Part shown: positions 1 through 64,000 of the stretch, piece by piece | Numbering within the stretch: position 1 is the first letter of the stretch | How the letters are laid out: the number at the start of each line of letters is the position of its first letter | Origin: Campylobacter ureolyticus | GTDB taxonomy: Bacteria > Campylobacterota > Campylobacteria > Campylobacterales > Campylobacteraceae | Direction: 5' to 3' | Assembly (NCBI RefSeq): GCF_013372225.1 | Contig: NZ_CP053832.1 | Location: 434,001 to 498,000 of the forward strand | Length of the DNA: 64,000 bases | Notes under the pieces: model-generated | Seen by the model: only the letters and a program-made list of their open reading frames with translations | Told to the model about the DNA's origin: nothing | Databases searched by the model: none | Program-made: the position numbers and the translations under genes

Positions 1-2
1 CA

Positions 3-2666
3 ATTTTTATAAATTTTGGTGACAAAATAGAACAAAATGAATTTAAAGATGAAATTTCAAGACTTGGATATGAGGTTGTAGATATCGTACAAATGCAAGG
101 AGAGATTAGTTTTAGAGGTGAAATTATAGATATTTTTCCTATAAATAGTGATGAACCTTTTAGAATTTTACTTGATATTGATGAAGTCGAAAGTATTAGA
201 AAGTTTGATCTAATTACTCAAATAAGTGATAAATTTGAACTTGAAAGCTTAGAAATTTCGCCATTTGTTGCGAATTTAAATAAAGATGAGTTTGATAAGA
301 TGAGTCAAAAGATTAAATCTTTGCAAAACAGTGCTTTGATTGATGATATGAACTCTTTGGGATTTTGGGCGATTGATGGCTTTATAAATTATTTAGAAAA
401 TTTCAGTTTTATTAGTATAAAAGACTTTAAAGAAAGAGAATTTGGGAGTTTAAATATACCTAAAAATTTAGAAGTTTTACCAAAAGCTAAAGTTTATAAA
501 GACCTAGATATTACTTTTTCAAATGAACTTTTGGAATTTCATAAAGAAAAACATATTAAAATACTAGCTTCAAGCCAGGCTATATTTGAGAGTTTTGACC
601 TTAAAAATAGTGATAATGTAGAACTTATAAAAAGTGATTTAATCCTAAATTTAATAAGCAAAGATGAGATAATAATTTCTTTAAATAAAAAAGCATCTAA
701 AAAAAGAACAAGAAAAGCAAGTATTGTAATTGATGAGCTTAAAATTGGCGATTTTGTCGTACATGAAAACCATGGAATAGGCAAATTTGCAGGACTTGAA
801 AAAATCACTGTTATGGGAGCTACAAAAGAGTTCGTTTCTATCTTATATCAAAATGATGATAAGCTTTTGCTTCCTGTTGAAAATTTAAATTTAATTGATC
901 GCTATATTGCAGATTCTGGTGCTGCTATTTTAGATAAGCTTGGAAAAGGAAGTTTTGCAAAAATTAAAGAGCGTGTTAGAGTTAAACTTTTTGAAATAGC
1001 TTCTAAAATCATAGCTTTAGCTGCAAAAAGAGAACTTATAAAAGGAAAAGTCATCTCTTTAAACAACCCTTTAATTTTGCAAGAGTATTCAGAATTTACA
1101 AGTAAAGCTGGTTTTGTTTATACAAAAGATCAACAAAATGCAGTAGATAATATTATAAAAGATTTTCAAAGTGGTAAAGTCATGGATAGGTTGATAAGCG
1201 GAGATGTTGGTTTTGGAAAAACTGAAGTTGCAATGAATGCTTCATTTTTAACTATTAAAAATGGCTTTCAAGTTCTATTTTTTGTACCAACTACACTTCT
1301 TTCATCGCAGCACTATCAAACCATAAAAGAGAGATTTAGTGTATTTAATATAGATGTTTATAGGTGTGATAGATTTACAAGTACTGCTAGCAAAAATGCT
1401 TTGAAAAAGGCTTTAAGTGATGGAAAGCCTTTGATTTGCATAGGAACACACGCACTTTTAAATTTAAAAGCTTCAAATTTAGGACTTATAATCATAGATG
1501 AAGAGCATAAATTTGGAGTAAAGCAAAAAGAAAAATTAAAAGAACTTTCTAATAATTCCCACCTTTTAAGCATGAGTGCAACTCCAATTCCAAGAAGTTT
1601 AAATATGGCATTAAGTTCCATTAAGAGCTATAGCACCTTACTAACTCCACCAGATGATAGATTAGATGTTAGAACTATTGTTAAAGAATTTGATGAGAAA
1701 ATTATAAAAGAGGCGATTTTAAGAGAGCTTAGAAGAGGTGGGCAAATTTTTTATGTTCATAATCATATCGCTTCAATTAATAAGGTAAAAAATGAGCTTT
1801 TAGAAATCTTGCCAAATTTAAAAATTTTAGTTTTGCACTCAAAAATTGAGCAAAAAACAACAGAAAATGAAATAGAAAAATTTATAAATAAAGAGTATGA
1901 TTTAATGCTTTGTACAAGCATCGTAGAAAGTGGCATCCACATGCCAAATGCAAATACAATGATAGTAAATAATGCAAATAAATTTGGCATAGCAGATCTT
2001 CACCAGCTTAGAGGGCGTGTTGGAAGAAGCAGCATACAAGGGTATTGTTACTTTTTAATAGAAGATAAAAATGCCTTAAGTAAAGACTCGTTAAAACGCC
2101 TTGTTGCGCTTGAAAGCAATTCATTTTTAGGAAGTGGTTCGGTTTTAGCTTATCATGATTTAGAAATCAGAGGTGGGGGAAATTTAGTCGGAGAGGCTCA
2201 AAGTGGGCATATTGAGGCTATTGGATATAGTTTATATTTAAGAATGCTTGAAGATGAGATAAATGCACTTTTAAATAAAAAATCAAACACACTTATAAAT
2301 GTTGATATAAAGCTTAGCATAAATGCTTTTTTAAACTCAGAGTTTATAAAAGAAGATAGATTAAGACTTGATTTATATAAAAGATTAAGCAAAGCTCAAG
2401 ATGAGAGTGAAATTTATGATATAAAAGCTGAAGTTGAGGATAGATTTGGTAAAATAGATGAGTTTTCTAAACAGTTTTTTTGGCTTATGATAATAAAAAT
2501 TTTAGCTATAAAAAACGGTTTTAAACAAATTTCAAACTATGAGATGAATATAACTTTAACAAAACTTGATGATTCAAAAGTTGTTATAAAATCAAATAGT
2601 AAAGATGATGATGACATCTTAGAGGCAATTTTAATATATTTGCGAAAACTTGATAAAATTAAATAA
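3..2666 (+). CDS. mfd: Transcription-repair coupling factor Mfd (5' end outside window)
   Basis: Mfd is an ATP-dependent translocase that removes stalled RNA polymerase from damaged DNA and recruits UvrA. The reading frame is open from base 3, so the start lies upstream of the window. About 887 residues are visible. They include the end of the UvrB-like region, the RNA-polymerase-interacting (CarD-like) domain near visible residues 240-310 (IGDFVVHENHGIGKF), and the superfamily 2 helicase core. The core has Walker A GDVGFGKTE near residue 400, the DEEH box near residue 498 and SATPIPRSL after it. A C-terminal TRCF domain follows. Only the N-terminal region is missing. The gene leads a same-strand run with the next four genes. 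Identification is secure. Confidence 0.96.
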   Translation: MFINFGDKIEQNEFKDEISRLGYEVVDIVQMQGEISFRGEIIDIFPINSDEPFRILLDIDEVESIRKFDLITQISDKFELESLEISPFVANLNKDEFDKMSQKIKSLQNSALIDDMNSLGFWAIDGFINYLENFSFISIKDFKEREFGSLNIPKNLEVLPKAKVYKDLDITFSNELLEFHKEKHIKILASSQAIFESFDLKNSDNVELIKSDLILNLISKDEIIISLNKKASKKRTRKASIVIDELKIGDFVVHENHGIGKFAGLEKITVMGATKEFVSILYQNDDKLLLPVENLNLIDRYIADSGAAILDKLGKGSFAKIKERVRVKLFEIASKIIALAAKRELIKGKVISLNNPLILQEYSEFTSKAGFVYTKDQQNAVDNIIKDFQSGKVMDRLISGDVGFGKTEVAMNASFLTIKNGFQVLFFVPTTLLSSQHYQTIKERFSVFNIDVYRCDRFTSTASKNALKKALSDGKPLICIGTHALLNLKASNLGLIIIDEEHKFGVKQKEKLKELSNNSHLLSMSATPIPRSLNMALSSIKSYSTLLTPPDDRLDVRTIVKEFDEKIIKEAILRELRRGGQIFYVHNHIASINKVKNELLEILPNLKILVLHSKIEQKTTENEIEKFINKEYDLMLCTSIVESGIHMPNANTMIVNNANKFGIADLHQLRGRVGRSSIQGYCYFLIEDKNALSKDSLKRLVALESNSFLGSGSVLAYHDLEIRGGGNLVGEAQSGHIEAIGYSLYLRMLEDEINALLNKKSNTLINVDIKLSINAFLNSEFIKEDRLRLDLYKRLSKAQDESEIYDIKAEVEDRFGKIDEFSKQFFWLMIIKILAIKNGFKQISNYEMNITLTKLDDSKVVIKSNSKDDDDILEAILIYLRKLDKIK

Positions 2667-2681
2667 TTTTAAGGAGATAAA

Positions 2682-2891
2682 ATGCGTATGAATTACGCCT
2701 TAAATGATGAGGATTTTTTAAACTCACTAAGTTCTTTTGACTTAGAAATAGTTGAAAAAGTTAAAAAGCTTTATTTAGAATGGTTTGATGAGCATAAATT
2801 TAGTGAAAATAGATTTGAAGAATTAAGAGCTTTTATGAGAAAAACTTTACAAAATCCCAAAAATTTAGAAATTTTTAAAAGGCTAGATTAA
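2682..2891 (+). CDS. Small hypothetical protein upstream of Doc/Fic-like gene
   Basis: This is a 69-residue charged, largely helical protein with no signal peptide or membrane segment. A good ribosome binding site (AAGGAG) precedes ATG 2682. Its stop codon overlaps the start of the Doc/Fic-like gene (TAATG), so the two are probably translationally coupled. The size and position fit an antitoxin or a Fic-inhibitory partner. However, I see no clear Phd fold and no clean (S/T)xxxE(G/N) inhibitory motif; the nearest match is SFDLEI near residues 18-23. I do not recognise the family. It could equally be a small housekeeping gene of the mfd cluster. Confidence 0.6.
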   Translation: MRMNYALNDEDFLNSLSSFDLEIVEKVKKLYLEWFDEHKFSENRFEELRAFMRKTLQNPKNLEIFKRLD

Positions 2892-3304
2892 TGAATTATT
2901 TAGACATAAAACAGGTTATAAGTTTGCATGATGATATAATGGATGAAATCGATGGTTTAAAAGGCTATAACAAAACTCAGGCAAACTATCTTGAAGCTTC
3001 ACTTGAGCACATAACAAACAATGAGTATTATTTAACATTTTATGATAAATTGGCTCATTTAATTTATTCTATTATAAAATTCCATCCATTTTATAATGGC
3101 AATAAAGCAGTTGCAATTTATACTGGAATGGCCTTTATGCTTATTAATAAAAGCGATATCGCAAATAATGATTTTTTAATACATAATTTTTATGCAAAAA
3201 TGGAAAATGCTACCACAAAAATAGCCAAAAATGAGATAACAAAAGATGATTTAACTCAAATTTTAATTGAAATTTTAAAAGGTACAGGTTTTGAAAAATT
3301 TTGA
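2891..3304 (+). CDS. Doc/Fic-like protein with altered core motif
   Basis: This 137-residue protein resembles the death-on-curing (Doc)/Fic fold. Residues 65-73 read HPFYNGNKA and sit after a helix typical of the family, followed by a hydrophobic helix. Doc-type enzymes carry HxFx(D/N)xNKR and phosphorylate targets such as EF-Tu; Fic enzymes carry HPFxxGNGR and AMPylate. Here the histidine, asparagines and lysine are present, but the arginine that should follow the lysine is alanine. Catalysis may therefore be altered. Its start overlaps the stop of the 69-residue gene, and its end overlaps the DUF815 ATPase start. The fold call is fairly sure; activity and toxicity are not shown. Confidence 0.65.
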   Translation: MNYLDIKQVISLHDDIMDEIDGLKGYNKTQANYLEASLEHITNNEYYLTFYDKLAHLIYSIIKFHPFYNGNKAVAIYTGMAFMLINKSDIANNDFLIHNFYAKMENATTKIAKNEITKDDLTQILIEILKGTGFEKF

Positions 3305-4112
3305 TAGCTTAAATTTAAAAACTACAAATTTAGACAATAAAAATTTTCAAATTTCAAAAAATATAGAGTGGGAAACAACCAAAGCTGCTATTTTTAGAAA
3401 GAGCAAAAACGCTTTAAAAAAAGTTAGTGATATAGATTTTATAGATATTGATTTACTTGTTGGACTTGATAGACAAAAAGATGAAATTATAAAAAATACT
3501 AAAAATTTTTTAGACGATAAAGGTGCGAATCACGCGCTTTTATGGGGAGATATGGGTTGTGGAAAAAGTAGTCTTTGCAAGGCTGTTTTTACTATGTTTT
3601 TTAATCAAAACTTAAGAGTAATTGAAATTTCAAAGCATGATTTAGAAAGTTTGATAGATATTTTAGATGAAATTAGAGAAATTAATGAGTATAAGTTTAT
3701 AATATACATTGATGATTTGAGTTTTGAAGATGGTGATTTTAGCTATAAGTTTTTAAAACCTGTATTAGAAGGAAGTATTGAGCTTCCACCAAAAAATGTC
3801 TTAATCTATGCCACTTCAAATCGAAGACACTTAGTAAATGAAAAGATGAGTAATGAAATTCACGAAAAAGAAGCTGTTAATGAAAGGCTTTCATTAGCTC
3901 AAAGATTTGGACTTCAAATAAGCTTTTACGAGGGTGGATTTAGCGAGTATTTAGATATAGTCGATAGTTATTTTAAGGGCTTTAAAGGCGATACTAGCAA
4001 ACTTCATTTAAAAGCCAAGCAATTTGCAATGCTTAGAGCAAGTAGAAGTGGCAGAGTTGCAAAACAGTTTTATTTAGCTTTTAAAGATGAGTTTAAAAAT
4101 GATAAAAAGTGA
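3291..4112 (+). CDS. DUF815-family AAA+ ATPase
   Basis: This is a 273-residue cytoplasmic P-loop ATPase of the DUF815 family, whose cellular role is not established. Walker A is GDMGCGKSS at residues 86-94 and Walker B is IIYIDDL at 137-143. A sensor-like ATSNRRHLV follows, and an arginine-rich segment (RASRSGRVAKQF) lies near the C-terminus. The start is TTG 3291, with an AAAGG ribosome binding site about 8 bases upstream. It overlaps the Doc-like gene by 14 bases. Placement just downstream of mfd suggests a conserved neighbourhood, perhaps linked to DNA maintenance, but that is inference. Confidence 0.85.
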   Translation: MKNFDSLNLKTTNLDNKNFQISKNIEWETTKAAIFRKSKNALKKVSDIDFIDIDLLVGLDRQKDEIIKNTKNFLDDKGANHALLWGDMGCGKSSLCKAVFTMFFNQNLRVIEISKHDLESLIDILDEIREINEYKFIIYIDDLSFEDGDFSYKFLKPVLEGSIELPPKNVLIYATSNRRHLVNEKMSNEIHEKEAVNERLSLAQRFGLQISFYEGGFSEYLDIVDSYFKGFKGDTSKLHLKAKQFAMLRASRSGRVAKQFYLAFKDEFKNDKK

Positions 4113-4118
4113 GATTAG

Positions 4119-4775
4119 ATGAGTAGTAATGAGTTGTTTGAACTTTTATATAATGAAATAAATTTGAAAAATCACTTTTGGTGGCCTAATTATGGTACTT
4201 TTGAAGTAGTAGTTGGAGCAGTTTTAACCCAAAATACAAAGTGGCAAAATGTTGAAAGCTCACTTTCAAACTTAAAAAATAAGGGCGTTTTAAGTATAGA
4301 AGGAATTTTAAGCTTAGATGATGAAACTTTGGCAAATTTGATAAAGCCAAGTGGCTTTAATAATGTAAAAACCAAAAGACTTAAAAATTTATTAAGTGCT
4401 ATTAATTTAGAATTTGGTGACTTTGAAAATTTTAAAGATAGTGTTGATAAAGAGTGGTTAATTTCTCAAAAAGGCATTGGGGCTGAGAGTTGTAGCGCGA
4501 TTTTATGCTACGGGTGTGAGCGTGATGAGATGGTTGTTGATAACTATACGATAAAAATACTTAATTTTTTAAACTATGAGTTTGAAAGCTATCTTGAAGC
4601 TCAAGAATGGCTTTGTGGGGTGGATTTTGATATGCTTAGTAAAAAGTATGATTTTAAAAGTTTAAATGAGTTATATTGTGCATATCACGGGCTTTTTGTC
4701 GAGTTTGGAAAAGAGCATATTAAAGGGTATAAATTTTCACAACACGCTAAAAATTTACTTACAAAGCTTATGTAA
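4119..4775 (+). CDS. magIII: 3-methyladenine DNA glycosylase (MagIII type)
   Basis: This is a helix-hairpin-helix base-excision glycosylase of the endonuclease III superfamily. At 218 residues it has the length of Helicobacter MagIII, which removes alkylated purines. The hairpin (KGIGAESCSAIL, residues 118-129) is followed by MVVDNYT with the likely catalytic Asp141. The C-terminal four-cysteine iron-sulfur cluster of true endonuclease III is absent, which agrees with MagIII. It starts 6 bases after the DUF815 gene, so it is probably the last gene of the mfd-led run. An alternative name is endonuclease III domain protein. Confidence 0.85.
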   Translation: MSSNELFELLYNEINLKNHFWWPNYGTFEVVVGAVLTQNTKWQNVESSLSNLKNKGVLSIEGILSLDDETLANLIKPSGFNNVKTKRLKNLLSAINLEFGDFENFKDSVDKEWLISQKGIGAESCSAILCYGCERDEMVVDNYTIKILNFLNYEFESYLEAQEWLCGVDFDMLSKKYDFKSLNELYCAYHGLFVEFGKEHIKGYKFSQHAKNLLTKLM

Positions 4776-5066
4776 AATTAATGCAAATACATTTTTAAAA
4801 ATAAAAATATCAATATTGCCAATAAGCACTAAATATATAAATTTTTTATATTATAACTAAGCTATATTTGTATTTTTTTATAAAAAATATGGCATTTTGG
4901 CATATTTAAAATACTTTATAATTTAAAATCCAATTAAACATATTTACTAATTTATACGGAATTTATACAATTTATAATAAATTTTCAACTTTATATAAAA
5001 AATAAAGCTTCAAATAAAGAAAAATATGCTAAATTTCATAAATCTTATTCAAAAAAAAGGATTTGT

Positions 5067-6371
5067 ATGGAATTTACTCAAATTTCAGATGGTGTTTTTA
5101 AAGCAAATTTTGCTTTTTTAGAAATTATTAAAAAAATAGCTGGTAGTGATATTTTTTATCGCGTAAATTTAGACTTTTATGCTACCTTGATATCGGTTTG
5201 TGCAGTGCTTTATCTAGGAGCTATCATTACTAGAAGAGTTCAATTTTTAGATAAATATAGTATTCCTATTCCAGTAACTGGTGGTCTTATCATAGCTGTA
5301 GTTTTGTTTTTAACTCAAATTTTATTTAATGTTAAAATTGGCTTTCAAGAAAGCATTAAAGACCCACTTATGCTTATGTTTTTTACCTCTGTTGGTCTTG
5401 GTGCTGATATTGCAAGTCTAAAAAAAGGTGGAAAACTTTTAGTTTTATTTGGAATTTCGGTTTGCCTGTTTTTATTCGTTCAAAATATCATTGGCGTAAG
5501 TGTCATGTCAATGATGGGAGAAAATCCTTTACTAGGACTTCTTGCTGGATCCATTACTCTAAGTGGTGGGCATGGAACCGGTGCTGCTTGGGGAGATGTA
5601 TTTAGCAATGCTCCATATAATTTTATAGCTGCAAAAGAAGTTGCTATGGCAAGTGCTACTTATGGACTTATCGCAGGTGGTCTTTTGGGCGGACCAATAG
5701 CACAAAACATTATAAGAAAGTATAATCTTAAATCAAATGAAGTTGAGGTTGAGCATGATACTAGTGATGAAGTCTTTGCAGAACCACAAGTAGAAAGACT
5801 TATAACCGCTGGATCATTTGTCCAAAGTCTTGGGCTTTTTGCTCTTGCTATGTTTATAGGAACTACAATTTCTGCTCTTACAAAAGGCTCTCTTATAACT
5901 TTACCTACTTTTGTTTGGTGCTTATTTTCTGGAATTATTATAAGAAATACGCTAAGTTATGCAAATATTCATCAAGTTTTTGATAGAGAAATAGGCGTTA
6001 TAGGAAATGTTAGTTTAGGCTTATTCCTAGCAATGGCAATAATGACTTTAAATTTAGTTGAGCTTACAAAACTTGCTATTCCTTTAATTGTTTTACTTGC
6101 CATTCAAACTGTTGTTATAGCAATTTATGTTAGATATGTAACATTTGGAATTTGTGGAAGAGATTATGATGCTGCTTGTTTAGTTGCTGGACATTGTGGT
6201 TTTGGTATGGGTGCAACACCAACAGCAGTAGCAAATCTTCAAGCAGTAACCTATAACTTTGGGCCATCAAGAATTGCATTTATTGTAGTTCCTATAATGG
6301 GAGGATTTTTTGTAGATATTGCAAATGCCTTAACTATTAAGTTATTTTTATTCTTACCGATGTTTGCTTAA
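5067..6371 (+). CDS. gltS: Sodium/glutamate symporter GltS
   Basis: This is an inner-membrane Na+-coupled glutamate importer of the ESS family, 434 residues with about 11-12 hydrophobic segments. Family hallmarks are the two related repeats with glycine-rich re-entrant stretches: SITLSGGHGTGAAWG in the first half and HCGFGMGATPTAVANL in the second. The N-terminus is some 30 residues longer than in the E. coli protein. ATG 5067 follows AAAGGA at good spacing. A TATAAT at 4973-4978 in the AT-rich upstream gap is a plausible promoter element. The gene is transcribed alone and ends at a hairpin shared with the convergent binding-protein gene. Confidence 0.93.
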   Translation: MEFTQISDGVFKANFAFLEIIKKIAGSDIFYRVNLDFYATLISVCAVLYLGAIITRRVQFLDKYSIPIPVTGGLIIAVVLFLTQILFNVKIGFQESIKDPLMLMFFTSVGLGADIASLKKGGKLLVLFGISVCLFLFVQNIIGVSVMSMMGENPLLGLLAGSITLSGGHGTGAAWGDVFSNAPYNFIAAKEVAMASATYGLIAGGLLGGPIAQNIIRKYNLKSNEVEVEHDTSDEVFAEPQVERLITAGSFVQSLGLFALAMFIGTTISALTKGSLITLPTFVWCLFSGIIIRNTLSYANIHQVFDREIGVIGNVSLGLFLAMAIMTLNLVELTKLAIPLIVLLAIQTVVIAIYVRYVTFGICGRDYDAACLVAGHCGFGMGATPTAVANLQAVTYNFGPSRIAFIVVPIMGGFFVDIANALTIKLFLFLPMFA

Positions 6372-6380
6372 TAACTTGGT

Positions 6381-6412
6381 TTAACCCCTTATTTAAGGGG
6401 TTAAGTTTTTTA
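6381..6412. terminator. Bidirectional rho-independent terminator
   Basis: A 10-bp perfect stem (TTAACCCCTT / AAGGGGTTAA) spans 6381-6390 and 6395-6404 with a 4-base loop, followed by a T run on the plus strand. It lies between the convergent gltS and cjaA-like genes. It ends gltS and probably also the minus-strand gene, whose stop codon it touches. Confidence 0.85.
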
Positions 6413-7207
6413 ATCTTCAACCAAAACAGAGGCTGGATTTATACTATCACCATAAATAGGCTTTATAGTTTCATCATAGGCTTTATGAAAGAATTTCTCA
6501 CTATTTAGTTTTGTAATTAGTTCATTTATCCACTCTAATAACTCTTTATTTCCTTTTTTAACAGCTGGAGCTATAACATCGTGCTCGCCAATACTTTCGA
6601 TACCTACTTTAAACTCAGGATTGTTTTTAACCCATGCAAATAAAAGTGTATTATCATGAGCTAAAGCTTCTCCACGACCATCAAGCAAGGCTGCAAAAGT
6701 TTCAGTATTTTGGTCAAATTTCATAGTTTTTAAATTTTTATAGTTTTTTGTAAAATAAATATCTGCAGTTGTTCCTTTATTTAAAAGTAAAGTTTTTCCT
6801 TTTAAGTCATCAACACTTTTTATATCACCATTTTTACTAGCAACACCGATGCTTACTTTCATATATGGCTTTGCAAAGTCAACAACTCTTGCTCTATCTT
6901 TTGTTTGAGTAAAATTTGCTAAAATTACATCAACTTTATTAGCCCTTAAAAAATCAACCCTACTTGCAGCTTCAACAACTGTATATTCTACTTTATTTTC
7001 ATCGCCAAAAAGTGCTTTTGACATCTGTTTTGCTAAAGCTACATCAAAACCTTGATTTTTACCATTTTCATCAATATAACCAAATGGAGGTTTATCGCCA
7101 AAAACACCTATTTTAATACTTCCACGCTCTTTTATCTCATCAAGCGAAGCAGCATTTACTAAATTTAAGGCAAAAAATATACCTAAAAATAGTTTAAAAA
7201 ATTTCAT
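6410..7207 (-). CDS. cjaA: Amino-acid ABC transporter substrate-binding protein, CjaA-like
   Basis: This is a 265-residue periplasmic binding protein of family SBP_bac_3. It closely resembles Campylobacter CjaA, a cysteine-binding protein, in stretches such as KIGVFGDKPPFGY, ILANFTQT, LLLNKGTTAD and HDNTLLFAWVK. The N-terminus (MKFFKLFLGIFFALNLVNA) is a signal peptide with an A-x-A-type end. It has no lipobox cysteine, unlike the lipoprotein I remember from C. jejuni. No permease is adjacent. The likely partners are the amino-acid permeases and ATPase at 18.4-20.8 kb, which lack their own binding protein. The ribosome binding site AAGGAGA precedes the start. Confidence 0.88.
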   Translation of the reverse strand: MKFFKLFLGIFFALNLVNAASLDEIKERGSIKIGVFGDKPPFGYIDENGKNQGFDVALAKQMSKALFGDENKVEYTVVEAASRVDFLRANKVDVILANFTQTKDRARVVDFAKPYMKVSIGVASKNGDIKSVDDLKGKTLLLNKGTTADIYFTKNYKNLKTMKFDQNTETFAALLDGRGEALAHDNTLLFAWVKNNPEFKVGIESIGEHDVIAPAVKKGNKELLEWINELITKLNSEKFFHKAYDETIKPIYGDSINPASVLVED

Positions 7208-7332
7208 ATTATCTCCTTTAAAAAATTTATGATAGTATTTGATTATAGATTAAATATTTTATAAATTATAAATAAAGTTTTTAATTTTTAATAAAAAATA
7301 GTGGCAAATTTAAAAAATTTACCACTACGATA

Positions 7333-7998
7333 CTAATCTTGAGTTAGTTGTTTATCCTGCCCATAGCTTGGTGAGCGAGGTCCTTTTAGTATGCAGTCAT
7401 GACAATCAGTTGCAAAAACTGAATTTGAAGCAATTACTGACATATCATATCCACTATCGGCTATTGTATTTGCTATTTGATCAATTGCCGCAGTTATAAG
7501 CATTCCAATAAGTCCTTGATTTGCATTAGCTGAATTATTACTTACCAATGTTCTTTTATCCCAAAGAGTTTTTCCAGTTTTTAAATCAACCAATTTTACA
7601 TCTGCTTCAACTGTGGTTTGACTGTTTAAAATGGCATAGCTTGTGCCGTATTTTGTGATATTTATATAAAGCACACTATCAGCACCAAAGATCTCTTGAA
7701 GCTTGTTTAAAGGAATGTTTTTGATATCATTTGCCTCATATATTCCGTTAAATTTAAAAGTATCATTTACTAAAGCTACAGGAAATACATAATATCCAGC
7801 CTCAGCCAAAGGCATAGTTGCATTTGCAAGCATTGCAGGAGAAGCTTTTATATCAACTGATTCATTTGTTGGCATTACAACTAAAATTGATTTTGGTTTT
7901 GATTCCAAAAATGCCGAGTAGTCATAAATTTCAGGCTTTTTAGCACAACCTATAAAAATAAAAGATAATATCAAAGTTATAAAAATGCTATTTTTCAT
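7333..7998 (-). CDS. DUF799 (GNA1162-family) lipoprotein
   Basis: This 221-residue lipoprotein has signal MKNSIFITLILSFIFIGC with lipidated Cys18. The body matches the DUF799/GNA1162 family: VVMPTNES near the start, FGADSVLYI in the middle and GPRSP near the C-terminus. It is the last gene of a three-gene lipoprotein operon, overlapping the DUF4810 gene by 11 bases. The same trio (CsgG-like, DUF4810, DUF799) is known from Neisseria and other Gram-negatives. Its role is unproven; an envelope or secretion-related complex is a reasonable guess. A CHDC motif near residues 199-202 could bind metal or form a disulfide. Confidence 0.85.
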   Translation of the reverse strand: MKNSIFITLILSFIFIGCAKKPEIYDYSAFLESKPKSILVVMPTNESVDIKASPAMLANATMPLAEAGYYVFPVALVNDTFKFNGIYEANDIKNIPLNKLQEIFGADSVLYINITKYGTSYAILNSQTTVEADVKLVDLKTGKTLWDKRTLVSNNSANANQGLIGMLITAAIDQIANTIADSGYDMSVIASNSVFATDCHDCILKGPRSPSYGQDKQLTQD

Positions 7999-8347
7999 CT
8001 TTTTTACCTTTGTTTGATTTTTTCAAAAACTCAATGTAGGCTTTTGATTCAGGATAGAGCTGTGCTTCTTTATCAAGGTAGCTAATAAACTTACCGTGAT
8101 TTCCCAAATTTGAGTATAAAAGCCCAAGATGAGCATAAATTCCTGGTGCAACTGGTCTGTTTCGTTTGTAAGACTTTTGGATTAGATTTTCCAAATTTGC
8201 AATTTGCTCGTTTATATCGCCATCTTGGTTTATATACTCATAAACTGATTTTGCGTAAGTTCCATCCCAGCAGTAGATATTGCTTTGTTTTTTAGCGCCA
8301 CAACCTACAAAAAGCAGGGCTAATAAACCTACTAAAAAATACTTCAT
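7988..8347 (-). CDS. DUF4810 lipoprotein
   Basis: This is the middle gene of the lipoprotein trio. I chose ATG at 8347 (119 residues), which overlaps the stop of the CsgG-like gene as TAATG. It gives a clean lipoprotein signal, MKYFLVGLLALLFVGC, with Cys16. A start five codons upstream (8362) is possible but would lengthen the signal. The mature part is short and helical, with TPR-like LGLLYSNLGNHGKF typical of DUF4810. Its function is unknown; co-occurrence with CsgG-like and DUF799 proteins suggests one outer-membrane-associated complex. Confidence 0.82.
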   Translation of the reverse strand: MKYFLVGLLALLFVGCGAKKQSNIYCWDGTYAKSVYEYINQDGDINEQIANLENLIQKSYKRNRPVAPGIYAHLGLLYSNLGNHGKFISYLDKEAQLYPESKAYIEFLKKSNKGKKDEK

Positions 8348-9009
8348 TATTTTATTTTCCATTCGCCGCTATCTATCGCACTTGCAAGGTTATTTACAGC
8401 TTCATTAATTGACAGACTTAAAACTTTTCCATTTAGTGTTGAGTCATATCCAGCAGTTCCGCCAAAGCCAATAACTTCTCTATTTGATAGCTCAAACTCT
8501 CCTGCGCCTTGAGCTGAAAAAACAACTTCCGAAGTGCTTACATCAACGACATTTAAATTTACTTTTGAGTAGGCAACTTGTGTTTTTCCTCTACCCAAAA
8601 TCCCAAATAGCTGATGATCACCATGAGTTTTTCTACCAAACTCAACAACATCGCCTGTTATTACATATCTTGCGCCTTTTAAGTTTTGAGCTTTTTTGCT
8701 AATTGCGCTTTCTTCTTTCATCGCTCTTAAATTTGTTCTATCCAAAACCGCAAATCTACCAGTTTGTTGCAAACTAGTTATTAGGATAGTTTGAGCTTGG
8801 TTGCCAAGTCTATCTTCACCGTCGCTAAAAACTCCATTATTATAAGAGCTCTGATTTGAAAATCTGCCTATAGAAACAGAAACTTTTTGGCCGCTATAAT
8901 TTGTATTTGCAATGGCAACTTTTGGAACGTTTATTGCTCTTTGGCTCTCACTTGCGCATCCGCACAAAAAAACAACTCCAATAAGAGCTGTAAAAATTAA
9001 ATTTTTCAT
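8347..9009 (-). CDS. CsgG/HfaB-family lipoprotein
   Basis: This is a 220-residue lipoprotein (signal ending LCGC, lipidated Cys18) related to the CsgG/HfaB outer-membrane secretion family. Recognisable stretches are VSIGRFSNQSSY, LGNQAQTILITSLQQTGRFAVLDRTNLRAM, ARYVITGDVVEF and a C-terminal SINEAVNNLASAI. CsgG itself exports curli fibres. No curli subunit, csgE or csgF lies nearby, so export of curli is not implied. It is the first gene of the trio, preceded by an AGGAG-type ribosome binding site (9010-9020). The DUF4810 and DUF799 genes follow with overlaps. Confidence 0.88.
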   Translation of the reverse strand: MKNLIFTALIGVVFLCGCASESQRAINVPKVAIANTNYSGQKVSVSIGRFSNQSSYNNGVFSDGEDRLGNQAQTILITSLQQTGRFAVLDRTNLRAMKEESAISKKAQNLKGARYVITGDVVEFGRKTHGDHQLFGILGRGKTQVAYSKVNLNVVDVSTSEVVFSAQGAGEFELSNREVIGFGGTAGYDSTLNGKVLSLSINEAVNNLASAIDSGEWKIK

Positions 9010-9076
9010 CTATTCTCCTAGTGTTAAAATTTAGTTTCATTTTATCTTTTTTGGCTTATTACAGCTTTAAAATTTT

Positions 9077-9781
9077 TTAATCTTGGCTAAATTTATCCAA
9101 AATTTCACTATTTTTAAGTTCGCTAAATTTGCCAAAAAATACTATTTTTCCTTTTTCTAAAATAAGGACATTTTTTGAAATTTCTTTTGCAGCTTCTAAA
9201 TCGTGTGTTATAAAAATAATGCTTTGTTTTAATTTTTTTAAAACATTTAAGACTGAGTTTTTGTTTTCCTCATCAAGCCCAGCGGTTATTTCATCGCAAA
9301 TTAAAATATCAGGCTTAATCAAAAGAGCTTTTAAAATGCCTATTCTACTTGCCTCGCCACCGCTAATTTCGTGAGGAAATTTTTGTAATATTTCTTGATT
9401 TAAATTTAAAGTTTCAAACAAATTTTTTACATCGCTACCCGTAAATTTTAAATGCAAGTATTTTTTTAGTAAATTTATACCTGTTTTTATCCTTAGTATC
9501 GGATTTAGGCAAAGTTTTTGAGTTTGCATGATGAGTGAAATTTTTTTATTTAAATTTCTATTTTCTCCATTTAGTAAAATTTTGCCATTTGTTGGCTTTT
9601 CTACTGCACTTAGCAAATTTGCTAATGTGCTTTTTCCACTTCCACTAACGCCTAAAATTGCTAGATTATCTCCATCTTCAAGGCTGAAATTTATATCATA
9701 TAGGACTTGAATTTTTTCTGTTTTTTTGTTTATATGCTCTTTAAAATCATAAAATTTATCAACATTTTTAACTTCAAGCAT
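9077..9781 (-). CDS. nikV: Nickel/peptide-type ABC transporter ATPase (NikV-like)
   Basis: This is a 234-residue ABC ATPase of the oligopeptide/nickel class and the last gene of a five-gene importer operon. Walker A is GVSGSGKST, the signature is SGGEASR, and Walker B ILICDE is followed by the D-loop. It lacks the long C-terminal oligopeptide-binding extension seen in OppD/OppF. It overlaps the companion ATPase by 8 bases. The operon order (binding protein, two permeases, two ATPases) matches Campylobacter nikZYXWV. Nickel would feed enzymes such as [NiFe]-hydrogenase or urease, none of which is in this window. Confidence 0.85.
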   Translation of the reverse strand: MLEVKNVDKFYDFKEHINKKTEKIQVLYDINFSLEDGDNLAILGVSGSGKSTLANLLSAVEKPTNGKILLNGENRNLNKKISLIMQTQKLCLNPILRIKTGINLLKKYLHLKFTGSDVKNLFETLNLNQEILQKFPHEISGGEASRIGILKALLIKPDILICDEITAGLDEENKNSVLNVLKKLKQSIIFITHDLEAAKEISKNVLILEKGKIVFFGKFSELKNSEILDKFSQD

Positions 9782-10445
9782 TTTTTAAAACTCCATTTTG
9801 CATCGTATAAAACTCATCTGCTACTGCATTTGCCACATTTTTTTGATGAGTTATAAATAAAATTTGAAGCTCGTCTTTAAGAGAGTTTATGATTTTTACT
9901 ATGCTTTTTTGATTTTGTGCATCAAGGCTTGCTGTTATTTCATCGCAAATCAAAACTTTTGGTTTTAGACAAAGTGCTATTGCAATTTGCACTCTACTTG
10001 CTTCACCACCGCTTAATTCATACGGAAATTTATGCCAAAGCAAATTTAAATCATCAAATAAAAGCTTTTCAAGAATTTCAAAAGCCTCTTTTTTAGGCTC
10101 GCTTATGCGGTCTTTAAGATATAGATTAAAATTATCTCCAACATTTAAAAGTGGATGAAAACTTGCCTTTGCATTTTGAAAAACAAGAGCACAAATTTTA
10201 CTTCTAAACTCTCTTAGTTTTTCGCCATCTAAGGATAAAATATCATTTTGAAAAACACTAAATTTATCTGCACTTAGCTTAAATTCATCATCAAAAAGCT
10301 TAATAAAACTTTTTGCAAACATTGACTTTCCAGCTCCACTTTCGCCCATTATACAAACGCAGCCATTTTTTTGCATTGCAAAATCAATATTTTTTAAAAT
10401 TTTCACTTTTTTATAAAAAAGATTTAAATTTGAAATTTCAATCAT
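9774..10445 (-). CDS. nikW: Nickel/peptide-type ABC transporter ATPase (NikW-like)
   Basis: This is a 223-residue ABC ATPase with Walker A GESGAGKSM, signature LSGGEASRVQIA and Walker B VLICDEITASLD. It pairs with the next ATPase to power the two permeases. It overlaps the upstream permease by 4 bases (ATGA) and the downstream ATPase by 8, as expected for subunits made in fixed ratio. Assignment to nickel rather than peptide rests on the binding protein and the operon layout. Confidence 0.85.
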   Translation of the reverse strand: MIEISNLNLFYKKVKILKNIDFAMQKNGCVCIMGESGAGKSMFAKSFIKLFDDEFKLSADKFSVFQNDILSLDGEKLREFRSKICALVFQNAKASFHPLLNVGDNFNLYLKDRISEPKKEAFEILEKLLFDDLNLLWHKFPYELSGGEASRVQIAIALCLKPKVLICDEITASLDAQNQKSIVKIINSLKDELQILFITHQKNVANAVADEFYTMQNGVLKNA

Positions 10446-11221
10446 ATCTTTATGCCTTTGTCATCTGGCGTTATGGAAACTATGCAAAAAATTAGTAAAA
10501 ATAGCATAAATCCAGGAAAAAATGCAACCCACCAAGCTCCCATAAAAAGAGCATTTGTGCTTTCATTTATCATTAGTCCCAAACTTATCATATTTAAATC
10601 CCCAGCCATTCCAAAAAAACTAAGTGTGGCTTCGTGTGAAATCGCATGAGCTGAGTTTATGGCAAAAAGCGATAAGAAAAGTCCCTTTAAATTTGGCAAT
10701 ACTTCATAAAATAAAACCTTAAATTTACTAGCTCCAAAACTCATTGATTGAATTATAAATGGTGATTGGTAAAGTAAGTTTATGCGACCTATAAAAACTT
10801 TTGCTGAACTCATCCATGAAAAAAGTGAAATTACTAAAATTATACTTATAATCCCACCGCCAGTAATTGAGGCAAAAGTTAGGATAAATAAAATATTTGG
10901 TATGCTTAAAAACGCATCAATTCCACTTTGCAAACTATTTTGTAAAGGTTTTATAATACTAAGTGAAGCGTATAAAAATGCAATTATTGTTGCGATAAAT
11001 CCGGCAATTGTTCCTATTATAAGTGAGTTTTTAAGTCCATAAAGTGTTCTTGAAAAAATATCTCGCCCTAAAAAATCACTTCCAAAAAAATGAGTTGAAT
11101 TAGGCGCTAAATTTGTGTTAGAAAAATCACTTAAATTTGGATTAAAAGGTGCTATAAAGCTTGAAAAAACAGCTAAAATTACTAAAATTATAGTAATAAA
11201 GAGTATGATTTTATTTCGCAT
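10442..11221 (-). CDS. nikX: Nickel-type ABC transporter permease (NikX-like)
   Basis: This is an inner-membrane permease of the DppC/NikC class, with about six hydrophobic segments. The N-terminal periplasmic segment carries FGSDFLGRDIFSRTLYG, the hallmark of this class. I prefer ATG at 11221 (259 residues), which has an AAGAGAA ribosome binding site just upstream, over a TTG at 11236. It overlaps the first permease by about 11 bases. It forms the heteromeric channel with the product of the next gene. Confidence 0.85.
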   Translation of the reverse strand: MRNKIILFITIILVILAVFSSFIAPFNPNLSDFSNTNLAPNSTHFFGSDFLGRDIFSRTLYGLKNSLIIGTIAGFIATIIAFLYASLSIIKPLQNSLQSGIDAFLSIPNILFILTFASITGGGIISIILVISLFSWMSSAKVFIGRINLLYQSPFIIQSMSFGASKFKVLFYEVLPNLKGLFLSLFAINSAHAISHEATLSFFGMAGDLNMISLGLMINESTNALFMGAWWVAFFPGFMLFLLIFCIVSITPDDKGIKI

Positions 11222-12155
11222 AGTTTCTCTTATCAATTAAAATTGATATAATTTCAGCCGCTAAATTTGCCAAAATTACAAAAATAGCACTTAGTAAAAT
11301 AGCTGCAAGTACGACAGGATAGTCTTTTGCTATTATTGATTTAAGTGCTAATTCTCCAATGCCAGGATATGAAAACACACTTTCTATGACATAACTTCCT
11401 GCAAAAACACCACCTATCATAGTCCCAAAATAGCGCACAATATCACTCATTGAGCCAAACAGTGCAAGACGGTAAATTTGAATATTTTTTATCCCTCTTG
11501 CATAAAGAGTTTGGATAAAGTCTGTGTTTAGATTTGAAATTATAATATCTCTTATAAATTTAACACTTGTAGCAAGATGTGGTAAAACAATCGCAAAAAT
11601 AGGTAAAATAACATGTTTTAGGCTAATTCCACTAACGCCAAGATAATTAGCTCCTGAGCTTGGAAGAAGACCTAAAGCTATACTAAAAACATAGATAAAT
11701 ATTAGACCTAACCAAAAATTTGGCATACACATTAAAGAAAAAGTTGTTAAATTTATAAAAGTATCGATAAATTTATTTTTAAAAACAGCGCTTATTAGTC
11801 CTAAAATAAGCGAAAATACAAATATAAAAAATGATGCAAAAATTAATAAAACAGTGCTATTTATAAGCCTTGTTTTAAACATTTCGTAGATATCTTCACC
11901 ACTTACAAAACTTTTTCCAAAGTTTAAATTTAAAGCATTTTTAAGCCAAGAAAAATACTGCGTAATAAGACTTTTATCTAGTCCTAAATTTGCTAAAATT
12001 TGATTTTTCATAGCTTGAGACATAGCTTCAGGACGTGAAAACATCGCACTTGTTACATCACCTGGCAAAAAATAAAGCAGTGAAAAAACTAAAAATGATA
12101 AAATAAAAAGCAACCCAATGCTATAGGCTGCTTTTTTTAGAATTAAACTTATCAA
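11211..12155 (-). CDS. nikY: Nickel-type ABC transporter permease (NikY-like)
   Basis: This is a 314-residue DppB/NikB-class permease with six predicted membrane segments. FLPGDVT lies early in the first periplasmic loop and the family-typical VIESVFSYPGIGELALKSI lies near residues 256-274. Its start overlaps the stop of the binding-protein gene by 4 bases (ATGA). It is the first of two permeases in the importer operon. Confidence 0.87.
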   Translation of the reverse strand: MISLILKKAAYSIGLLFILSFLVFSLLYFLPGDVTSAMFSRPEAMSQAMKNQILANLGLDKSLITQYFSWLKNALNLNFGKSFVSGEDIYEMFKTRLINSTVLLIFASFFIFVFSLILGLISAVFKNKFIDTFINLTTFSLMCMPNFWLGLIFIYVFSIALGLLPSSGANYLGVSGISLKHVILPIFAIVLPHLATSVKFIRDIIISNLNTDFIQTLYARGIKNIQIYRLALFGSMSDIVRYFGTMIGGVFAGSYVIESVFSYPGIGELALKSIIAKDYPVVLAAILLSAIFVILANLAAEIISILIDKRNYAK

Positions 12156-13684
12156 TTTTTAAAGTTCCACTCTTCTAAATTCCATAAAAATCCTGCACCG
12201 TGGTGGCCTAAAATTTGTGTTTTTATGCCAGTTAAATTTTTATTATATGCTAGATTGTAGTCTAGATATGCGATAAAAATATAAGGAGGATTTTCATAAA
12301 GTGCATCTAAAAACTCTTTATAATAAGCTTTTCTTTCTTCTAAATCCCCAGTGCTTCTTGCTTTTTTAAGAGCTTCATCTACTTTTGCATCTTTGTAGTG
12401 GCTATAGTTCCAGCCATTTTCATTTATATCGCTGTCTGCAAAGCCTCCAAAAATTCTATATGTATGAAAGTCAGAATCAAACGGACTTCCCCAACCAATT
12501 AAAAAGCTATCAACTTTGCTTATTTTAAATGCAGTTTTTGGCTTTGCAAAAGCTTTTGCATCAACGCCGTATTTGTTTAGTTCAGAGCTTATAACTTTTG
12601 ACATAGCAACTCTTAAAGGATCTGAATTAAAGCTGTAAATTTCAAAACTTAAAGTTTTGCCATCTTTTTCATAAATGCCTTTTTTGTTCTTTTTCCAGCC
12701 AGCTTTTGTTAAAATTTCATCACCTTTTTTAGGGTTAAACTCATAAACTTTATCACTTTTTATAAAATTTTCAATAGGGTTGTTTGCTACGCTTCCGTGA
12801 GTGTGAAGTAGTGTTTTTACCATATCATTTTTATCTATAAAATAATTTAGTGCAACTCTAACATCTCTATCTTTTAAAACTTCATTATTATAATTAAACA
12901 TTAAAGCTCTATAATCAGCACTTTTAAACTTTAAGATATTTAAATTTTTGCTATTTTTAGCCATTTGGACACCGCTAAAATCAATTAGTCCAGCATCAAG
13001 CTCACCGCTTTTAAGTTGCATTAACCTAACATTTGCATCAGGAACTACTTTTAAAAATACTTTTTTAATTTTTGGAGTGCCTTTATAAAATTTATCATTT
13101 GCTACAAATTCTATGCTTTCGCCTTTTTTCCAATTTACAAATTTATAAGGTCCTGTTCCGATAGGATTATCGTTAAATTGATAAGTTGCTATATCTTTGC
13201 CTTCTAGTAAGTGTTTAGGAAGCATACCAAAGCTTAGCGCATCTAAAAATGGTGGAAAAGGTGTATCAAGTGTAACTTTTATCTTATAATCACCCAAAAT
13301 CTCAACATCTTTTACCATTTCATAGTTTGAAATAGCAGGTGCATTTAGTTTTTTATCTTTTGCGCTTTCTATTGTAAATTTAACATCTTGGGCGGTAAAT
13401 TTAACTCCATCATGCCAGTAAGCATCATCTCTTAGATTAAATGTATAAGTTAGCCCATCTTTGCTTACTTCCCAACTTTTTGCAAGATCAGGAGTTACTT
13501 TTGTATTTTCATCGTGTTTTGTAAGACCTGAAAAAAGTAGGCTTAAAGCTGGATCGTGATCCTCATCGTATAAAGGATTTAAACGGCTTGATTCGTTTTC
13601 AATCCCAACAACTAAAACATCTTTTGCTAAAGCAAAATTTAAAACAAAAGATATTAGTAAAAACAGCTTAAAAATATTCTTCAT
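12152..13684 (-). CDS. nikZ: Nickel ABC transporter substrate-binding protein (NikZ-like)
   Basis: This is a 510-residue periplasmic binding protein of family SBP_bac_5 and the first gene of the importer operon. A signal peptide (MKNIFKLFLLISFVLNFALA) precedes the mature start. Family motifs include LNPLYDEDHDP, AKSWEVSKDGLTYTFNLR and NPIGTGPYKF. The C-terminal ILGHHGAGFLWN contains His494-His495. A His-His pair in this place fits the CjNikZ-type proteins, which bind nickel with help from histidines. Peptide binding is the alternative. A TATAAT read on the minus strand (plus-strand 13713-13718) is a likely promoter element. Confidence 0.87.
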   Translation of the reverse strand: MKNIFKLFLLISFVLNFALAKDVLVVGIENESSRLNPLYDEDHDPALSLLFSGLTKHDENTKVTPDLAKSWEVSKDGLTYTFNLRDDAYWHDGVKFTAQDVKFTIESAKDKKLNAPAISNYEMVKDVEILGDYKIKVTLDTPFPPFLDALSFGMLPKHLLEGKDIATYQFNDNPIGTGPYKFVNWKKGESIEFVANDKFYKGTPKIKKVFLKVVPDANVRLMQLKSGELDAGLIDFSGVQMAKNSKNLNILKFKSADYRALMFNYNNEVLKDRDVRVALNYFIDKNDMVKTLLHTHGSVANNPIENFIKSDKVYEFNPKKGDEILTKAGWKKNKKGIYEKDGKTLSFEIYSFNSDPLRVAMSKVISSELNKYGVDAKAFAKPKTAFKISKVDSFLIGWGSPFDSDFHTYRIFGGFADSDINENGWNYSHYKDAKVDEALKKARSTGDLEERKAYYKEFLDALYENPPYIFIAYLDYNLAYNKNLTGIKTQILGHHGAGFLWNLEEWNFKN

Positions 13685-13759
13685 TTCATATCCTTTTTAA
13701 AAAATTACGACTATTATAATATTTTAAAAGTAAAAGTATTATTAAAAAAAAGATAAAAA

Positions 13760-13792
13760 TTTGCTATAATTTCATTTATGATTTATTAGGAG
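13760..13792 (+). promoter_or_regulatory. Promoter -10 and RBS of the XpaC/TelA operon
   Basis: TTTGCTATAAT at 13760-13770 is an extended -10 element of the Campylobacter type, about 27 bases before the start codon. TTAGGAG at 13786-13792 is the ribosome binding site. The -35 side is A/T tracts only, as is common in this genus. Confidence 0.6.
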
Positions 13793-13796
13793 TGAT

Positions 13797-14450
13797 ATGT
13801 TTAATATAATTTTATATTTTTTAAGAAAAAACCAAATTTTCTTTTATACATTTTTGCTACTTTTTTTGCTTTTTTATAGCTATTTTTTAGGCTTTATTAT
13901 GTTTGATATATCTGATGATTTTTTAAAAGATCTATTTTTTATTTTAATTACTTTTCTTATTTTTTGGATTTTAGCTTTTTATTTTAGTTTTTATAAAAAA
14001 AGACAAAATTACACCTTAGGCTATGAAAAAGAGAAATTTGAGTTTTTTAAAGATGCAATTATAAATGAATACTCACTAAAAGAAAATAAAAATATATTTG
14101 AAAAAATAGAGTCTATAAAAGAATTTATAAATAGATATTTTCATAAAGAAAGTTTGCTAACTTTTAAGGTTTTAAAGCTTGTTAATAAAACTTTAAGCGT
14201 TTATGTGAATAATTTAAAGCAAGAAAAAATGGTTCAAAAAGCCTTATCATCGACTTCAAATTTAGAAAAAATTGAGATTTTAAATTTAAAAATCAAAAAT
14301 TTACAAGAACAAAATAGCTCTCTTTTGAATATTTTAGATGATTATATCGTAGAACTTGGAAGTAAAAGTTTTAACGATAAAGAGGTTGTTTTGCTGGAGT
14401 ATGAGTTAAAAAATACAATAGAGCTTTTAAAAAACAGGGAGAAAAAATGA
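13797..14450 (+). CDS. XpaC-like membrane protein (first gene of TelA operon)
   Basis: This is a 217-residue protein with two hydrophobic segments near residues 15-35 and 45-67, followed by a basic turn and a long helical, coiled-coil-prone cytoplasmic region. TelA-family genes are often preceded by an XpaC-type gene of this build (two membrane helices plus a helical domain), so I infer an XpaC-like protein. I cannot show the family by a diagnostic motif. The start of the telA gene overlaps its stop as ATGA. It probably anchors the TelA-like partner at the inner membrane. Confidence 0.6.
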   Translation: MFNIILYFLRKNQIFFYTFLLLFLLFYSYFLGFIMFDISDDFLKDLFFILITFLIFWILAFYFSFYKKRQNYTLGYEKEKFEFFKDAIINEYSLKENKNIFEKIESIKEFINRYFHKESLLTFKVLKLVNKTLSVYVNNLKQEKMVQKALSSTSNLEKIEILNLKIKNLQEQNSSLLNILDDYIVELGSKSFNDKEVVLLEYELKNTIELLKNREKK

Positions 14451-15586
14451 ATGACTTAGTAATTTCATTAAAAAATCAAAAAATTGATTATGAAAATTTG
14501 GTATTTGAAGATAAAATAGATGAAAAATTAGAAGATGAAATTTTAGATAAAACAGTTGAGCTATTAAAAAAATTAACAAATAAAAGCGAAGATGAGATAA
14601 GAGATATTTTAAATATCATAACAAGCGATGAGATAGATAAGCTTGAAAGCTCATCTGTTTTGCTCTCAAACAGCCTTCTTAGCCTTGAAAAAATAGAAAA
14701 CAATAAAACAAACTCAATAAGTAAGGAAATTTTAAGGCTAAATGATGAGTTTGAGAAAATCAATCCAAATAATTATAATTTTAAAGAAAATAAATTCTTA
14801 TCATTTTTACCTTTTATAACAAAGCCAATTAATAGATATTTAAGCAAATTTAAAAGCGTTAAAGAAAGCATTAGTAGTATTATTTCAAATTTAGAAAATT
14901 CTCAAAAGCTTTTAAAAGAGGATAATCTAGCATTAATAAATGATAAAAAACAATATAGCGAAATTGCTATTTCGCTTCAAAGAAAAAGCATAGTTTTTAA
15001 AACCTTAATGCAGTATTTAGAGAAAAATTTGTCAAATTTACAAAGCGATAAAAAAGAGTTTTACGAAAAAAGTATAATTTTAAATTTAAATAAAAAACTA
15101 AGAAGTATTTATGAAATTTTAGCCGTTACAAGGCAAGGAATTTTTTCAACCAATCTTTTAATAAATACAAACGAAGAGTTAATAGAAAATATAACTAATG
15201 TCAAAGTTGTAACAAAAAGAGCTATTGAGATTGGTGTTTCTATGGCGGTTTGTTTAGAAAATCAAAAAAATGTTATAAATGCTGTAAATGAAACTAAAAA
15301 ATTTGCAAATGAGATCATTTTACAAAACTCAAACAAAATGAAAGACCAAAGCCTAGAAATCAGCCAAATATCTGGGTCTTCAACGCTTGGTTTAGAAGTT
15401 TTAAAAGCCTCTTTTGAAAATATAAAAGAAGCTATAAATACTATGAATTTAGCAAAAGAACAAAATCTAAACAAACTTAGAGATGAGATTAAAACATTTG
15501 AAGAATTAACAAAAGATTTTGAAGAAAAAATCCAAAAACAAGAAAAAGAAAATGAGCTAAAAGAAAAATTTAAAATAGGAAATTAA
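14447..15586 (+). CDS. TelA-family (toxic anion resistance) protein
   Basis: This is a 379-residue, almost wholly helical cytoplasmic protein of the TelA/KlaA family (PF05816). Supporting stretches are LNDEFEKINP, FLPFITKPINRYLSKFKSV, the central LNKKLRSIYEILAVTRQGIFSTNLLINTNEELI region (about residues 217-250) and the C-terminal ISQISGSSTLGLEVLKASFENIKEAI. The family was named for tellurite resistance on plasmids, but chromosomal members act in envelope stress or unknown roles. It overlaps the XpaC-like gene by 4 bases and ends 2 bases before the next gene. The two beta-propeller partners make this an unusual context. Confidence 0.82.
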   Translation: MNDLVISLKNQKIDYENLVFEDKIDEKLEDEILDKTVELLKKLTNKSEDEIRDILNIITSDEIDKLESSSVLLSNSLLSLEKIENNKTNSISKEILRLNDEFEKINPNNYNFKENKFLSFLPFITKPINRYLSKFKSVKESISSIISNLENSQKLLKEDNLALINDKKQYSEIAISLQRKSIVFKTLMQYLEKNLSNLQSDKKEFYEKSIILNLNKKLRSIYEILAVTRQGIFSTNLLINTNEELIENITNVKVVTKRAIEIGVSMAVCLENQKNVINAVNETKKFANEIILQNSNKMKDQSLEISQISGSSTLGLEVLKASFENIKEAINTMNLAKEQNLNKLRDEIKTFEELTKDFEEKIQKQEKENELKEKFKIGN

Positions 15587-15588
15587 AA

Positions 15589-16677
15589 ATGCAAAATCCA
15601 AATAATGGCTTAAAAAAGAGAAGTATTTTTTTAATCTTTTTAATCATTATAATAGTTCCATTAATTTTTATGATTTTAAAATATGATAAAAATGAAGAAA
15701 AATTAGTAAAAGTTCAAAAAAAAGAGATAGTTTTTGACGGAAGTGATGAGCAAATTTACAGAAAAGATTTTAAATCAAGTGTAAAAATTCCTTTTGAAGT
15801 GCGTAAAATGATTATTTCACACGATAAAACAAAGCTTTTTGCTTTGGGGCATGATAGAGACGGTTTTGCTGTTGTTGACATCTCTAAACTAAGTAATTTA
15901 AAAATAGAAAAAATTTATTATTATCCAAAGGCAAAATATAGCGTTGAAGATACAGACATGAAAGAAAGCAAAGATGGTAAATTTTTGTATCTTGTAAGCC
16001 CAAATTTAGGGGTTTTAAAATTTAATGCAAAAACTTATGAAATTGTTGGAAAATTTAGTGAAAAATTCATCTCAAAAATAACTTTGCTTGATGATATTGC
16101 ATTTTTAAAGCATAAAGATGGACTTTTTAGTTTAAATTTAAAAACTATGGAAAAAATAGGAGAGTTTAAAACTTGCCAAAGTTATAATTTTATTGAAAAA
16201 GGCGATATTTTAGTTTTTGATAAAAATACTGCTTATATGAGTGATTTTTGTGGGCTTCATATTTTAGATATTAAAAATCCAGACAAAATAAAAGAAATTT
16301 CAGTTGCTAAAGATAAAATAAATCCATCAATATCTTTAAAGCTCTCACAAGATAAAAAAACTTTGTTTGAAAATAGTCTTGATGGTATTAATAAATATGA
16401 TTTAAGCAATCCTTTAAAACCTTTATTTTTGGATGAATATGTTACAAATGCTAGAGTTTATAATTTTCATTTAAGCAGAGGACTGATTTTGGCTAATAGA
16501 AACAAAGATGTAAAAGATGATGTTTTGGTGCCAGGACTTGATTTGTTAAATAGTGATTTTGTGGTCATAAAAAGTTATTTTATGCCAGAGGCAAGAGTTG
16601 TTGATGGAGTTATCTTAAATGATGAAATTATTTTTAAAATAGATGTTGGTTTTGATGCTTTTATAGGCACGATATGA
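15589..16677 (+). CDS. Membrane-anchored LVIVD-like beta-propeller protein
   Basis: This 362-residue protein has one N-terminal membrane segment (residues 12-29) after a basic cap, which places the rest outside the cytoplasm. The body has repeats of the LVIVD/beta-propeller type, such as DGFAVVDISKLSNLKIE, GLHILDIKNPDKIKEIS and GINKYDLSNPLKPLFLDE. Each blade ends with a name-of-parameter plus proline pattern. Such domains bind ligands or proteins; no enzyme motif is visible. It begins 2 bases after telA and overlaps the next gene by 4 bases. The function is unknown. Confidence 0.7.
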   Translation: MQNPNNGLKKRSIFLIFLIIIIVPLIFMILKYDKNEEKLVKVQKKEIVFDGSDEQIYRKDFKSSVKIPFEVRKMIISHDKTKLFALGHDRDGFAVVDISKLSNLKIEKIYYYPKAKYSVEDTDMKESKDGKFLYLVSPNLGVLKFNAKTYEIVGKFSEKFISKITLLDDIAFLKHKDGLFSLNLKTMEKIGEFKTCQSYNFIEKGDILVFDKNTAYMSDFCGLHILDIKNPDKIKEISVAKDKINPSISLKLSQDKKTLFENSLDGINKYDLSNPLKPLFLDEYVTNARVYNFHLSRGLILANRNKDVKDDVLVPGLDLLNSDFVVIKSYFMPEARVVDGVILNDEIIFKIDVGFDAFIGTI

Positions 16678-17906
16678 AAAAATTCAAAAATAAATTTATA
16701 TTTTTTATAATTTTAATTTTAATTTTTACACCTTTTTTAGTAAAAAAAATAGCAAATTTTCAAAATAAGCAAGATTTTAGTAAAAATACAACTTTTGTTG
16801 ATGAAAATAATAGTGAATTTATCTATAAGCAAAAATTTGAAAATAAAACTGCAATCTGGAATAGGGAGTTTTCAAAAAATGGGTTTGGCTACATATATCA
16901 AATTTCTAAAATAAATAATAATTATTTGTTTGTTGGTGAAAAAGAAAATAAAGGTTATGCTACTTTGTTAGATAAAAATGGATTAGAAATTCATCAGTTT
17001 AATTTTAGAAGTCATGGGCGTTCTTATGGGTGCTTGATGAGTGATTTTTTAATTTTAGGTGGAGATAACGAGGCGTTTTTAATAGATAGAAAAACTTATA
17101 AAAAGATTAAAAAATTTGAAAATTTTGACAAAGCTATCTGTTATGATGATTTTTTGATAGCAACTGATAAGAAAAATAGGCTTTATAAAATATCGCAAAA
17201 TGGAAAAATAATTTGGGATAAGAAAGTTACAAAAAAGGATAATTTTGAGACGGTTTATACTTACTATGCAAATTCAGACTCTCCAAGACAAAATCGCATA
17301 ATAAAAAATGAAATTTCGCATTTAAAAAAGCTTACAAAAAATAGTTTTTTAATAGTGCTTAATTATAAAAATTTACTTGAAATGAACTTTGATGGCAATG
17401 TTAGAAGCGAGCAAAATATTAATTATAGCTTTGAAGATGCGATGAAAATAGATAGTGATTTATTTATTTTAGCGTCAAATAACGATAAGCTTTATTTATT
17501 AAAAAATACAAAATTACAAAATGAGTTATTTGAAGATTTCATATTTTCAAGCCATTTAGTTAAATTTAAAGATGGTTTTATAACTGCTACTATGTCAAAA
17601 AATGGCGATAGAAATACACTATTTGTAATTTATTTTAACAAAAATGGAAAATTGATTAATAAAACTATACTTGACGATGAGGTAAGCCATAAGCAAAATT
17701 TAAATATATTTTCTATGCAAAATGAGGCTTTTTTAACTGGAAATCTTAACTATACCATAAAACTCCCACCTCAAAAAATAAAAGACAAAATAATTTCATT
17801 TAAAGAGTATAAAAGCGAGGCTTTTATTTTTAAAATAGATGAGAATTTTCTAATAAATAGTGAAAATTCTAATAAATTTCCAAAAGACAACCTTTTAAAT
17901 TTGTAG
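16674..17906 (+). CDS. Membrane-anchored PQQ-like beta-propeller protein
   Basis: This 410-residue protein has an N-terminal membrane helix (residues 8-25) and an extracytoplasmic domain of repeated beta strands. Segments like NRLYKISQNGKIIWDKKVT resemble PQQ-like repeats. No quinone-binding or catalytic motif is visible. The preceding gene is also a membrane-anchored beta-propeller. The two may sense or bind something at the cell surface for the XpaC/TelA pair. Its last 12 bases overlap the convergent membrane-protein gene. The family is unknown to me. Confidence 0.62.
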   Translation: MKKFKNKFIFFIILILIFTPFLVKKIANFQNKQDFSKNTTFVDENNSEFIYKQKFENKTAIWNREFSKNGFGYIYQISKINNNYLFVGEKENKGYATLLDKNGLEIHQFNFRSHGRSYGCLMSDFLILGGDNEAFLIDRKTYKKIKKFENFDKAICYDDFLIATDKKNRLYKISQNGKIIWDKKVTKKDNFETVYTYYANSDSPRQNRIIKNEISHLKKLTKNSFLIVLNYKNLLEMNFDGNVRSEQNINYSFEDAMKIDSDLFILASNNDKLYLLKNTKLQNELFEDFIFSSHLVKFKDGFITATMSKNGDRNTLFVIYFNKNGKLINKTILDDEVSHKQNLNIFSMQNEAFLTGNLNYTIKLPPQKIKDKIISFKEYKSEAFIFKIDENFLINSENSNKFPKDNLLNL

Positions 17907-18425
17907 TTTTGTTTTAAAAAATTTATTCCACGCAAAAATAAGATATAAAAATAAAATTGCCTTTAAAGTTATAAATAAAATGTAGTTTTTATCCATAAAG
18001 ATGGCAGTTAATGATATTATGGCATAAAAAACGGAGAAGTATTTAAAGTCTAAAACAGAGCTTATTTTTGAAATTTCATCATAAATTTTATAAAAAACAA
18101 AAAAACCTAAAAAAGGCAAGATTATAACAATAACACAAAGCCAAATGTTTGGTTGTTCTGATATAAAAACCATCGCTGCAATAATGGAAAAGGCGATGTA
18201 TAGAAAAATAAGAATTTTCAAATTTCTTATAAGATTGTTTTTTAAAAAGCTGAATGATTTTAGAGTTTTATGCATAAAAACAAAACCAGAGATTTGCATT
18301 GTAAGTATTGTGTAAGAGTTATCTAAAAACTCAAATAAGCCAAGATATCTAAAAAACCTTAAAATTTCAGCTGCGGCAAAAAATAAAACATAAGAATAAG
18401 CGTTGATTTTTAAATTTTCTACCAT
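17895..18425 (-). CDS. Hypothetical integral membrane protein
   Basis: This is a 176-residue protein with about five hydrophobic segments and short basic loops. I see no conserved motif and do not recognise the family. It is read toward the TelA operon, overlapping its last gene by 12 bases. It lies 11 bases downstream of the amino-acid transporter ATPase, so it may be the last gene of that minus-strand run. Confidence 0.6.
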   Translation of the reverse strand: MVENLKINAYSYVLFFAAAEILRFFRYLGLFEFLDNSYTILTMQISGFVFMHKTLKSFSFLKNNLIRNLKILIFLYIAFSIIAAMVFISEQPNIWLCVIVIILPFLGFFVFYKIYDEISKISSVLDFKYFSVFYAIISLTAIFMDKNYILFITLKAILFLYLIFAWNKFFKTKLQI

Positions 18426-18436
18426 TTTTTTGCCAT

Positions 18437-19174
18437 TTATTTTTTAAACTCAAACATATTTAAAAATTTCTTTGCACGATCGGTTTTTGGATTTACAAAA
18501 AACTCCTCTGGTGTTGAAATTTCAACAATTTCACCTTTATCCATAAAGATAACTTTATCTGCTACTGCTCTTGCAAAAGCCATTTCGTGTGTTACGATAA
18601 GCATAGTTCTTCCCTCTTTTGCCAAATTTAGCATAACATCTAAAACTTCTCTAACAATTTCAGGATCAAGTGCTGCTGTAACCTCATCAAAAAGCATAAT
18701 TTCAGGGTTCATACAAAGGCTTCTAACGATTGCAATTCGTTGTTTTTGTCCGCCTGAAAGCTCTCTTGGATAGGCATTTTCCTTGTCTTTAAGTCCTACT
18801 TTTTCAAGCCAAAACCTTGCTTCATCCATGGCATCATCTTTGGTTCTTTTTTGAACTTTTAATGGCCCTAAAATGATATTTTGCATAACATTTAAATGGT
18901 TAAAAAGTTCATAACTTTGAAAAACCATTCCAACTTTTTGACGAATTTCTCGCCATGATTTAAAGTTTTCATCTATTTTGGTGCCTAGAATTTCCATCGT
19001 GCCACCTTGTATGGCTTCAAGTCCATTAATACATCTTAAAGTTGTGCTTTTGCCACATCCAGAAGGTCCTAAGATAACAACAACTTCGCCCTTATTTACA
19101 CCAAAACTAATGCCTTTTAATGCGTGGTTATCGCCGTAGTATTTATCTATATTATCAAGTTTTAAAATTTCCAT
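18437..19174 (-). CDS. glnQ: Polar amino-acid ABC transporter ATPase (GlnQ-like)
   Basis: This is a 245-residue ABC ATPase of the polar amino-acid group. It has Walker [11 protein letters not shown]-loop region [12 protein letters not shown], signature [13 protein letters not shown], Walker [15 protein letters not shown] and the switch histidine in IVTHEMAFA. It energises the two permeases encoded upstream. It follows a small restriction-modification-like gene by 2 bases. No binding protein lies in this cluster; the CjaA-like protein 12 kb away is a candidate partner. Confidence 0.92.
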
Positions 19175-19176
19175 TT

Positions 19177-19476
19177 TTATCTCATTTCATTTTCTATAAA
19201 TTTAATCTCATCATTGCTTAAATCAAAAAGCTTATAAACTAAATCATCAGCATTTTTATCAAGTTTTGAAATTTTACTTTGTAAATTTAAAACTTCATTT
19301 TTATCATGCATAAAAATTCTCCCCCATTGATTTTTGAAATTTCGTTCATCAAGTTTATCTTTAAATTTAAGTTTTAAGGCTTTTGTAAATTCGGTTATAA
19401 ACTCATCATAGGCTTTTAAAAGCTTATTTTCATCTAAGTTTTTAACTAGGCTTTCAACAATCTTTTCTTGAAACAT
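19177..19476 (-). CDS. Small protein resembling the C-terminus of Type IIG/Eco57I-like R-M enzymes
   Basis: This is a 99-residue protein starting at ATG 19476, which overlaps the upstream permease stop as TAATG; AGGTGGA is the ribosome binding site. A GTG at 19485 is an alternative. The C-terminal half ([19 protein letters not shown] and the acidic tail after it) resembles the last residues of large restriction-methyltransferase proteins of the Eco57I type. No methylase or nuclease motif is present. It could be a captured fragment or an unrelated coiled-coil protein. It is oddly placed between permease and ATPase genes of an amino-acid importer. Confidence 0.55.
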
Positions 19477-20132
19477 TAATTCCACCTATTTTCTAGAATT
19501 TTTGATAGCTTTGATACTGGATAACATATCGCAAAATATAGGAAAAATACAAATCCATATACGATTAAAGGGGCATAGTTATTTGTAAGTAAATTTAGCT
19601 CTATTATTTGTTGAGAGACTTTTAAGACTTCTACAACGCCTATTAAAACAACTATTGAAGTGCTTTTTATCATTCTACTAAGTAAGTTTATAGCTCCTGG
19701 GATAAGGCGTCTAAGTGCTAGTGGGATTATGACATAAATATAAATTTGAAATTTTTTAAGTCCTAGGCTTGCTGCACTTTCAAAAGTGTGTTTTGGTATG
19801 CTTAAAACCGCACCTCTTACTAAATCCATCATTTCAAAAACACCCCAAATGCTAAAAACCACGATTGAAGCTGTTATGGCAGAAAATGAAAAAATCGAAC
19901 TTAGCCCAAAATAAACTATAAAAAGCCAAACAAGTTGTGGCATGATGCGGACTATTTCAAGATAAATTTTTAGTATTATATAGATAAATTTGTTTTTTGA
20001 ACTCATTAAAACACCCAAAATAAGTCCGCCAATGAGTGATATTATGATAGAAATAAGTGAAATTTTAACTGTGATCCAAAGTCCAGCCATAAGACGTAAA
20101 AAATTTGTTTCATTTAGTATGACATCAAACAT
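19476..20132 (-). CDS. Polar amino-acid ABC transporter permease (second)
   Basis: This is a 218-residue inner-membrane permease of the HisM/GlnP class with about five membrane segments. The coupling-helix region reads ESAASLGLKKFQIYIYVIIPLALRRLIP. It overlaps the first permease by 8 bases. Together they form the channel for a polar amino acid, likely cysteine, glutamate, aspartate or glutamine. The substrate cannot be fixed from the permeases alone. Confidence 0.9.
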   Translation of the reverse strand: MFDVILNETNFLRLMAGLWITVKISLISIIISLIGGLILGVLMSSKNKFIYIILKIYLEIVRIMPQLVWLFIVYFGLSSIFSFSAITASIVVFSIWGVFEMMDLVRGAVLSIPKHTFESAASLGLKKFQIYIYVIIPLALRRLIPGAINLLSRMIKSTSIVVLIGVVEVLKVSQQIIELNLLTNNYAPLIVYGFVFFLYFAICYPVSKLSKILENRWN

Positions 20133-20772
20133 AGCTTAACCTTTTTTCTAAAAGTGTAAGAGCTAGTGAGATTGGCAAAATGATTATTAAATACGAAATA
20201 ACTAGCATAAATAAAGCCTCATTTGTCATATAATAAATGCCCATGATATCTTTTGCAGCATATACTAAATCAGCCAACGCTACAACGCTAACAACCGAAG
20301 TTTCTTTTATTAAAAATATTATGTTTGCAGAAATTGAAGCTAGGCTTATCCTAAATGCTTGTGGTAAGATGACATAAAAAATAACTTGATTTTTAGATAA
20401 ACCTAAGCTTAGACCTGCTTCAACTTGGGCTTTTTCAACTGCTTCAAAGCCAAGTCTAAAACTCTCAGCCATATAACTTCCACCTAAAAAAGAAAGACCT
20501 ATAACCGCACACTCAAATCCATCAAGTTTTAATCCAAGCTTTGGAAGAGCAAAATATAAGAAAAAAAGTTGTATCAAAAGTGGAGTATTTCTTGAAATTT
20601 CTATGTAGATATCGCAAACTCTACTTAAAAGTTTAAATTTATGGGCTTTTATCCATGCTATAAAAAGTCCAATTATTATACTTATTGATATACCTAAAAA
20701 TGCAAGTTTTATTGTTAAAATAGCCGCTTTAACAAACATCGGCGAAAACTCTTTTATAAACTCAAAATCCAT
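20125..20772 (-). CDS. Polar amino-acid ABC transporter permease (first)
   Basis: This is a 215-residue permease of the same HisM/GlnP class. It has EISRNTPLLIQLFFLYFALP in its N-terminal half and EAGLSLGLSKNQVIFYVILPQAFR as the coupling segment. It is the first gene of the importer operon (permease, permease, small gene, ATPase). A weak AAGGATTAG-type ribosome binding site lies upstream. Confidence 0.9.
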   Translation of the reverse strand: MDFEFIKEFSPMFVKAAILTIKLAFLGISISIIIGLFIAWIKAHKFKLLSRVCDIYIEISRNTPLLIQLFFLYFALPKLGLKLDGFECAVIGLSFLGGSYMAESFRLGFEAVEKAQVEAGLSLGLSKNQVIFYVILPQAFRISLASISANIIFLIKETSVVSVVALADLVYAAKDIMGIYYMTNEALFMLVISYLIIILPISLALTLLEKRLSYV

Positions 20773-20856
20773 AAATTCTATCTAATCCTTAATAGTTTTA
20801 TCACAAAAATAATTTAGACTATTTTAGCCTTATTTCCTTAAATTTAATAAAATAAA

Positions 20857-21471
20857 TTAAATTTGATATCTTTTTTCAAGCACTTTTAAGATATGTTTCA
20901 TAAGCTCCAAGCCTCTGCTTCTATGTGAAATTTTAAGTTTTGTTTCTTTGTCAATTTCACCAACAGTTTTATCAAATCCATTTGGAATAAACATAAAATC
21001 ATACCCAAAACCGTTATTTCCTCTTTCTTCATTTATGGCAAATCCGTGCATAAACCCATGAGTTATATAATCTCCAAATTTTGAAGATATGGCGATACAG
21101 GCTGTGTAAAATGCTGGAGTTTTGGTTAAATTTAAAGCATTTAATTCATTTATTAGTTTTGTTCTATTGCTTTGATCTGTTGCGTTAATGCCAGAAAATC
21201 TAGCTGAGTAAATTCCTGGTTTTCCACCTAAAACAGGCAACGAAATTCCACTATCATCACTTAAAGTAATAAAATCATTAATTTGCTTTTTATCTAATGC
21301 ATTAAAAATAGCCTTTGACTTAATAAGTGCGTTTTCTTTAAAAGTTTTTCCAGTTTCTTCTATCTCAAAAGGTGTTAAAATTTCATTTAAAGCATAAATT
21401 TCATAAGTTTTTAAAAAATCTTTTATCTCTTTTACTTTGTCCATATTGTGCGTTGCTAGGATTATTTTCAT
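20857..21471 (-). CDS. rdgB: RdgB/HAM1 non-canonical purine NTP pyrophosphatase
   Basis: This 204-residue enzyme hydrolyses dITP, ITP and XTP to monophosphates and so keeps deaminated purines out of DNA and RNA. Motifs are the N-terminal ATHNMDKVKEI, the metal and substrate region SDDSGISLPVLGGKPGIYSARF (about residues 70-91), FGYDFMFIP and the C-terminal SHRSRGLELM. The length is normal for the family. It stands alone between the amino-acid importer and a divergent MFS gene. Confidence 0.95.
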   Translation of the reverse strand: MKIILATHNMDKVKEIKDFLKTYEIYALNEILTPFEIEETGKTFKENALIKSKAIFNALDKKQINDFITLSDDSGISLPVLGGKPGIYSARFSGINATDQSNRTKLINELNALNLTKTPAFYTACIAISSKFGDYITHGFMHGFAINEERGNNGFGYDFMFIPNGFDKTVGEIDKETKLKISHRSRGLELMKHILKVLEKRYQI

Positions 21472-21574
21472 AAATTTATTCCTTTTTTAAAAAAATAAGT
21501 TCTAATTTTATCTAAATTTTTAATTCATTTTAAGAGTTATGATAAAATGGACGTTTTTAATTTAAGGAAATTAT

Positions 21575-22882
21575 ATGTTAAAAACTGTTTTGTCGCTATC
21601 ATTTGTTGTTGGAAGTAGGTTTTTTGGACTTTTTATAATACTTCCAGTTTTTGGACTTTATGCTTCAAATTTAAACAATTCAAACACAATGCTTGCTGGA
21701 GTTGCGATAGGAATTTATGCGCTTATGCAGATGATTTTTCAAATTCCATTTGGTGCTATGTCTGATAAATTTGGTCGTAAAAATGTTATGAGTTTAGGGC
21801 TTGTTATTTTTATTATAGGTTCGCTTATTTGTGGTTTTACAAATGATATTTATTGGATGATTTTTGGTAGATTTTTACAAGGAAGTGGGGCAGTTGGATC
21901 TGTGGCTATTGCTATGATAAGTGATTTTACAAGTGAAGAAAAAAGAGGCAAAGCAATGGCGATAATGGGCATGATGATTGGCGCTGCTTTTGGACTTTCG
22001 ATGGTTTTAGGACCTTATTTAAGCGCAAGATATGGGCTAGGAGTTTTATTTCACATAAGCACAGCTCTAACGCTCATTTGTATTATTTTACTCTATACAA
22101 CTGTGCCAGAAGAGATAAAAATTTCTTCACTTCAAAAAAAGGTTTCTATAATTGAAATATTAGTTCAAAAAGATTTAGCTTTGATGAATTTAACAAATTT
22201 TTTACAAAAAATGCTTTTAACAATGACTTTTTTTGTAATTCCAATTGTGCTTGTTACAAAACTTGGATTTATGGAAAAAAATCTTTGGATAGTTTATAGC
22301 ATATCTATGGTTTTTGGCTTTATTGCTATGGGAATGGCTGGATTTATGGGTGAAAAAAGAGGGCTTTCAAAAATGATTTTACTTTTAGGGATTTCATTTT
22401 TTATATTCTCTTATGTTTGTTTTGTTGTGGCTAATTCTAAAACACTTTTTATAATAGGGGTTATTTTATTTTTCATAGGCTTTAATATGCACGAGCCAAT
22501 TATGCAAAGTGCGGCATCAAAATTTGCAAAATCAGACCAAAAAGGAGCGGTTTTAGGTGTGTTTAACGCAGCTGGATATTTTGGAACATTTGTAGGTGGA
22601 ATTGGCGGTGGTGTCATGCTGGAAAATCTTGGCATTCATTATTTAGCTGCTATAATTGCAATAATTTGTATAATTTGGTTTTTACTTTTAATAAGCCTTA
22701 CAAATCCAGCAAATTTTAAAAATATTTATCTAAAAAATAGTGAAAATTTTGATTTAAGTAGTCTTGAAAACAGAGTTGGATTTATAGAGGCTTATAGAAA
22801 AAATTCTGAAATTGTGGTGAAGTTTAATAACAAATTTATAGGCGAAAATGATGTTAAAAAAGCTCTTAATATAAAGGAGTAA
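21575..22882 (+). CDS. MFS transporter with C-terminal YAM-like domain (YajR-like)
   Basis: This is a 435-residue, 12-helix major facilitator transporter. Motif A reads GAMSDKFGRKNVM after helix 2, and GRFLQGSGAVGSVAIAMISDF fits drug:H+ antiporters. The last about 60 residues form a small soluble domain after helix 12 (IVVKFNNKFIGENDVKKAL), which resembles the YAM domain of E. coli YajR. The substrate is unknown. The -10-like TATGAT near 21538 and AAGGAA before ATG 21575 fit a start here. plsC follows by 1 base. Confidence 0.87.
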   Translation: MLKTVLSLSFVVGSRFFGLFIILPVFGLYASNLNNSNTMLAGVAIGIYALMQMIFQIPFGAMSDKFGRKNVMSLGLVIFIIGSLICGFTNDIYWMIFGRFLQGSGAVGSVAIAMISDFTSEEKRGKAMAIMGMMIGAAFGLSMVLGPYLSARYGLGVLFHISTALTLICIILLYTTVPEEIKISSLQKKVSIIEILVQKDLALMNLTNFLQKMLLTMTFFVIPIVLVTKLGFMEKNLWIVYSISMVFGFIAMGMAGFMGEKRGLSKMILLLGISFFIFSYVCFVVANSKTLFIIGVILFFIGFNMHEPIMQSAASKFAKSDQKGAVLGVFNAAGYFGTFVGGIGGGVMLENLGIHYLAAIIAIICIIWFLLLISLTNPANFKNIYLKNSENFDLSSLENRVGFIEAYRKNSEIVVKFNNKFIGENDVKKALNIKE

Positions 22883-22883
22883 A

Positions 22884-23558
22884 ATGGCTAAAATAAATGG
22901 TGTAATTTATGCTGTTTGGTGTTTTTTAAGTATAGCAGTTGTTGTTATTTTATTTTATATAGTTCCTAAAAAAAACTATAAAATTCGTAAAATTTGGGCA
23001 AAAATTCAAAGATTTGTAATTGGCTATAAAATAGAAAAAATTGGCGAATTTGATGAAAAAGTAGATATGATTTTACTAAATCATAAAAGCATGCTTGATA
23101 TTATCATTTTGGAAGAAATTTATCCTAAAAACCTAGCTTGGGTGGCAAAAAAAGAAATCGGAGATTTACCATTTTTTGGTAAAATTCTAAAAACTCCAAA
23201 AATGATAGAAGTAGATAGAAAAAATAGCCGCTCAATTGTCTCTCTTATAAAAGATGTAAAAGATCGCCTAAAAAGTGATAGAGTTATTGCTATTTTTCCA
23301 GAAGGAACAAGAGGGCGTGGCGAAAAAATGCTTAAATTTCAAGATGGCGCAAAAGTTTTAAGCCAAAAACTAAACCTTAAAATTCAGCCAATTGTTTTAA
23401 AAGATACGCTTTATAATTTTGATGTAAAAGAAGTTAAGATAAGAAGTGAAAAAATAAAAGTAAATTGCCTTGAAATAATTGACTTAAGTAAGCCACAAGA
23501 TGAAAACTGGTATAAAAATTTGCATGAAGTTATGCAAAAAACTTATGATGAGATGTAA
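22884..23558 (+). CDS. plsC: 1-acyl-sn-glycerol-3-phosphate acyltransferase
   Basis: This is a 224-residue membrane-bound acyltransferase that converts lysophosphatidic acid to phosphatidic acid in phospholipid synthesis. It has one N-terminal membrane helix, then the catalytic NHKSMLD motif (NHxxxxD type, near residues 68-74) and FPEGTRGRGEK (block III, near residues 139-149). It starts 1 base after the MFS gene and ends 2 bases before crcB, so the three are probably one operon. Confidence 0.93.
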   Translation: MAKINGVIYAVWCFLSIAVVVILFYIVPKKNYKIRKIWAKIQRFVIGYKIEKIGEFDEKVDMILLNHKSMLDIIILEEIYPKNLAWVAKKEIGDLPFFGKILKTPKMIEVDRKNSRSIVSLIKDVKDRLKSDRVIAIFPEGTRGRGEKMLKFQDGAKVLSQKLNLKIQPIVLKDTLYNFDVKEVKIRSEKIKVNCLEIIDLSKPQDENWYKNLHEVMQKTYDEM

Positions 23559-23560
23559 AA

Positions 23561-23917
23561 ATGAGCTTTAAACTTTTGCTTTTAGTAGGATGTGGTGGGT
23601 TTTTGGGAGCGGTTTTACGCTTTATAATAAGTGCTTTTTGTTTTAAATTTTTACCGCTAAATTTTCCTTATGGGACATTGATTGTAAATTTAATGGGCGG
23701 ATTTTTAATAGGATATTTTACAAAAATGGGTTTAAATTTGGAACTTAAAAGCTTTTTAATAGCTGGATTTTTAGGAGCACTTACTACTTTTTCAACTTTT
23801 AGTGTAGAAAACATAAGCCTACTTCAAAATGCCAAATATGGATTATGTCTTTTAAATGTAAGTTTAAGTTTAGTGCTTAGTTTTGGAGCTTGTTATTTGG
23901 CATTGAAATTTAGCTAA
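23561..23917 (+). CDS. crcB: CrcB/Fluc fluoride channel
   Basis: This is a 118-residue, four-helix membrane protein that exports fluoride as a dual-topology dimer. Signature stretches are GGFLGAVLRF near the N-terminus, PYGTLIVNLMGGFLIGYF with the pore asparagine, and GFLGALTTFSTFS, the Phe-rich TTFSTF filter. It is the last gene of the MFS-plsC-crcB run. No fluoride riboswitch is evident upstream, because the gene lies inside the operon. Confidence 0.94.
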   Translation: MSFKLLLLVGCGGFLGAVLRFIISAFCFKFLPLNFPYGTLIVNLMGGFLIGYFTKMGLNLELKSFLIAGFLGALTTFSTFSVENISLLQNAKYGLCLLNVSLSLVLSFGACYLALKFS

Positions 23918-23922
23918 AAAAG

Positions 23923-24123
23923 TTAAGCTGCTTTTTTCTTTTTTTCATCTTTTTTATATTTTCCAAGTAAAAAATAAATCGGACAAAATTCACTAACACC
24001 ACTTACTAGCGGTATTAATCCTAAAAAACACCACCAAGTTGGATTTATAAGTCCAAAAATTAGCAAAATCAAAAACCCCAAAGTTATTCTTAAAACTCTA
24101 TCTATAATATTCACAAATTTCAC
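23923..24123 (-). CDS. DUF2892 small membrane protein
   Basis: This is a 66-residue protein with two membrane helices and the DUF2892 pattern: N-terminal DRVLRITLGFLIL, then GLIPLVSGVSEFCPIYFLLG with the conserved CPIY. A basic tail (KKDEKKKKAA) ends it. Such proteins occur alone or fused to rhodanese domains, and their role is unclear. It is convergent with crcB, separated by 5 bases. Confidence 0.87.
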   Translation of the reverse strand: MKFVNIIDRVLRITLGFLILLIFGLINPTWWCFLGLIPLVSGVSEFCPIYFLLGKYKKDEKKKKAA

Positions 24124-24213
24124 CTTTTATAATAAAATAATTTAAAAATTATAGCCAAATTTAAGCTTATTTTCTATAGAATGATAAGTTGTAATAATTT
24201 TAAAGGCGTTAAG

Positions 24214-25185
24214 TTGAAAAAAATAATAGTTGTTTTATTTGTCGCAGTTTTAACTATTTTTGGTTATGTGATATTTGTATCTATGGACTCAAAAGATGTT
24301 TTGAGTAAAAAGATAAGTTGCGTTTTTAATAAAGAAAAAAGTTGCTATGATTTAGGAGCTCATTTTTTAGAAGAAAAAACTTATGATTTAAATTCTTCGA
24401 TTATGTTTTTTGATAAATCATGCAATCTTAATAACCCACTTGCTTGTAACCACTTAGGATATATTTATCAAATTGGTGCGGCAAATAAGCCAGATATTAA
24501 TAAAGCAAAAGAGTATTATCAAAAAGGTTGTGATAAAGGTCTTGCGCTAGCTTGTAACAATAACGGTTATCTTTATGAATCAGTTGATAAAAATCTAAAA
24601 AAAGCTTTAGAGTATTATAATAAATCATGTGATCAAAACAACACTTTTGCTTGTAATCGTGCGGGCATTATTTATCAAGGCGATGAAAAAGACTTGGTAA
24701 AATCAATAAATGCTTTTATAAAATCTTGCAATAACGGTGATCCAACAGGTTGTAATAATTTAGCAGTGTTTTATCAAAATGGTGTTGTTGTTGAAAAAAA
24801 TTTAAATTTAGCTGCTGAACTTTATGCAAATTCATGTGAGGCAAAAAACTACACAGCTTGCAACAATTTAGCTATTTTTTATCAAAATGGTATTGGTGTT
24901 GAGCAAAATCCAGCAACAGCAATTAAATTATATGATTTAGCTTGCGCAAATAATGAGGGCTATGCTTGCTCAAATTTAGGATATTTGGTTCAAAACGGCA
25001 TAGGAATTGAGCAAAATATCGAGCTTGCTTTAAATCTATACCAAAAATCTTGCCAACTTGGCAATCAAACTGGTTGTAATATGCTTAATAGCTTAGCAAA
25101 AGCAATAGAAGAGTTTAAAAAACAAAATAGATCTCAAACAAATCTTGAAACCAAAGAAGAGTCAAGTCCAGCAATTGTCAGATAA
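24214..25185 (+). CDS. Sel1-like repeat protein with paired cysteines (Hcp-like)
   Basis: I chose TTG 24214 because AAAGG sits 7 bases upstream and it gives a signal/anchor MKKIIVVLFVAVLTIFGYV (323 residues). An ATG at 24181 would add 11 residues before the signal. The body has about seven Sel1-like repeats of about 36 residues. Each carries two cysteines in a CN(x5)ACNNLGYxYxxG layout, as in Helicobacter Hcp proteins, where each repeat is disulfide-locked. It is therefore probably a periplasmic or surface-facing protein. The binding partner is unknown. It overlaps the start region of the next gene. Confidence 0.85.
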   Translation: MKKIIVVLFVAVLTIFGYVIFVSMDSKDVLSKKISCVFNKEKSCYDLGAHFLEEKTYDLNSSIMFFDKSCNLNNPLACNHLGYIYQIGAANKPDINKAKEYYQKGCDKGLALACNNNGYLYESVDKNLKKALEYYNKSCDQNNTFACNRAGIIYQGDEKDLVKSINAFIKSCNNGDPTGCNNLAVFYQNGVVVEKNLNLAAELYANSCEAKNYTACNNLAIFYQNGIGVEQNPATAIKLYDLACANNEGYACSNLGYLVQNGIGIEQNIELALNLYQKSCQLGNQTGCNMLNSLAKAIEEFKKQNRSQTNLETKEESSPAIVR

Positions 25186-26338
25186 GACTATTATAATTGG
25201 CGGTGGAGTAAGTGGGCTGTTTTTAGCCGCACTTTTAAACTCCACTAATGTAACTATTTTAGAGAAAAACTCATCACTTGGTAAAAAACTTCTTGCAAGT
25301 GGTGGAGGAAAATGCAATATCACAAACCAAAATATCTCTTTTAAAAAAGATTTATTAAAATATTATCTTGGTGATAAAAACTTTATAAATCAAATCATTT
25401 CAAATTTAAGTTATTTAGAAGTTTTGGAATTTTTCAAACCCTTAAAATTTGAAAAAGTAAAAAACTCACAATTTTTTTGTAAAGGTGGTAAAGATGGTAA
25501 AACTGGCTCAAAAAGCGTTTTAAATCATCTAAAAAGTAAAATCACAAATCCAAAAATTTATTTAAATACTGAAGTTTTTGATGTTGAAAAAAATGATGAT
25601 ATTTTTAAAATTTATACAAATAATGGAAATTTTGAATGTAAAAATTTAATAATAGCAAGTGGTGGATTAAGCTGTCAAAATCTAGGAGTTAGCGATATAG
25701 GATATAAAATAGCTTCTAAATTTAATCACGAAATCTCTACTTTAAATCCAGCATTAGTTGGTTTTAGCGTTCAAAAAGATGAGTTTTGGTTTAAAAAAAT
25801 AAGTGGAGTTTGTTTTAATGCTAAGGCAAAAATACTTCAAAATAATAAAGTTTTAAGTGGTGATTTGCTTTTTACTCATCGTGGTATTAGCGGACCTTTG
25901 ATGATGAATGCTTCACTTTTTTGGCAAAAAGGAAAAATAAGTATTAACTTTTTACCAAAATTTGATTTTGATAAATTTAAAAACTCAAAAAAACAAATTA
26001 CTTCTATTTTACCGCTGCCAAAAAGCTTTATTAAAGAGTTTTTAAAAATTTCAAATTTAGAAGATAAGCAGTTTTTTAAGCTTTCAAATTTGGAATTTCA
26101 AATTTTGAAAAAACTGCAAAACTATGAGTTCTCACCTGCTGGAAATTTTGGATATAGCAAAGCTGAGATAACAAAAGGTGGGATAAAAATTGATTTTATA
26201 GATGAAAATTGTCAAAGTAGATTTATAAAAAATCTTTATTTTATAGGTGAAGTTCTTGATGTTAGTGGAATGATAGGAGGATTTAATATCCATTTTGCAT
26301 TTGCATGTGCAAAAGCTGTAAGTAAAGCGTTAAAATAG
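25175..26338 (+). CDS. NAD(P)/FAD-dependent oxidoreductase (YhiN/HI0933 family)
   Basis: This flavoprotein begins MSDKTIIIGGGVSGLFLAALL, a Rossmann FAD-binding motif. ASGGGKCNITN follows about 45 residues in and is diagnostic for the HI0933/YhiN family. The C-terminal MIGGFNIHFAFACAKA closes the FAD domain. I chose TTG 25175 (387 residues), which places the Rossmann strand at the usual distance. TTG 25145 would add ten residues. Neither start has a strong ribosome binding site, so translation may be coupled to the Sel1 gene. The substrate is unknown. Confidence 0.87.
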   Translation: MSDKTIIIGGGVSGLFLAALLNSTNVTILEKNSSLGKKLLASGGGKCNITNQNISFKKDLLKYYLGDKNFINQIISNLSYLEVLEFFKPLKFEKVKNSQFFCKGGKDGKTGSKSVLNHLKSKITNPKIYLNTEVFDVEKNDDIFKIYTNNGNFECKNLIIASGGLSCQNLGVSDIGYKIASKFNHEISTLNPALVGFSVQKDEFWFKKISGVCFNAKAKILQNNKVLSGDLLFTHRGISGPLMMNASLFWQKGKISINFLPKFDFDKFKNSKKQITSILPLPKSFIKEFLKISNLEDKQFFKLSNLEFQILKKLQNYEFSPAGNFGYSKAEITKGGIKIDFIDENCQSRFIKNLYFIGEVLDVSGMIGGFNIHFAFACAKAVSKALK

Positions 26339-26737
26339 TAATCTTATTTTATAAACTATTAAATATTTCCTATAGAATTTAAAAAATATTTTTTATTAAC
26401 TTAATATATTTGTATTAAAAATTAATAATTTAATCAAATAATTATTAAATTATTAAATACTGATAACATGTTTAAAATATTAAATTTTTTATTCTAAAAT
26501 AAGTTTAATTTGTCTTAAGGGATAAAATTTCAGAATATTATCAGCTTTTAAGTTACATATTGATATTATTACTCTTTTATTTAGTTTATGTTTATATATG
26601 ACATTATCATATCATATTTATTTTATTAACTTAATTTTGTAAATTAATATATTTAGTTCAGTATATTTTTATAAAACAATTGATACAATAACACATTATA
26701 ATATTTTTTTAAAATTATTATTATTAAGGAGGAAAAT
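26339..26737 (+). promoter_or_regulatory. AT-rich regulatory gap upstream of hydrogenase operon
   Basis: These are 399 bases of very AT-rich sequence with no gene. A TATAAT at 26697-26702 is the best -10 candidate. AAGGAGG at 26726-26732, five bases before the hydA start, is a full match to the anti-Shine-Dalgarno end of 16S. I see no convincing FNR, Fur or sigma-54 site. Confidence 0.5.
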
Positions 26738-28090
26738 ATGGGCTCTGTCTCGAGTATAAAAACTTTCGCACCACCTGCGGATGCTAGAGGTGGCGGTGTT
26801 GAGTTTGAGGGAACTTATAGGAAAGGTGAGCTAAGAGGCATTATTAAGATAAATCAAGACAATTGCACAGGATGTGATACCTGTAGTGCATTTTGTCCTA
26901 CTGATGCAATAATGGGCACTCTTGGTGTTGCTCACGCTATTGAGAATAATAGCTGTGTCGCCTGTGGTCAATGCTTGATAAATTGTCCATTTGGCGCAAT
27001 TGAACAGATGAGTTTTGTAGACGAAGTTATCAAAAAACTTGATGATCCGAAATCATTTGTTGTTGCCCATCCATCTCCAGCTGTTAGAGTTGCTTTAGCA
27101 GAAGAATTTGGAGCAGAACCTGGAAGTGTAACTATAAATAAGATGTATAATGCCTTTAAAAAAGCTGGGTTTCATATGTATGATGTGAATTTTGCAGCTG
27201 ATCATACAATTCTTGAAGAAGGCACCGAGTTTATTAAAAAAGTTAAATATTGGCTTTTGGGTGAAAGAAGCAAAGACTTAGAACATGTTTCTCATCACCC
27301 TTTTCCTCATTTTACAAGCTGCTGTCCTGCATGGGTAAGAAATGCTGAAATTTTTCACCCTGAGCTTATTCCGCATATTTCAGGTGCAAAATCCCCTATA
27401 CAAATGGGCGGTCCAATTGCAAAAACCTGGGGAGCAAAATTTATTTGGAAAGTTGATCCAAGAGATGTATTTATGGTACCTATTACTCCGTGTACTGCTA
27501 AAATTTTTGAAGCAAGTAGGCCAGAGTTTAATTCAGCTTGGAAATATCTTATTAAAAATAATGAAATTCCAAGTGATACTCCAAGCTTTCCTGATATCGA
27601 TGTTGTTCTTACAGCAAGAGATATAGCAACTTTGCTTAAAAAGAAAGGGATAAATCCCCTTGAAATGTCAGATGAATATGAAGATGAAGTTATGAATGTT
27701 TATTCAGGAGGTGGAACAATCTTTGGAAATAGTGGTGGAGTCATGGAGGCCGCTTTAAGAACGTCTTATTTTATATTAAGTGGAATGGAGTTAAAAAATC
27801 CTGATTTAACTCCTGTTAGAGGGTATGATAAAGATCTGGTTGAGGCAACTATACCAGTTCCATTAAAAGATTATGATGGAAAAATTATTGAGATTAAGGT
27901 TGCTGTTGTAAATGGTGCTTCTAAAAATATAAATAAAATCGCTAAAGAACTTGTGAGCAATCAAAATAAATATCATTTTATAGAGGTGATGAATTGTCCA
28001 GGTGGATGTGTAAATGGTGGTGGTCAGCCAGTTAGGACGATGGGAACATCATGGCTACACCCACTTTTACCACTTCCAATAAGAGCATAA
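26738..28090 (+). CDS. hydA: [FeFe]-hydrogenase large (catalytic) subunit
   Basis: This 450-residue subunit oxidises or makes H2 at a di-iron H-cluster. Two ferredoxin-like [4Fe-4S] sites come first: Cys43/46/49/53 and Cys73/76/79/83. The H-cluster motifs follow: TSCCPAW at 193-199, TPCTAK at 250-255 and EVMNCPGGCVNGGGQP from 416. All four H-cluster cysteines (195, 252, 420, 424) and the proton-channel Cys196 are present. The second motif has Thr where most enzymes have Met (MPC). It has no signal peptide and would be co-exported with the TAT-bearing small subunit, as in Desulfovibrio HydAB. It is rare in Campylobacter, which mostly use [NiFe] enzymes. Confidence 0.95.
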   Translation: MGSVSSIKTFAPPADARGGGVEFEGTYRKGELRGIIKINQDNCTGCDTCSAFCPTDAIMGTLGVAHAIENNSCVACGQCLINCPFGAIEQMSFVDEVIKKLDDPKSFVVAHPSPAVRVALAEEFGAEPGSVTINKMYNAFKKAGFHMYDVNFAADHTILEEGTEFIKKVKYWLLGERSKDLEHVSHHPFPHFTSCCPAWVRNAEIFHPELIPHISGAKSPIQMGGPIAKTWGAKFIWKVDPRDVFMVPITPCTAKIFEASRPEFNSAWKYLIKNNEIPSDTPSFPDIDVVLTARDIATLLKKKGINPLEMSDEYEDEVMNVYSGGGTIFGNSGGVMEAALRTSYFILSGMELKNPDLTPVRGYDKDLVEATIPVPLKDYDGKIIEIKVAVVNGASKNINKIAKELVSNQNKYHFIEVMNCPGGCVNGGGQPVRTMGTSWLHPLLPLPIRA

Positions 28091-28099
28091 GGAGAAGAT

Positions 28100-28441
28100 A
28101 TGGCAAAGTATGTTGAAAAAAAAGTAGGCTTATTATTTAGTAGAAGAGATTTTTTAAAAGTTGCAGGAGTTGGAGTATCTGCAATAGCAATTAGTGGATA
28201 TGTGCTAACAGATATAGTTAAGAAAAGAAAATCATATATTTCAATGCGTCAAGCAGGACTTTATAATGATGATAAAAGACTTCAAAAGGTCAATTTAACT
28301 GCATCTCATCAAAACCCAAGTGCTTTAAGAGCCTATAAGGACTTAAACACTGAGCCTATGGGGGAAGTTGCGGAAGAGCTTTTACACACAAACGTTTATG
28401 TAGATAGAATGAATTTGAAATTAGGAGTAAAACATGCGTGA
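28100..28441 (+). CDS. hydB: [FeFe]-hydrogenase small subunit with TAT signal
   Basis: This is a 113-residue small subunit (Fe_hyd_SSU). The N-terminus has a twin-arginine signal, SRRDFLKVAGVGVSAIAISG (residues 13-32). The mature part carries family stretches MRQAGLYNDD, ASHQNPSALRAYKD and EELLHTNVY. It wraps the catalytic subunit and carries it through the TAT pore to the periplasm. It starts 9 bases after hydA with its own AAGGAG, and its end overlaps the cytochrome b gene by 8 bases. Confidence 0.92.
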   Translation: MAKYVEKKVGLLFSRRDFLKVAGVGVSAIAISGYVLTDIVKKRKSYISMRQAGLYNDDKRLQKVNLTASHQNPSALRAYKDLNTEPMGEVAEELLHTNVYVDRMNLKLGVKHA

Positions 28442-29087
28442 TACAGTTTTAAAATTTCCTTTTAGTGAGAGGATGTTTCATAATGTAAATTTAATCACTT
28501 GGATGATACTTGCTTTTAGTGGTATTATTATATACTTTGGATTAATAGAAGAGTCAAGTGTTAAATTTTGGATGGATTTACATATTTATGTAGCAGTTCT
28601 TTTTACTGTAAATTTTGTAGGTTTTGTTATATTAAATTTTGATAGATTTGCTTTAATGCTTAGAAATTTACTTATTTGGGATAAAGATACTTTTGCGTGG
28701 TTTAAAAATTTTGGTGGTTATCCAAAAAAGATTTTTGGTATAAATTTTGGACCTGAAGAGGTTGCGCCACAAGGCAGATTTAATGCTGGTCAAAAACCAA
28801 CTTATTTGTTTTTTATCTTTATGATATTTGGACTTATTTTAACAGGTTGGGTTTTATATGCTTTAGCTCCAGTTATTGGAAAAACGGCTATGGTTTATAC
28901 GTTTTATTTCCATGTTTGGGGTTCTATAATAGCTACTGTGGTTGCTTTATTTGGGCATTTGCCTATGGCTCTTTTGAATAAAGATGATTTTAAAGCAATG
29001 TTTGGAAATGGTGAAGTTCCTTTGGAAAGTGCCAAAGAGCATTCTCCAAAATGGGTAGAAAATGACCTTGTTACAGTAAAACAATAA
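28434..29087 (+). CDS. Hydrogenase cytochrome b membrane subunit
   Basis: This is a 217-residue cytochrome b561/FdnI-like protein with four membrane helices. Candidate haem ligands are His16 in ERMFHNVN, the histidine of MDLHIYVAV in the second helix, and histidines in FYFHVWGS and ALFGHLPMA. It would anchor HydAB at the outer face of the inner membrane and pass electrons to the quinone pool. ATG 28434 overlaps the hydB stop. The gene is followed closely by hydG. Confidence 0.88.
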   Translation: MRDTVLKFPFSERMFHNVNLITWMILAFSGIIIYFGLIEESSVKFWMDLHIYVAVLFTVNFVGFVILNFDRFALMLRNLLIWDKDTFAWFKNFGGYPKKIFGINFGPEEVAPQGRFNAGQKPTYLFFIFMIFGLILTGWVLYALAPVIGKTAMVYTFYFHVWGSIIATVVALFGHLPMALLNKDDFKAMFGNGEVPLESAKEHSPKWVENDLVTVKQ

Positions 29088-29097
29088 AGGAAAAACG

Positions 29098-30567
29098 ATG
29101 GGATGGACACAAGATAGACTAGCAAAAATAAAAGAATGGGAAAAAGAGTGCAAGTGGGAAAATTTTGTAGATGAGAACTTAATCAATGATATTATTGAAA
29201 AGACGCAAAATCCTAGTAAAGAAAAAGTTTTAGCTGTTATAAAAAAAGCAAAATCAAATGCAAATACTGGAAAAATGCTTAGTCTTGAAGATACGGCTAT
29301 TCTTTTAAATAATACGGATAAAGAGTTAGATGAAGAAATTTTTAAAGCTGCTACTTATATAAAAAAAGAAATTTATGGGGATAGAATAGTTCTTTTTTCT
29401 CCATTTTATATTGCAAGTCCTTGTGTAAATGACTGTAAATATTGTGGATTTAGAGCTTCAAACAGTTCATTGTCTAAAAAAATATTAAAATTTGATGAGA
29501 TAAGAAGTGAGGTAGAGGCACTTTTAGACAGTGGTCAAAAAAGATTGATCGCTGTCTATGGTGAACATCCAAAGAGTGATTATGAATTTATAGCAAAAAG
29601 TGTTAGAGAAATTTATAGTATTAAAAAAGATAAAAGTGAAATAAGGCGTGTAAATATAAATGCAGCACCAATGTTTGAAGATGAGTATAAGGTCATTAAA
29701 AATGAAGGCATTGGCACATATCAAGTTTTCCAAGAAACTTATCATAGAAAAACTTATGAAAGCGTTCATCCACAAAATACTTTAAAAGGGCAGTATAATT
29801 GGAGGCTTTTTTCGCTTCATAGGGGTTTAAATGCTGGGCTTGAAGATGTGGCTCTTGGTGTTTTAATAGGACTTTATGATCATAGATTTGAAATTTTAGC
29901 AATGCTAAGTCATGCGTATAGCTTAGAAAAATACTTTGGAATTTCAGCTCACACAATGAGTTTTCCACGTATTAAAGCAACTTCAAATTCTCAAAAATTC
30001 AACCCATATATAATAAGTGATGAAGAGTTTTTAAAAGTTATTGCTATTATTAGGCTTATGTGTCCATTTACAGGAACAATACTAACAGCAAGAGAAGAGC
30101 CTGAGTTTAGAGATATAGCACTTAAAAAATGTGGTATTTCTCAAACCGATGCTGGAACAAATATAGGCATTGGTGGATATTCTCAAACAAAAGTAAAAAA
30201 TGATCTTACAAATCAGCAATTTAAAATAGGTGATAATAGAAGCATTGATGAGTATATTTTAAGTATTATAAAAGATGGTAGGCTTCCTTCATTTTGTACA
30301 AGTTGCTATAGAGAGGGTAGAACTGGCGAAAATTTTATGCCACTTGCTAAGAATGCGACAATAAAGTATCTTTGTATACCAAATGGAATTTTAACCTTTA
30401 AAGAGTACATTAGAGATTATGCAAGTGATGAGGTTAAGGATATCGGTGAAAATGTCATAATTCCAAAATATTTAGGAATTTTAAAAGAAAATTTACCAAA
30501 AGTTGCTCAAAAAGTTGAAGCTATGTTAAAAGATATAGAAAATGGTGGAAAAGACGCTCATATCTAA
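29098..30567 (+). CDS. hydG: [FeFe]-hydrogenase maturase HydG
   Basis: This 489-residue radical SAM tyrosine lyase makes the CO and CN- ligands and the iron synthon of the H-cluster. The radical SAM motif CVNDCKYCGF (CxxxCxxC) lies near residues 109-118. The second, C-terminal cluster site is visible as CTSCYREGRTGENFM near residues 400-414. Length and both sites agree with a full HydG, not ThiH. It starts 10 bases after the cytochrome gene (AAGGAAA ribosome binding site) and overlaps hydE by 26 bases. Confidence 0.95.
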   Translation: MGWTQDRLAKIKEWEKECKWENFVDENLINDIIEKTQNPSKEKVLAVIKKAKSNANTGKMLSLEDTAILLNNTDKELDEEIFKAATYIKKEIYGDRIVLFSPFYIASPCVNDCKYCGFRASNSSLSKKILKFDEIRSEVEALLDSGQKRLIAVYGEHPKSDYEFIAKSVREIYSIKKDKSEIRRVNINAAPMFEDEYKVIKNEGIGTYQVFQETYHRKTYESVHPQNTLKGQYNWRLFSLHRGLNAGLEDVALGVLIGLYDHRFEILAMLSHAYSLEKYFGISAHTMSFPRIKATSNSQKFNPYIISDEEFLKVIAIIRLMCPFTGTILTAREEPEFRDIALKKCGISQTDAGTNIGIGGYSQTKVKNDLTNQQFKIGDNRSIDEYILSIIKDGRLPSFCTSCYREGRTGENFMPLAKNATIKYLCIPNGILTFKEYIRDYASDEVKDIGENVIIPKYLGILKENLPKVAQKVEAMLKDIENGGKDAHI

Positions 30568-31612
30568 TTTGATCAAAAAGGCTTATGAGAATCATACTCT
30601 AAGCCTTGCTGAATGCGAAAGCATCTTGGAAAGCAGTCAATGTGATGAAGAGCTTTTTTATTTTGCAAATTTGGCTAGGATAAAATTTAGCAAAAAAGAA
30701 GTTCATTTAAAAGCCTTAATTGAAATTTCAAATTATTGTAAAAATAGCTGTTTTTATTGTGGATTAAGAAAACAAAATTTGAATGTTAAAAGATACAAAC
30801 TTAGTAAAGATGAAATTTTATCTACCGCAAAAAATGCAATAAATTTGGGCTATAAAACAATTGTTCTGCAATCTGGCGAAAGCAAAATTTATAACATAAA
30901 AGATATGTGTGAAATAATATCCAAAATTAGTAGTTTTGGAGCTAGAATAACACTAAGTTTGGGTGAAAAAAGCTTTGATGAGTATAAAGCATATAGGCAA
31001 GCTGGAGCAAATAGATATTTACTACGCATAGAAACAACAAATAAAGACTTGTATAAAAAGCTTCATCCAAAAATGAATCAAGAAAATCGTTTTTTAGCAT
31101 TAGAAAATTTACAAAATTTAGGCTATGAAACCGGAAGTGGAATGATAGTTGGTCTTCCTGGTCAAACAGAAAAAATGATAGCAAAAGATATTTTATTTTT
31201 TAAAGAAAAAAACTTTGATATGATAGGGGTTGGTCCATTTATACCATGTCAAAATACACCACTTGAAAGTTTAAAAGCAGGTGATTTTACTCTTTCACTA
31301 AAAGCAATGGCTTTAATAAGACTCTTAATGCCATTTATAAATATACCAGCCACAACAGCAATGGAGACACTTCATAAAAATGGAAGAGCAAAAGCCTTGC
31401 AAAGTGGGGCAAATGTTGTAATGCCTGCAATTGCTGATTATAAATATAGAAAAGATTATTTAATATATCCAAATAAAGCCACTGAAAATTTGGAGTTAAA
31501 AGAGCAGCTTTTAGGCGTTTCATCTCAAATAAACAAAGCTGGATTTTGTATATCAAGCCAGAATGGCGATAGTATGTATTTTAAAAATAGACAAGGAAAA
31601 CAGTGTGAATAA
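30542..31612 (+). CDS. hydE: [FeFe]-hydrogenase maturase HydE
   Basis: This 356-residue radical SAM enzyme acts on the HydG product while the di-iron subcluster is being assembled. The CxxxCxxC site is NYCKNSCFYCGLRKQN near residues 66-81. GSGMIVGLPGQT and a TIM-barrel pattern related to biotin synthase follow. ATG 30542 overlaps the end of hydG. The hydF start lies inside its last codons, so the three maturases are probably co-translated. Confidence 0.95.
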   Translation: MVEKTLISNLIKKAYENHTLSLAECESILESSQCDEELFYFANLARIKFSKKEVHLKALIEISNYCKNSCFYCGLRKQNLNVKRYKLSKDEILSTAKNAINLGYKTIVLQSGESKIYNIKDMCEIISKISSFGARITLSLGEKSFDEYKAYRQAGANRYLLRIETTNKDLYKKLHPKMNQENRFLALENLQNLGYETGSGMIVGLPGQTEKMIAKDILFFKEKNFDMIGVGPFIPCQNTPLESLKAGDFTLSLKAMALIRLLMPFINIPATTAMETLHKNGRAKALQSGANVVMPAIADYKYRKDYLIYPNKATENLELKEQLLGVSSQINKAGFCISSQNGDSMYFKNRQGKQCE

Positions 31613-32765
31613 AACACCAAATTCTATGCGTTTTACAATAGGAATTTTTGGCTGTACAAATGTTGGCAAATCAACGCTTTTAAATAAATTAGTAAAAGAA
31701 GATATTTCTATTACTTCTCCTATAGAGGGCACAACAACAGATAGCGTAAAAAAAGCTTATGAAATTGATGATGTTGGAGCAGTTTTATTTATAGATACTG
31801 CTGGAATTGATGATGATAGTGATCTTGGCAAAGAAAGAGTAAAAAGAGCATTTTTAGAAATTAATAGTATTGATTTAGCTATTATAGTTTTAAAAAATAG
31901 AGCTTTAAATAAGTATGAAATTGCATTGATTGATAAATTTAAAAAAGAGTGTATTCAAACACTATTTGTAGTAAATAAATTTGATGATGGAATTGCAAAT
32001 TTAAAACTTAAAAATGCTATAGTTTTAAATTTATTAAAAGATAATACTGATGAAATTTTTACTCAAATAAAAAAAATAGCTTATAAAAAAAATAAAGAGC
32101 TTTTTGATGGAATTTTAGGCAAAAATGAGTTTGTTGTTTTGATAACTCCGCTTGATAAAGCAGCGCCTAAAGGTAGAATGATTTTACCACAAGTTCAAGC
32201 CTTAAGAGACATCTTAGATAAAGGCTCAAATGCTTATGTTTCTCAAAATACAAATATAAATGAATTATTGTTAAATTTTAGTAAAAAACCAAATTTAATT
32301 GTAACTGACTCACAATATATTAAGGAAGTAGTTAAAAATTCTCCAATAGATATTAAAATAACTACTTTTTCGATACTAATGGCAAGACTAAAAGGTGATT
32401 TAAAGCAGTTTGTAGATGGTGCAAATGCTCTTGATAGATTAAAAAAAAGCGATAAAATATTAATCGCTGAGGCTTGCTCTCATAGATATGTTGAGGGTGA
32501 TATTGCAAGAGTTAAAATACCAAAGCTACTTGAAAAATATCTTGGGTTTAAGCCAAATTTAACATATATTTGCGGAAAAGAATTTAATAATATTGATAGT
32601 TTTAGTTTAATAATACATTGTGGTGGGTGTATGTTAAATGATAAAACTATGTTTAATAGGCAAAAAATAGCCAAGGATAATAATGTAGCTATAACAAATT
32701 ATGGAATTTTAATATCTAAAATTCAAGGAGTTTTAAAAAGATCAATTGAGATATTTGATTTATAA
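31605..32765 (+). CDS. hydF: [FeFe]-hydrogenase maturase HydF
   Basis: This is a GTPase scaffold that carries the immature di-iron cluster to HydA. I chose GTG 31605 (386 residues), with AAGGA at 31593-31597 as ribosome binding site. An in-frame ATG at 31563 would add 14 residues unlike the family. The P-loop is FGCTNVGKSTLLNKL, and DTAGIDDDSDLG follows as switch II. The C-terminal cluster domain shows the expected cysteine layout: ACSHRY, then ICGKEF, then HCGGCML. It is the last gene of the hydrogenase module. Confidence 0.95.
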   Translation: MNKTPNSMRFTIGIFGCTNVGKSTLLNKLVKEDISITSPIEGTTTDSVKKAYEIDDVGAVLFIDTAGIDDDSDLGKERVKRAFLEINSIDLAIIVLKNRALNKYEIALIDKFKKECIQTLFVVNKFDDGIANLKLKNAIVLNLLKDNTDEIFTQIKKIAYKKNKELFDGILGKNEFVVLITPLDKAAPKGRMILPQVQALRDILDKGSNAYVSQNTNINELLLNFSKKPNLIVTDSQYIKEVVKNSPIDIKITTFSILMARLKGDLKQFVDGANALDRLKKSDKILIAEACSHRYVEGDIARVKIPKLLEKYLGFKPNLTYICGKEFNNIDSFSLIIHCGGCMLNDKTMFNRQKIAKDNNVAITNYGILISKIQGVLKRSIEIFDL

Positions 32766-32802
32766 TTTTTTTGATAAAAAATATGAATAAAAGTAGATTA
32801 TA

Positions 32803-32832
32803 TTTCCAAACTTGCAAAAGCAAGTTTGGAAA
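32803..32832. terminator. Perfect inverted repeat between hydF and tonB
   Basis: A 13-bp perfect stem with an AAAA loop (TTTCCAAACTTGC / GCAAGTTTGGAAA) lies between two convergent operons. It is well placed to end both transcripts. It lacks a separate T tract, because the T and A runs are part of the stem, so terminator function is probable but not certain. Confidence 0.55.
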
Positions 32833-32836
32833 AAAA

Positions 32837-33598
32837 TTAATTAAGTGTGAATTTAACAGGCACTTCAAAGCTTGTAGTTTCGCTTATTTTAGGAAATTTA
32901 TTTTTAACTTTATTTATGGCATTAACTACAGTTTCATCAAGTATTTTATAGCTTGATGATTTTTTAACTATGATATTTGTCACACTTCCATCTGGACTGT
33001 ATGTAAAACTAACTATTGAAACCCCTTTTTGTCTTAAGCGTTTGGCCTTTGTAGGATAGTTTTTTTTAGCCTCTTTTGCTATGATTGCTTGAATTTGTGC
33101 TGCAATATTAAGCTTTTCATTAGCATTCATACTTTGAGCTGTATTTTGGCTATTTATAGCACTTGAGGCGACATTGTTGGCATTTGGATTATAGGCGTTA
33201 AATCCACCTGTTTGTGCAGGTTTTGGCTTTGGTTTATTTTCTATTTTTTTAGGAGTAGGCTCTTTTTGAACTATTTTTTTTGGTTTTGGTTCAGGTTTTT
33301 TTTCAACTATTATGGCTTCTTCAACAGGTTCTATTACCTCAACCTCTTCAACTACTTCGCTAATTTCTTCTTCTGCTATTGGCTCAATCGTTTCAGCTGG
33401 TGCCTCATCGTTCGGTCCTCCGCCTACTTCAAAGATGTTTAAATCTATCTTTGTTATATTTACTTGCGGTTGGGTGTTTAGTTTTGGAGCATAGAAAAAT
33501 ATAAAATATATTAAAATGCCATGAAACAAAGCACTTACCAAAATGCCTATTATAAAACCGTTATTTTCTAGTTTCTGTTGCGATTGCAAAATTTTCAT
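32837..33598 (-). CDS. tonB: TonB energy transducer
   Basis: This 253-residue protein spans the periplasm and passes energy from ExbBD to outer-membrane receptors. It has an N-terminal membrane anchor (residues 16-36). A long stretch rich in Pro, Glu and Lys follows (about 70-140: VEVIEPVEEAIIVEKKPEPK, KPKPKPAQTGG). The TonB C-terminal domain is seen in the last 90 residues (YPTKAKRLRQKGVSIVSFTY, FEVPVKFTLN). It overlaps exbD by 38 bases and is the last gene of an exbB-exbD-tonB operon. Confidence 0.92.
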   Translation of the reverse strand: MKILQSQQKLENNGFIIGILVSALFHGILIYFIFFYAPKLNTQPQVNITKIDLNIFEVGGGPNDEAPAETIEPIAEEEISEVVEEVEVIEPVEEAIIVEKKPEPKPKKIVQKEPTPKKIENKPKPKPAQTGGFNAYNPNANNVASSAINSQNTAQSMNANEKLNIAAQIQAIIAKEAKKNYPTKAKRLRQKGVSIVSFTYSPDGSVTNIIVKKSSSYKILDETVVNAINKVKNKFPKISETTSFEVPVKFTLN

Positions 33599-33950
33599 GT
33601 TTTTTTAACTTTAATATGTCTATAACTTTTACAAAGCTTTCGAATTTAGCTTCTTTATCACTTCTTAAAACTATTGGAGTTTTAGCATTAAGATCATTTA
33701 TGTATTTTTCAAATTCAGCTTCTAAAATAGGTTTATCATCAAGATATATCGTACTATTGGCATCTATTATCACATTAACAACTTCTTTATTAGGGTCTCC
33801 CTCGCCACTTTTTGATTTTGGAAGATCAATATTTATATTTCCTTGAGCTATAAAAGTTGATATGCTTAAAACTATACATAAAAGCACAAGCATAATGTCG
33901 ATCAAAGGTATAACATTAAGCCCATCTTTTTTTAGTCTAGATGTTCTCAT
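33561..33950 (-). CDS. exbD: ExbD biopolymer transport protein
   Basis: This is a 129-residue subunit of the proton-driven motor that powers TonB. It has one N-terminal helix with the proton-carrying aspartate (NVIPLIDIMLVLLCIVL, Asp18), then a periplasmic domain containing VVNVIIDAN and PIVLRSDKEAKF. It overlaps exbB by 14 bases and tonB by 38. Confidence 0.93.
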   Translation of the reverse strand: MRTSRLKKDGLNVIPLIDIMLVLLCIVLSISTFIAQGNINIDLPKSKSGEGDPNKEVVNVIIDANSTIYLDDKPILEAEFEKYINDLNAKTPIVLRSDKEAKFESFVKVIDILKLKKHENFAIATETRK

Positions 33951-34362
33951 GATCTTTATACCTTGTCATTAAAACATCAACTTTTCTACCAAAAGCATTG
34001 TATATCATAAGTGTAGGAATAGCTACTAAAAGTCCAAGAGCGGTAGCTTTTAAAGCTAAACTCATACCAACCATAACTGCACTTGCATCAACTCCTCCTG
34101 CTAAACCCATTTCATAAAAAGTTACCATAATTCCTGAAACTGTGCCTAAAAGCCCAATATATGGTGCATTTGAGTATATAATATAAAGCAAAGTTAAGTG
34201 TTTTGTTAAAGCTATTTCAAAATCATCAGCATTTTTATAATCACTAAATTTAACTTTTGAATAAAAATAAATTCTTTCTACTGTATAAAGCAATACTAAA
34301 AAGCTCATAAATGCGAGCAAACCCATTATCGCGTATTCAAAATAATGTTTTAAAAATTCCAT
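33937..34362 (-). CDS. exbB: ExbB/TolQ-family proton channel
   Basis: This is a 141-residue MotA/TolQ/ExbB family protein with three membrane segments. The conserved IGLLGTVSGIMVTFYEM (residues 73-89) and SLALKATALGLLVAIPTLM mark the channel. It is short, as in the ExbB form common in Campylobacter. It is the first gene of the exbB-exbD-tonB operon, separated from the receptor gene upstream by a terminator. Confidence 0.93.
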   Translation of the reverse strand: MEFLKHYFEYAIMGLLAFMSFLVLLYTVERIYFYSKVKFSDYKNADDFEIALTKHLTLLYIIYSNAPYIGLLGTVSGIMVTFYEMGLAGGVDASAVMVGMSLALKATALGLLVAIPTLMIYNAFGRKVDVLMTRYKDHENI

Positions 34363-34521
34363 TTTTTACACCTTTTATTAAATTTTATTTTTTAGTTTAT
34401 TTTACCTAGTAAAATATCGTAAATTTTTTTAAAAAAATATAAAAGCAACTCAAAAATAGTAAAACTATGTTTATAGCTAAATAATAACTATTTTTCCTGC
34501 AAATTTTATATTTATTTTTAA

Positions 34522-34545
34522 TAAAAAAGCCCAAAATTTGGGCTT
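34522..34545 (-). terminator. Rho-independent terminator of the haem receptor gene
   Basis: Read on the minus strand, AAGCCC and GGGCTT form a stem (34527-34532 with 34540-34545) followed by a run of six T. It closes the receptor transcript before exbB. Confidence 0.75.
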
Positions 34546-34571
34546 AAATTTTCTATAGTTATACAATTTTA

Positions 34572-36647
34572 TTAAAATTTATAACTTAAATTAAGTTTTA
34601 TATTTCTTCCTTCTTCCCAGTCAATTGTACTTTTTGGATTTGAAAAATCAAGTGCTCTTTGAGAGTGTGAAGCATAAGCTTTATCAAATATATTATAAAC
34701 ACCAAAATTTACTTCAAGTCCTTCAAATTTGCCACTATTTGGAATCCAAGTAGCGTAAATATCATGGACTGCATAGCCTGGTTTATTGATTTTTCCCTTT
34801 TGACTTTCTTTTCTTATATTGGTAAATGTTATTGTATTCCAACCTATAAATGTATCAATAGCTGAAATGTAGTATTCTGCATTAAATGTAAATTTATCTC
34901 CAATATCTGAGTATGCTAGACTTGAGCCGTATCCACTTGCTTGTTTTCCTCTGCTCATAACAATTGGAACATTTTTATATTTTGTATCTTGTGTTGAATA
35001 GCTTGCTAAAAGACTTAAATTTTCATACATAAATTTTGTTGCCAATTCAACACCTTTTATCTCAGCATCGCCAGCGTTCATTCTAACTGCATATGGATTG
35101 CTTGGTGTTGAAAATTCACCTATTAAATTTTTATATTTTGTGTAAAAATATTTTGCTGAAAGATTTAAAGTTGAAGCATCACTTAAATCAGCATTGTATC
35201 TTAGACCTATCTCGTATGCATCACCTGTTTCAGGCTTTAAGTCATCATTGTGCATAGTGGCTCTTGCATTGGCATTGTTTATTCTAATTCCCTCAAACAC
35301 ATCAGGACCACGGAAAAGTTTAGCATAACTTGTATATCCACCTAATCCAAATTTTGTTTGATAGTCAAGCAATAGTGCAGGTGAGTACTCATTCCAGCTA
35401 TAATTTGATCTACCATATATATCACCGCTTTTTCCACCTAGTGTGTTAAGTTCGTATCTATCGAATCTAACACCAGGAACAAATGTAAGACCTCCATGTC
35501 TAACTCGATCTTCTAAAAATACTGATAAACTCTTTACTTTATCATCTGCTAGACCAAAGTCATTTGCACTTTTTGTTTTAAATTTATTACCTTTTGGATT
35601 ACTTTTTGTATTATTATAAGCTTTTGTTTCGTAGTATTCTATTCCATAAACTAGGGTGTGATTTATAACGCCGGTTTCAAATTTCATTTTATTTATGGCT
35701 TTTAATCCCCAAGTTTTAACGCCTGTGTTAATTCCTGCTGGATTTTTTTTAGTCATATCAAGCTCGTGATCTGTGTAGTAGGTGTTTAAAGTAAGATCAA
35801 TATAATCATTTGGATTATATTCGTATCCAAGAGTAAAAGTATCTCTTTCATACTTATTGTCGCTTAAGTCCCTTTCGCCTTGTTTATTGAGTAAATTTGC
35901 CCACTCAGCCTTAAAAGGATAAATTCCTTTATATTCCATGTGTTCATAGCTTCCAGTTAGTTTTCCATAATCACCCGCTTTTACGCCAAGTTTTAATAAA
36001 TAATTATAGTCATTGCCATCTCCACCCATTGGGTCGTTTTTGCCATCTTTTCCAAAGCCATAACCTCTGTGATTTATATAAGCAAGTGCGTCGAAAATTC
36101 TATTTTTATCTGAGCCATAAATAGTAAGACCTTGTGAAAACTCATCGTTATTTGAAGCATAGCCCGTATTTATTTTAGCTCCTATAGTTTCGTCGCTTTC
36201 TAGTAAGTCGCTCGAATCAACTGTTTTAAAAGCTACACTTCCGCCCATCGCACCACTTGTTCCAACAACACTATGAACACCAACGCCAACATCAACAGCT
36301 TTTAAAATAGCTGGATCAACTAGCAAGTCTGCATTGTGGTGGAAAGTATTTCCTTTTTGTCTTGCACCATCGATTGTGATATTTAAAGCTCTATCGTTCA
36401 TACCACGCATATAAATTTTTTGGTTAAAGCCGTTTGTTCCACTCATATAAACGCCAGGTATATCTCTTAAAACGTCCTTTAAAAGTCCAGCATTTCTTGT
36501 ATTTGCTTTATAGGCATCCACTGTTTGAGTGTTTGCAACTGCGCTATTTACTTGTATCGTATCAAGTCTAACAGTATCTTCTGCAAATACACTGCCACAC
36601 AGAACAAGTGCAGCTATGCTTGATAAAACCAATCTACTTTTTCTCAT
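34572..36647 (-). CDS. chuA: TonB-dependent haem receptor (ChuA-like)
   Basis: This is a 691-residue outer-membrane receptor. It has a signal peptide (residues 1-22), TonB-box-like DTIQVNS, a plug domain with DIPGVYMSG and IYMRGMNDRALNITIDGARQ, and a beta-barrel ending in Phe (LNLSYKF). A haem-receptor signature is recognisable as LFRGPDVFEG followed by HNDDLKPETG, with a histidine between the two blocks. The resemblance to Campylobacter ChuA is strong. The haem ABC transporter and haem oxygenase genes that accompany chuA in C. jejuni are not here. A Fur-like operator lies upstream. Confidence 0.88.
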   Translation of the reverse strand: MRKSRLVLSSIAALVLCGSVFAEDTVRLDTIQVNSAVANTQTVDAYKANTRNAGLLKDVLRDIPGVYMSGTNGFNQKIYMRGMNDRALNITIDGARQKGNTFHHNADLLVDPAILKAVDVGVGVHSVVGTSGAMGGSVAFKTVDSSDLLESDETIGAKINTGYASNNDEFSQGLTIYGSDKNRIFDALAYINHRGYGFGKDGKNDPMGGDGNDYNYLLKLGVKAGDYGKLTGSYEHMEYKGIYPFKAEWANLLNKQGERDLSDNKYERDTFTLGYEYNPNDYIDLTLNTYYTDHELDMTKKNPAGINTGVKTWGLKAINKMKFETGVINHTLVYGIEYYETKAYNNTKSNPKGNKFKTKSANDFGLADDKVKSLSVFLEDRVRHGGLTFVPGVRFDRYELNTLGGKSGDIYGRSNYSWNEYSPALLLDYQTKFGLGGYTSYAKLFRGPDVFEGIRINNANARATMHNDDLKPETGDAYEIGLRYNADLSDASTLNLSAKYFYTKYKNLIGEFSTPSNPYAVRMNAGDAEIKGVELATKFMYENLSLLASYSTQDTKYKNVPIVMSRGKQASGYGSSLAYSDIGDKFTFNAEYYISAIDTFIGWNTITFTNIRKESQKGKINKPGYAVHDIYATWIPNSGKFEGLEVNFGVYNIFDKAYASHSQRALDFSNPKSTIDWEEGRNIKLNLSYKF

Positions 36648-36680
36648 CTCCTACCTTGTTTTTGAATATTTAAATATATA

Positions 36681-36697
36681 ATGATAGTGCGTATCAT
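36681..36697 (-). promoter_or_regulatory. Fur-box-like operator upstream of haem receptor
   Basis: ATGATA and TATCAT form a perfect inverted repeat (36681-36686 and 36692-36697) around a 5-base centre, inside a longer AT-rich palindromic stretch. It lies about 35-50 bases before the receptor start. This fits iron-dependent repression by Fur. It is inferred from sequence only. Confidence 0.6.
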
Positions 36698-36814
36698 CAT
36701 AATTAATCTGTGTAGTTTATAAAATATTTGCTTAAAAAGTAATAAAAATAGATAAGAATTATTAATAAAATATTTTAAAATAAAAAATAGATTTTAATAA
36801 AATTATTTATATTA

Positions 36815-37432
36815 CTAATATCCATTGTAAAAGTAGTGCCCAAGTCCTATCGTAAAGATAAAATTTCCATAAAGAGAGTGCTCTATAGAGCAAAGTAGGG
36901 TTGAGTTTGATTTTAAATAAGTTTTTATAAATAAAATTCCACCAAAAAAACTAAAAACAACAGCTATTAAATTTCCATAAAGTAGATGCACAAAAGCAAA
37001 TATTAAAGCATTTATAAAAATAAATAAATTTTGATTTTTAAATAAATTAATATATCTTAATGTAAAAAATGTTCTAAATATAATCTCTTGAAAAAATGCC
37101 GATAAAATGGGGTATAAGAGCATTACTAAAATCCAAATATCTATTCTTTGTTTTGGTAGAAATAAGAAACTATTTTTTGAGAAAATAAAAGTAAAAATAG
37201 TTAAAAAAATGGATAAAATTAAAAATCTTTTAAAAATATCTTTAAACTCATCAAATTTAAAACCTTTAAAAAGATTTAAATTTGCTTTTTTTATGTGATA
37301 AAACGCATATAAGCTCCCAAGCCAAAGGACAAAAAACATATAATTTTTTGGCAAAATTTGCAGCATAAAAAGAGTTGGAGTGAGTAAAAAGATTATTAAA
37401 AACTCAATGTATAAAAAAACTTTTTTCATCAA
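36815..37432 (-). CDS. CPBP-family intramembrane protease-like protein
   Basis: This is a 205-residue protein with about six membrane segments and the CPBP (CAAX/Abi) pattern: FFQEIIFRTFF near residue 115, FVHLLYGN about 35 residues on, and HSLYGNFIF near the end. The first motif normally reads EExxxR; here the first Glu is Gln, so proteolytic activity is uncertain. It overlaps moeA by 4 bases, so it is co-transcribed with the molybdopterin genes. Its target is unknown. Confidence 0.75.
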   Translation of the reverse strand: MMKKVFLYIEFLIIFLLTPTLFMLQILPKNYMFFVLWLGSLYAFYHIKKANLNLFKGFKFDEFKDIFKRFLILSIFLTIFTFIFSKNSFLFLPKQRIDIWILVMLLYPILSAFFQEIIFRTFFTLRYINLFKNQNLFIFINALIFAFVHLLYGNLIAVVFSFFGGILFIKTYLKSNSTLLCSIEHSLYGNFIFTIGLGHYFYNGY

Positions 37433-38628
37433 AGCATCTTTAAGACTTTTGCAACATCGCCTTTTTTATATCCATTTAACTCTTTTGGGATAACTAAAAG
37501 TGCAGCTTTATTATTTAGGTTATTTACAATTGCACTTGAGCCATCTTTTTTGCCTTTTAAATTCACCCTCAAAACTCCGTTTTCATCAACACTCAAATTA
37601 CATGCACTAAATTCTAAAAATGGTGATTTTTTTATATACTCTTCATCTAAAACCGCATTTATATAGTGGTTTTTTGATGTGTTAAAAAAACTTTCAATTA
37701 AAATTCTTACATATAAAATGCACATTACCATTGCAGAAAATGGAAATCCAGGTAATGCAAATATATATTTATCACCTGTTTTAGCTATTTTAATATGGCG
37801 TCCTGGCTTTATAGCTGCACCATTTATTAGAATTTCGCAATTTTTGCTTAAAACTTCTTTTACAAAGTCAAAATCTCCCATGCTAACGCCACCTGTTGTA
37901 ATTAAAATATCACAAAAATTAAGTGAATTTAAAATTTCATTTTTTACTGTATTTTCTTCATCTTTTACAAGTGGTAAAATTATTGGCTCACACCCCATTA
38001 ATTCTAGCATTGAAGCGATTGCTATGTGGTTTGAGCTTCTAATTTGAGCATCATTTTCAATCATCTCACCAAGATCTTTTATCTCGCTTCCACTAGATAA
38101 AACGCAAACTTTTGGCTTTATGAAAACACTTATATGAAATTCGCCAAGTTCTGCCAAAAGGGCGATTTCAGAATAGCTTAGTTTTGTGCCTTTTTTTATT
38201 AAAACTTCACCTTTTTTATAGCTTTCACCAATTTTTCTAACAGCAAAACCTTTTTTAACAGGTTTTAAAATCTCTATAAAACCATCATCTACTTTTACAT
38301 TTTCAACAGGCACTAAAGTATCGCTATTTTCAGGCATTAATGAGCCTGTGAAAGTTTTAATGCATTCATTTTTTTTTAGGCTAGAAATTTCAAATTTTCC
38401 AGCTGGATTGCTTCCTAGAATTTTAAATTTTTTGTTATTTTCATCAAATTTAATTGCATATCCATCCATGGCTGAGGTTTTAAATTTTGGATAGTTTTCT
38501 TTTGCGATGATATCGGTTGCAATATAGCGGTTTAGGGCATTTGTTATAGCAACTTTTTCTATTCTATTCCAAGGAATTATATTTTCTTTTAAAATTTCAA
38601 GAGTTTTATCATAATCCATAAATTCCAT
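37429..38628 (-). CDS. moeA: Molybdopterin molybdotransferase MoeA
   Basis: This 399-residue enzyme inserts molybdate (or tungstate) into adenylylated molybdopterin. Recognisable parts are NRYIATDIIAKENYPKFKTSAMDGYA near residue 30-55, the central domain with CVLSSGSEI and ITTGGVSMGDFDFV, and the C-terminal KPGRHIKIAKTGDKYIFALPGFPFSAMV. AAAGGAAT lies before ATG 38628. It forms a run with moaE and moaD. The cofactor serves formate dehydrogenase encoded a few kilobases away. Confidence 0.94.
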   Translation of the reverse strand: MEFMDYDKTLEILKENIIPWNRIEKVAITNALNRYIATDIIAKENYPKFKTSAMDGYAIKFDENNKKFKILGSNPAGKFEISSLKKNECIKTFTGSLMPENSDTLVPVENVKVDDGFIEILKPVKKGFAVRKIGESYKKGEVLIKKGTKLSYSEIALLAELGEFHISVFIKPKVCVLSSGSEIKDLGEMIENDAQIRSSNHIAIASMLELMGCEPIILPLVKDEENTVKNEILNSLNFCDILITTGGVSMGDFDFVKEVLSKNCEILINGAAIKPGRHIKIAKTGDKYIFALPGFPFSAMVMCILYVRILIESFFNTSKNHYINAVLDEEYIKKSPFLEFSACNLSVDENGVLRVNLKGKKDGSSAIVNNLNNKAALLVIPKELNGYKKGDVAKVLKML

Positions 38629-38630
38629 TT

Positions 38631-39077
38631 TTATTCCTTTAAAAGTCCTGCACCAGCTAGTTTAAAAGAGCGATTTTTAGCATAAATTCGCTCACCATTT
38701 TTAACATCATACTTCCAAATAGGGGCATTTGCCTTAAAGTCTTCAACAAAATCATTAATAAGTTTTAGAGCAAGTTTTCTTTGTTTTGAAGCTACTGCTG
38801 TAAAATATGAGCTTTCGCCAACTTTTACATCATCAAAAGAATGAGCAAAAAAGAGTTTTACGCCATCATTTTTTAATCTTTCTTGCCAATTATTAAACCA
38901 ATTTTGCAAAAGTGCTTCATAAATATCAAAGCTAAGTGCTTGGACATTATCATCATCTCTAATAATTCCATTAAAAGTTATAAAAGCACCTAGATTTTTA
39001 TCTTTTATTTCATCGTACCATTTTTTATAAAGAGCGTTTGTATCAAGCCCACCTTTATAAATTTCTATTTTTTTCAT
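38631..39077 (-). CDS. moaE: Molybdopterin synthase large subunit MoaE
   Basis: This 148-residue catalytic subunit of molybdopterin synthase adds two sulfurs to precursor Z. Family features are GAFITFNGIIRDDD near residue 30, HSFDDVKVGESSYFTAVASKQR in the middle and the C-terminal PIWKYDVKNGERIY. Its stop is 2 bases from the moeA start, and moaD lies 24 bases upstream. Confidence 0.94.
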   Translation of the reverse strand: MKKIEIYKGGLDTNALYKKWYDEIKDKNLGAFITFNGIIRDDDNVQALSFDIYEALLQNWFNNWQERLKNDGVKLFFAHSFDDVKVGESSYFTAVASKQRKLALKLINDFVEDFKANAPIWKYDVKNGERIYAKNRSFKLAGAGLLKE

Positions 39078-39101
39078 AAAATTCCTTTTAGCGTTATAGT
39101 T

Positions 39102-39323
39102 TTATCCACCACAAACTGGTGGTAAAATCGATACTTTATCTCCATTTTTAAGCTCTTTATCTAAATTGCTTATTATCTCATCATTTATCGCAACTGCCGA
39201 TATTTCAAGCCACTCTTTTAAGCTTTCATCTTTGTTTAAAATTTCTTTTAACTCAACTAAATTTGAAGCTTTAATCTCTAAATCATCCTTTTTTATAGGA
39301 CCTAAAAATTCAACCTTTATCAT
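39102..39323 (-). CDS. moaD: Molybdopterin synthase sulfur carrier MoaD
   Basis: This is a 73-residue ubiquitin-like protein ending in PPVCGG. The terminal Gly-Gly is thiocarboxylated and donates sulfur to MoaE. NDEIISNLDKELKNGDKVSILPP is typical of the fold. It is the first gene of the moaD-moaE-moeA-CPBP run. Confidence 0.93.
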   Translation of the reverse strand: MIKVEFLGPIKKDDLEIKASNLVELKEILNKDESLKEWLEISAVAINDEIISNLDKELKNGDKVSILPPVCGG

Positions 39324-39378
39324 TAAATTTCCTTTTTAAATTTTTAAACTCATTTTATCAAAAGTTAATAAATTCATA

Positions 39379-39384
39379 TATAAT
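39379..39384 (+). promoter_or_regulatory. -10 element upstream of nspC
   Basis: TATAAT lies 33 bases before the nspC start, and AAAAGG is the ribosome binding site. The preceding sequence has only A/T runs at -35, typical of this genus. Confidence 0.5.
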
Positions 39385-39416
39385 AGTTTAAAATTTTAAA
39401 AATCAAAAGGCACAAA

Positions 39417-40571
39417 ATGAACATTAACGATATCAAAACACCAGCTTATGTCTGCTATCTTCCAAAGCTCATTAGAAATTTAGAAATATTAAAAAATGTT
39501 GGCGATGAGAGTGGGGCAAAGGTGCTTTGTGCATTAAAGGGTTTTGCATTTAGCCTAGCAATGCCTTACATTGATAAGTACCTTTGGGGGGCAACTTGCA
39601 GCGGACTGCATGAGGCTAAATTTGCAAAAGAGTTTATAAAAAATGGTGAAATTCACACCTATTCGCCAGCTTTTAAAGATGAAGATTTTGATGAGATTAT
39701 GCAAATTTCAAATCACATTGTCTTTAACAGCCCAAATCAAATTTCAAAATTTAAACAAATGGCACTTGATAAAGGCATAGAACTTGGACTTAGGATAAAT
39801 CCAGAAAGCTCTTTTTCGCCAAAAGATATCTACAATCCTTGCGCTAAATTTAGCCGTCTTGGAACAACAAAGGCAAATTTGCTAAAAGCTCTAAAAGAGG
39901 ATAAGAGTCTGCTTGATGGCATTAGTGGACTTCATTTTCATGCACTTTGTGAAGAAAGCAGCCAAAGTCTAAAAAAAGTTTTGGATAAATTTAAAGCTGA
40001 GTTTGGTGAGTTTATTCATGGGGTAAAATGGGTAAATTTCGGCGGTGGACATCACATAACTAAAAAAGGTTATGACATAAAACTTCTTATAAATTTGATA
40101 AAAGAGTTTAAAGATGAGTTTGGAGTTGATGTTTATTTAGAGCCAGGCGAGGCGGTTGGTTGGGAGTGTGGGGACTTGATAAGTTCTGTTTTAGACATAG
40201 TTGAAAATGAGAAAAATATCGCTATTTTGGATACTTCAGCCGAAGCTCACATGCCAGATACCGTGCTTATGCCTTATCGTCCAGCTGTTGTGGGCGAGAA
40301 AAAAAGCGCTAAATTTGAGTATAGATTTGGTGGAAATACCTGCCTAGCAGGAGATATTGTAGGACTTGAAGAAGGAGATGCTGATTATAAATTTGACAAG
40401 CCTTTAAAGGTTGGCGATAGGGTTGTATTTAAAGATCAAATTCATTACACCATTGTAAAAAACACAACATTTAATGGCATAAAGCTACCTGATTTAGTTT
40501 TGGTTGATGAAAATGGAGATGTTATAAAAAAAATAGAGTTTGGATATGAGGAGTATCGCCGTAGAAATTAA
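39417..40571 (+). CDS. nspC: Carboxynorspermidine decarboxylase
   Basis: This is a 384-residue PLP-dependent decarboxylase of the alanine-racemase-like fold that makes spermidine or norspermidine from the carboxylated precursor. The PLP lysine sits in VLCALKGFAFS (Lys41 region). WVNFGGGHHITKKGYD binds phosphate and EPGEAVGWECGD is family specific. The carboxyspermidine route is the usual polyamine pathway in Campylobacter. It is transcribed alone, with a promoter element at 39379 and a hairpin after the stop. Confidence 0.94.
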   Translation: MNINDIKTPAYVCYLPKLIRNLEILKNVGDESGAKVLCALKGFAFSLAMPYIDKYLWGATCSGLHEAKFAKEFIKNGEIHTYSPAFKDEDFDEIMQISNHIVFNSPNQISKFKQMALDKGIELGLRINPESSFSPKDIYNPCAKFSRLGTTKANLLKALKEDKSLLDGISGLHFHALCEESSQSLKKVLDKFKAEFGEFIHGVKWVNFGGGHHITKKGYDIKLLINLIKEFKDEFGVDVYLEPGEAVGWECGDLISSVLDIVENEKNIAILDTSAEAHMPDTVLMPYRPAVVGEKKSAKFEYRFGGNTCLAGDIVGLEEGDADYKFDKPLKVGDRVVFKDQIHYTIVKNTTFNGIKLPDLVLVDENGDVIKKIEFGYEEYRRRN

Positions 40572-40578
40572 ATTTACA

Positions 40579-40612
40579 AAAATAGCTAAATTTATAAAAA
40601 TTTGGCTATTTT
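40579..40612 (+). terminator. Hairpin downstream of nspC
   Basis: A 15-bp stem with one G-T pair (40579-40593 with 40598-40612) and an ATAA loop ends in TTTTGTCTTT. It lies 8 bases after the nspC stop and probably terminates that transcript. Confidence 0.7.
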
Positions 40613-40894
40613 GTCTTTAAGAAAAAAATAAAATTTTACTTAAATTATAGCTTTTATAAATTTAATATAAATTTTATAAATTAATTTAAAAACTTAATAA
40701 AACAGATAAAAGAATAATTATATAACCACAAATATCTAGCTTATAAGCCATCAAAGAAAAATATTAAAAGAAATATTCAAAAATAGCATATTTAAGTTAA
40801 TTTTAATTTTAAAATCTAATTTTATTTTTTATGAAACAAAAAGAATAATTTTGATAAAGTTACTTATAAATAAATATTTTTAAAGGCAATTTTT
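40613..40894 (+). other. AT-rich gap upstream of formate dehydrogenase operon
   Basis: This non-coding stretch holds the presumed promoter of the fdh operon. TTGATA at 40851-40856 and TATAAA at 40865-40870 are too close together for a normal pair, so I assign no promoter. AAAGG before ATG 40895 is the ribosome binding site. I see nothing else in it. Confidence 0.4.
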
Positions 40895-41596
40895 ATGGAA
40901 AATGAAATTTTGGATGCAAGAATTTTTTATTATTCGTTATTTTCCAAATTTTTCGTTTTTAGTTATGAGAGCGATAGATTTGAAGGTGTAAAAGAGGCTT
41001 TAAATTTGCTTTTAAATTATGCTATTGATGAAAAAAGCGCAATTTCGCTTAAAAACTTGGCAGAAAATTTTGATGAAAAGCTTTTAATAACTGAGTATGA
41101 TGATATTTTTCACTCACCTCCAAGTCCTGTGAGAACTACAGTAAGTTATTATAATGAGGGCTATGAAAGCTCACTTAGTTGTTTGGAAATAAAAAAAATA
41201 TTAGCTAAAACCAAATTTAGAAAAGATAGCGTTAAATTTATTGAAAATGAGGATAATTTTGGGTTTTTATTTGTTTTAATGAGTGAGTTTATAAAATTTG
41301 GAAAATTAGAAGATAAAAATTATTTAGAGTATGCAAAAGAAATTTTTACCAAATTTTTAAATCCTTTCATTGATGAGTTTACAAGTGCTATTTATCTTCA
41401 TAAAAGTTCAAATTATTATAAGGATGTTGTAAATTTGCTTATGAGTTTTGTTGAGCTTGAAAGGGTTTTTTATGGTACTTCAAAGCCAATTTTACATAAA
41501 GAGATAAAAGTTAAAAACAATCTTTCAAGATCTGAAAAAATAAGACGAGAAGTTAATAAGTTAAAAAGAAGTAGGGGTAGTAGAGATGGATTCTAA
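40895..41596 (+). CDS. fdhM: TorD-family chaperone for formate dehydrogenase
   Basis: This is a 233-residue helical cytoplasmic chaperone of the TorD/DmsD class. EYDDIFHSPPSPVRTTVSYY and GFLFVLMSEF fit the family. Such proteins bind the TAT signal of a molybdoenzyme and hold it until the cofactor is inserted. It is the first gene of the formate dehydrogenase operon and corresponds in position to Cj1514c of C. jejuni. It overlaps the small TAT protein gene by 11 bases. Confidence 0.85.
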   Translation: MENEILDARIFYYSLFSKFFVFSYESDRFEGVKEALNLLLNYAIDEKSAISLKNLAENFDEKLLITEYDDIFHSPPSPVRTTVSYYNEGYESSLSCLEIKKILAKTKFRKDSVKFIENEDNFGFLFVLMSEFIKFGKLEDKNYLEYAKEIFTKFLNPFIDEFTSAIYLHKSSNYYKDVVNLLMSFVELERVFYGTSKPILHKEIKVKNNLSRSEKIRREVNKLKRSRGSRDGF

Positions 41597-41771
41597 AAGA
41601 AGAGATTTTTTAAAAAAATCAGCTATTAGTACAGCTGTTGGAGTTGGCACAGTTGGCGCTTTAGAGGCTAGAGAGCCAAGTAAAAAGATAAAAAATAGCA
41701 GTGGTAAAAAACCTGAAATTTTATACCAAGAAACCAAAAGTTGGGAAATTTTTTATAAAAATTCAAAATAA
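41586..41771 (+). CDS. Small twin-arginine protein of the formate dehydrogenase operon
   Basis: This is a 61-residue protein with a TAT motif, KRRDFLKKSA, at residues 4-13, followed by a short hydrophobic stretch and a polar tail. Similar small twin-arginine proteins precede fdhA in Campylobacter. The role is unproven; it may help export or assembly of the enzyme. It sits between the chaperone and fdhA, 13 bases before fdhA. Confidence 0.8.
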   Translation: MDSKRRDFLKKSAISTAVGVGTVGALEAREPSKKIKNSSGKKPEILYQETKSWEIFYKNSK

Positions 41772-41784
41772 ATAAGGAGGTAAA

Positions 41785-44592
41785 ATGTCGCAAGTTGATA
41801 TACAAAGTCCAAAAATTGGACGAAGGTCATTTTTAAAAATGGCAGCATTATCTGGCGCTTTAGCTGGTGCTTCAACTTTAAGTTCAGCCAAAGCTACTAG
41901 AGAAGCAACAAGTGATGAGCTTTCAAATCCATATCCTGGATCTAAAAAAGTAAGAACTGTTTGTACAGCCTGTTCAGTAGGTTGTGGGATAATAGCTGAG
42001 GTTTTAGATGGTGTTTGGATTAGGCAAGAAGTTGCTGAGGATCATCCATTTAGCGTTGGTGGACACTGCTGTAAAGGTGCTGACATGGTTGATATGGCAA
42101 GATCATCAGTTAGGCTTAAATATCCAATGGTAAAAGAAAATGGAAAATGGAAAAGGATAACTTATAAAGAAGCTATTGAAAATATTGGCGCTCAACTAAA
42201 AAAATATATGGATGAAAATCCAGAGCAAACTATGTTTATTGGCTCAGCTAAAATGAGCAATGAGCAAGCTTATTATATCCGCAAATTTGCGGCAATGTAT
42301 GGAACAAACAATATAGATCATCAAGCTAGAATTTGACATAGTGCAACAGTCGCCGGTGTGGCGAATACTTGGGGTTATGGCGCTATGACAAACTCACTTA
42401 ATGATATAGCTTTTTCAAAAGCTATAATTATATTTGGAGCAAATCCAGCAGTTAATCATCCTGTTGGCTTTAGACATTTTTTAAAAGCAAGAGAAAATGG
42501 TGCTGTTATGATAACTATAGATCCTAGATATACTCATACAGCTGCAAAAAGTGATTATTTTGCTCAAATTAGACCAGGAACGGATATAGCTTTTATATAT
42601 GGAATGCTTCACATAATATTTAAAAACGGTTGGCAAGATAAAGAGTTTATAAATAATCGTGTTTATGATATGGAAAGCATTGAAAAAGAGGCTTTAAAAT
42701 GGACTCCTGAAGTTGTTGAAGATGTAACTGGGGTAAAAAAAGAAACTTTATTAAAAATTACAGAAGTTTATGCTAAAAATCGCCCAGGAACGCTTATTTG
42801 GGCTATGGGTTTAACACAGCATACAATAGGCACATCAAACACAAGACTTGCTCCTATTTTGCAACTAGCTCTTGGAAATGCAGGTAAATCAGGTGGTGGA
42901 TGTAATATTTTAAGAGGACATGATAATGTTCAAGGCGCAAGCGATGTAGGTTGTTTGAGTGAAAATTTACCAGGATATTATGCATTAAATGAAACTAGTT
43001 GGAGACATTATGCAAACGTTTGGAAAGTAGATTATGAGTGGCTAGTATCACGTTTTGTAAGTAAAGAGATGATGCATAAAAGTGGTTTTACTCTTTCAAG
43101 ATGGTGGGCAGGTGTATTAGATGGTAAAAATGGAAATGATAAAATTCACAATGCCAACACTAGTTTAAAAGCACTTGTTGTAATGGGTAATGGTATAACA
43201 TCAACTGCCCAGCAAGTAAAAGTTCAAGAAGGACTTGATAATTTAGAGCTTTTAGTTATAACTGATCCTTTTGTAAATGAAGCTGCTGTCATAACAAATA
43301 AAAAAGATAATATTTTTATTCTTCCAGCTGCAACTCAATATGAATGTTCAGGCACCGTGGTAGCTACAAATAGAAGTGCTCAATGGAGATTTAAAGCAAT
43401 TGAGCCAATGTATGAGAGTAAGCCTGATGAGTATTTTTTATTTGAACTTGCTAAAAAACTTGGTTTTTATGATGAGTATGTGAGATCTTTAGGCGATGGA
43501 AAAGGAAATTTTCAGTGGCCAGAAGATGCAACAAGAGAGCTAACTAATGGATTAAAAAGTATAGGATATACTGGTTGGACTCCTGAAAGAATTAAAAACC
43601 ACACTCTTCATTGGGAGAAATTTGATAAAAAAACATTAAAGGGCTTTGATGAGTGTAAAGGTGAATATTATGGACTTCCTTGGCCATGCTGGACTACAAA
43701 ACATCCAGGAACTCCAAATTTATATGACATAAGTAAACCTGTAATGGATGGTGGAATGGGCTTTAGAAACAATTTTGGTTTAGAACACAACGGCGTTAGC
43801 CAGCTTGCTATAGATGGACCTGTTGGCTCATCAATAAATAAAGGCTATCCTCAAATAACAAAAGATAATATTGAAGAGATTTTAGGCATAACATTAACTG
43901 ATGAAGAAAAAGAGAAAATGGGAAAATCATGGAGTACTGATACAAGCAATATAATTGCTGAAAAATGCATGGAACAAGGTATTTCGCCTTATGGAAATGC
44001 AAGAGCAAGAGTAAGAGCTTGGAATTTTCCTGATGAGATTCCAATTCATAGAGAGCCACTTCATTCAAGAAGACATGATTTAGCTAAAAAATATCCAAGT
44101 TATGATGATAAGATAGATCATTACAGAGTTGATACTAAATATAAAAGTGTTCAACTTGCTAAAGACTATAGTAAAGAGTTTCCTATAAATTTAATTACAG
44201 GAAGACTTGTAAATTTAAACGGTGCAGGTATGGAAAATAGAGCAAGTCATTTTTTAGCAAGACTTACGCCTGAAATGTTTTGTGATATAAATCCAAATTT
44301 GGCTAAAAAATATGGTATTAAAGATGGCGATATGATGAAAATTTCTAGCCCAGAGGGAACTTGGATAAAAGTAAAAGCTAGATTTACTTATGCGGTAAAT
44401 GAAGTATCTGTACATTTGCCATTCCACTTTACTGGTGTAATGCAAGGAGTTGATATGTCTAAGAATTACCCAACTGGAACAAGGCCATACGCAATAGGCG
44501 AAAGTGCTAACACAGTTACAAACTATGGATACGATATATTTTGTCAGATTCCTGAAACAAAAGGCGGATTATGCCGCATAGAAAAAGCATAA
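41785..44592 (+). CDS. fdhA: Formate dehydrogenase alpha subunit, selenocysteine-containing
   Basis: This is a 935-residue molybdopterin oxidoreductase that oxidises formate in the periplasm. A TAT signal (GRRSFLKMA, residues 12-20) is followed by a [4Fe-4S] site (Cys60, 63, 67 and Cys95 or 96). The TGA at 42334-42336 is codon 184 and encodes selenocysteine in the context ARI-U-HSATVAG, the exact active-site setting of this family. The frame continues to 44592 with all domains, so this is neither two genes nor a pseudogene. A SECIS hairpin follows the TGA. AAGGAGG precedes ATG 41785. fdhB follows after 10 bases. Confidence 0.96.
42334..42366 (+). promoter_or_regulatory. UGA selenocysteine codon and bacterial SECIS hairpin of fdhA
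   Basis: The in-frame TGA is at 42334-42336. Thirteen bases later TCGCC (42350-42354) pairs with GGCGA (42360-42364) around the loop GGTGT. The apical GGU and the spacing match the E. coli fdhF-type SECIS that SelB binds. Confidence 0.85.
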
Positions 44593-44602
44593 GGAGTAGT
44601 TT

Positions 44603-45211
44603 ATGTCAAATACAAGAATGAAATTTTTATGTGACTTGGATAGGTGCATTGATTGTCATGGCTGCACGGTTGCGTGCGATAGTGGGCATGAGTTACCTCT
44701 TGATGTAAGAAGAAGAAGAGTTTATACTTTTAATGAAGGTGTTGTTGGTAAGGAGTATTCAGTTTCAATTGCTTGTATGCACTGCACTGATGCTCCTTGT
44801 GCGCAAGTTTGTCCAGTAAATTGTTTTTATATAAGAGATGATGGGATAGTTTTACACGACAAAGATACTTGCATAGCTTGTGGATATTGCTTATATGCAT
44901 GTCCTTATGGAGCACCACAATTTCCTAGAAATGAAACTAAATTTTTACCAAAAGGTGTTATGGATAAATGCACTATGTGTGCTGGAGGACCTGAAAAAAC
45001 CCATAGTGATGATGAGTTTCATAAATATGGTCAAAACCGTATAGCAGAGGGCAAAGTTCCACTTTGTGCTGCTATGTGCTCTACAAAAGCACTTTTGGTT
45101 GGAGATAAAAAAGTTGTTGATAAAATCTATAACGACAGAGTTGAGCTTAGAGGTTATAATACGGGATTTTTAGGAACATTGGATGAATATCCTGGAAATT
45201 CTTGGAAATAA
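44603..45211 (+). CDS. fdhB: Formate dehydrogenase iron-sulfur subunit
   Basis: This is a 202-residue ferredoxin-like subunit that passes electrons from FdhA to the cytochrome. Four cysteine clusters are visible: CIDCHGCTVAC near residue 12, CMHCTDAPCAQVCP near 58, CIACGYCLYACP near 91, and CTMCAGG with CAAMC later. It has no signal and would be exported together with FdhA. It lies 10 bases after fdhA. Confidence 0.94.
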   Translation: MSNTRMKFLCDLDRCIDCHGCTVACDSGHELPLDVRRRRVYTFNEGVVGKEYSVSIACMHCTDAPCAQVCPVNCFYIRDDGIVLHDKDTCIACGYCLYACPYGAPQFPRNETKFLPKGVMDKCTMCAGGPEKTHSDDEFHKYGQNRIAEGKVPLCAAMCSTKALLVGDKKVVDKIYNDRVELRGYNTGFLGTLDEYPGNSWK

Positions 45212-45250
45212 TTAGTTTTTTTACAGAAAGTAAAATTTAGATTTATATTG

Positions 45251-45256
45251 TATAAT
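45251..45256 (+). promoter_or_regulatory. Possible internal promoter before fdhC
   Basis: TATAAT preceded by TTG lies 34 bases before the fdhC start, in the only sizeable gap (78 bases) of the fdh operon. It could give separate expression of fdhC, fdhD and modE. Confidence 0.4.
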
Positions 45257-45289
45257 AGTTAAATTTAATGTTTTTTAAAAGGTATAAAG

Positions 45290-46252
45290 ATGAGAAAAAT
45301 TTTTATTTTGCTTTGCTCTTTTGCTGGGCTTTTTGCATATAATGAAGAATTTAAAAAAGCAATTCAATATGATAGTAGTGTTTGGGGAAAAGCTAGGGTT
45401 GAAAATATAGATGCTTATTACAACCATCCTTTTGCTGAATGGTTTGTTTGGCTTCAAAGTAGTGGTTTTTTTGCAAATTTAGCTTTATTTGCAATAATTG
45501 CTGTCTTAGTCGCTTTTGTTGGGCACTATGCTATCGTAGGGCCAAAGTCATTTTCACACGATCATGGTAAGGTTTATGCTTTTAATGTTATAGAAAGACT
45601 TACTCATGCAGTTGCGGCACTTTCTTGGGTTATCCTTGTTCCGACTGGTATTATTATGATGTTTGGAGAAGAATTTGGTGGAGGATTTTTTGTAAGATTA
45701 TGTAAAAATTTACATGGAATAGCTACTATTTTGTTCGCTATAGTTTTACCATATATGTTCTTTAAGTGGCTTTTTAGAATGCTTCCTGCAACTTACGATG
45801 CTAGATGGGCTATTATGGTAGGTGGATATCTATCAAAGAATAAAAAACCAATTCCAGCAGGTAAATTCAATCTTGGACAAAAAGCTTGGTTTTGGGTTTG
45901 TATGGGTGGTGGATTTATCATGGTTATAACAGGGGCTTTGATGTATTTTTTAGATACACAAATTCCTGTAGCAAATGGTGCGTTTTTAGGAATGACACAA
46001 ATAGATATTTTAAGATTAAGCGCTATCATCCATAATATTTTAGGTGCAGCATGTGCTGTATTTTTGCTTGTTCATATTTATATGGCAGTATTTTGTATAA
46101 AAGGCTCAATCCATGCTATTATAAATGGATATAAAGAAGAAGAAGAAGTTTATATACTTCATCATTATTGGTATCAAGAACTTCTTAGAAAAGGTAAAAT
46201 TAAACCTTCTATTTTTGAAAAAGAATATACAAATTTAAAGCCAGTTAAATAA
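45290..46252 (+). CDS. fdhC: Formate dehydrogenase cytochrome b subunit
   Basis: This is a 320-residue membrane subunit that hands electrons to menaquinone. A signal-like N-terminus (MRKIFILLCSFAGLFAYNEE) and an extra membrane segment precede the four-helix cytochrome b core. Candidate haem ligands are the histidines in IERLTHAVAALSW, CKNLHGIATI, AIIHNILGA and FLLVHIYMA. The C-terminus is cytoplasmic. fdhD begins directly after its stop codon. Confidence 0.93.
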   Translation: MRKIFILLCSFAGLFAYNEEFKKAIQYDSSVWGKARVENIDAYYNHPFAEWFVWLQSSGFFANLALFAIIAVLVAFVGHYAIVGPKSFSHDHGKVYAFNVIERLTHAVAALSWVILVPTGIIMMFGEEFGGGFFVRLCKNLHGIATILFAIVLPYMFFKWLFRMLPATYDARWAIMVGGYLSKNKKPIPAGKFNLGQKAWFWVCMGGGFIMVITGALMYFLDTQIPVANGAFLGMTQIDILRLSAIIHNILGAACAVFLLVHIYMAVFCIKGSIHAIINGYKEEEEVYILHHYWYQELLRKGKIKPSIFEKEYTNLKPVK

Positions 46253-47041
46253 ATGAACCCTATTGCTAATACTAAAATCATCAAAATTAAATCTTTTGAA
46301 AAGTTTGATTTTGATGATACCTTGGTAAGAGAAGTTAGGCTTAATATTTTTTTAAATGAGAAAAAAGTCATTTCATTAATGGCAACACCAACTGATGAAA
46401 AAGCCTTAGCCGTTGGGTATTTAATAAGTGAAAATTTAATAAATTCGCTTAATGAAATTTTAGATATTAAAATTGATAAAGATAGCGAATTTGAAGTAAA
46501 TATTAAATTTAAAATTTTAAACCCAAATGATACAAATATAGAAAATTTACAAAAAAACTCATCTATAATAAGTGGTTGTGGAAGTGCAAAAACTGCAAAT
46601 TCATTTTTGGATATGAAAGGTGAGGTTATAAAAAACTCTTCAGTTTTTAGTTCAAGTTTAATTTTATCAAGAATGAGTACTTTTTATACAGAGTGCGATT
46701 TATACGAAAAAACAGGTTGTGTTCATACTGCAAAACTTTTTATAAATGATAGTGAGTTTTATATAGGTGAAGATATCGCTCAGCATAACACCATAGATAA
46801 GGCCGTTGGCAAAGCTATTTTAAATAAAGCAAATTTAGAAAATTCGTTTTTAATGGTAAGTGGAAGATTAAGTTCAGAAATGGTTGCAAAGGCTATAATG
46901 CATAAAATTCCACTTCTTGTTTCTAGAACTGCTGCCACATATTTAGGAGTAGTGCTGGCTAGAAAATTTGATCTTACACTTTGTGGTTTTGCAAGAGGAA
47001 ATTCTATGAATGTTTATAGTTTTGAAAAAAGGATAATTTAA
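46253..47041 (+). CDS. fdhD: Sulfurtransferase FdhD
   Basis: This 262-residue protein moves sulfur from a cysteine desulfurase to the molybdenum cofactor and is needed for formate dehydrogenase activity. Motifs are LMATPTDEKALAVGYLISE, ISGCGSAK with the loop cysteine (one Cys rather than the CxxC of E. coli), TGCVHTAKLF and IAQHNTIDKAVGKAI. ATG 46253 touches the fdhC stop. modE follows after 6 bases. Confidence 0.93.
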   Translation: MNPIANTKIIKIKSFEKFDFDDTLVREVRLNIFLNEKKVISLMATPTDEKALAVGYLISENLINSLNEILDIKIDKDSEFEVNIKFKILNPNDTNIENLQKNSSIISGCGSAKTANSFLDMKGEVIKNSSVFSSSLILSRMSTFYTECDLYEKTGCVHTAKLFINDSEFYIGEDIAQHNTIDKAVGKAILNKANLENSFLMVSGRLSSEMVAKAIMHKIPLLVSRTAATYLGVVLARKFDLTLCGFARGNSMNVYSFEKRII

Positions 47042-47047
47042 AAATTT

Positions 47048-47761
47048 ATGGAAGAGTTTATTTTAAAACTAGCAAATGAAGATAAAAAGTTAAGCTGTGC
47101 AGCTGCTTTTAAAATAGCTAAAGAGCTAGATATTGATATATCAGAAGTTGGAAAAAAAGCCGATGAAATGGGTATAAAAATTTCTAATTGTGAGCTTGGA
47201 CAATTTGGTAAATTTAAACATGATATCCCAAATGATGATGTAGAAATTTTTTTAAAAATAAAACCTTTTTTAGATGAAAAAAATAGAATTAACTGCATAG
47301 ATGCAAGAAATATAGCTAAACAAACAAAAGGATTTAAAGCTATAAGAGGTGTTTTAAAAAGTCATAAAATAGATGTTAAATATTGTAAATTAGGTTGTTT
47401 TAAAGAAAAGAAAGGAAAAAAAGTGGTTGTAAAAACTAAAATTTGGATAGAAAATAGTGATGGAGAACTTCTGTTTGGTAAGGGTAAAACCGAGGTTTTA
47501 GATGTTATTGATCAAACTGGTAGCATAAAAAAAGCTGCAGAATTGTTAGATATGAATTATAAAAAATGTTGGAATCATCTAAAAATTTTAGAAAAAAACT
47601 TTGACAATGAGCTTTTTGAGACAAAACCAGGTGGTGGAAAAGGAGCAGGAACTTCGCTAAAACCAAAAGCTCATGAACTTATGAAAGCTTATAAGCAACT
47701 ACAAGCAGATATAGAGGAATTTTCTAATAAAAGATTTAAAGAGCTTTTTTTAAATAAATAA
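47048..47761 (+). CDS. modE: ModE-like winged-helix regulator with duplicated N-terminal unit
   Basis: This is a 237-residue regulator. Residues about 125-235 form a ModE/LysR-type winged helix (TEVLDVIDQTGSIKKAAELL, NYKKCWNHLKILEKN, GGGKGAGTSLKPKAHEL). ModE proteins sense molybdate or tungstate, but the molybdate-binding C-terminal domain is absent. Instead the N-terminal half holds two related units. In each, a Cys near the start (LSCAAAFKIAK, INCIDARNIAK) and a Cys about 30 residues later (ISNCELGQFGKF, VKYCKLGCF) are spaced alike. The position after fdhD matches Cj1507c. It probably controls molybdenum or formate genes. Confidence 0.85.
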   Translation: MEEFILKLANEDKKLSCAAAFKIAKELDIDISEVGKKADEMGIKISNCELGQFGKFKHDIPNDDVEIFLKIKPFLDEKNRINCIDARNIAKQTKGFKAIRGVLKSHKIDVKYCKLGCFKEKKGKKVVVKTKIWIENSDGELLFGKGKTEVLDVIDQTGSIKKAAELLDMNYKKCWNHLKILEKNFDNELFETKPGGGKGAGTSLKPKAHELMKAYKQLQADIEEFSNKRFKELFLNK

Positions 47762-47834
47762 AACTTAACAAAGATTTGATATAATTAACCTTAGCTTTGA
47801 GTTCAAAGAAAACTTTATATAAAAAGGAAAAATT

Positions 47835-48431
47835 ATGAAAATTGATTGTAGAAATTTAGAGTGTCCAACTCCTTTAATCAAAACAAAAGAGGCGTTAGAA
47901 AGCCTTAAAATAGGTGAAAGTTTAGAAATTTTAGTAAATAGCATTCCTCCAAGAGAAAATATCAAAAGATTTTTAAACACAAATGAGCTTAGCTGTGAAA
48001 TAAGTGAAAAAAATGGCGAAACTTTGATAAAAACCATAAAAATAAAAAATCTAATCTCGCCATCAACCGATGGTTATAACTGCGAGATTTTACCTCAAAA
48101 AAGAAAAAAAGTTATATTTTTAAACGAAGATAGAACTGGAAGTGGCGAGGTTGGCAAAAATTTATTAAGCAAATTTTTGGGTGCTATTTTAAATTTAGAC
48201 AATAAGCCAGTTGCTATAATTTGTGTAAATAATGCTGTTTTTATGACTACAGATAGATCACATGTTAGCTATCAAGTTCTTAAAAAACTAGAAGAAAATA
48301 AAATTAAAATTTATAGTTGTGGAAGTTGTCTTGAGGCTTATAAATTAGTTGATAAGTTAAGCATCGGCGAGATTACAAATGCCTACGAAATAATGCAAAT
48401 GTTAAGCGAATTTGAAGTGATAAAGCTTTGA
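47835..48431 (+). CDS. yedF: Selenium metabolism protein YedF (TusA-DsrE type)
   Basis: This is a 198-residue fusion of a TusA-like domain (residues 1-75, CRNLECPTPLIKTKEAL with the conserved CPxP) and a DsrE-like domain (residues about 90-198, with IYSCGSCLEAYKL). This build is found next to selD and is thought to take part in delivery of selenium. A TATAAT at 47780-47785 and AAAGGAAA before ATG 47835 give it its own promoter. Its stop overlaps the selD start (TTGA). Confidence 0.92.
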   Translation: MKIDCRNLECPTPLIKTKEALESLKIGESLEILVNSIPPRENIKRFLNTNELSCEISEKNGETLIKTIKIKNLISPSTDGYNCEILPQKRKKVIFLNEDRTGSGEVGKNLLSKFLGAILNLDNKPVAIICVNNAVFMTTDRSHVSYQVLKKLEENKIKIYSCGSCLEAYKLVDKLSIGEITNAYEIMQMLSEFEVIKL

Positions 48432-49447
48432 AATATAGAAATTTTAATTTGACAAAATTTGTAAAAGCTGCTGGTTGAGCCGCTAAAATAGACCCGGCGG
48501 GTCTTAACAAAAGTTTAGAGGGCATAGTGGAAAAAAGCAAGTTTTTACTATCAAATACGACGAATAATGAAGATGCGAGTGTTTTTAAACTAACAGATGA
48601 TATAGCCATTGTACAAACGCTTGATTTTATAACGCCTGTTGTTGATGATCCATTTGTTTTTGGCGAGATTGCAGCTGCGAATTCTTTAAGTGATATTTTT
48701 GCTATGGGAGCAAAGCCACTAAATGCACTAAATATAGTAGGTTTTGATAGTTGTCATTTTTCAAGTGAAATTTTAGCTGAAATTTTAGCTGGCGGAAAGA
48801 GCAAAGTTATTGAATGCGGTGCAGAGATTGTTGGTGGACATAGTATAGAGACACCTGAGATGTATTATGGCTTAAGTGTTACTGGCAAGGTCCATCCAAA
48901 TAAATTTTGGAGCAACAATACCTCTAAAATAGGAGATTTGCTAATCCTAACCAAGCCTCTTGGAATGGGAATTTTGAGCACTGCAATTAAAGGCGATATG
49001 TTAAATTTAGATGAGATAAAAGAGGGTATTTTTCACATGACTCAGCTAAATTTTTATGCTCTAAATGCCCTAAAAGGCTTAAAAGTAAATGCTTGTACCG
49101 ATGTTACTGGTTTTGGGCTTTTAGGACACGCAAGTGAAATGCTTAATAATGAAATTTCCATTTCATTTTATAAAGATAAAATTCCTATTTTAAACGAAGC
49201 CATAAAGTGTGCAAATTTAGGTTTAATTCCTGGTGGAGCTTATAGAAATTTAGAATTTATTAAGAATTTTACAAATACCAAGCCTGATATAGTGTTTTGT
49301 GATCCACAAACAAGTGGCGGACTTTTGATAGCAGTTAGCCAAAAAGATGCTCGAATAGCTTTAACAAATTTAAAAAATGCAGGTTATGAAAACTCTCAAG
49401 TCATTGGTGAAGCAGTCCCTAAAAAAGAGTTTGATATATATATTTAA
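48428..49447 (+). CDS. selD: Selenophosphate synthase, selenocysteine-containing
   Basis: This 339-residue enzyme makes selenophosphate, the selenium donor for selenocysteine. The gene starts at TTG 48428, overlapping yedF by 4 bases. Codon 17 is TGA (48476-48478) in KAAG-U-AAKIDPAGL, where selenocysteine replaces the catalytic cysteine. A shorter frame from ATG 48527 would lose the active site. A SECIS hairpin follows the TGA. Later motifs are DFITPVVDDPFVFGEIAAAN, GGHSIETPEMYYGLSVTG, TDVTGFGLLGHASEM and DPQTSGGLL. The enzyme thus needs its own product to be made. Confidence 0.95.
48476..48504 (+). promoter_or_regulatory. UGA selenocysteine codon and SECIS hairpin of selD
   Basis: The in-frame TGA is at 48476-48478. 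Eleven bases later AGACC (48490-48494) pairs with GGTCT (48500-48504) around the loop CGGCG. The GC-rich stem with an apical GG stands out in this AT-rich genome and fits a bacterial SECIS. Confidence 0.82.
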
Positions 49448-49522
49448 TTGATAAAATTTTTAAATTTATATGCTTTTTATTTAAAATAAAATATAATTAA
49501 GTTACGAAAAAAAGGATATATT

Positions 49523-51181
49523 ATGAAAAAAGTATTAGTAGCAATTTTATTTATAATTTTAGTTTTAGCAGGTGTTTTTTGGATAATAAGCTCAAAAACA
49601 ACCGATAAAATGGTTGATGAATATATAAGTAGCTTTAACATGAATATGCCAAAAGAATTAGATGTTAAACACTCTTATACAAAAGAAGCTGGGGTTTTGC
49701 ATATCGTAAGTGATATAAACTATACAAAAGAGTTTTTAAATAAAGAGTTTTTAAATATATTTGATGATGATTTTATCGTAAGAATTAAAGTTGATATTCA
49801 AAATTCAGTTTTAAATTTAATCAAAGGATATGAAGCTAGTGGAACAATGGAAGCACTTAGCTATCAAGATGAGGTTAAAAAGCTTTTTAATTCAACGAAG
49901 TTTTTGAAATTTACACTTAAAGGTGATAAAAACTCTTTACATAATGGAAAATTTATTTTAAATGAGATAAATTTTAAAGATGATGATGGAAGAATTCATG
50001 CAAGTGAGTTTGTTTTAAATATGAATTTTAAAAAAAATCTTTTAAAATCCTTAACTCTTACTCAAAAAGGTTCAAGTCTTAACACGGATGAAATTTTTGC
50101 AAGTTATGATGAATTGTTTTTTGAATACAACTATGATAAACCATTTGATATAGATGAAATTCTAACTCACATAGCAAATTCAAACTCAAATAGTTCTATT
50201 AAAAATTTAAAAATAAAATTTGATGATTTTGATTTTTTTGTAGCAAACATATCTCAAGAAGATAAAATAAATGATAACAATACTAAAAAATTTGAGTTTA
50301 ATTCTATTTTAAATGCAAATGGAATTCAGATAAAATTTAATGATGAGCGTTTGCCAGTTGATAAATTTGGATATAGCATTACGCTTGAAAATATCGATAA
50401 AAGTTTTATAGATGAGGTTTTAAAAGCTGATTTTACTAAATTAAGCGATGATGAAATAGAAAAATTTGGGCTTGAGTTTTTAGCACAAAATCCTAAAATT
50501 TCAATAAATAATTTCGGCTTTAATGATAGCGACGGTAAAAATTTTAATTTAAATTTAAAAGCTGGACTTGAAAATTTTGATGAAAGCAAGCTTTTGAATA
50601 TTTTAAATTATGCTTTTTTAAATGGCGATTTAAAAGTATCTAAGAAATATTTTGAGCTATTTTTTGATGATTTAATGACAAAAGAAGAGATGTTTAAAGA
50701 TGCTATCGTGGCAAGTGGAATTTTAAAAGATGAAAAAGATAGTTTTGTAACTAACTTTGTTTATGATAAATCAAAACTCGATATTATCGTAAATGACAAT
50801 GTTAGTTTAATGGGGCTTTTTTTGGGTTTTCCACTTGGCTCGCTAGAAGTAGATGAAGATGACTTTAAGCAAAGTGTTTTAAATTTAAAAACTTTAGTTT
50901 TTGATATTGCTGCCTTTTATACATCCCAGGCTAAATTTGCAGATGAAATTTCATATATGACAAATGTTAAAGTTGATGAAATTTCAAACTCTGGGGCCTT
51001 TTTAAAAGTTAAAGGTAAGAAATGTATAAAAATTTCTACAAAAGATAATAGTATTTTAGAAGTTTCAAGAGGCGATGATAAAGATGATGAAACTTGCATT
51101 GATTTTTATAAACTAGATGAAGCAAAAGAGCTTATAAAAGAGTATGATTTTACTAAAGAAATTGGATATGAATTTTATTAA
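49523..51181 (+). CDS. Large membrane-anchored protein, DUF945/YdgA-like
   Basis: This 552-residue protein has an N-terminal membrane anchor (residues 4-24, MKKVLVAILFIILVLAGVFW) and a long extracytoplasmic domain of alternating strands and short helices. The build resembles DUF945/YdgA-type envelope proteins, but I see no decisive motif. Two cysteines lie near the C-terminus (GKKCIK and DETCIDFYKL) and could form a disulfide. It follows selD by 75 bases, with a TATAAT near 49490 and AAAGGA before ATG 49523, so it is probably separate. The function is unknown. Confidence 0.65.
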   Translation: MKKVLVAILFIILVLAGVFWIISSKTTDKMVDEYISSFNMNMPKELDVKHSYTKEAGVLHIVSDINYTKEFLNKEFLNIFDDDFIVRIKVDIQNSVLNLIKGYEASGTMEALSYQDEVKKLFNSTKFLKFTLKGDKNSLHNGKFILNEINFKDDDGRIHASEFVLNMNFKKNLLKSLTLTQKGSSLNTDEIFASYDELFFEYNYDKPFDIDEILTHIANSNSNSSIKNLKIKFDDFDFFVANISQEDKINDNNTKKFEFNSILNANGIQIKFNDERLPVDKFGYSITLENIDKSFIDEVLKADFTKLSDDEIEKFGLEFLAQNPKISINNFGFNDSDGKNFNLNLKAGLENFDESKLLNILNYAFLNGDLKVSKKYFELFFDDLMTKEEMFKDAIVASGILKDEKDSFVTNFVYDKSKLDIIVNDNVSLMGLFLGFPLGSLEVDEDDFKQSVLNLKTLVFDIAAFYTSQAKFADEISYMTNVKVDEISNSGAFLKVKGKKCIKISTKDNSILEVSRGDDKDDETCIDFYKLDEAKELIKEYDFTKEIGYEFY

Positions 51182-51533
51182 ACTTGCATAGAAATTTTTA
51201 AATTTTAGATAAGTTTTGAAAAGTATGTTTAAATGGTTTTAATGACTTCCATAAGTTTTTTGCCTATATGGGTAAGGTTTTAGCTTAGGATGATAAAACT
51301 AAATTATTGTTATAAAAAAGTCTGTTTTTTAATTTTGCTTATCGTTTTTTCATAATAAGCATATAAAAAATTTATAATTTGCATGGGGTTTAAAATATAA
51401 AATTATACAATATATTTTTACATATACATATAGTTGCCAATATATAGTTTTTGTGATTGGTAGCATAAATAAAATCATTATGGAAATTGAGATAAAATTT
51501 TAAACTTTAAAATAAAATAATTAAATTATATTA
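51182..51533. other. Gene-poor AT-rich gap before the dcu gene
   Basis: About 350 bases between convergent genes contain no intact gene. A less AT-rich stretch at about 51230-51300 can be read as short peptide fragments on either strand but is broken by stops. It could be a decayed gene remnant; I cannot name it. Confidence 0.35.
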
Positions 51534-51561
51534 TTTAATCCCCATTATTTTGGGGATTAAA
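51534..51561 (-). terminator. Hairpin downstream of the dcu gene
   Basis: A 10-bp stem (TTTAATCCCC / GGGGATTAAA) with an 8-base loop ends one base before the stop codon of the minus-strand transporter gene. The T run is short, so it is a moderate terminator. Confidence 0.65.
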
Positions 51562-51562
51562 A

Positions 51563-52951
51563 TTATAGATATCCAAACATATGGGCAAAAATATAGCCAA
51601 AGATAGAAGATGTAATAACTCCAGTTAGACCTGGGATTATAAAGCTATGATTTATAACAAATTTGCCAATATGAGTAGTTTCGCTTCTATCAAACTGAAT
51701 AGCTGCAAGATCGCTTGGATAAGTTGGAAGTATATAGTATCCATAGCAAGCTGGTGCAAAAGCTATGATAACTCCAAGTGGAACACCTATACTTATGGCA
51801 AGTGGAACAAAAGCACTAAGTGCGGCTGCTTGTGAGTTTACAAATTTAGAAATTAATAAAAGCATAACTGCATATGTCCAAGGATGCTCCATAACTACAG
51901 CTCCTAAGGTCTCTTTTAGCATAGCCATATGGCTTGCAAACATAGTATCAGCCATCCAAGATATTCCAAAAACGGCAACCATTGCTACCATACCTGATCT
52001 AAAAATGTCATTTTTGCTTATTTTACTTGCATCAACTTTACAAAATATTAAAATGATTGAACCTGCAAGAAGCATAAAAATTTGAATAGTATCAGTCATG
52101 CTCATAGGTTTCAAAACACCTTTTGCATTTGTAAAGGCAGGTCGAAGCTCGCTAAAATATCCAACTATCGCAACTATAGCTATAGCAGTTAAAAATATCC
52201 ACATTGCCGCCCACTTTGTTTTTGATAGTTTTTGATCTAAAAGTGTGGCGTTGTTTCCATAAACATAATTCTTAAATTCAGGATTTTTTAGCTTTTCTTG
52301 AAAAATTGGATCTTTATCAAGATCTTTTCCTCTAAACATACTAAATATACCAACAGCCAAAACTCCTATGTAGGTTGCTGGAATTGTTATTTTAAGTAAG
52401 TCTGTATAACCGTTAAAACTTGCTAGTGGGTGAGATGAGTCAAGCATAAAAGCAGTCAAAGTTACTACAGCAACAGAAACCGGACTTGCTATGATGCCCA
52501 TTTGGCATGCGATAGTGCTTGCAGCCATCGGTCTTTCTGGTCTAATGCCGTTTTTTATGGCGATGTCATAAATGATCGGCAAAACTGTATAAACAACATG
52601 TCCTGTTCCACAAAGAACAGTCAATGTGCAGGTTACAAAAGGTGCCAAAATACTTACATATTTTGGATTTTTGCGAAGAATTTTTTCAGCAATTTGAAGC
52701 ATAACATCAAGACCACCACTTGCTTGAAGTGTAGCACTTGCAACAACAACTGCTAAGATAGTAAGCATTACAGAAATTGCTGGTTTTCCAGGAGCTACCC
52801 CAAAACCATAAACTAAAACTATAAGCCCTATGCCTCCTAGCATACCAAGAGCAACCCCGCCTTTTTTAGCTCCATAGAAAAGACAAATCAAAACTATTAA
52901 AAGCTGTATAAAAAACTGAGTGCTTTCATTTAGATTCATTAAAAAATCCAT
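51563..52951 (-). CDS. dcuB: Anaerobic C4-dicarboxylate antiporter (DcuA/DcuB family)
   Basis: This is a 462-residue inner-membrane transporter with about 10-12 hydrophobic segments. Dcu proteins exchange fumarate, malate or aspartate for succinate during anaerobic fumarate respiration. Supporting stretches are [61 protein letters not shown] and [22 protein letters not shown]. DcuA and DcuB are hard to separate by eye; I lean to DcuB. It is divergent from the fumarase operon, so the two may share control. Confidence 0.9.
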
Positions 52952-53059
52952 AAATACTCCTTTTTAGAGTGAAATAATTTGCGAAATTATACTAATTAAA
53001 TTATTAAAAAAACTTTATATATTAAAAATTATTTAAACTTTTATTAAAATAAATATATG

Positions 53060-53065
53060 TATAAT
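53060..53065 (+). promoter_or_regulatory. -10 element of the fumarase operon
   Basis: ATGTATAATAA with TATAAT at 53060-53065 lies about 32 bases before the fumarase alpha start. AAAGGTGAG is the ribosome binding site. Confidence 0.5.
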
Positions 53066-53097
53066 AAACAAATTTTTAATTTTAAAAAGGTGAGAAT

Positions 53098-53943
53098 ATG
53101 AAAGTAGTCAACTATAATGATATAGTGGAGAATATTTCTAAACTCTGCAAGCAGGCTTGTTGTGTTGTAGCGCCGGACCTAAAACAAGCTTTTAAAAAAG
53201 CAGAAGAAGATGAGAAATCGCCACTTGGTAAGAGTATAATAGGCACAATTCTAGAAAATGCCGATATAGCTGAAGCAACTGGCATTCCATTGTGCCAAGA
53301 TACAGGAATGAGCGTTGTGTTTGTTGAGATTGGACAAGATGTAAGAATAGAAGGTGGCTATATAGAAGATGCCATAAATGAGGGCGTTGCCAAGGGATAT
53401 ACAGAAAATTATCTTAGAAAATCAGTTGTAAATGATCCAATTTATGAGCGAAAAAATACCAAAAACAATACTCCTGCAGTAATACACACAAGAATTGTAA
53501 AGGGCGATGTTTTTAAAGTAAGGCTTGCACCAAAAGGCTTTGGAAGTGAAAATAAAAGCATATTAAAGATGTTGGTTCCAGCTGATGGACTTGAGGGCGT
53601 TAAAAAGGTATTTTTAGAAGCTGTTGAACTTGCTGGGCCAAATGCCTGTCCTCCTATGGTAATTGGTGTTGGAATTGGTGGCACTATGGAAAAAGCAGCT
53701 TTAATGGCAAAATATGCAGCCGCAAGAGATGTGGATAGTAAAAATGAAGATTTAAGATATGCAAAGCTTGAAGATGAGCTTTTAGAATTAGCTAGCAAAA
53801 CAGGCGTTGGACCGCAAGGACTTGGTGGAACTAAAACAGCTGTTAAAGTAAATGTAGAGTGGTATCCAACTCACATAGCAGGACTTCCAGTGGCTATTAA
53901 TATAAATTGTCACGCTGCAAGACATGCTGATTTTGAACTTTAA
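53098..53943 (+). CDS. Class I fumarate hydratase, alpha subunit
   Basis: This 281-residue subunit of the oxygen-sensitive [4Fe-4S] fumarase interconverts fumarate and malate. Three cysteines expected to ligate the cluster are seen: GIPLCQDTGMSV near residue 66, GPNACPPMVIGVGIGG near 182, and INCHAARHADF near the C-terminus. It is half the length of one-piece FumA because the beta part is a separate gene 9 bases downstream. L-tartrate dehydratase has the same build, but the dicarboxylate setting favours fumarase. Confidence 0.92.
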   Translation: MKVVNYNDIVENISKLCKQACCVVAPDLKQAFKKAEEDEKSPLGKSIIGTILENADIAEATGIPLCQDTGMSVVFVEIGQDVRIEGGYIEDAINEGVAKGYTENYLRKSVVNDPIYERKNTKNNTPAVIHTRIVKGDVFKVRLAPKGFGSENKSILKMLVPADGLEGVKKVFLEAVELAGPNACPPMVIGVGIGGTMEKAALMAKYAAARDVDSKNEDLRYAKLEDELLELASKTGVGPQGLGGTKTAVKVNVEWYPTHIAGLPVAININCHAARHADFEL

Positions 53944-53952
53944 GGAGATAAA

Positions 53953-54510
53953 ATGTCAGATGCTAAAAAAATAATTTCACCTCTAACTAAAGATGTTGTA
54001 AAAACTTTAAAAGCCGGAGATATGGTTTTGATAACTGGTACTATAATAGCAGCAAGAGATGCGGCACATAAAGCTTTAACCGAGGCTTTGAAAAATGGAG
54101 AAAAATTACCTGTAAATCTTAAAAATCAAACCATTTATTATGTAGGGCCATCTCCAGCACGCCCAGGAGATGCTATAGGATCAGCTGGTCCAACAACAAG
54201 TGGTAGAATGGATAAATACACTCCAACAATACTTGATCTTGGTGTAAATGCCATGATAGGAAAGGGCTATAGGAGCAAAGAAGTAGTCGAAAGTATGAAA
54301 AAAAATTGTGTTGTTTATATGGTAGCAATCGGCGGTACTGGAGCTTTGATAAGCAAAAGTATCAAAAAATATGAAGTTTTAGCTTATGAAGATTTAGGCC
54401 CTGAAGCTATCGCAAAACTTGAAGTTGTTGATTTTCCAGCAATTGTTGCAATCGACTGTGAAGGAAATGACTTTTACAAAGTAGGTCAAGCACCATATAA
54501 AGAAATTTAA
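53953..54510 (+). CDS. Class I fumarate hydratase, beta subunit
   Basis: This is the 185-residue beta subunit. VLITGTIIAARDAAHKAL near residue 25 and YYVGPSPARPGDAIGSAGPTTSGRMD near residue 60 form the substrate side of the active site; GKGYRSKEV follows. It pairs with the alpha subunit encoded just upstream (AAGGAG ribosome binding site). A terminator follows the gene. Confidence 0.92.
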   Translation: MSDAKKIISPLTKDVVKTLKAGDMVLITGTIIAARDAAHKALTEALKNGEKLPVNLKNQTIYYVGPSPARPGDAIGSAGPTTSGRMDKYTPTILDLGVNAMIGKGYRSKEVVESMKKNCVVYMVAIGGTGALISKSIKKYEVLAYEDLGPEAIAKLEVVDFPAIVAIDCEGNDFYKVGQAPYKEI

Positions 54511-54516
54511 ATCAAT

Positions 54517-54542
54517 TTTGGGTCAAATTTGGCCCAAATTTT
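54517..54542 (+). terminator. Rho-independent terminator after fumarase genes
   Basis: TTTGGGTC (54517-54524) pairs with GGCCCAAA (54531-54538) with one G-T pair and a 6-base loop, followed by TTTT. It separates the fumarase genes from the lyase gene. Confidence 0.75.
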
Positions 54543-54684
54543 ATAGTTTTATTCATAATTTTAGAAACTACGTTTATTTTTATTTTTAGAATTATCGTTA
54601 ATATAAAAAAATTAAATTTAAAAAGGTCAGAACTTGACAAATTTATAGATTAGAATTACTTAAATTCTTTAAAAAGGAGAAAAG

Positions 54685-56043
54685 ATGAGTAATTCTAGTA
54701 TGATCGACAGTAAGGTTTTTGGTGTGCTTTTTTCAAGCGAGACGATGAAAAAAGTTTTTAGTGATGAAAATAGAGTTCAAAAGTGGCTTGACACAGAGGC
54801 AGCACTTGCAAGAGCTCAAGCAAAACTTGGTATAATAAAGCCACGTCGTGCCCAGCAAATCACCAAATTTGCAGATGCAAAACTTCTAAATATAGATGCA
54901 ATTGGTGAAAATTATAAAAGTTCCATAACAATTGTTCCATTACTAAAAGAGTTTAAAAAAGTTTTTGATGATGACAGTGGAGAATTTGTGCATTGGGGTG
55001 CTACAAGTCAAGATATCATGGATAATGGCCTCGTATTGCAAATCAAAGAAGCTATTGAGATTTTAGAAAAACTTTTAACAAAAACTTATAAAGATGCCCT
55101 AAATTTGGCCAAAAAATACAAAAGTACAGTAATGGCAGGAAGAACGCATGTTATCCATGCACTCCCTATAACATTTGGCTTTAAAGTTGCGATGTGGGCA
55201 CAAGAAATCAGGCGAAATTTAGATAGGCTTAAAGAAGTAAAACCACGAGTTTTAACAGGTCAGTTAAGTGGTGCGGTTGGTACAATGGCTAGCCAAGAGG
55301 GTAAGGGCTTAGAAATGCAAAGGCTTATGATGGAAGATCTTGGTCTTAATGTACCTGTTATTTCTTGGCATCCAAGCAGAGATAATATGGCTGAATATGT
55401 TAGTGTTTTAGCATTAATTGCAGGGACAATTGGACGAATTTCAAAAGAAATTTTAAGCCTTCAAAGAACTGAAATTTGCGAAGTTGAGGAGCCATTTTTT
55501 ATGGGAAAAGTTGGAAGTTCGACAATGCCTCATAAAAGAAATCCACAAGTTTGTGAAAATATCATCGCTCTTGCAAGAATTGTTCGCTATCAAGCACCTT
55601 TAATGGTCGAGGCGATGTGGTGCGAAAATGAAAGAGATTGGGGTTGCGAATTGAACGAATGGGATGCCATTCCAAAGGCATCAATCCACCTTGCAGCCAC
55701 ACTTGAAAAGCAAAATGATGTGCTTGAAAACTTAATTGTCTATCCTGAAAATATGAAAGAAAATTTAAACAAACTTAAAGGTGCGATGTTAAGTGAGGCG
55801 GTTATGCTTCATTTAGGTGAGAAAATCGGCAGAATGCATGCACATGAAATCGTTTATGAGGCTTGTATGAAAGCTTTCAAGGACAAGACAGAGGTCATTG
55901 ATACGCTACTTGAAAAAGAGGCTGTTAAAGAAAATTTTACTAGAAAAGAACTTGAAGACATTATGAAACCTGAGCTCTATACAGGGCTAAGTGCTGAGTT
56001 TGTGGATAGAGTTTTGGATGATAGTAAAAGCTTTTTTAAATAA
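54685..56043 (+). CDS. Fumarase/aspartase-superfamily lyase (PurB/CMLE-like)
   Basis: This 452-residue lyase belongs to the superfamily that releases fumarate from a substituted succinate. HWGATSQDIMDNG (near residue 101), AGRTHVIHALPITFG and GSSTMPHKRNPQVCEN (near residue 287) are the three conserved regions. GATSQD and GSSTMPHKRNP are closer to carboxymuconate-cycloisomerase-like and amino-dicarboxylate lyases than to true adenylosuccinate lyase, which usually reads GSSAMPHKRNP. The gene is followed 30 bases on by a dicarboxylate transporter and lies beside fumarase. It may cleave an imported compound to fumarate. Adenylosuccinate lyase remains possible. Confidence 0.82.
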   Translation: MSNSSMIDSKVFGVLFSSETMKKVFSDENRVQKWLDTEAALARAQAKLGIIKPRRAQQITKFADAKLLNIDAIGENYKSSITIVPLLKEFKKVFDDDSGEFVHWGATSQDIMDNGLVLQIKEAIEILEKLLTKTYKDALNLAKKYKSTVMAGRTHVIHALPITFGFKVAMWAQEIRRNLDRLKEVKPRVLTGQLSGAVGTMASQEGKGLEMQRLMMEDLGLNVPVISWHPSRDNMAEYVSVLALIAGTIGRISKEILSLQRTEICEVEEPFFMGKVGSSTMPHKRNPQVCENIIALARIVRYQAPLMVEAMWCENERDWGCELNEWDAIPKASIHLAATLEKQNDVLENLIVYPENMKENLNKLKGAMLSEAVMLHLGEKIGRMHAHEIVYEACMKAFKDKTEVIDTLLEKEAVKENFTRKELEDIMKPELYTGLSAEFVDRVLDDSKSFFK

Positions 56044-56073
56044 GCTGTTTAAATTTAGCAAAAGGAGGAAATT

Positions 56074-57474
56074 TTGGTAAATTATAAAAAACTTATTACC
56101 CTCTTTGTTGTTGGGCTTGTTATTTGGTTTATTCCACATAGCGATGCGGTTAGTAAGGAAGCATGGCAACTTTTTGCTATTGTAGTTGCTACTATTTTGG
56201 GGCTTATTTTACAGCCCCTTCCTATCGGTGCAGTTGCATTTATTGGTGTTGCGGCTGCCATGCTTACAAATACACTCTCTGTAAAAGAAGCACTGACTGG
56301 CTTTGGAAGTGGAACTATTTGGTTGATAGTGAGCGCTTTTATGATTGCAAGAGGTTTCATAAAAACAGGACTTGGTAGAAGAATCGCATATAAAATAATT
56401 TCTATTTTAGGTGATAGCACTTTAAGGCTTGGATATTCTATAGTTATAAGTGATGCGATAATTTCACCTGCTATGCCAAGTAGCGGTGCTAGAGCTGGTG
56501 GTGTTCTTTTTCCAATAGTAAAAAGTATTTCAAGTGCCTTAAACTCAGAACCTGATGATAGTAGGAGAAAAGCAGGGGCGTATTTTATGCAAACTTTGTG
56601 GCAAGGCAATGCTATAACAAATGGTATGTTTTTAACATCAATGGCAGGAAACCCACTAATTGCAACTTTGGCTTTATCTAGTTTTGGAGTACAAATTTCA
56701 TGGGGTCTTTGGGTAATGGGATCAATTATTCCTGCACTTTGTTCACTTGCGATAATTCCTTTGGTTTTATATATTATTTATCCACCAGAGATTAAAAAAT
56801 ATCCACAAGCAAAAGAAATTGCCAAAAAAGAGCTTTTAAATTTAGGTAAAATGAAATTTGAAGAAAAAGCTATGCTTTGCGTGTTTGTTGGAGCTTTGAT
56901 TTTATGGGCAACTGGTGGATTTACTGGTATTGGAGCAACAACGGTTGCAATGCTTGCGGTTGTTGCTTTGCTTTTGAGTGGTGTTTTATCGTGGGATGAA
57001 ATTTTATCAGAAAAAGCTGCGTGGAATACATTGATTTGGATGGGTGGGCTTATTTCGCTAGCTGGTGGATTAAACACTCTTGGATTTATCGGTTGGTTTG
57101 CGAACTCAGTATCTACTTCATTTAGTGGAATTTCGTGGATTGCAACAACTGCTGTTTTGCTTCTTATCTATGTTTTTTCTCACTATTTTTTCGCTAGTCT
57201 TACAGCTCATATAACTGCTATGTATTCAGCATTTGGAGTTGTTGCTATAGCATGTGGGGCACCAAGTATGTTAATAGCTTTAGTTTTTGCATATGCGTCA
57301 AATTTAATGATGCCAATCACGCATTATGGTGGCGCACCAGCCCCGATAATCTTTGGGAGTGGTTATGTAACGCAAAAAGAGTGGTGGAAACTTGGTTTTA
57401 TCATAACTGTTATAAATTTATTAATTTGGTCAATAATTGGCTCAATTTGGTGGAAAGTTTTAGGATTATGGTAA
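56074..57474 (+). CDS. DASS-family dicarboxylate/anion transporter
   Basis: This is a 466-residue inner-membrane transporter of the divalent anion:Na+ symporter (SLC13/CitT) family. It has about 12 hydrophobic segments. ALTGFGSGTIWLIVSAFMIARG, TSMAGNPLIATL and SNLMMPITHYGGAPAPIIFGSGYV are typical. It starts at TTG 56074 with AGGAGG just upstream. It follows the lyase gene closely, and the WYL regulator gene overlaps its end. It probably imports the substrate of the lyase or a C4-dicarboxylate or tricarboxylate. Confidence 0.88.
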   Translation: MVNYKKLITLFVVGLVIWFIPHSDAVSKEAWQLFAIVVATILGLILQPLPIGAVAFIGVAAAMLTNTLSVKEALTGFGSGTIWLIVSAFMIARGFIKTGLGRRIAYKIISILGDSTLRLGYSIVISDAIISPAMPSSGARAGGVLFPIVKSISSALNSEPDDSRRKAGAYFMQTLWQGNAITNGMFLTSMAGNPLIATLALSSFGVQISWGLWVMGSIIPALCSLAIIPLVLYIIYPPEIKKYPQAKEIAKKELLNLGKMKFEEKAMLCVFVGALILWATGGFTGIGATTVAMLAVVALLLSGVLSWDEILSEKAAWNTLIWMGGLISLAGGLNTLGFIGWFANSVSTSFSGISWIATTAVLLLIYVFSHYFFASLTAHITAMYSAFGVVAIACGAPSMLIALVFAYASNLMMPITHYGGAPAPIIFGSGYVTQKEWWKLGFIITVINLLIWSIIGSIWWKVLGLW

Positions 57475-58409
57475 CAAAAACAACTGAAATTTTGCTATTT
57501 TTGCAAGAAATTTCATCAGGGCGTGAGATAAATTTAAACTATTACGCCCTAAGTAGAGGACTTAGTGAGCGTACTTTAAGACGTTATGTTAGTGATATAA
57601 GAGCGGTTTTTGGAGAAGAATTTATAGAAAAACTTGGAAGCGGAAATTATGTGTGTAAAAATAAAGAATTTTACAAAGCTTTTATAATTCCGTATCAAAA
57701 AGCAGATGATACTGAAAAATTAATCGAGCTTTTACATACGATAAATCCTGGTTTTTCAGACTTTTTACCGCCCGAGCATAAAAAACTTGGTGTTAAACTC
57801 GCAAGAGAACTTGGTGATATTTTTCTTATAAAAGGAAGTCCGCACGAAGAAAGCCCAAATCTAAAAATATTTTTAAGTGTTAAAAGAGCTGTTAAATTTA
57901 GAAGATATGTGAGTTTTAATTATGAAGGTGTTTGGTTTAATGATGTTAAATTTTTAAAAATTATCTATTCAAAAGGTAATTGGCAAGTTGCAATGATTGA
58001 TGAAAAAGAGTCTATAAACAATGGATTTAGGGTAATTAGGCTCAATTTTATAGATGAGATAATGCTAAGTGAAAAAACTTTTCATACTGATTTTGAAGCC
58101 TTGAAATTTATACAAAACTTTGAAAGTTTTTGGGATGGATATAAAGTAAAGTCTTATTTGTGCGAGGTTTTTGTCAACGATGAGGTTTTGAAATATTTTA
58201 AGAAAAAGAAATTTTTTGGGTCGCAAAAAATTACTGAAAAAAAGGATATTAATGGCTTTACAAAAATTGAATTTATGATAACAAGCGATGACATGATTTT
58301 AATGCTTGCAAGACGTTTTTTTCCTAATTTTATTATAAGAACTCCTAAAAGTGCGAAAGTTAAATTTGATGAGATGATAAAAAAGTATTTAAATTTTTTT
58401 AAAATTTAA
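57468..58409 (+). CDS. WYL-domain transcriptional regulator
   Basis: This is a 313-residue regulator with an N-terminal winged helix (YYALSRGLSERTLRRYVSDIRAVFG, residues about 25-49) and a C-terminal WYL domain (FRRYVSFNYEGVW, WQVAMIDEKES, FRVIRLNFIDEI). I chose ATG 57468, which overlaps the transporter stop by 7 bases. An open frame extends upstream inside the transporter gene but has no family similarity. WYL proteins often sense small molecules or nucleotides. Here it is likely to control the lyase and transporter genes. Confidence 0.85.
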   Translation: MVTKTTEILLFLQEISSGREINLNYYALSRGLSERTLRRYVSDIRAVFGEEFIEKLGSGNYVCKNKEFYKAFIIPYQKADDTEKLIELLHTINPGFSDFLPPEHKKLGVKLARELGDIFLIKGSPHEESPNLKIFLSVKRAVKFRRYVSFNYEGVWFNDVKFLKIIYSKGNWQVAMIDEKESINNGFRVIRLNFIDEIMLSEKTFHTDFEALKFIQNFESFWDGYKVKSYLCEVFVNDEVLKYFKKKKFFGSQKITEKKDINGFTKIEFMITSDDMILMLARRFFPNFIIRTPKSAKVKFDEMIKKYLNFFKI

Positions 58410-58770
58410 TAAACCTTTACCGCAACTCATCACAATTTACAACCACCTATTAAAATTTATAACATTTTCCCCCACTTTAATCAAGCTTTAAGCTTTATGT
58501 TTGTATAATTTCATTTCCGTTTTACGAAAGACCTCTTAAACGAGTTGTTTAAATAAGTTCTTTTTTATAAAAAACGAGTTTTTTAAATTATTAATGTTAA
58601 ACTATAAAAATCAAATTTTAAAGTTAATCTTTGAAATCTAAACAAGTGATCGATTGAGCTAGAAATTAAAAACAATATCTTTGTATTATATATAAAGGTA
58701 TTAAATAATAATTTATTTTTATTTAAAGATAAATAATAAAAGTTTTTAGATTAAAAACTTCATAATATTT
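58410..58770 (+). promoter_or_regulatory. rRNA operon promoter and leader
   Basis: This stretch holds the rRNA promoter: TATAAT at 58505-58510 in TTTGTATAATTTC, with T-rich sequence before it. A leader of about 250 bases follows. It contains AT-rich segments able to pair with the 16S-23S spacer during RNA processing. No gene is present. Confidence 0.6.
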
Positions 58771-60282
<1,512 letters not shown>

Positions 60283-60428
60283 CTAGAGTACAAATAGATA
60301 TTCTCTCACAAGATATCTATAAGAAAGATATAAGTGTTAATATTTATACTTATAGTGTAATAGACAACTAACTCAATCATCCTTGTTTAGTTTTCAGAGA
60401 TTGTTTTAAAATTAGTAATAGAGCTAAA

Positions 60429-60504
60429 GGGGAATTAGCTCAGCTGGGAGAGCGCCTGCTTTGCACGCAGGAGGTCAGCGGTTCGATCCCGCTATTCTCC
60501 ACCA
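60429..60504 (+). tRNA. tRNA-Ala (anticodon TGC)
   Basis: This 76-base cloverleaf includes an encoded CCA. The acceptor stem GGGGAAT/ATTCTCC contains the G3-U70 pair that identifies alanine tRNAs. Anticodon TGC is at 60462-60464. It is the first of two tRNAs in the 16S-23S spacer, the usual place. Confidence 0.97.
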
Positions 60505-60507
60505 TAA

Positions 60508-60584
60508 GGGCCTGTAGCTCAGCTGGTTAGAGTGCACCCCTGATAAGGGTGAGGTCATAAGTTCAAGTCTTATCAGGCCCACCA
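60508..60584 (+). tRNA. tRNA-Ile (anticodon GAT)
   Basis: This 77-base cloverleaf includes an encoded CCA. The acceptor stem is GGGCCTG/CAGGCCC and the anticodon loop contains GAT. It follows tRNA-Ala by 3 bases, as in most bacterial rRNA operons. Confidence 0.97.
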
Positions 60585-61360
60585 TTAAAAAAATATAAAA
60601 ATTATTTTTATATAAAGCTTATATAATACATAGTTTAACAAAGAAGTATTTTATAATAAAAATAACTATATTTTAGATGATAGTTTTTTATTAAAATAAA
60701 CTATTTTTAATTTTATAAAAATATAAGTATTATTAGATAAAATACCAAACTTTATTTTTTTATTATAAAGTTTAATTAGAGAGTTAAACAATAAAGTTGA
60801 TAAAAATCAATTATCTCTTATATGTTAATTTTCTAATTAGGTTTTATAATCTAAATGTTATTTAAATTATCATTGTTAAAAGTCACAAAAAGTTTTAATA
60901 AAATAAAACAATTTTACAGGACTTGTTAAAGCTTTATATCTATATAAACATAAAAGCAAATCTTTTAAATTTAACTGTTATCAAATTTAAAAGTTTAAAG
61001 ATTATACACGAAACAATAAAGTTTTTAAAACTTACTTTATAGTTTATAATCTCTTTCCGTCTTAATTTATATAATATAAACATTATAAAATAAATCATTA
61101 TTTTATCTTTAACAAGGAAGTGATGCGAATTAGAATATCAACATAATAAATAATTCTAATAACTTCAAAGACAAGCAACTTTATTAAGTTTAAGTATTAA
61201 ATAATTTTAATCAAATTTAATTTTTGTTTTTACGAGTAAAACCTTAATATTGATTTACGACAAACGAAGTTTTGGGTAAATCTTAATAGCTTTAGAGGTT
61301 TGCAAAGGGTGTAGCCCTTGCTCGTAAAGACTAGCTTTGCTAGTCTGCGAAGTCAAAAAA
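60585..61360 (+). other. 16S-23S spacer downstream of the tRNAs
   Basis: This is about 776 bases of AT-rich transcribed spacer without a gene. Two hairpins lie near its end: AAGGG/CCCTT at 61305-61319 and GACTAGC/GCTAGTC at 61329-61345. The latter is 16 bases before the 23S start and may be part of the processing stalk. The spacer is long for a bacterium but normal for Campylobacter. Confidence 0.6.

Positions 61361-64000
<2,640 letters not shown>

Follow-up and report, generated by a model that had tools for sequence, protein, structure and literature searches.

A run of six [FeFe]-hydrogenase genes in the complete 1.82-Mb genome of Campylobacter ureolyticus raises the question of what enzyme these genes make, in which direction it would work and how the lineage came by it. 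The genes lie in series on the + strand at 26738-32765 of the window, by which we mean the whole 64-kb stretch analysed (positions 434001-498000 of the genome), in the order hydA-hydB-cytochrome b-hydG-hydE-hydF, with all six frames open in the ORF list. An earlier note on this DNA had already placed six genes in a row, and coordinates, strand, frames, family models and motifs bear this out. HydA is the sole [FeFe] large-subunit gene in the genome, and one [NiFe] large subunit is encoded in addition. The statement in the earlier note that Campylobacter normally use [NiFe]-hydrogenases stands in so far as a [NiFe] large subunit is found in 13 of the 14 genomes of this genus, C. ureolyticus included, but [FeFe] modules in Campylobacter have been published as well (PMC4794192). 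The discovery itself is therefore modest: the cluster has been known in several Campylobacter species since 2016 (PMC4794192). [FeFe] enzymes have mostly been studied as H2 producers, and an [FeFe] enzyme predicted to be periplasmic and wired to quinone, beside a [NiFe] enzyme in a small-genome Campylobacter, offers a natural case on catalytic direction. We give a probability of about 0.66 to the reading that the locus would be a self-contained operon whose enzyme, an H2:menaquinone oxidoreductase held to the membrane on its periplasmic side, works mainly in uptake, and that the module would be an old, largely vertically inherited one of Campylobacteraceae and Sulfurospirillum.

The catalytic large subunit is encoded by hydA (26738..28090, +; 450 aa), which carries two [4Fe-4S] sites and the H-cluster site. 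Its match to the Pfam model Fe_hyd_lg_C (PF02906) is far above the cut-off (2.6e-68), its score against TIGR02512 is slightly below (388.6 bits, cut-off 405.95), and its best solved relatives are the periplasmic Desulfovibrio enzymes (1e-94). The H-cluster motifs are TSCCPAW at 193 (L1), PCTAK at 251 (L2) and MNCPGGC at 418 (L3), in agreement with the group A pattern (L1 TSCCPxW, L2 xPCxxK, L3 MxCPGGCxxGGGQP), and the accessory [4Fe-4S] motifs are CTGCDTC at 43 and CVACGQC at 73. Intact frames together with these motifs ruled out a pseudogene or a chance similarity. The H-cluster site is thus intact, as had been claimed, though not canonical: L2 reads ITPCTAK, with Thr in place of the Met that is usual in most group A enzymes. 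In the alignment, every relative has Thr at this position except the HydA of one genome, G289, which has Met, as do the two plasmid homologues checked. The same Thr occurs in CpII of Clostridium pasteurianum, an enzyme with strongly altered bias (PMC10055695) towards H2 oxidation (PMC9563086). A link from Thr to uptake bias would be a correlation drawn from this one enzyme, and a literature search for the L2 pattern TPCxxK gave no match. Thr versus Met near the bridging CO may bear on the factors that determine in which direction [FeFe] enzymes work.

HydA has no signal peptide of its own. The small subunit, encoded by hydB (28100..28441, +; 113 aa), matches Fe_hyd_SSU (7.6e-12) and carries the Tat motif SRRDFLK, confirming the TAT-carrying subunit of the earlier note, and a hydrophobic helix with no recognisable cleavage site. 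HydB aligns with the Desulfovibrio small subunit, Tat region included; the mature start of the latter, which lies behind an Ala-rich AVA-type site of the precursor, falls at HydB residue 40. At that aligned position all 16 HydB homologues have TD[IL], and an Ala-X-Ala cleavage site was found there in none of the 16; they also share a conserved basic stretch with YI after it. This conserved pattern predicts an uncleaved anchor, and HydB probably keeps its Tat helix in the membrane.

The third gene (28434..29087, +; 217 aa) encodes an FdnI-like cytochrome b, the predicted quinone-linked membrane subunit. It matches Ni_hydr_CYTB (PF01292) above the cut-off (2.8e-16) and has four predicted transmembrane segments (15-33, 49-67, 125-143 and 163-181) with His at 16, 50, 160 and 175, that is, the four helices with conserved haem-binding His of the FdnI/HydC type. 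Its best solved match is Escherichia coli FdnI (1kqf_C), with weak similarity over the entire length (2.6e-8). Like this subunit of formate dehydrogenase-N it would be a four-helix di-haem cytochrome b of the same domain family, but unlike FdnI it is predicted to serve a hydrogenase. Domain match, helices and His residues thus support a quinone-linked cytochrome. The earlier note had also spoken of a fusion of HydAB with the cytochrome and called their pairing notable; the three are separate genes, abutting or overlapping by a few bases, and clusters of this known type usually pair them in this way.

The three remaining genes form a complete HydEFG maturation set, as the note had held, each scoring above its equivalog cut-off and carrying its cluster-binding motifs. 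HydG (29098..30567, +; 489 aa), the radical SAM maturase for the CO and CN ligands, scores 418.4 bits with TIGR03955 (cut-off 312.15) and has CVNDCKYC and a C-terminal CX2CX22C; HydE (30542..31612, +; 356 aa), also a radical SAM maturase, scores 352.2 bits with TIGR03956 (cut-off 254.6) and has CKNSCFYC; and HydF (31563..32765, +; at most 400 aa), the GTPase scaffold, scores 444.9 bits with TIGR03918 (cut-off 325.55) and has the P-loop GCTNVGKS and a C-terminal HCGGC. The hydF start in the ORF list, 31563, is probably too early, the likelier one being a GTG at 31605 preceded by AAGGA. The abutting or overlapping of the hyd genes fits a single operon. Upstream, a GGAGG ribosome site immediately precedes hydA, and the AT-rich 400-bp leader (26339..26737, +) is the presumed promoter region; scans for promoters and terminators around the module were uninformative in this AT-rich DNA.

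We propose that in the cytoplasm HydG, HydE and HydF would equip HydA with its H-cluster, and that the folded HydA would be exported together with HydB by the Tat system. The signal helix of HydB, probably retained in the membrane, would keep HydAB next to the cytochrome b with its four helices; H2 would be split on the periplasmic face, mainly in the uptake direction, and electrons would pass from the two [4Fe-4S] clusters of HydA through the b haems to menaquinone. The periplasmic placement leans on the closest solved relative, the HydAB of D. desulfuricans, with its Tat-carried small subunit. As judged from the genes, the C. ureolyticus enzyme shares with Desulfovibrio HydAB (1hfe) the two-subunit periplasmic type, the two accessory clusters and a Tat signal on the small subunit; the Desulfovibrio enzyme differs in that this signal is cleaved and that Met stands at the L2 position. 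Desulfovibrio HydAB contains no cytochrome b and hands its electrons to cytochrome c3.

The same enzyme might instead be run mainly for H2 production, discharging electrons of menaquinol or formate when acceptors are short, at the expense of the proton gradient. The HydA of Shewanella oneidensis MR-1, a periplasmic enzyme whose cluster is of the same type according to PMC4794192, is described as H2-forming (PMC12410911), and by this label the uptake direction may be wrong. A quinone-linked formate dehydrogenase in the window, with FdhA (UGA-containing), FdhB and FdhC at 41785-46252, makes formate-driven H2 release conceivable. Electron transfer from menaquinol (about -75 mV) to H2 (-414 mV) is, however, strongly uphill, and at L2 the Thr is that of the uptake-biased CpII and unlike the neutral CpI. 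The predicted HydB anchor, the Thr and the mid-point potentials favour uptake of H2 into menaquinone, and we regard production as the main direction as unlikely, though a serious competitor. In the literature we found neither expression nor activity data on a Campylobacter copy of the module.

In the published comparison, the large subunit of Sulfurospirillum cavolei falls into one clade with its counterparts from C. hyointestinalis, C. rectus and C. ureolyticus, the last two of which share an identical gene configuration of large, small and membrane subunit, HydG, HydE and HydF (PMC4794192); we found no difference from this cluster. The S. cavolei cluster (G282, L003) has the same six genes in the same order, with HydA 76% identical, and differs in that an aspartate ammonia-lyase gene separates hydG from hydE; the C. 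rectus and C. ureolyticus clusters lack this gene (PMC4794192). The related Shewanella cluster carries a different insert, in S. oneidensis an extra gene between hydG and hydE (PMC4794192). Among the genomes analysed here, a lyase gene has been added to the locus in S. cavolei and in G289, G225 and G427. The order A-B-C-G-E-F, where C is the cytochrome b, is constant across the intact loci uncut by a contig end, apart from the lyase insert and G289, from whose region hydG is absent.

Mapping of the module, which the earlier note had suggested, gave a patchy picture. A protein search of 153 Campylobacteraceae genomes found near-full-length HydA in 13 of them, spread over 4 of the 12 genus codes (g1, 2/14; g2, 1/16; g3, 6/48; g9, 4/14), and none in the 49 genomes of genus code g4. 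An even draw of 397 Campylobacterota gave 15 genomes with a match above the family cut-off, adding one genome each in families f4 and f10 and two in f5. Scanning a genome collection with exact peptide patterns gave matches only in Campylobacteraceae and Sulfurospirillum; matches on plasmids belonged to other types and reached no more than 39% identity. Three more Campylobacteraceae genomes hold remnants: in G071, residues 1-145 of hydA are joined to the tail of hydF, a junction that points to one internal deletion; G005 has pieces of hydA, hydB, the cytochrome gene and hydF; and G147 has a hydA with eight stops and a piece of hydF. Why most relatives discarded the module is a further question raised by this distribution.

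The C. ureolyticus copy occupies a variable slot (26339..32836) between an aminoacetone-oxidase-family gene (25145) and tonB (32837). The surroundings are conserved, on the left at 21575-26338 and on the right with tonB-exbD-exbB, a haem receptor and the genes at 36815 and 37429, and in other species unrelated genes fill the slot: eight in G002, four in G001 and one in the congener G007, the last two also being without the tonB set there. Remnants of hyd genes were found at the equivalent slot in none of these three genomes, and the module of G007 sits elsewhere in its genome. The site differs in almost every genome, flanking genes being common only to sister-pair loci, the lyase aside. The module would have either moved within genomes or been exchanged between lineages of similar divergence. 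Its relocation between species leaves room for transfer among equally diverged close relatives. Marks of a mobile element were sought and rejected: the repeat scan gave only AT-rich matches and the paralogy of the maturases, and the only tRNAs of the window lie 28 kb away. That the whole is a relocatable cassette, staying complete while moved between variable slots of Campylobacter chromosomes and repeatedly lost, and that it encodes a respiratory kind of enzyme uncharacterised so far, an [FeFe]-hydrogenase specialised for uptake by the Met-to-Thr change and anchored in the membrane through an uncleaved Tat helix, is a tentative idea that we consider possible but doubtful.

The history of the module was read from RpoB, HydA and six-protein trees within Campylobacterota, RpoB alone standing in for the species tree. 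In the six-protein tree a single clade (99/98) unites the nine Campylobacter genomes; C. ureolyticus lies beside G007 (100/100) and then G016 (100/100), and for Campylobacter this tree agrees with the RpoB tree. HydA and RpoB identities from C. ureolyticus are 86.9 and 86.1% to G007, 79.3 and 78.1% to G016, and 76.8-78.6 and 76.6-78.1% to the six g3 genomes, so that the two proteins stay within two points of each other for each of the eight other carriers in Campylobacter. When Campylobacteraceae are taken together with S. cavolei (91 pairs), HydA and RpoB identities are correlated (r=0.79; mean difference -1.8). Such tracking speaks for long residence, and HydA divergence at the RpoB level also argues for continued selection. 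Decayed copies in three relatives, together with the frameshifted hydA of S. cavolei NBRC 109482, which is broken by an insertion and whose protein went undetected (PMC6242987), might suggest that the C. ureolyticus operon is likewise silent or decaying; against its six open frames, complete motifs and RpoB-level divergence, we find this very improbable.

Exchange inside the phylum does occur, and two cases are supported, neither of them involving the C. ureolyticus genome. In the six-protein tree the two f5 genomes fall among those of g9, and there a grouping of g9 with S. cavolei, picked for the AU test after the HydA tree was known, is rejected (p 1.7e-10), and their HydA is on average 8.7 points more similar than RpoB. 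At four-fold sites, agreement between G033 and G075 reaches 92.6% in HydA versus 65.8% in rpoB; their modules lie at different sites, and at the sensitivity used nucleotide similarity stops at the module ends, though by eye a short stretch upstream of the module looked alike in the two. A recent gain by C. ureolyticus from another anaerobe, one of two origins which the earlier note had offered, would find encouragement in such exchanges, in the patchy distribution, in the module sites that differ in almost every genome and in the variable slot, but HydA identity tracks RpoB in every Campylobacter pair with C. ureolyticus, the six-protein and RpoB trees agree for the genus, the GC content of the module (31%) is close to that of its flank (29%), and decayed remnants in relatives imply loss. 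On RpoB-matched divergence, tree and composition we rejected recent import as improbable, and the trees within Campylobacterota carried no apparent sign of a distant source. The other origin offered, an old trait kept in few species, fits better: the module looks like an old trait of Campylobacteraceae and Sulfurospirillum, inherited largely vertically, lost many times and shifted as a unit to other places in the genome.

In genome G071, which retains a decayed hyd remnant, one deletion fused the first part of hydA to the last part of hydF, and the resulting stub (L078:8745-9310) lies at the same site as the whole hyd module in genome G075. Because the stub is nearer to G067 (89%) than to G075 (85%), the module of G075 may have been replaced.

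At L067:5983-10790 and L069:5781-10586, two Campylobacter genomes, G066 and G031, carry an additional HydA encoded in a single reading frame with a HydB domain, and this second, fused HydA branches from the HydA of the same genome. The HydB domain of the fusion is devoid of a Tat signal; the fused gene is followed by genes for a TorC-like mono-haem protein and then a TorA-like molybdoenzyme, which bears its own Tat motif. The fused HydA is possibly cytoplasmic or carried by the TorA-like molybdoenzyme.

The module in the window occupies a variable slot (26339-32836) that is flanked on either side by a conserved gene block and holds unrelated gene sets in relatives. Between hydF and the convergent tonB lies a perfect long hairpin (32806-32834), CCAAACTTGC AAAA GCAAGTTTGG, extended by A/T; its hydF side lacks a T-run.

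An aspartate ammonia-lyase-like gene was found within or adjoining the hyd module in four genomes (L080 of G289, L081, L082 and L083), all outside Campylobacter proper; hydG is absent from the G289 region. The window also encodes the formate dehydrogenase FdhA, FdhB and FdhC (41785-46252), with a SelD-like gene nearby (48527). The FdhA reading frame contains a UGA codon (42334-42336), at which selenocysteine is expected.
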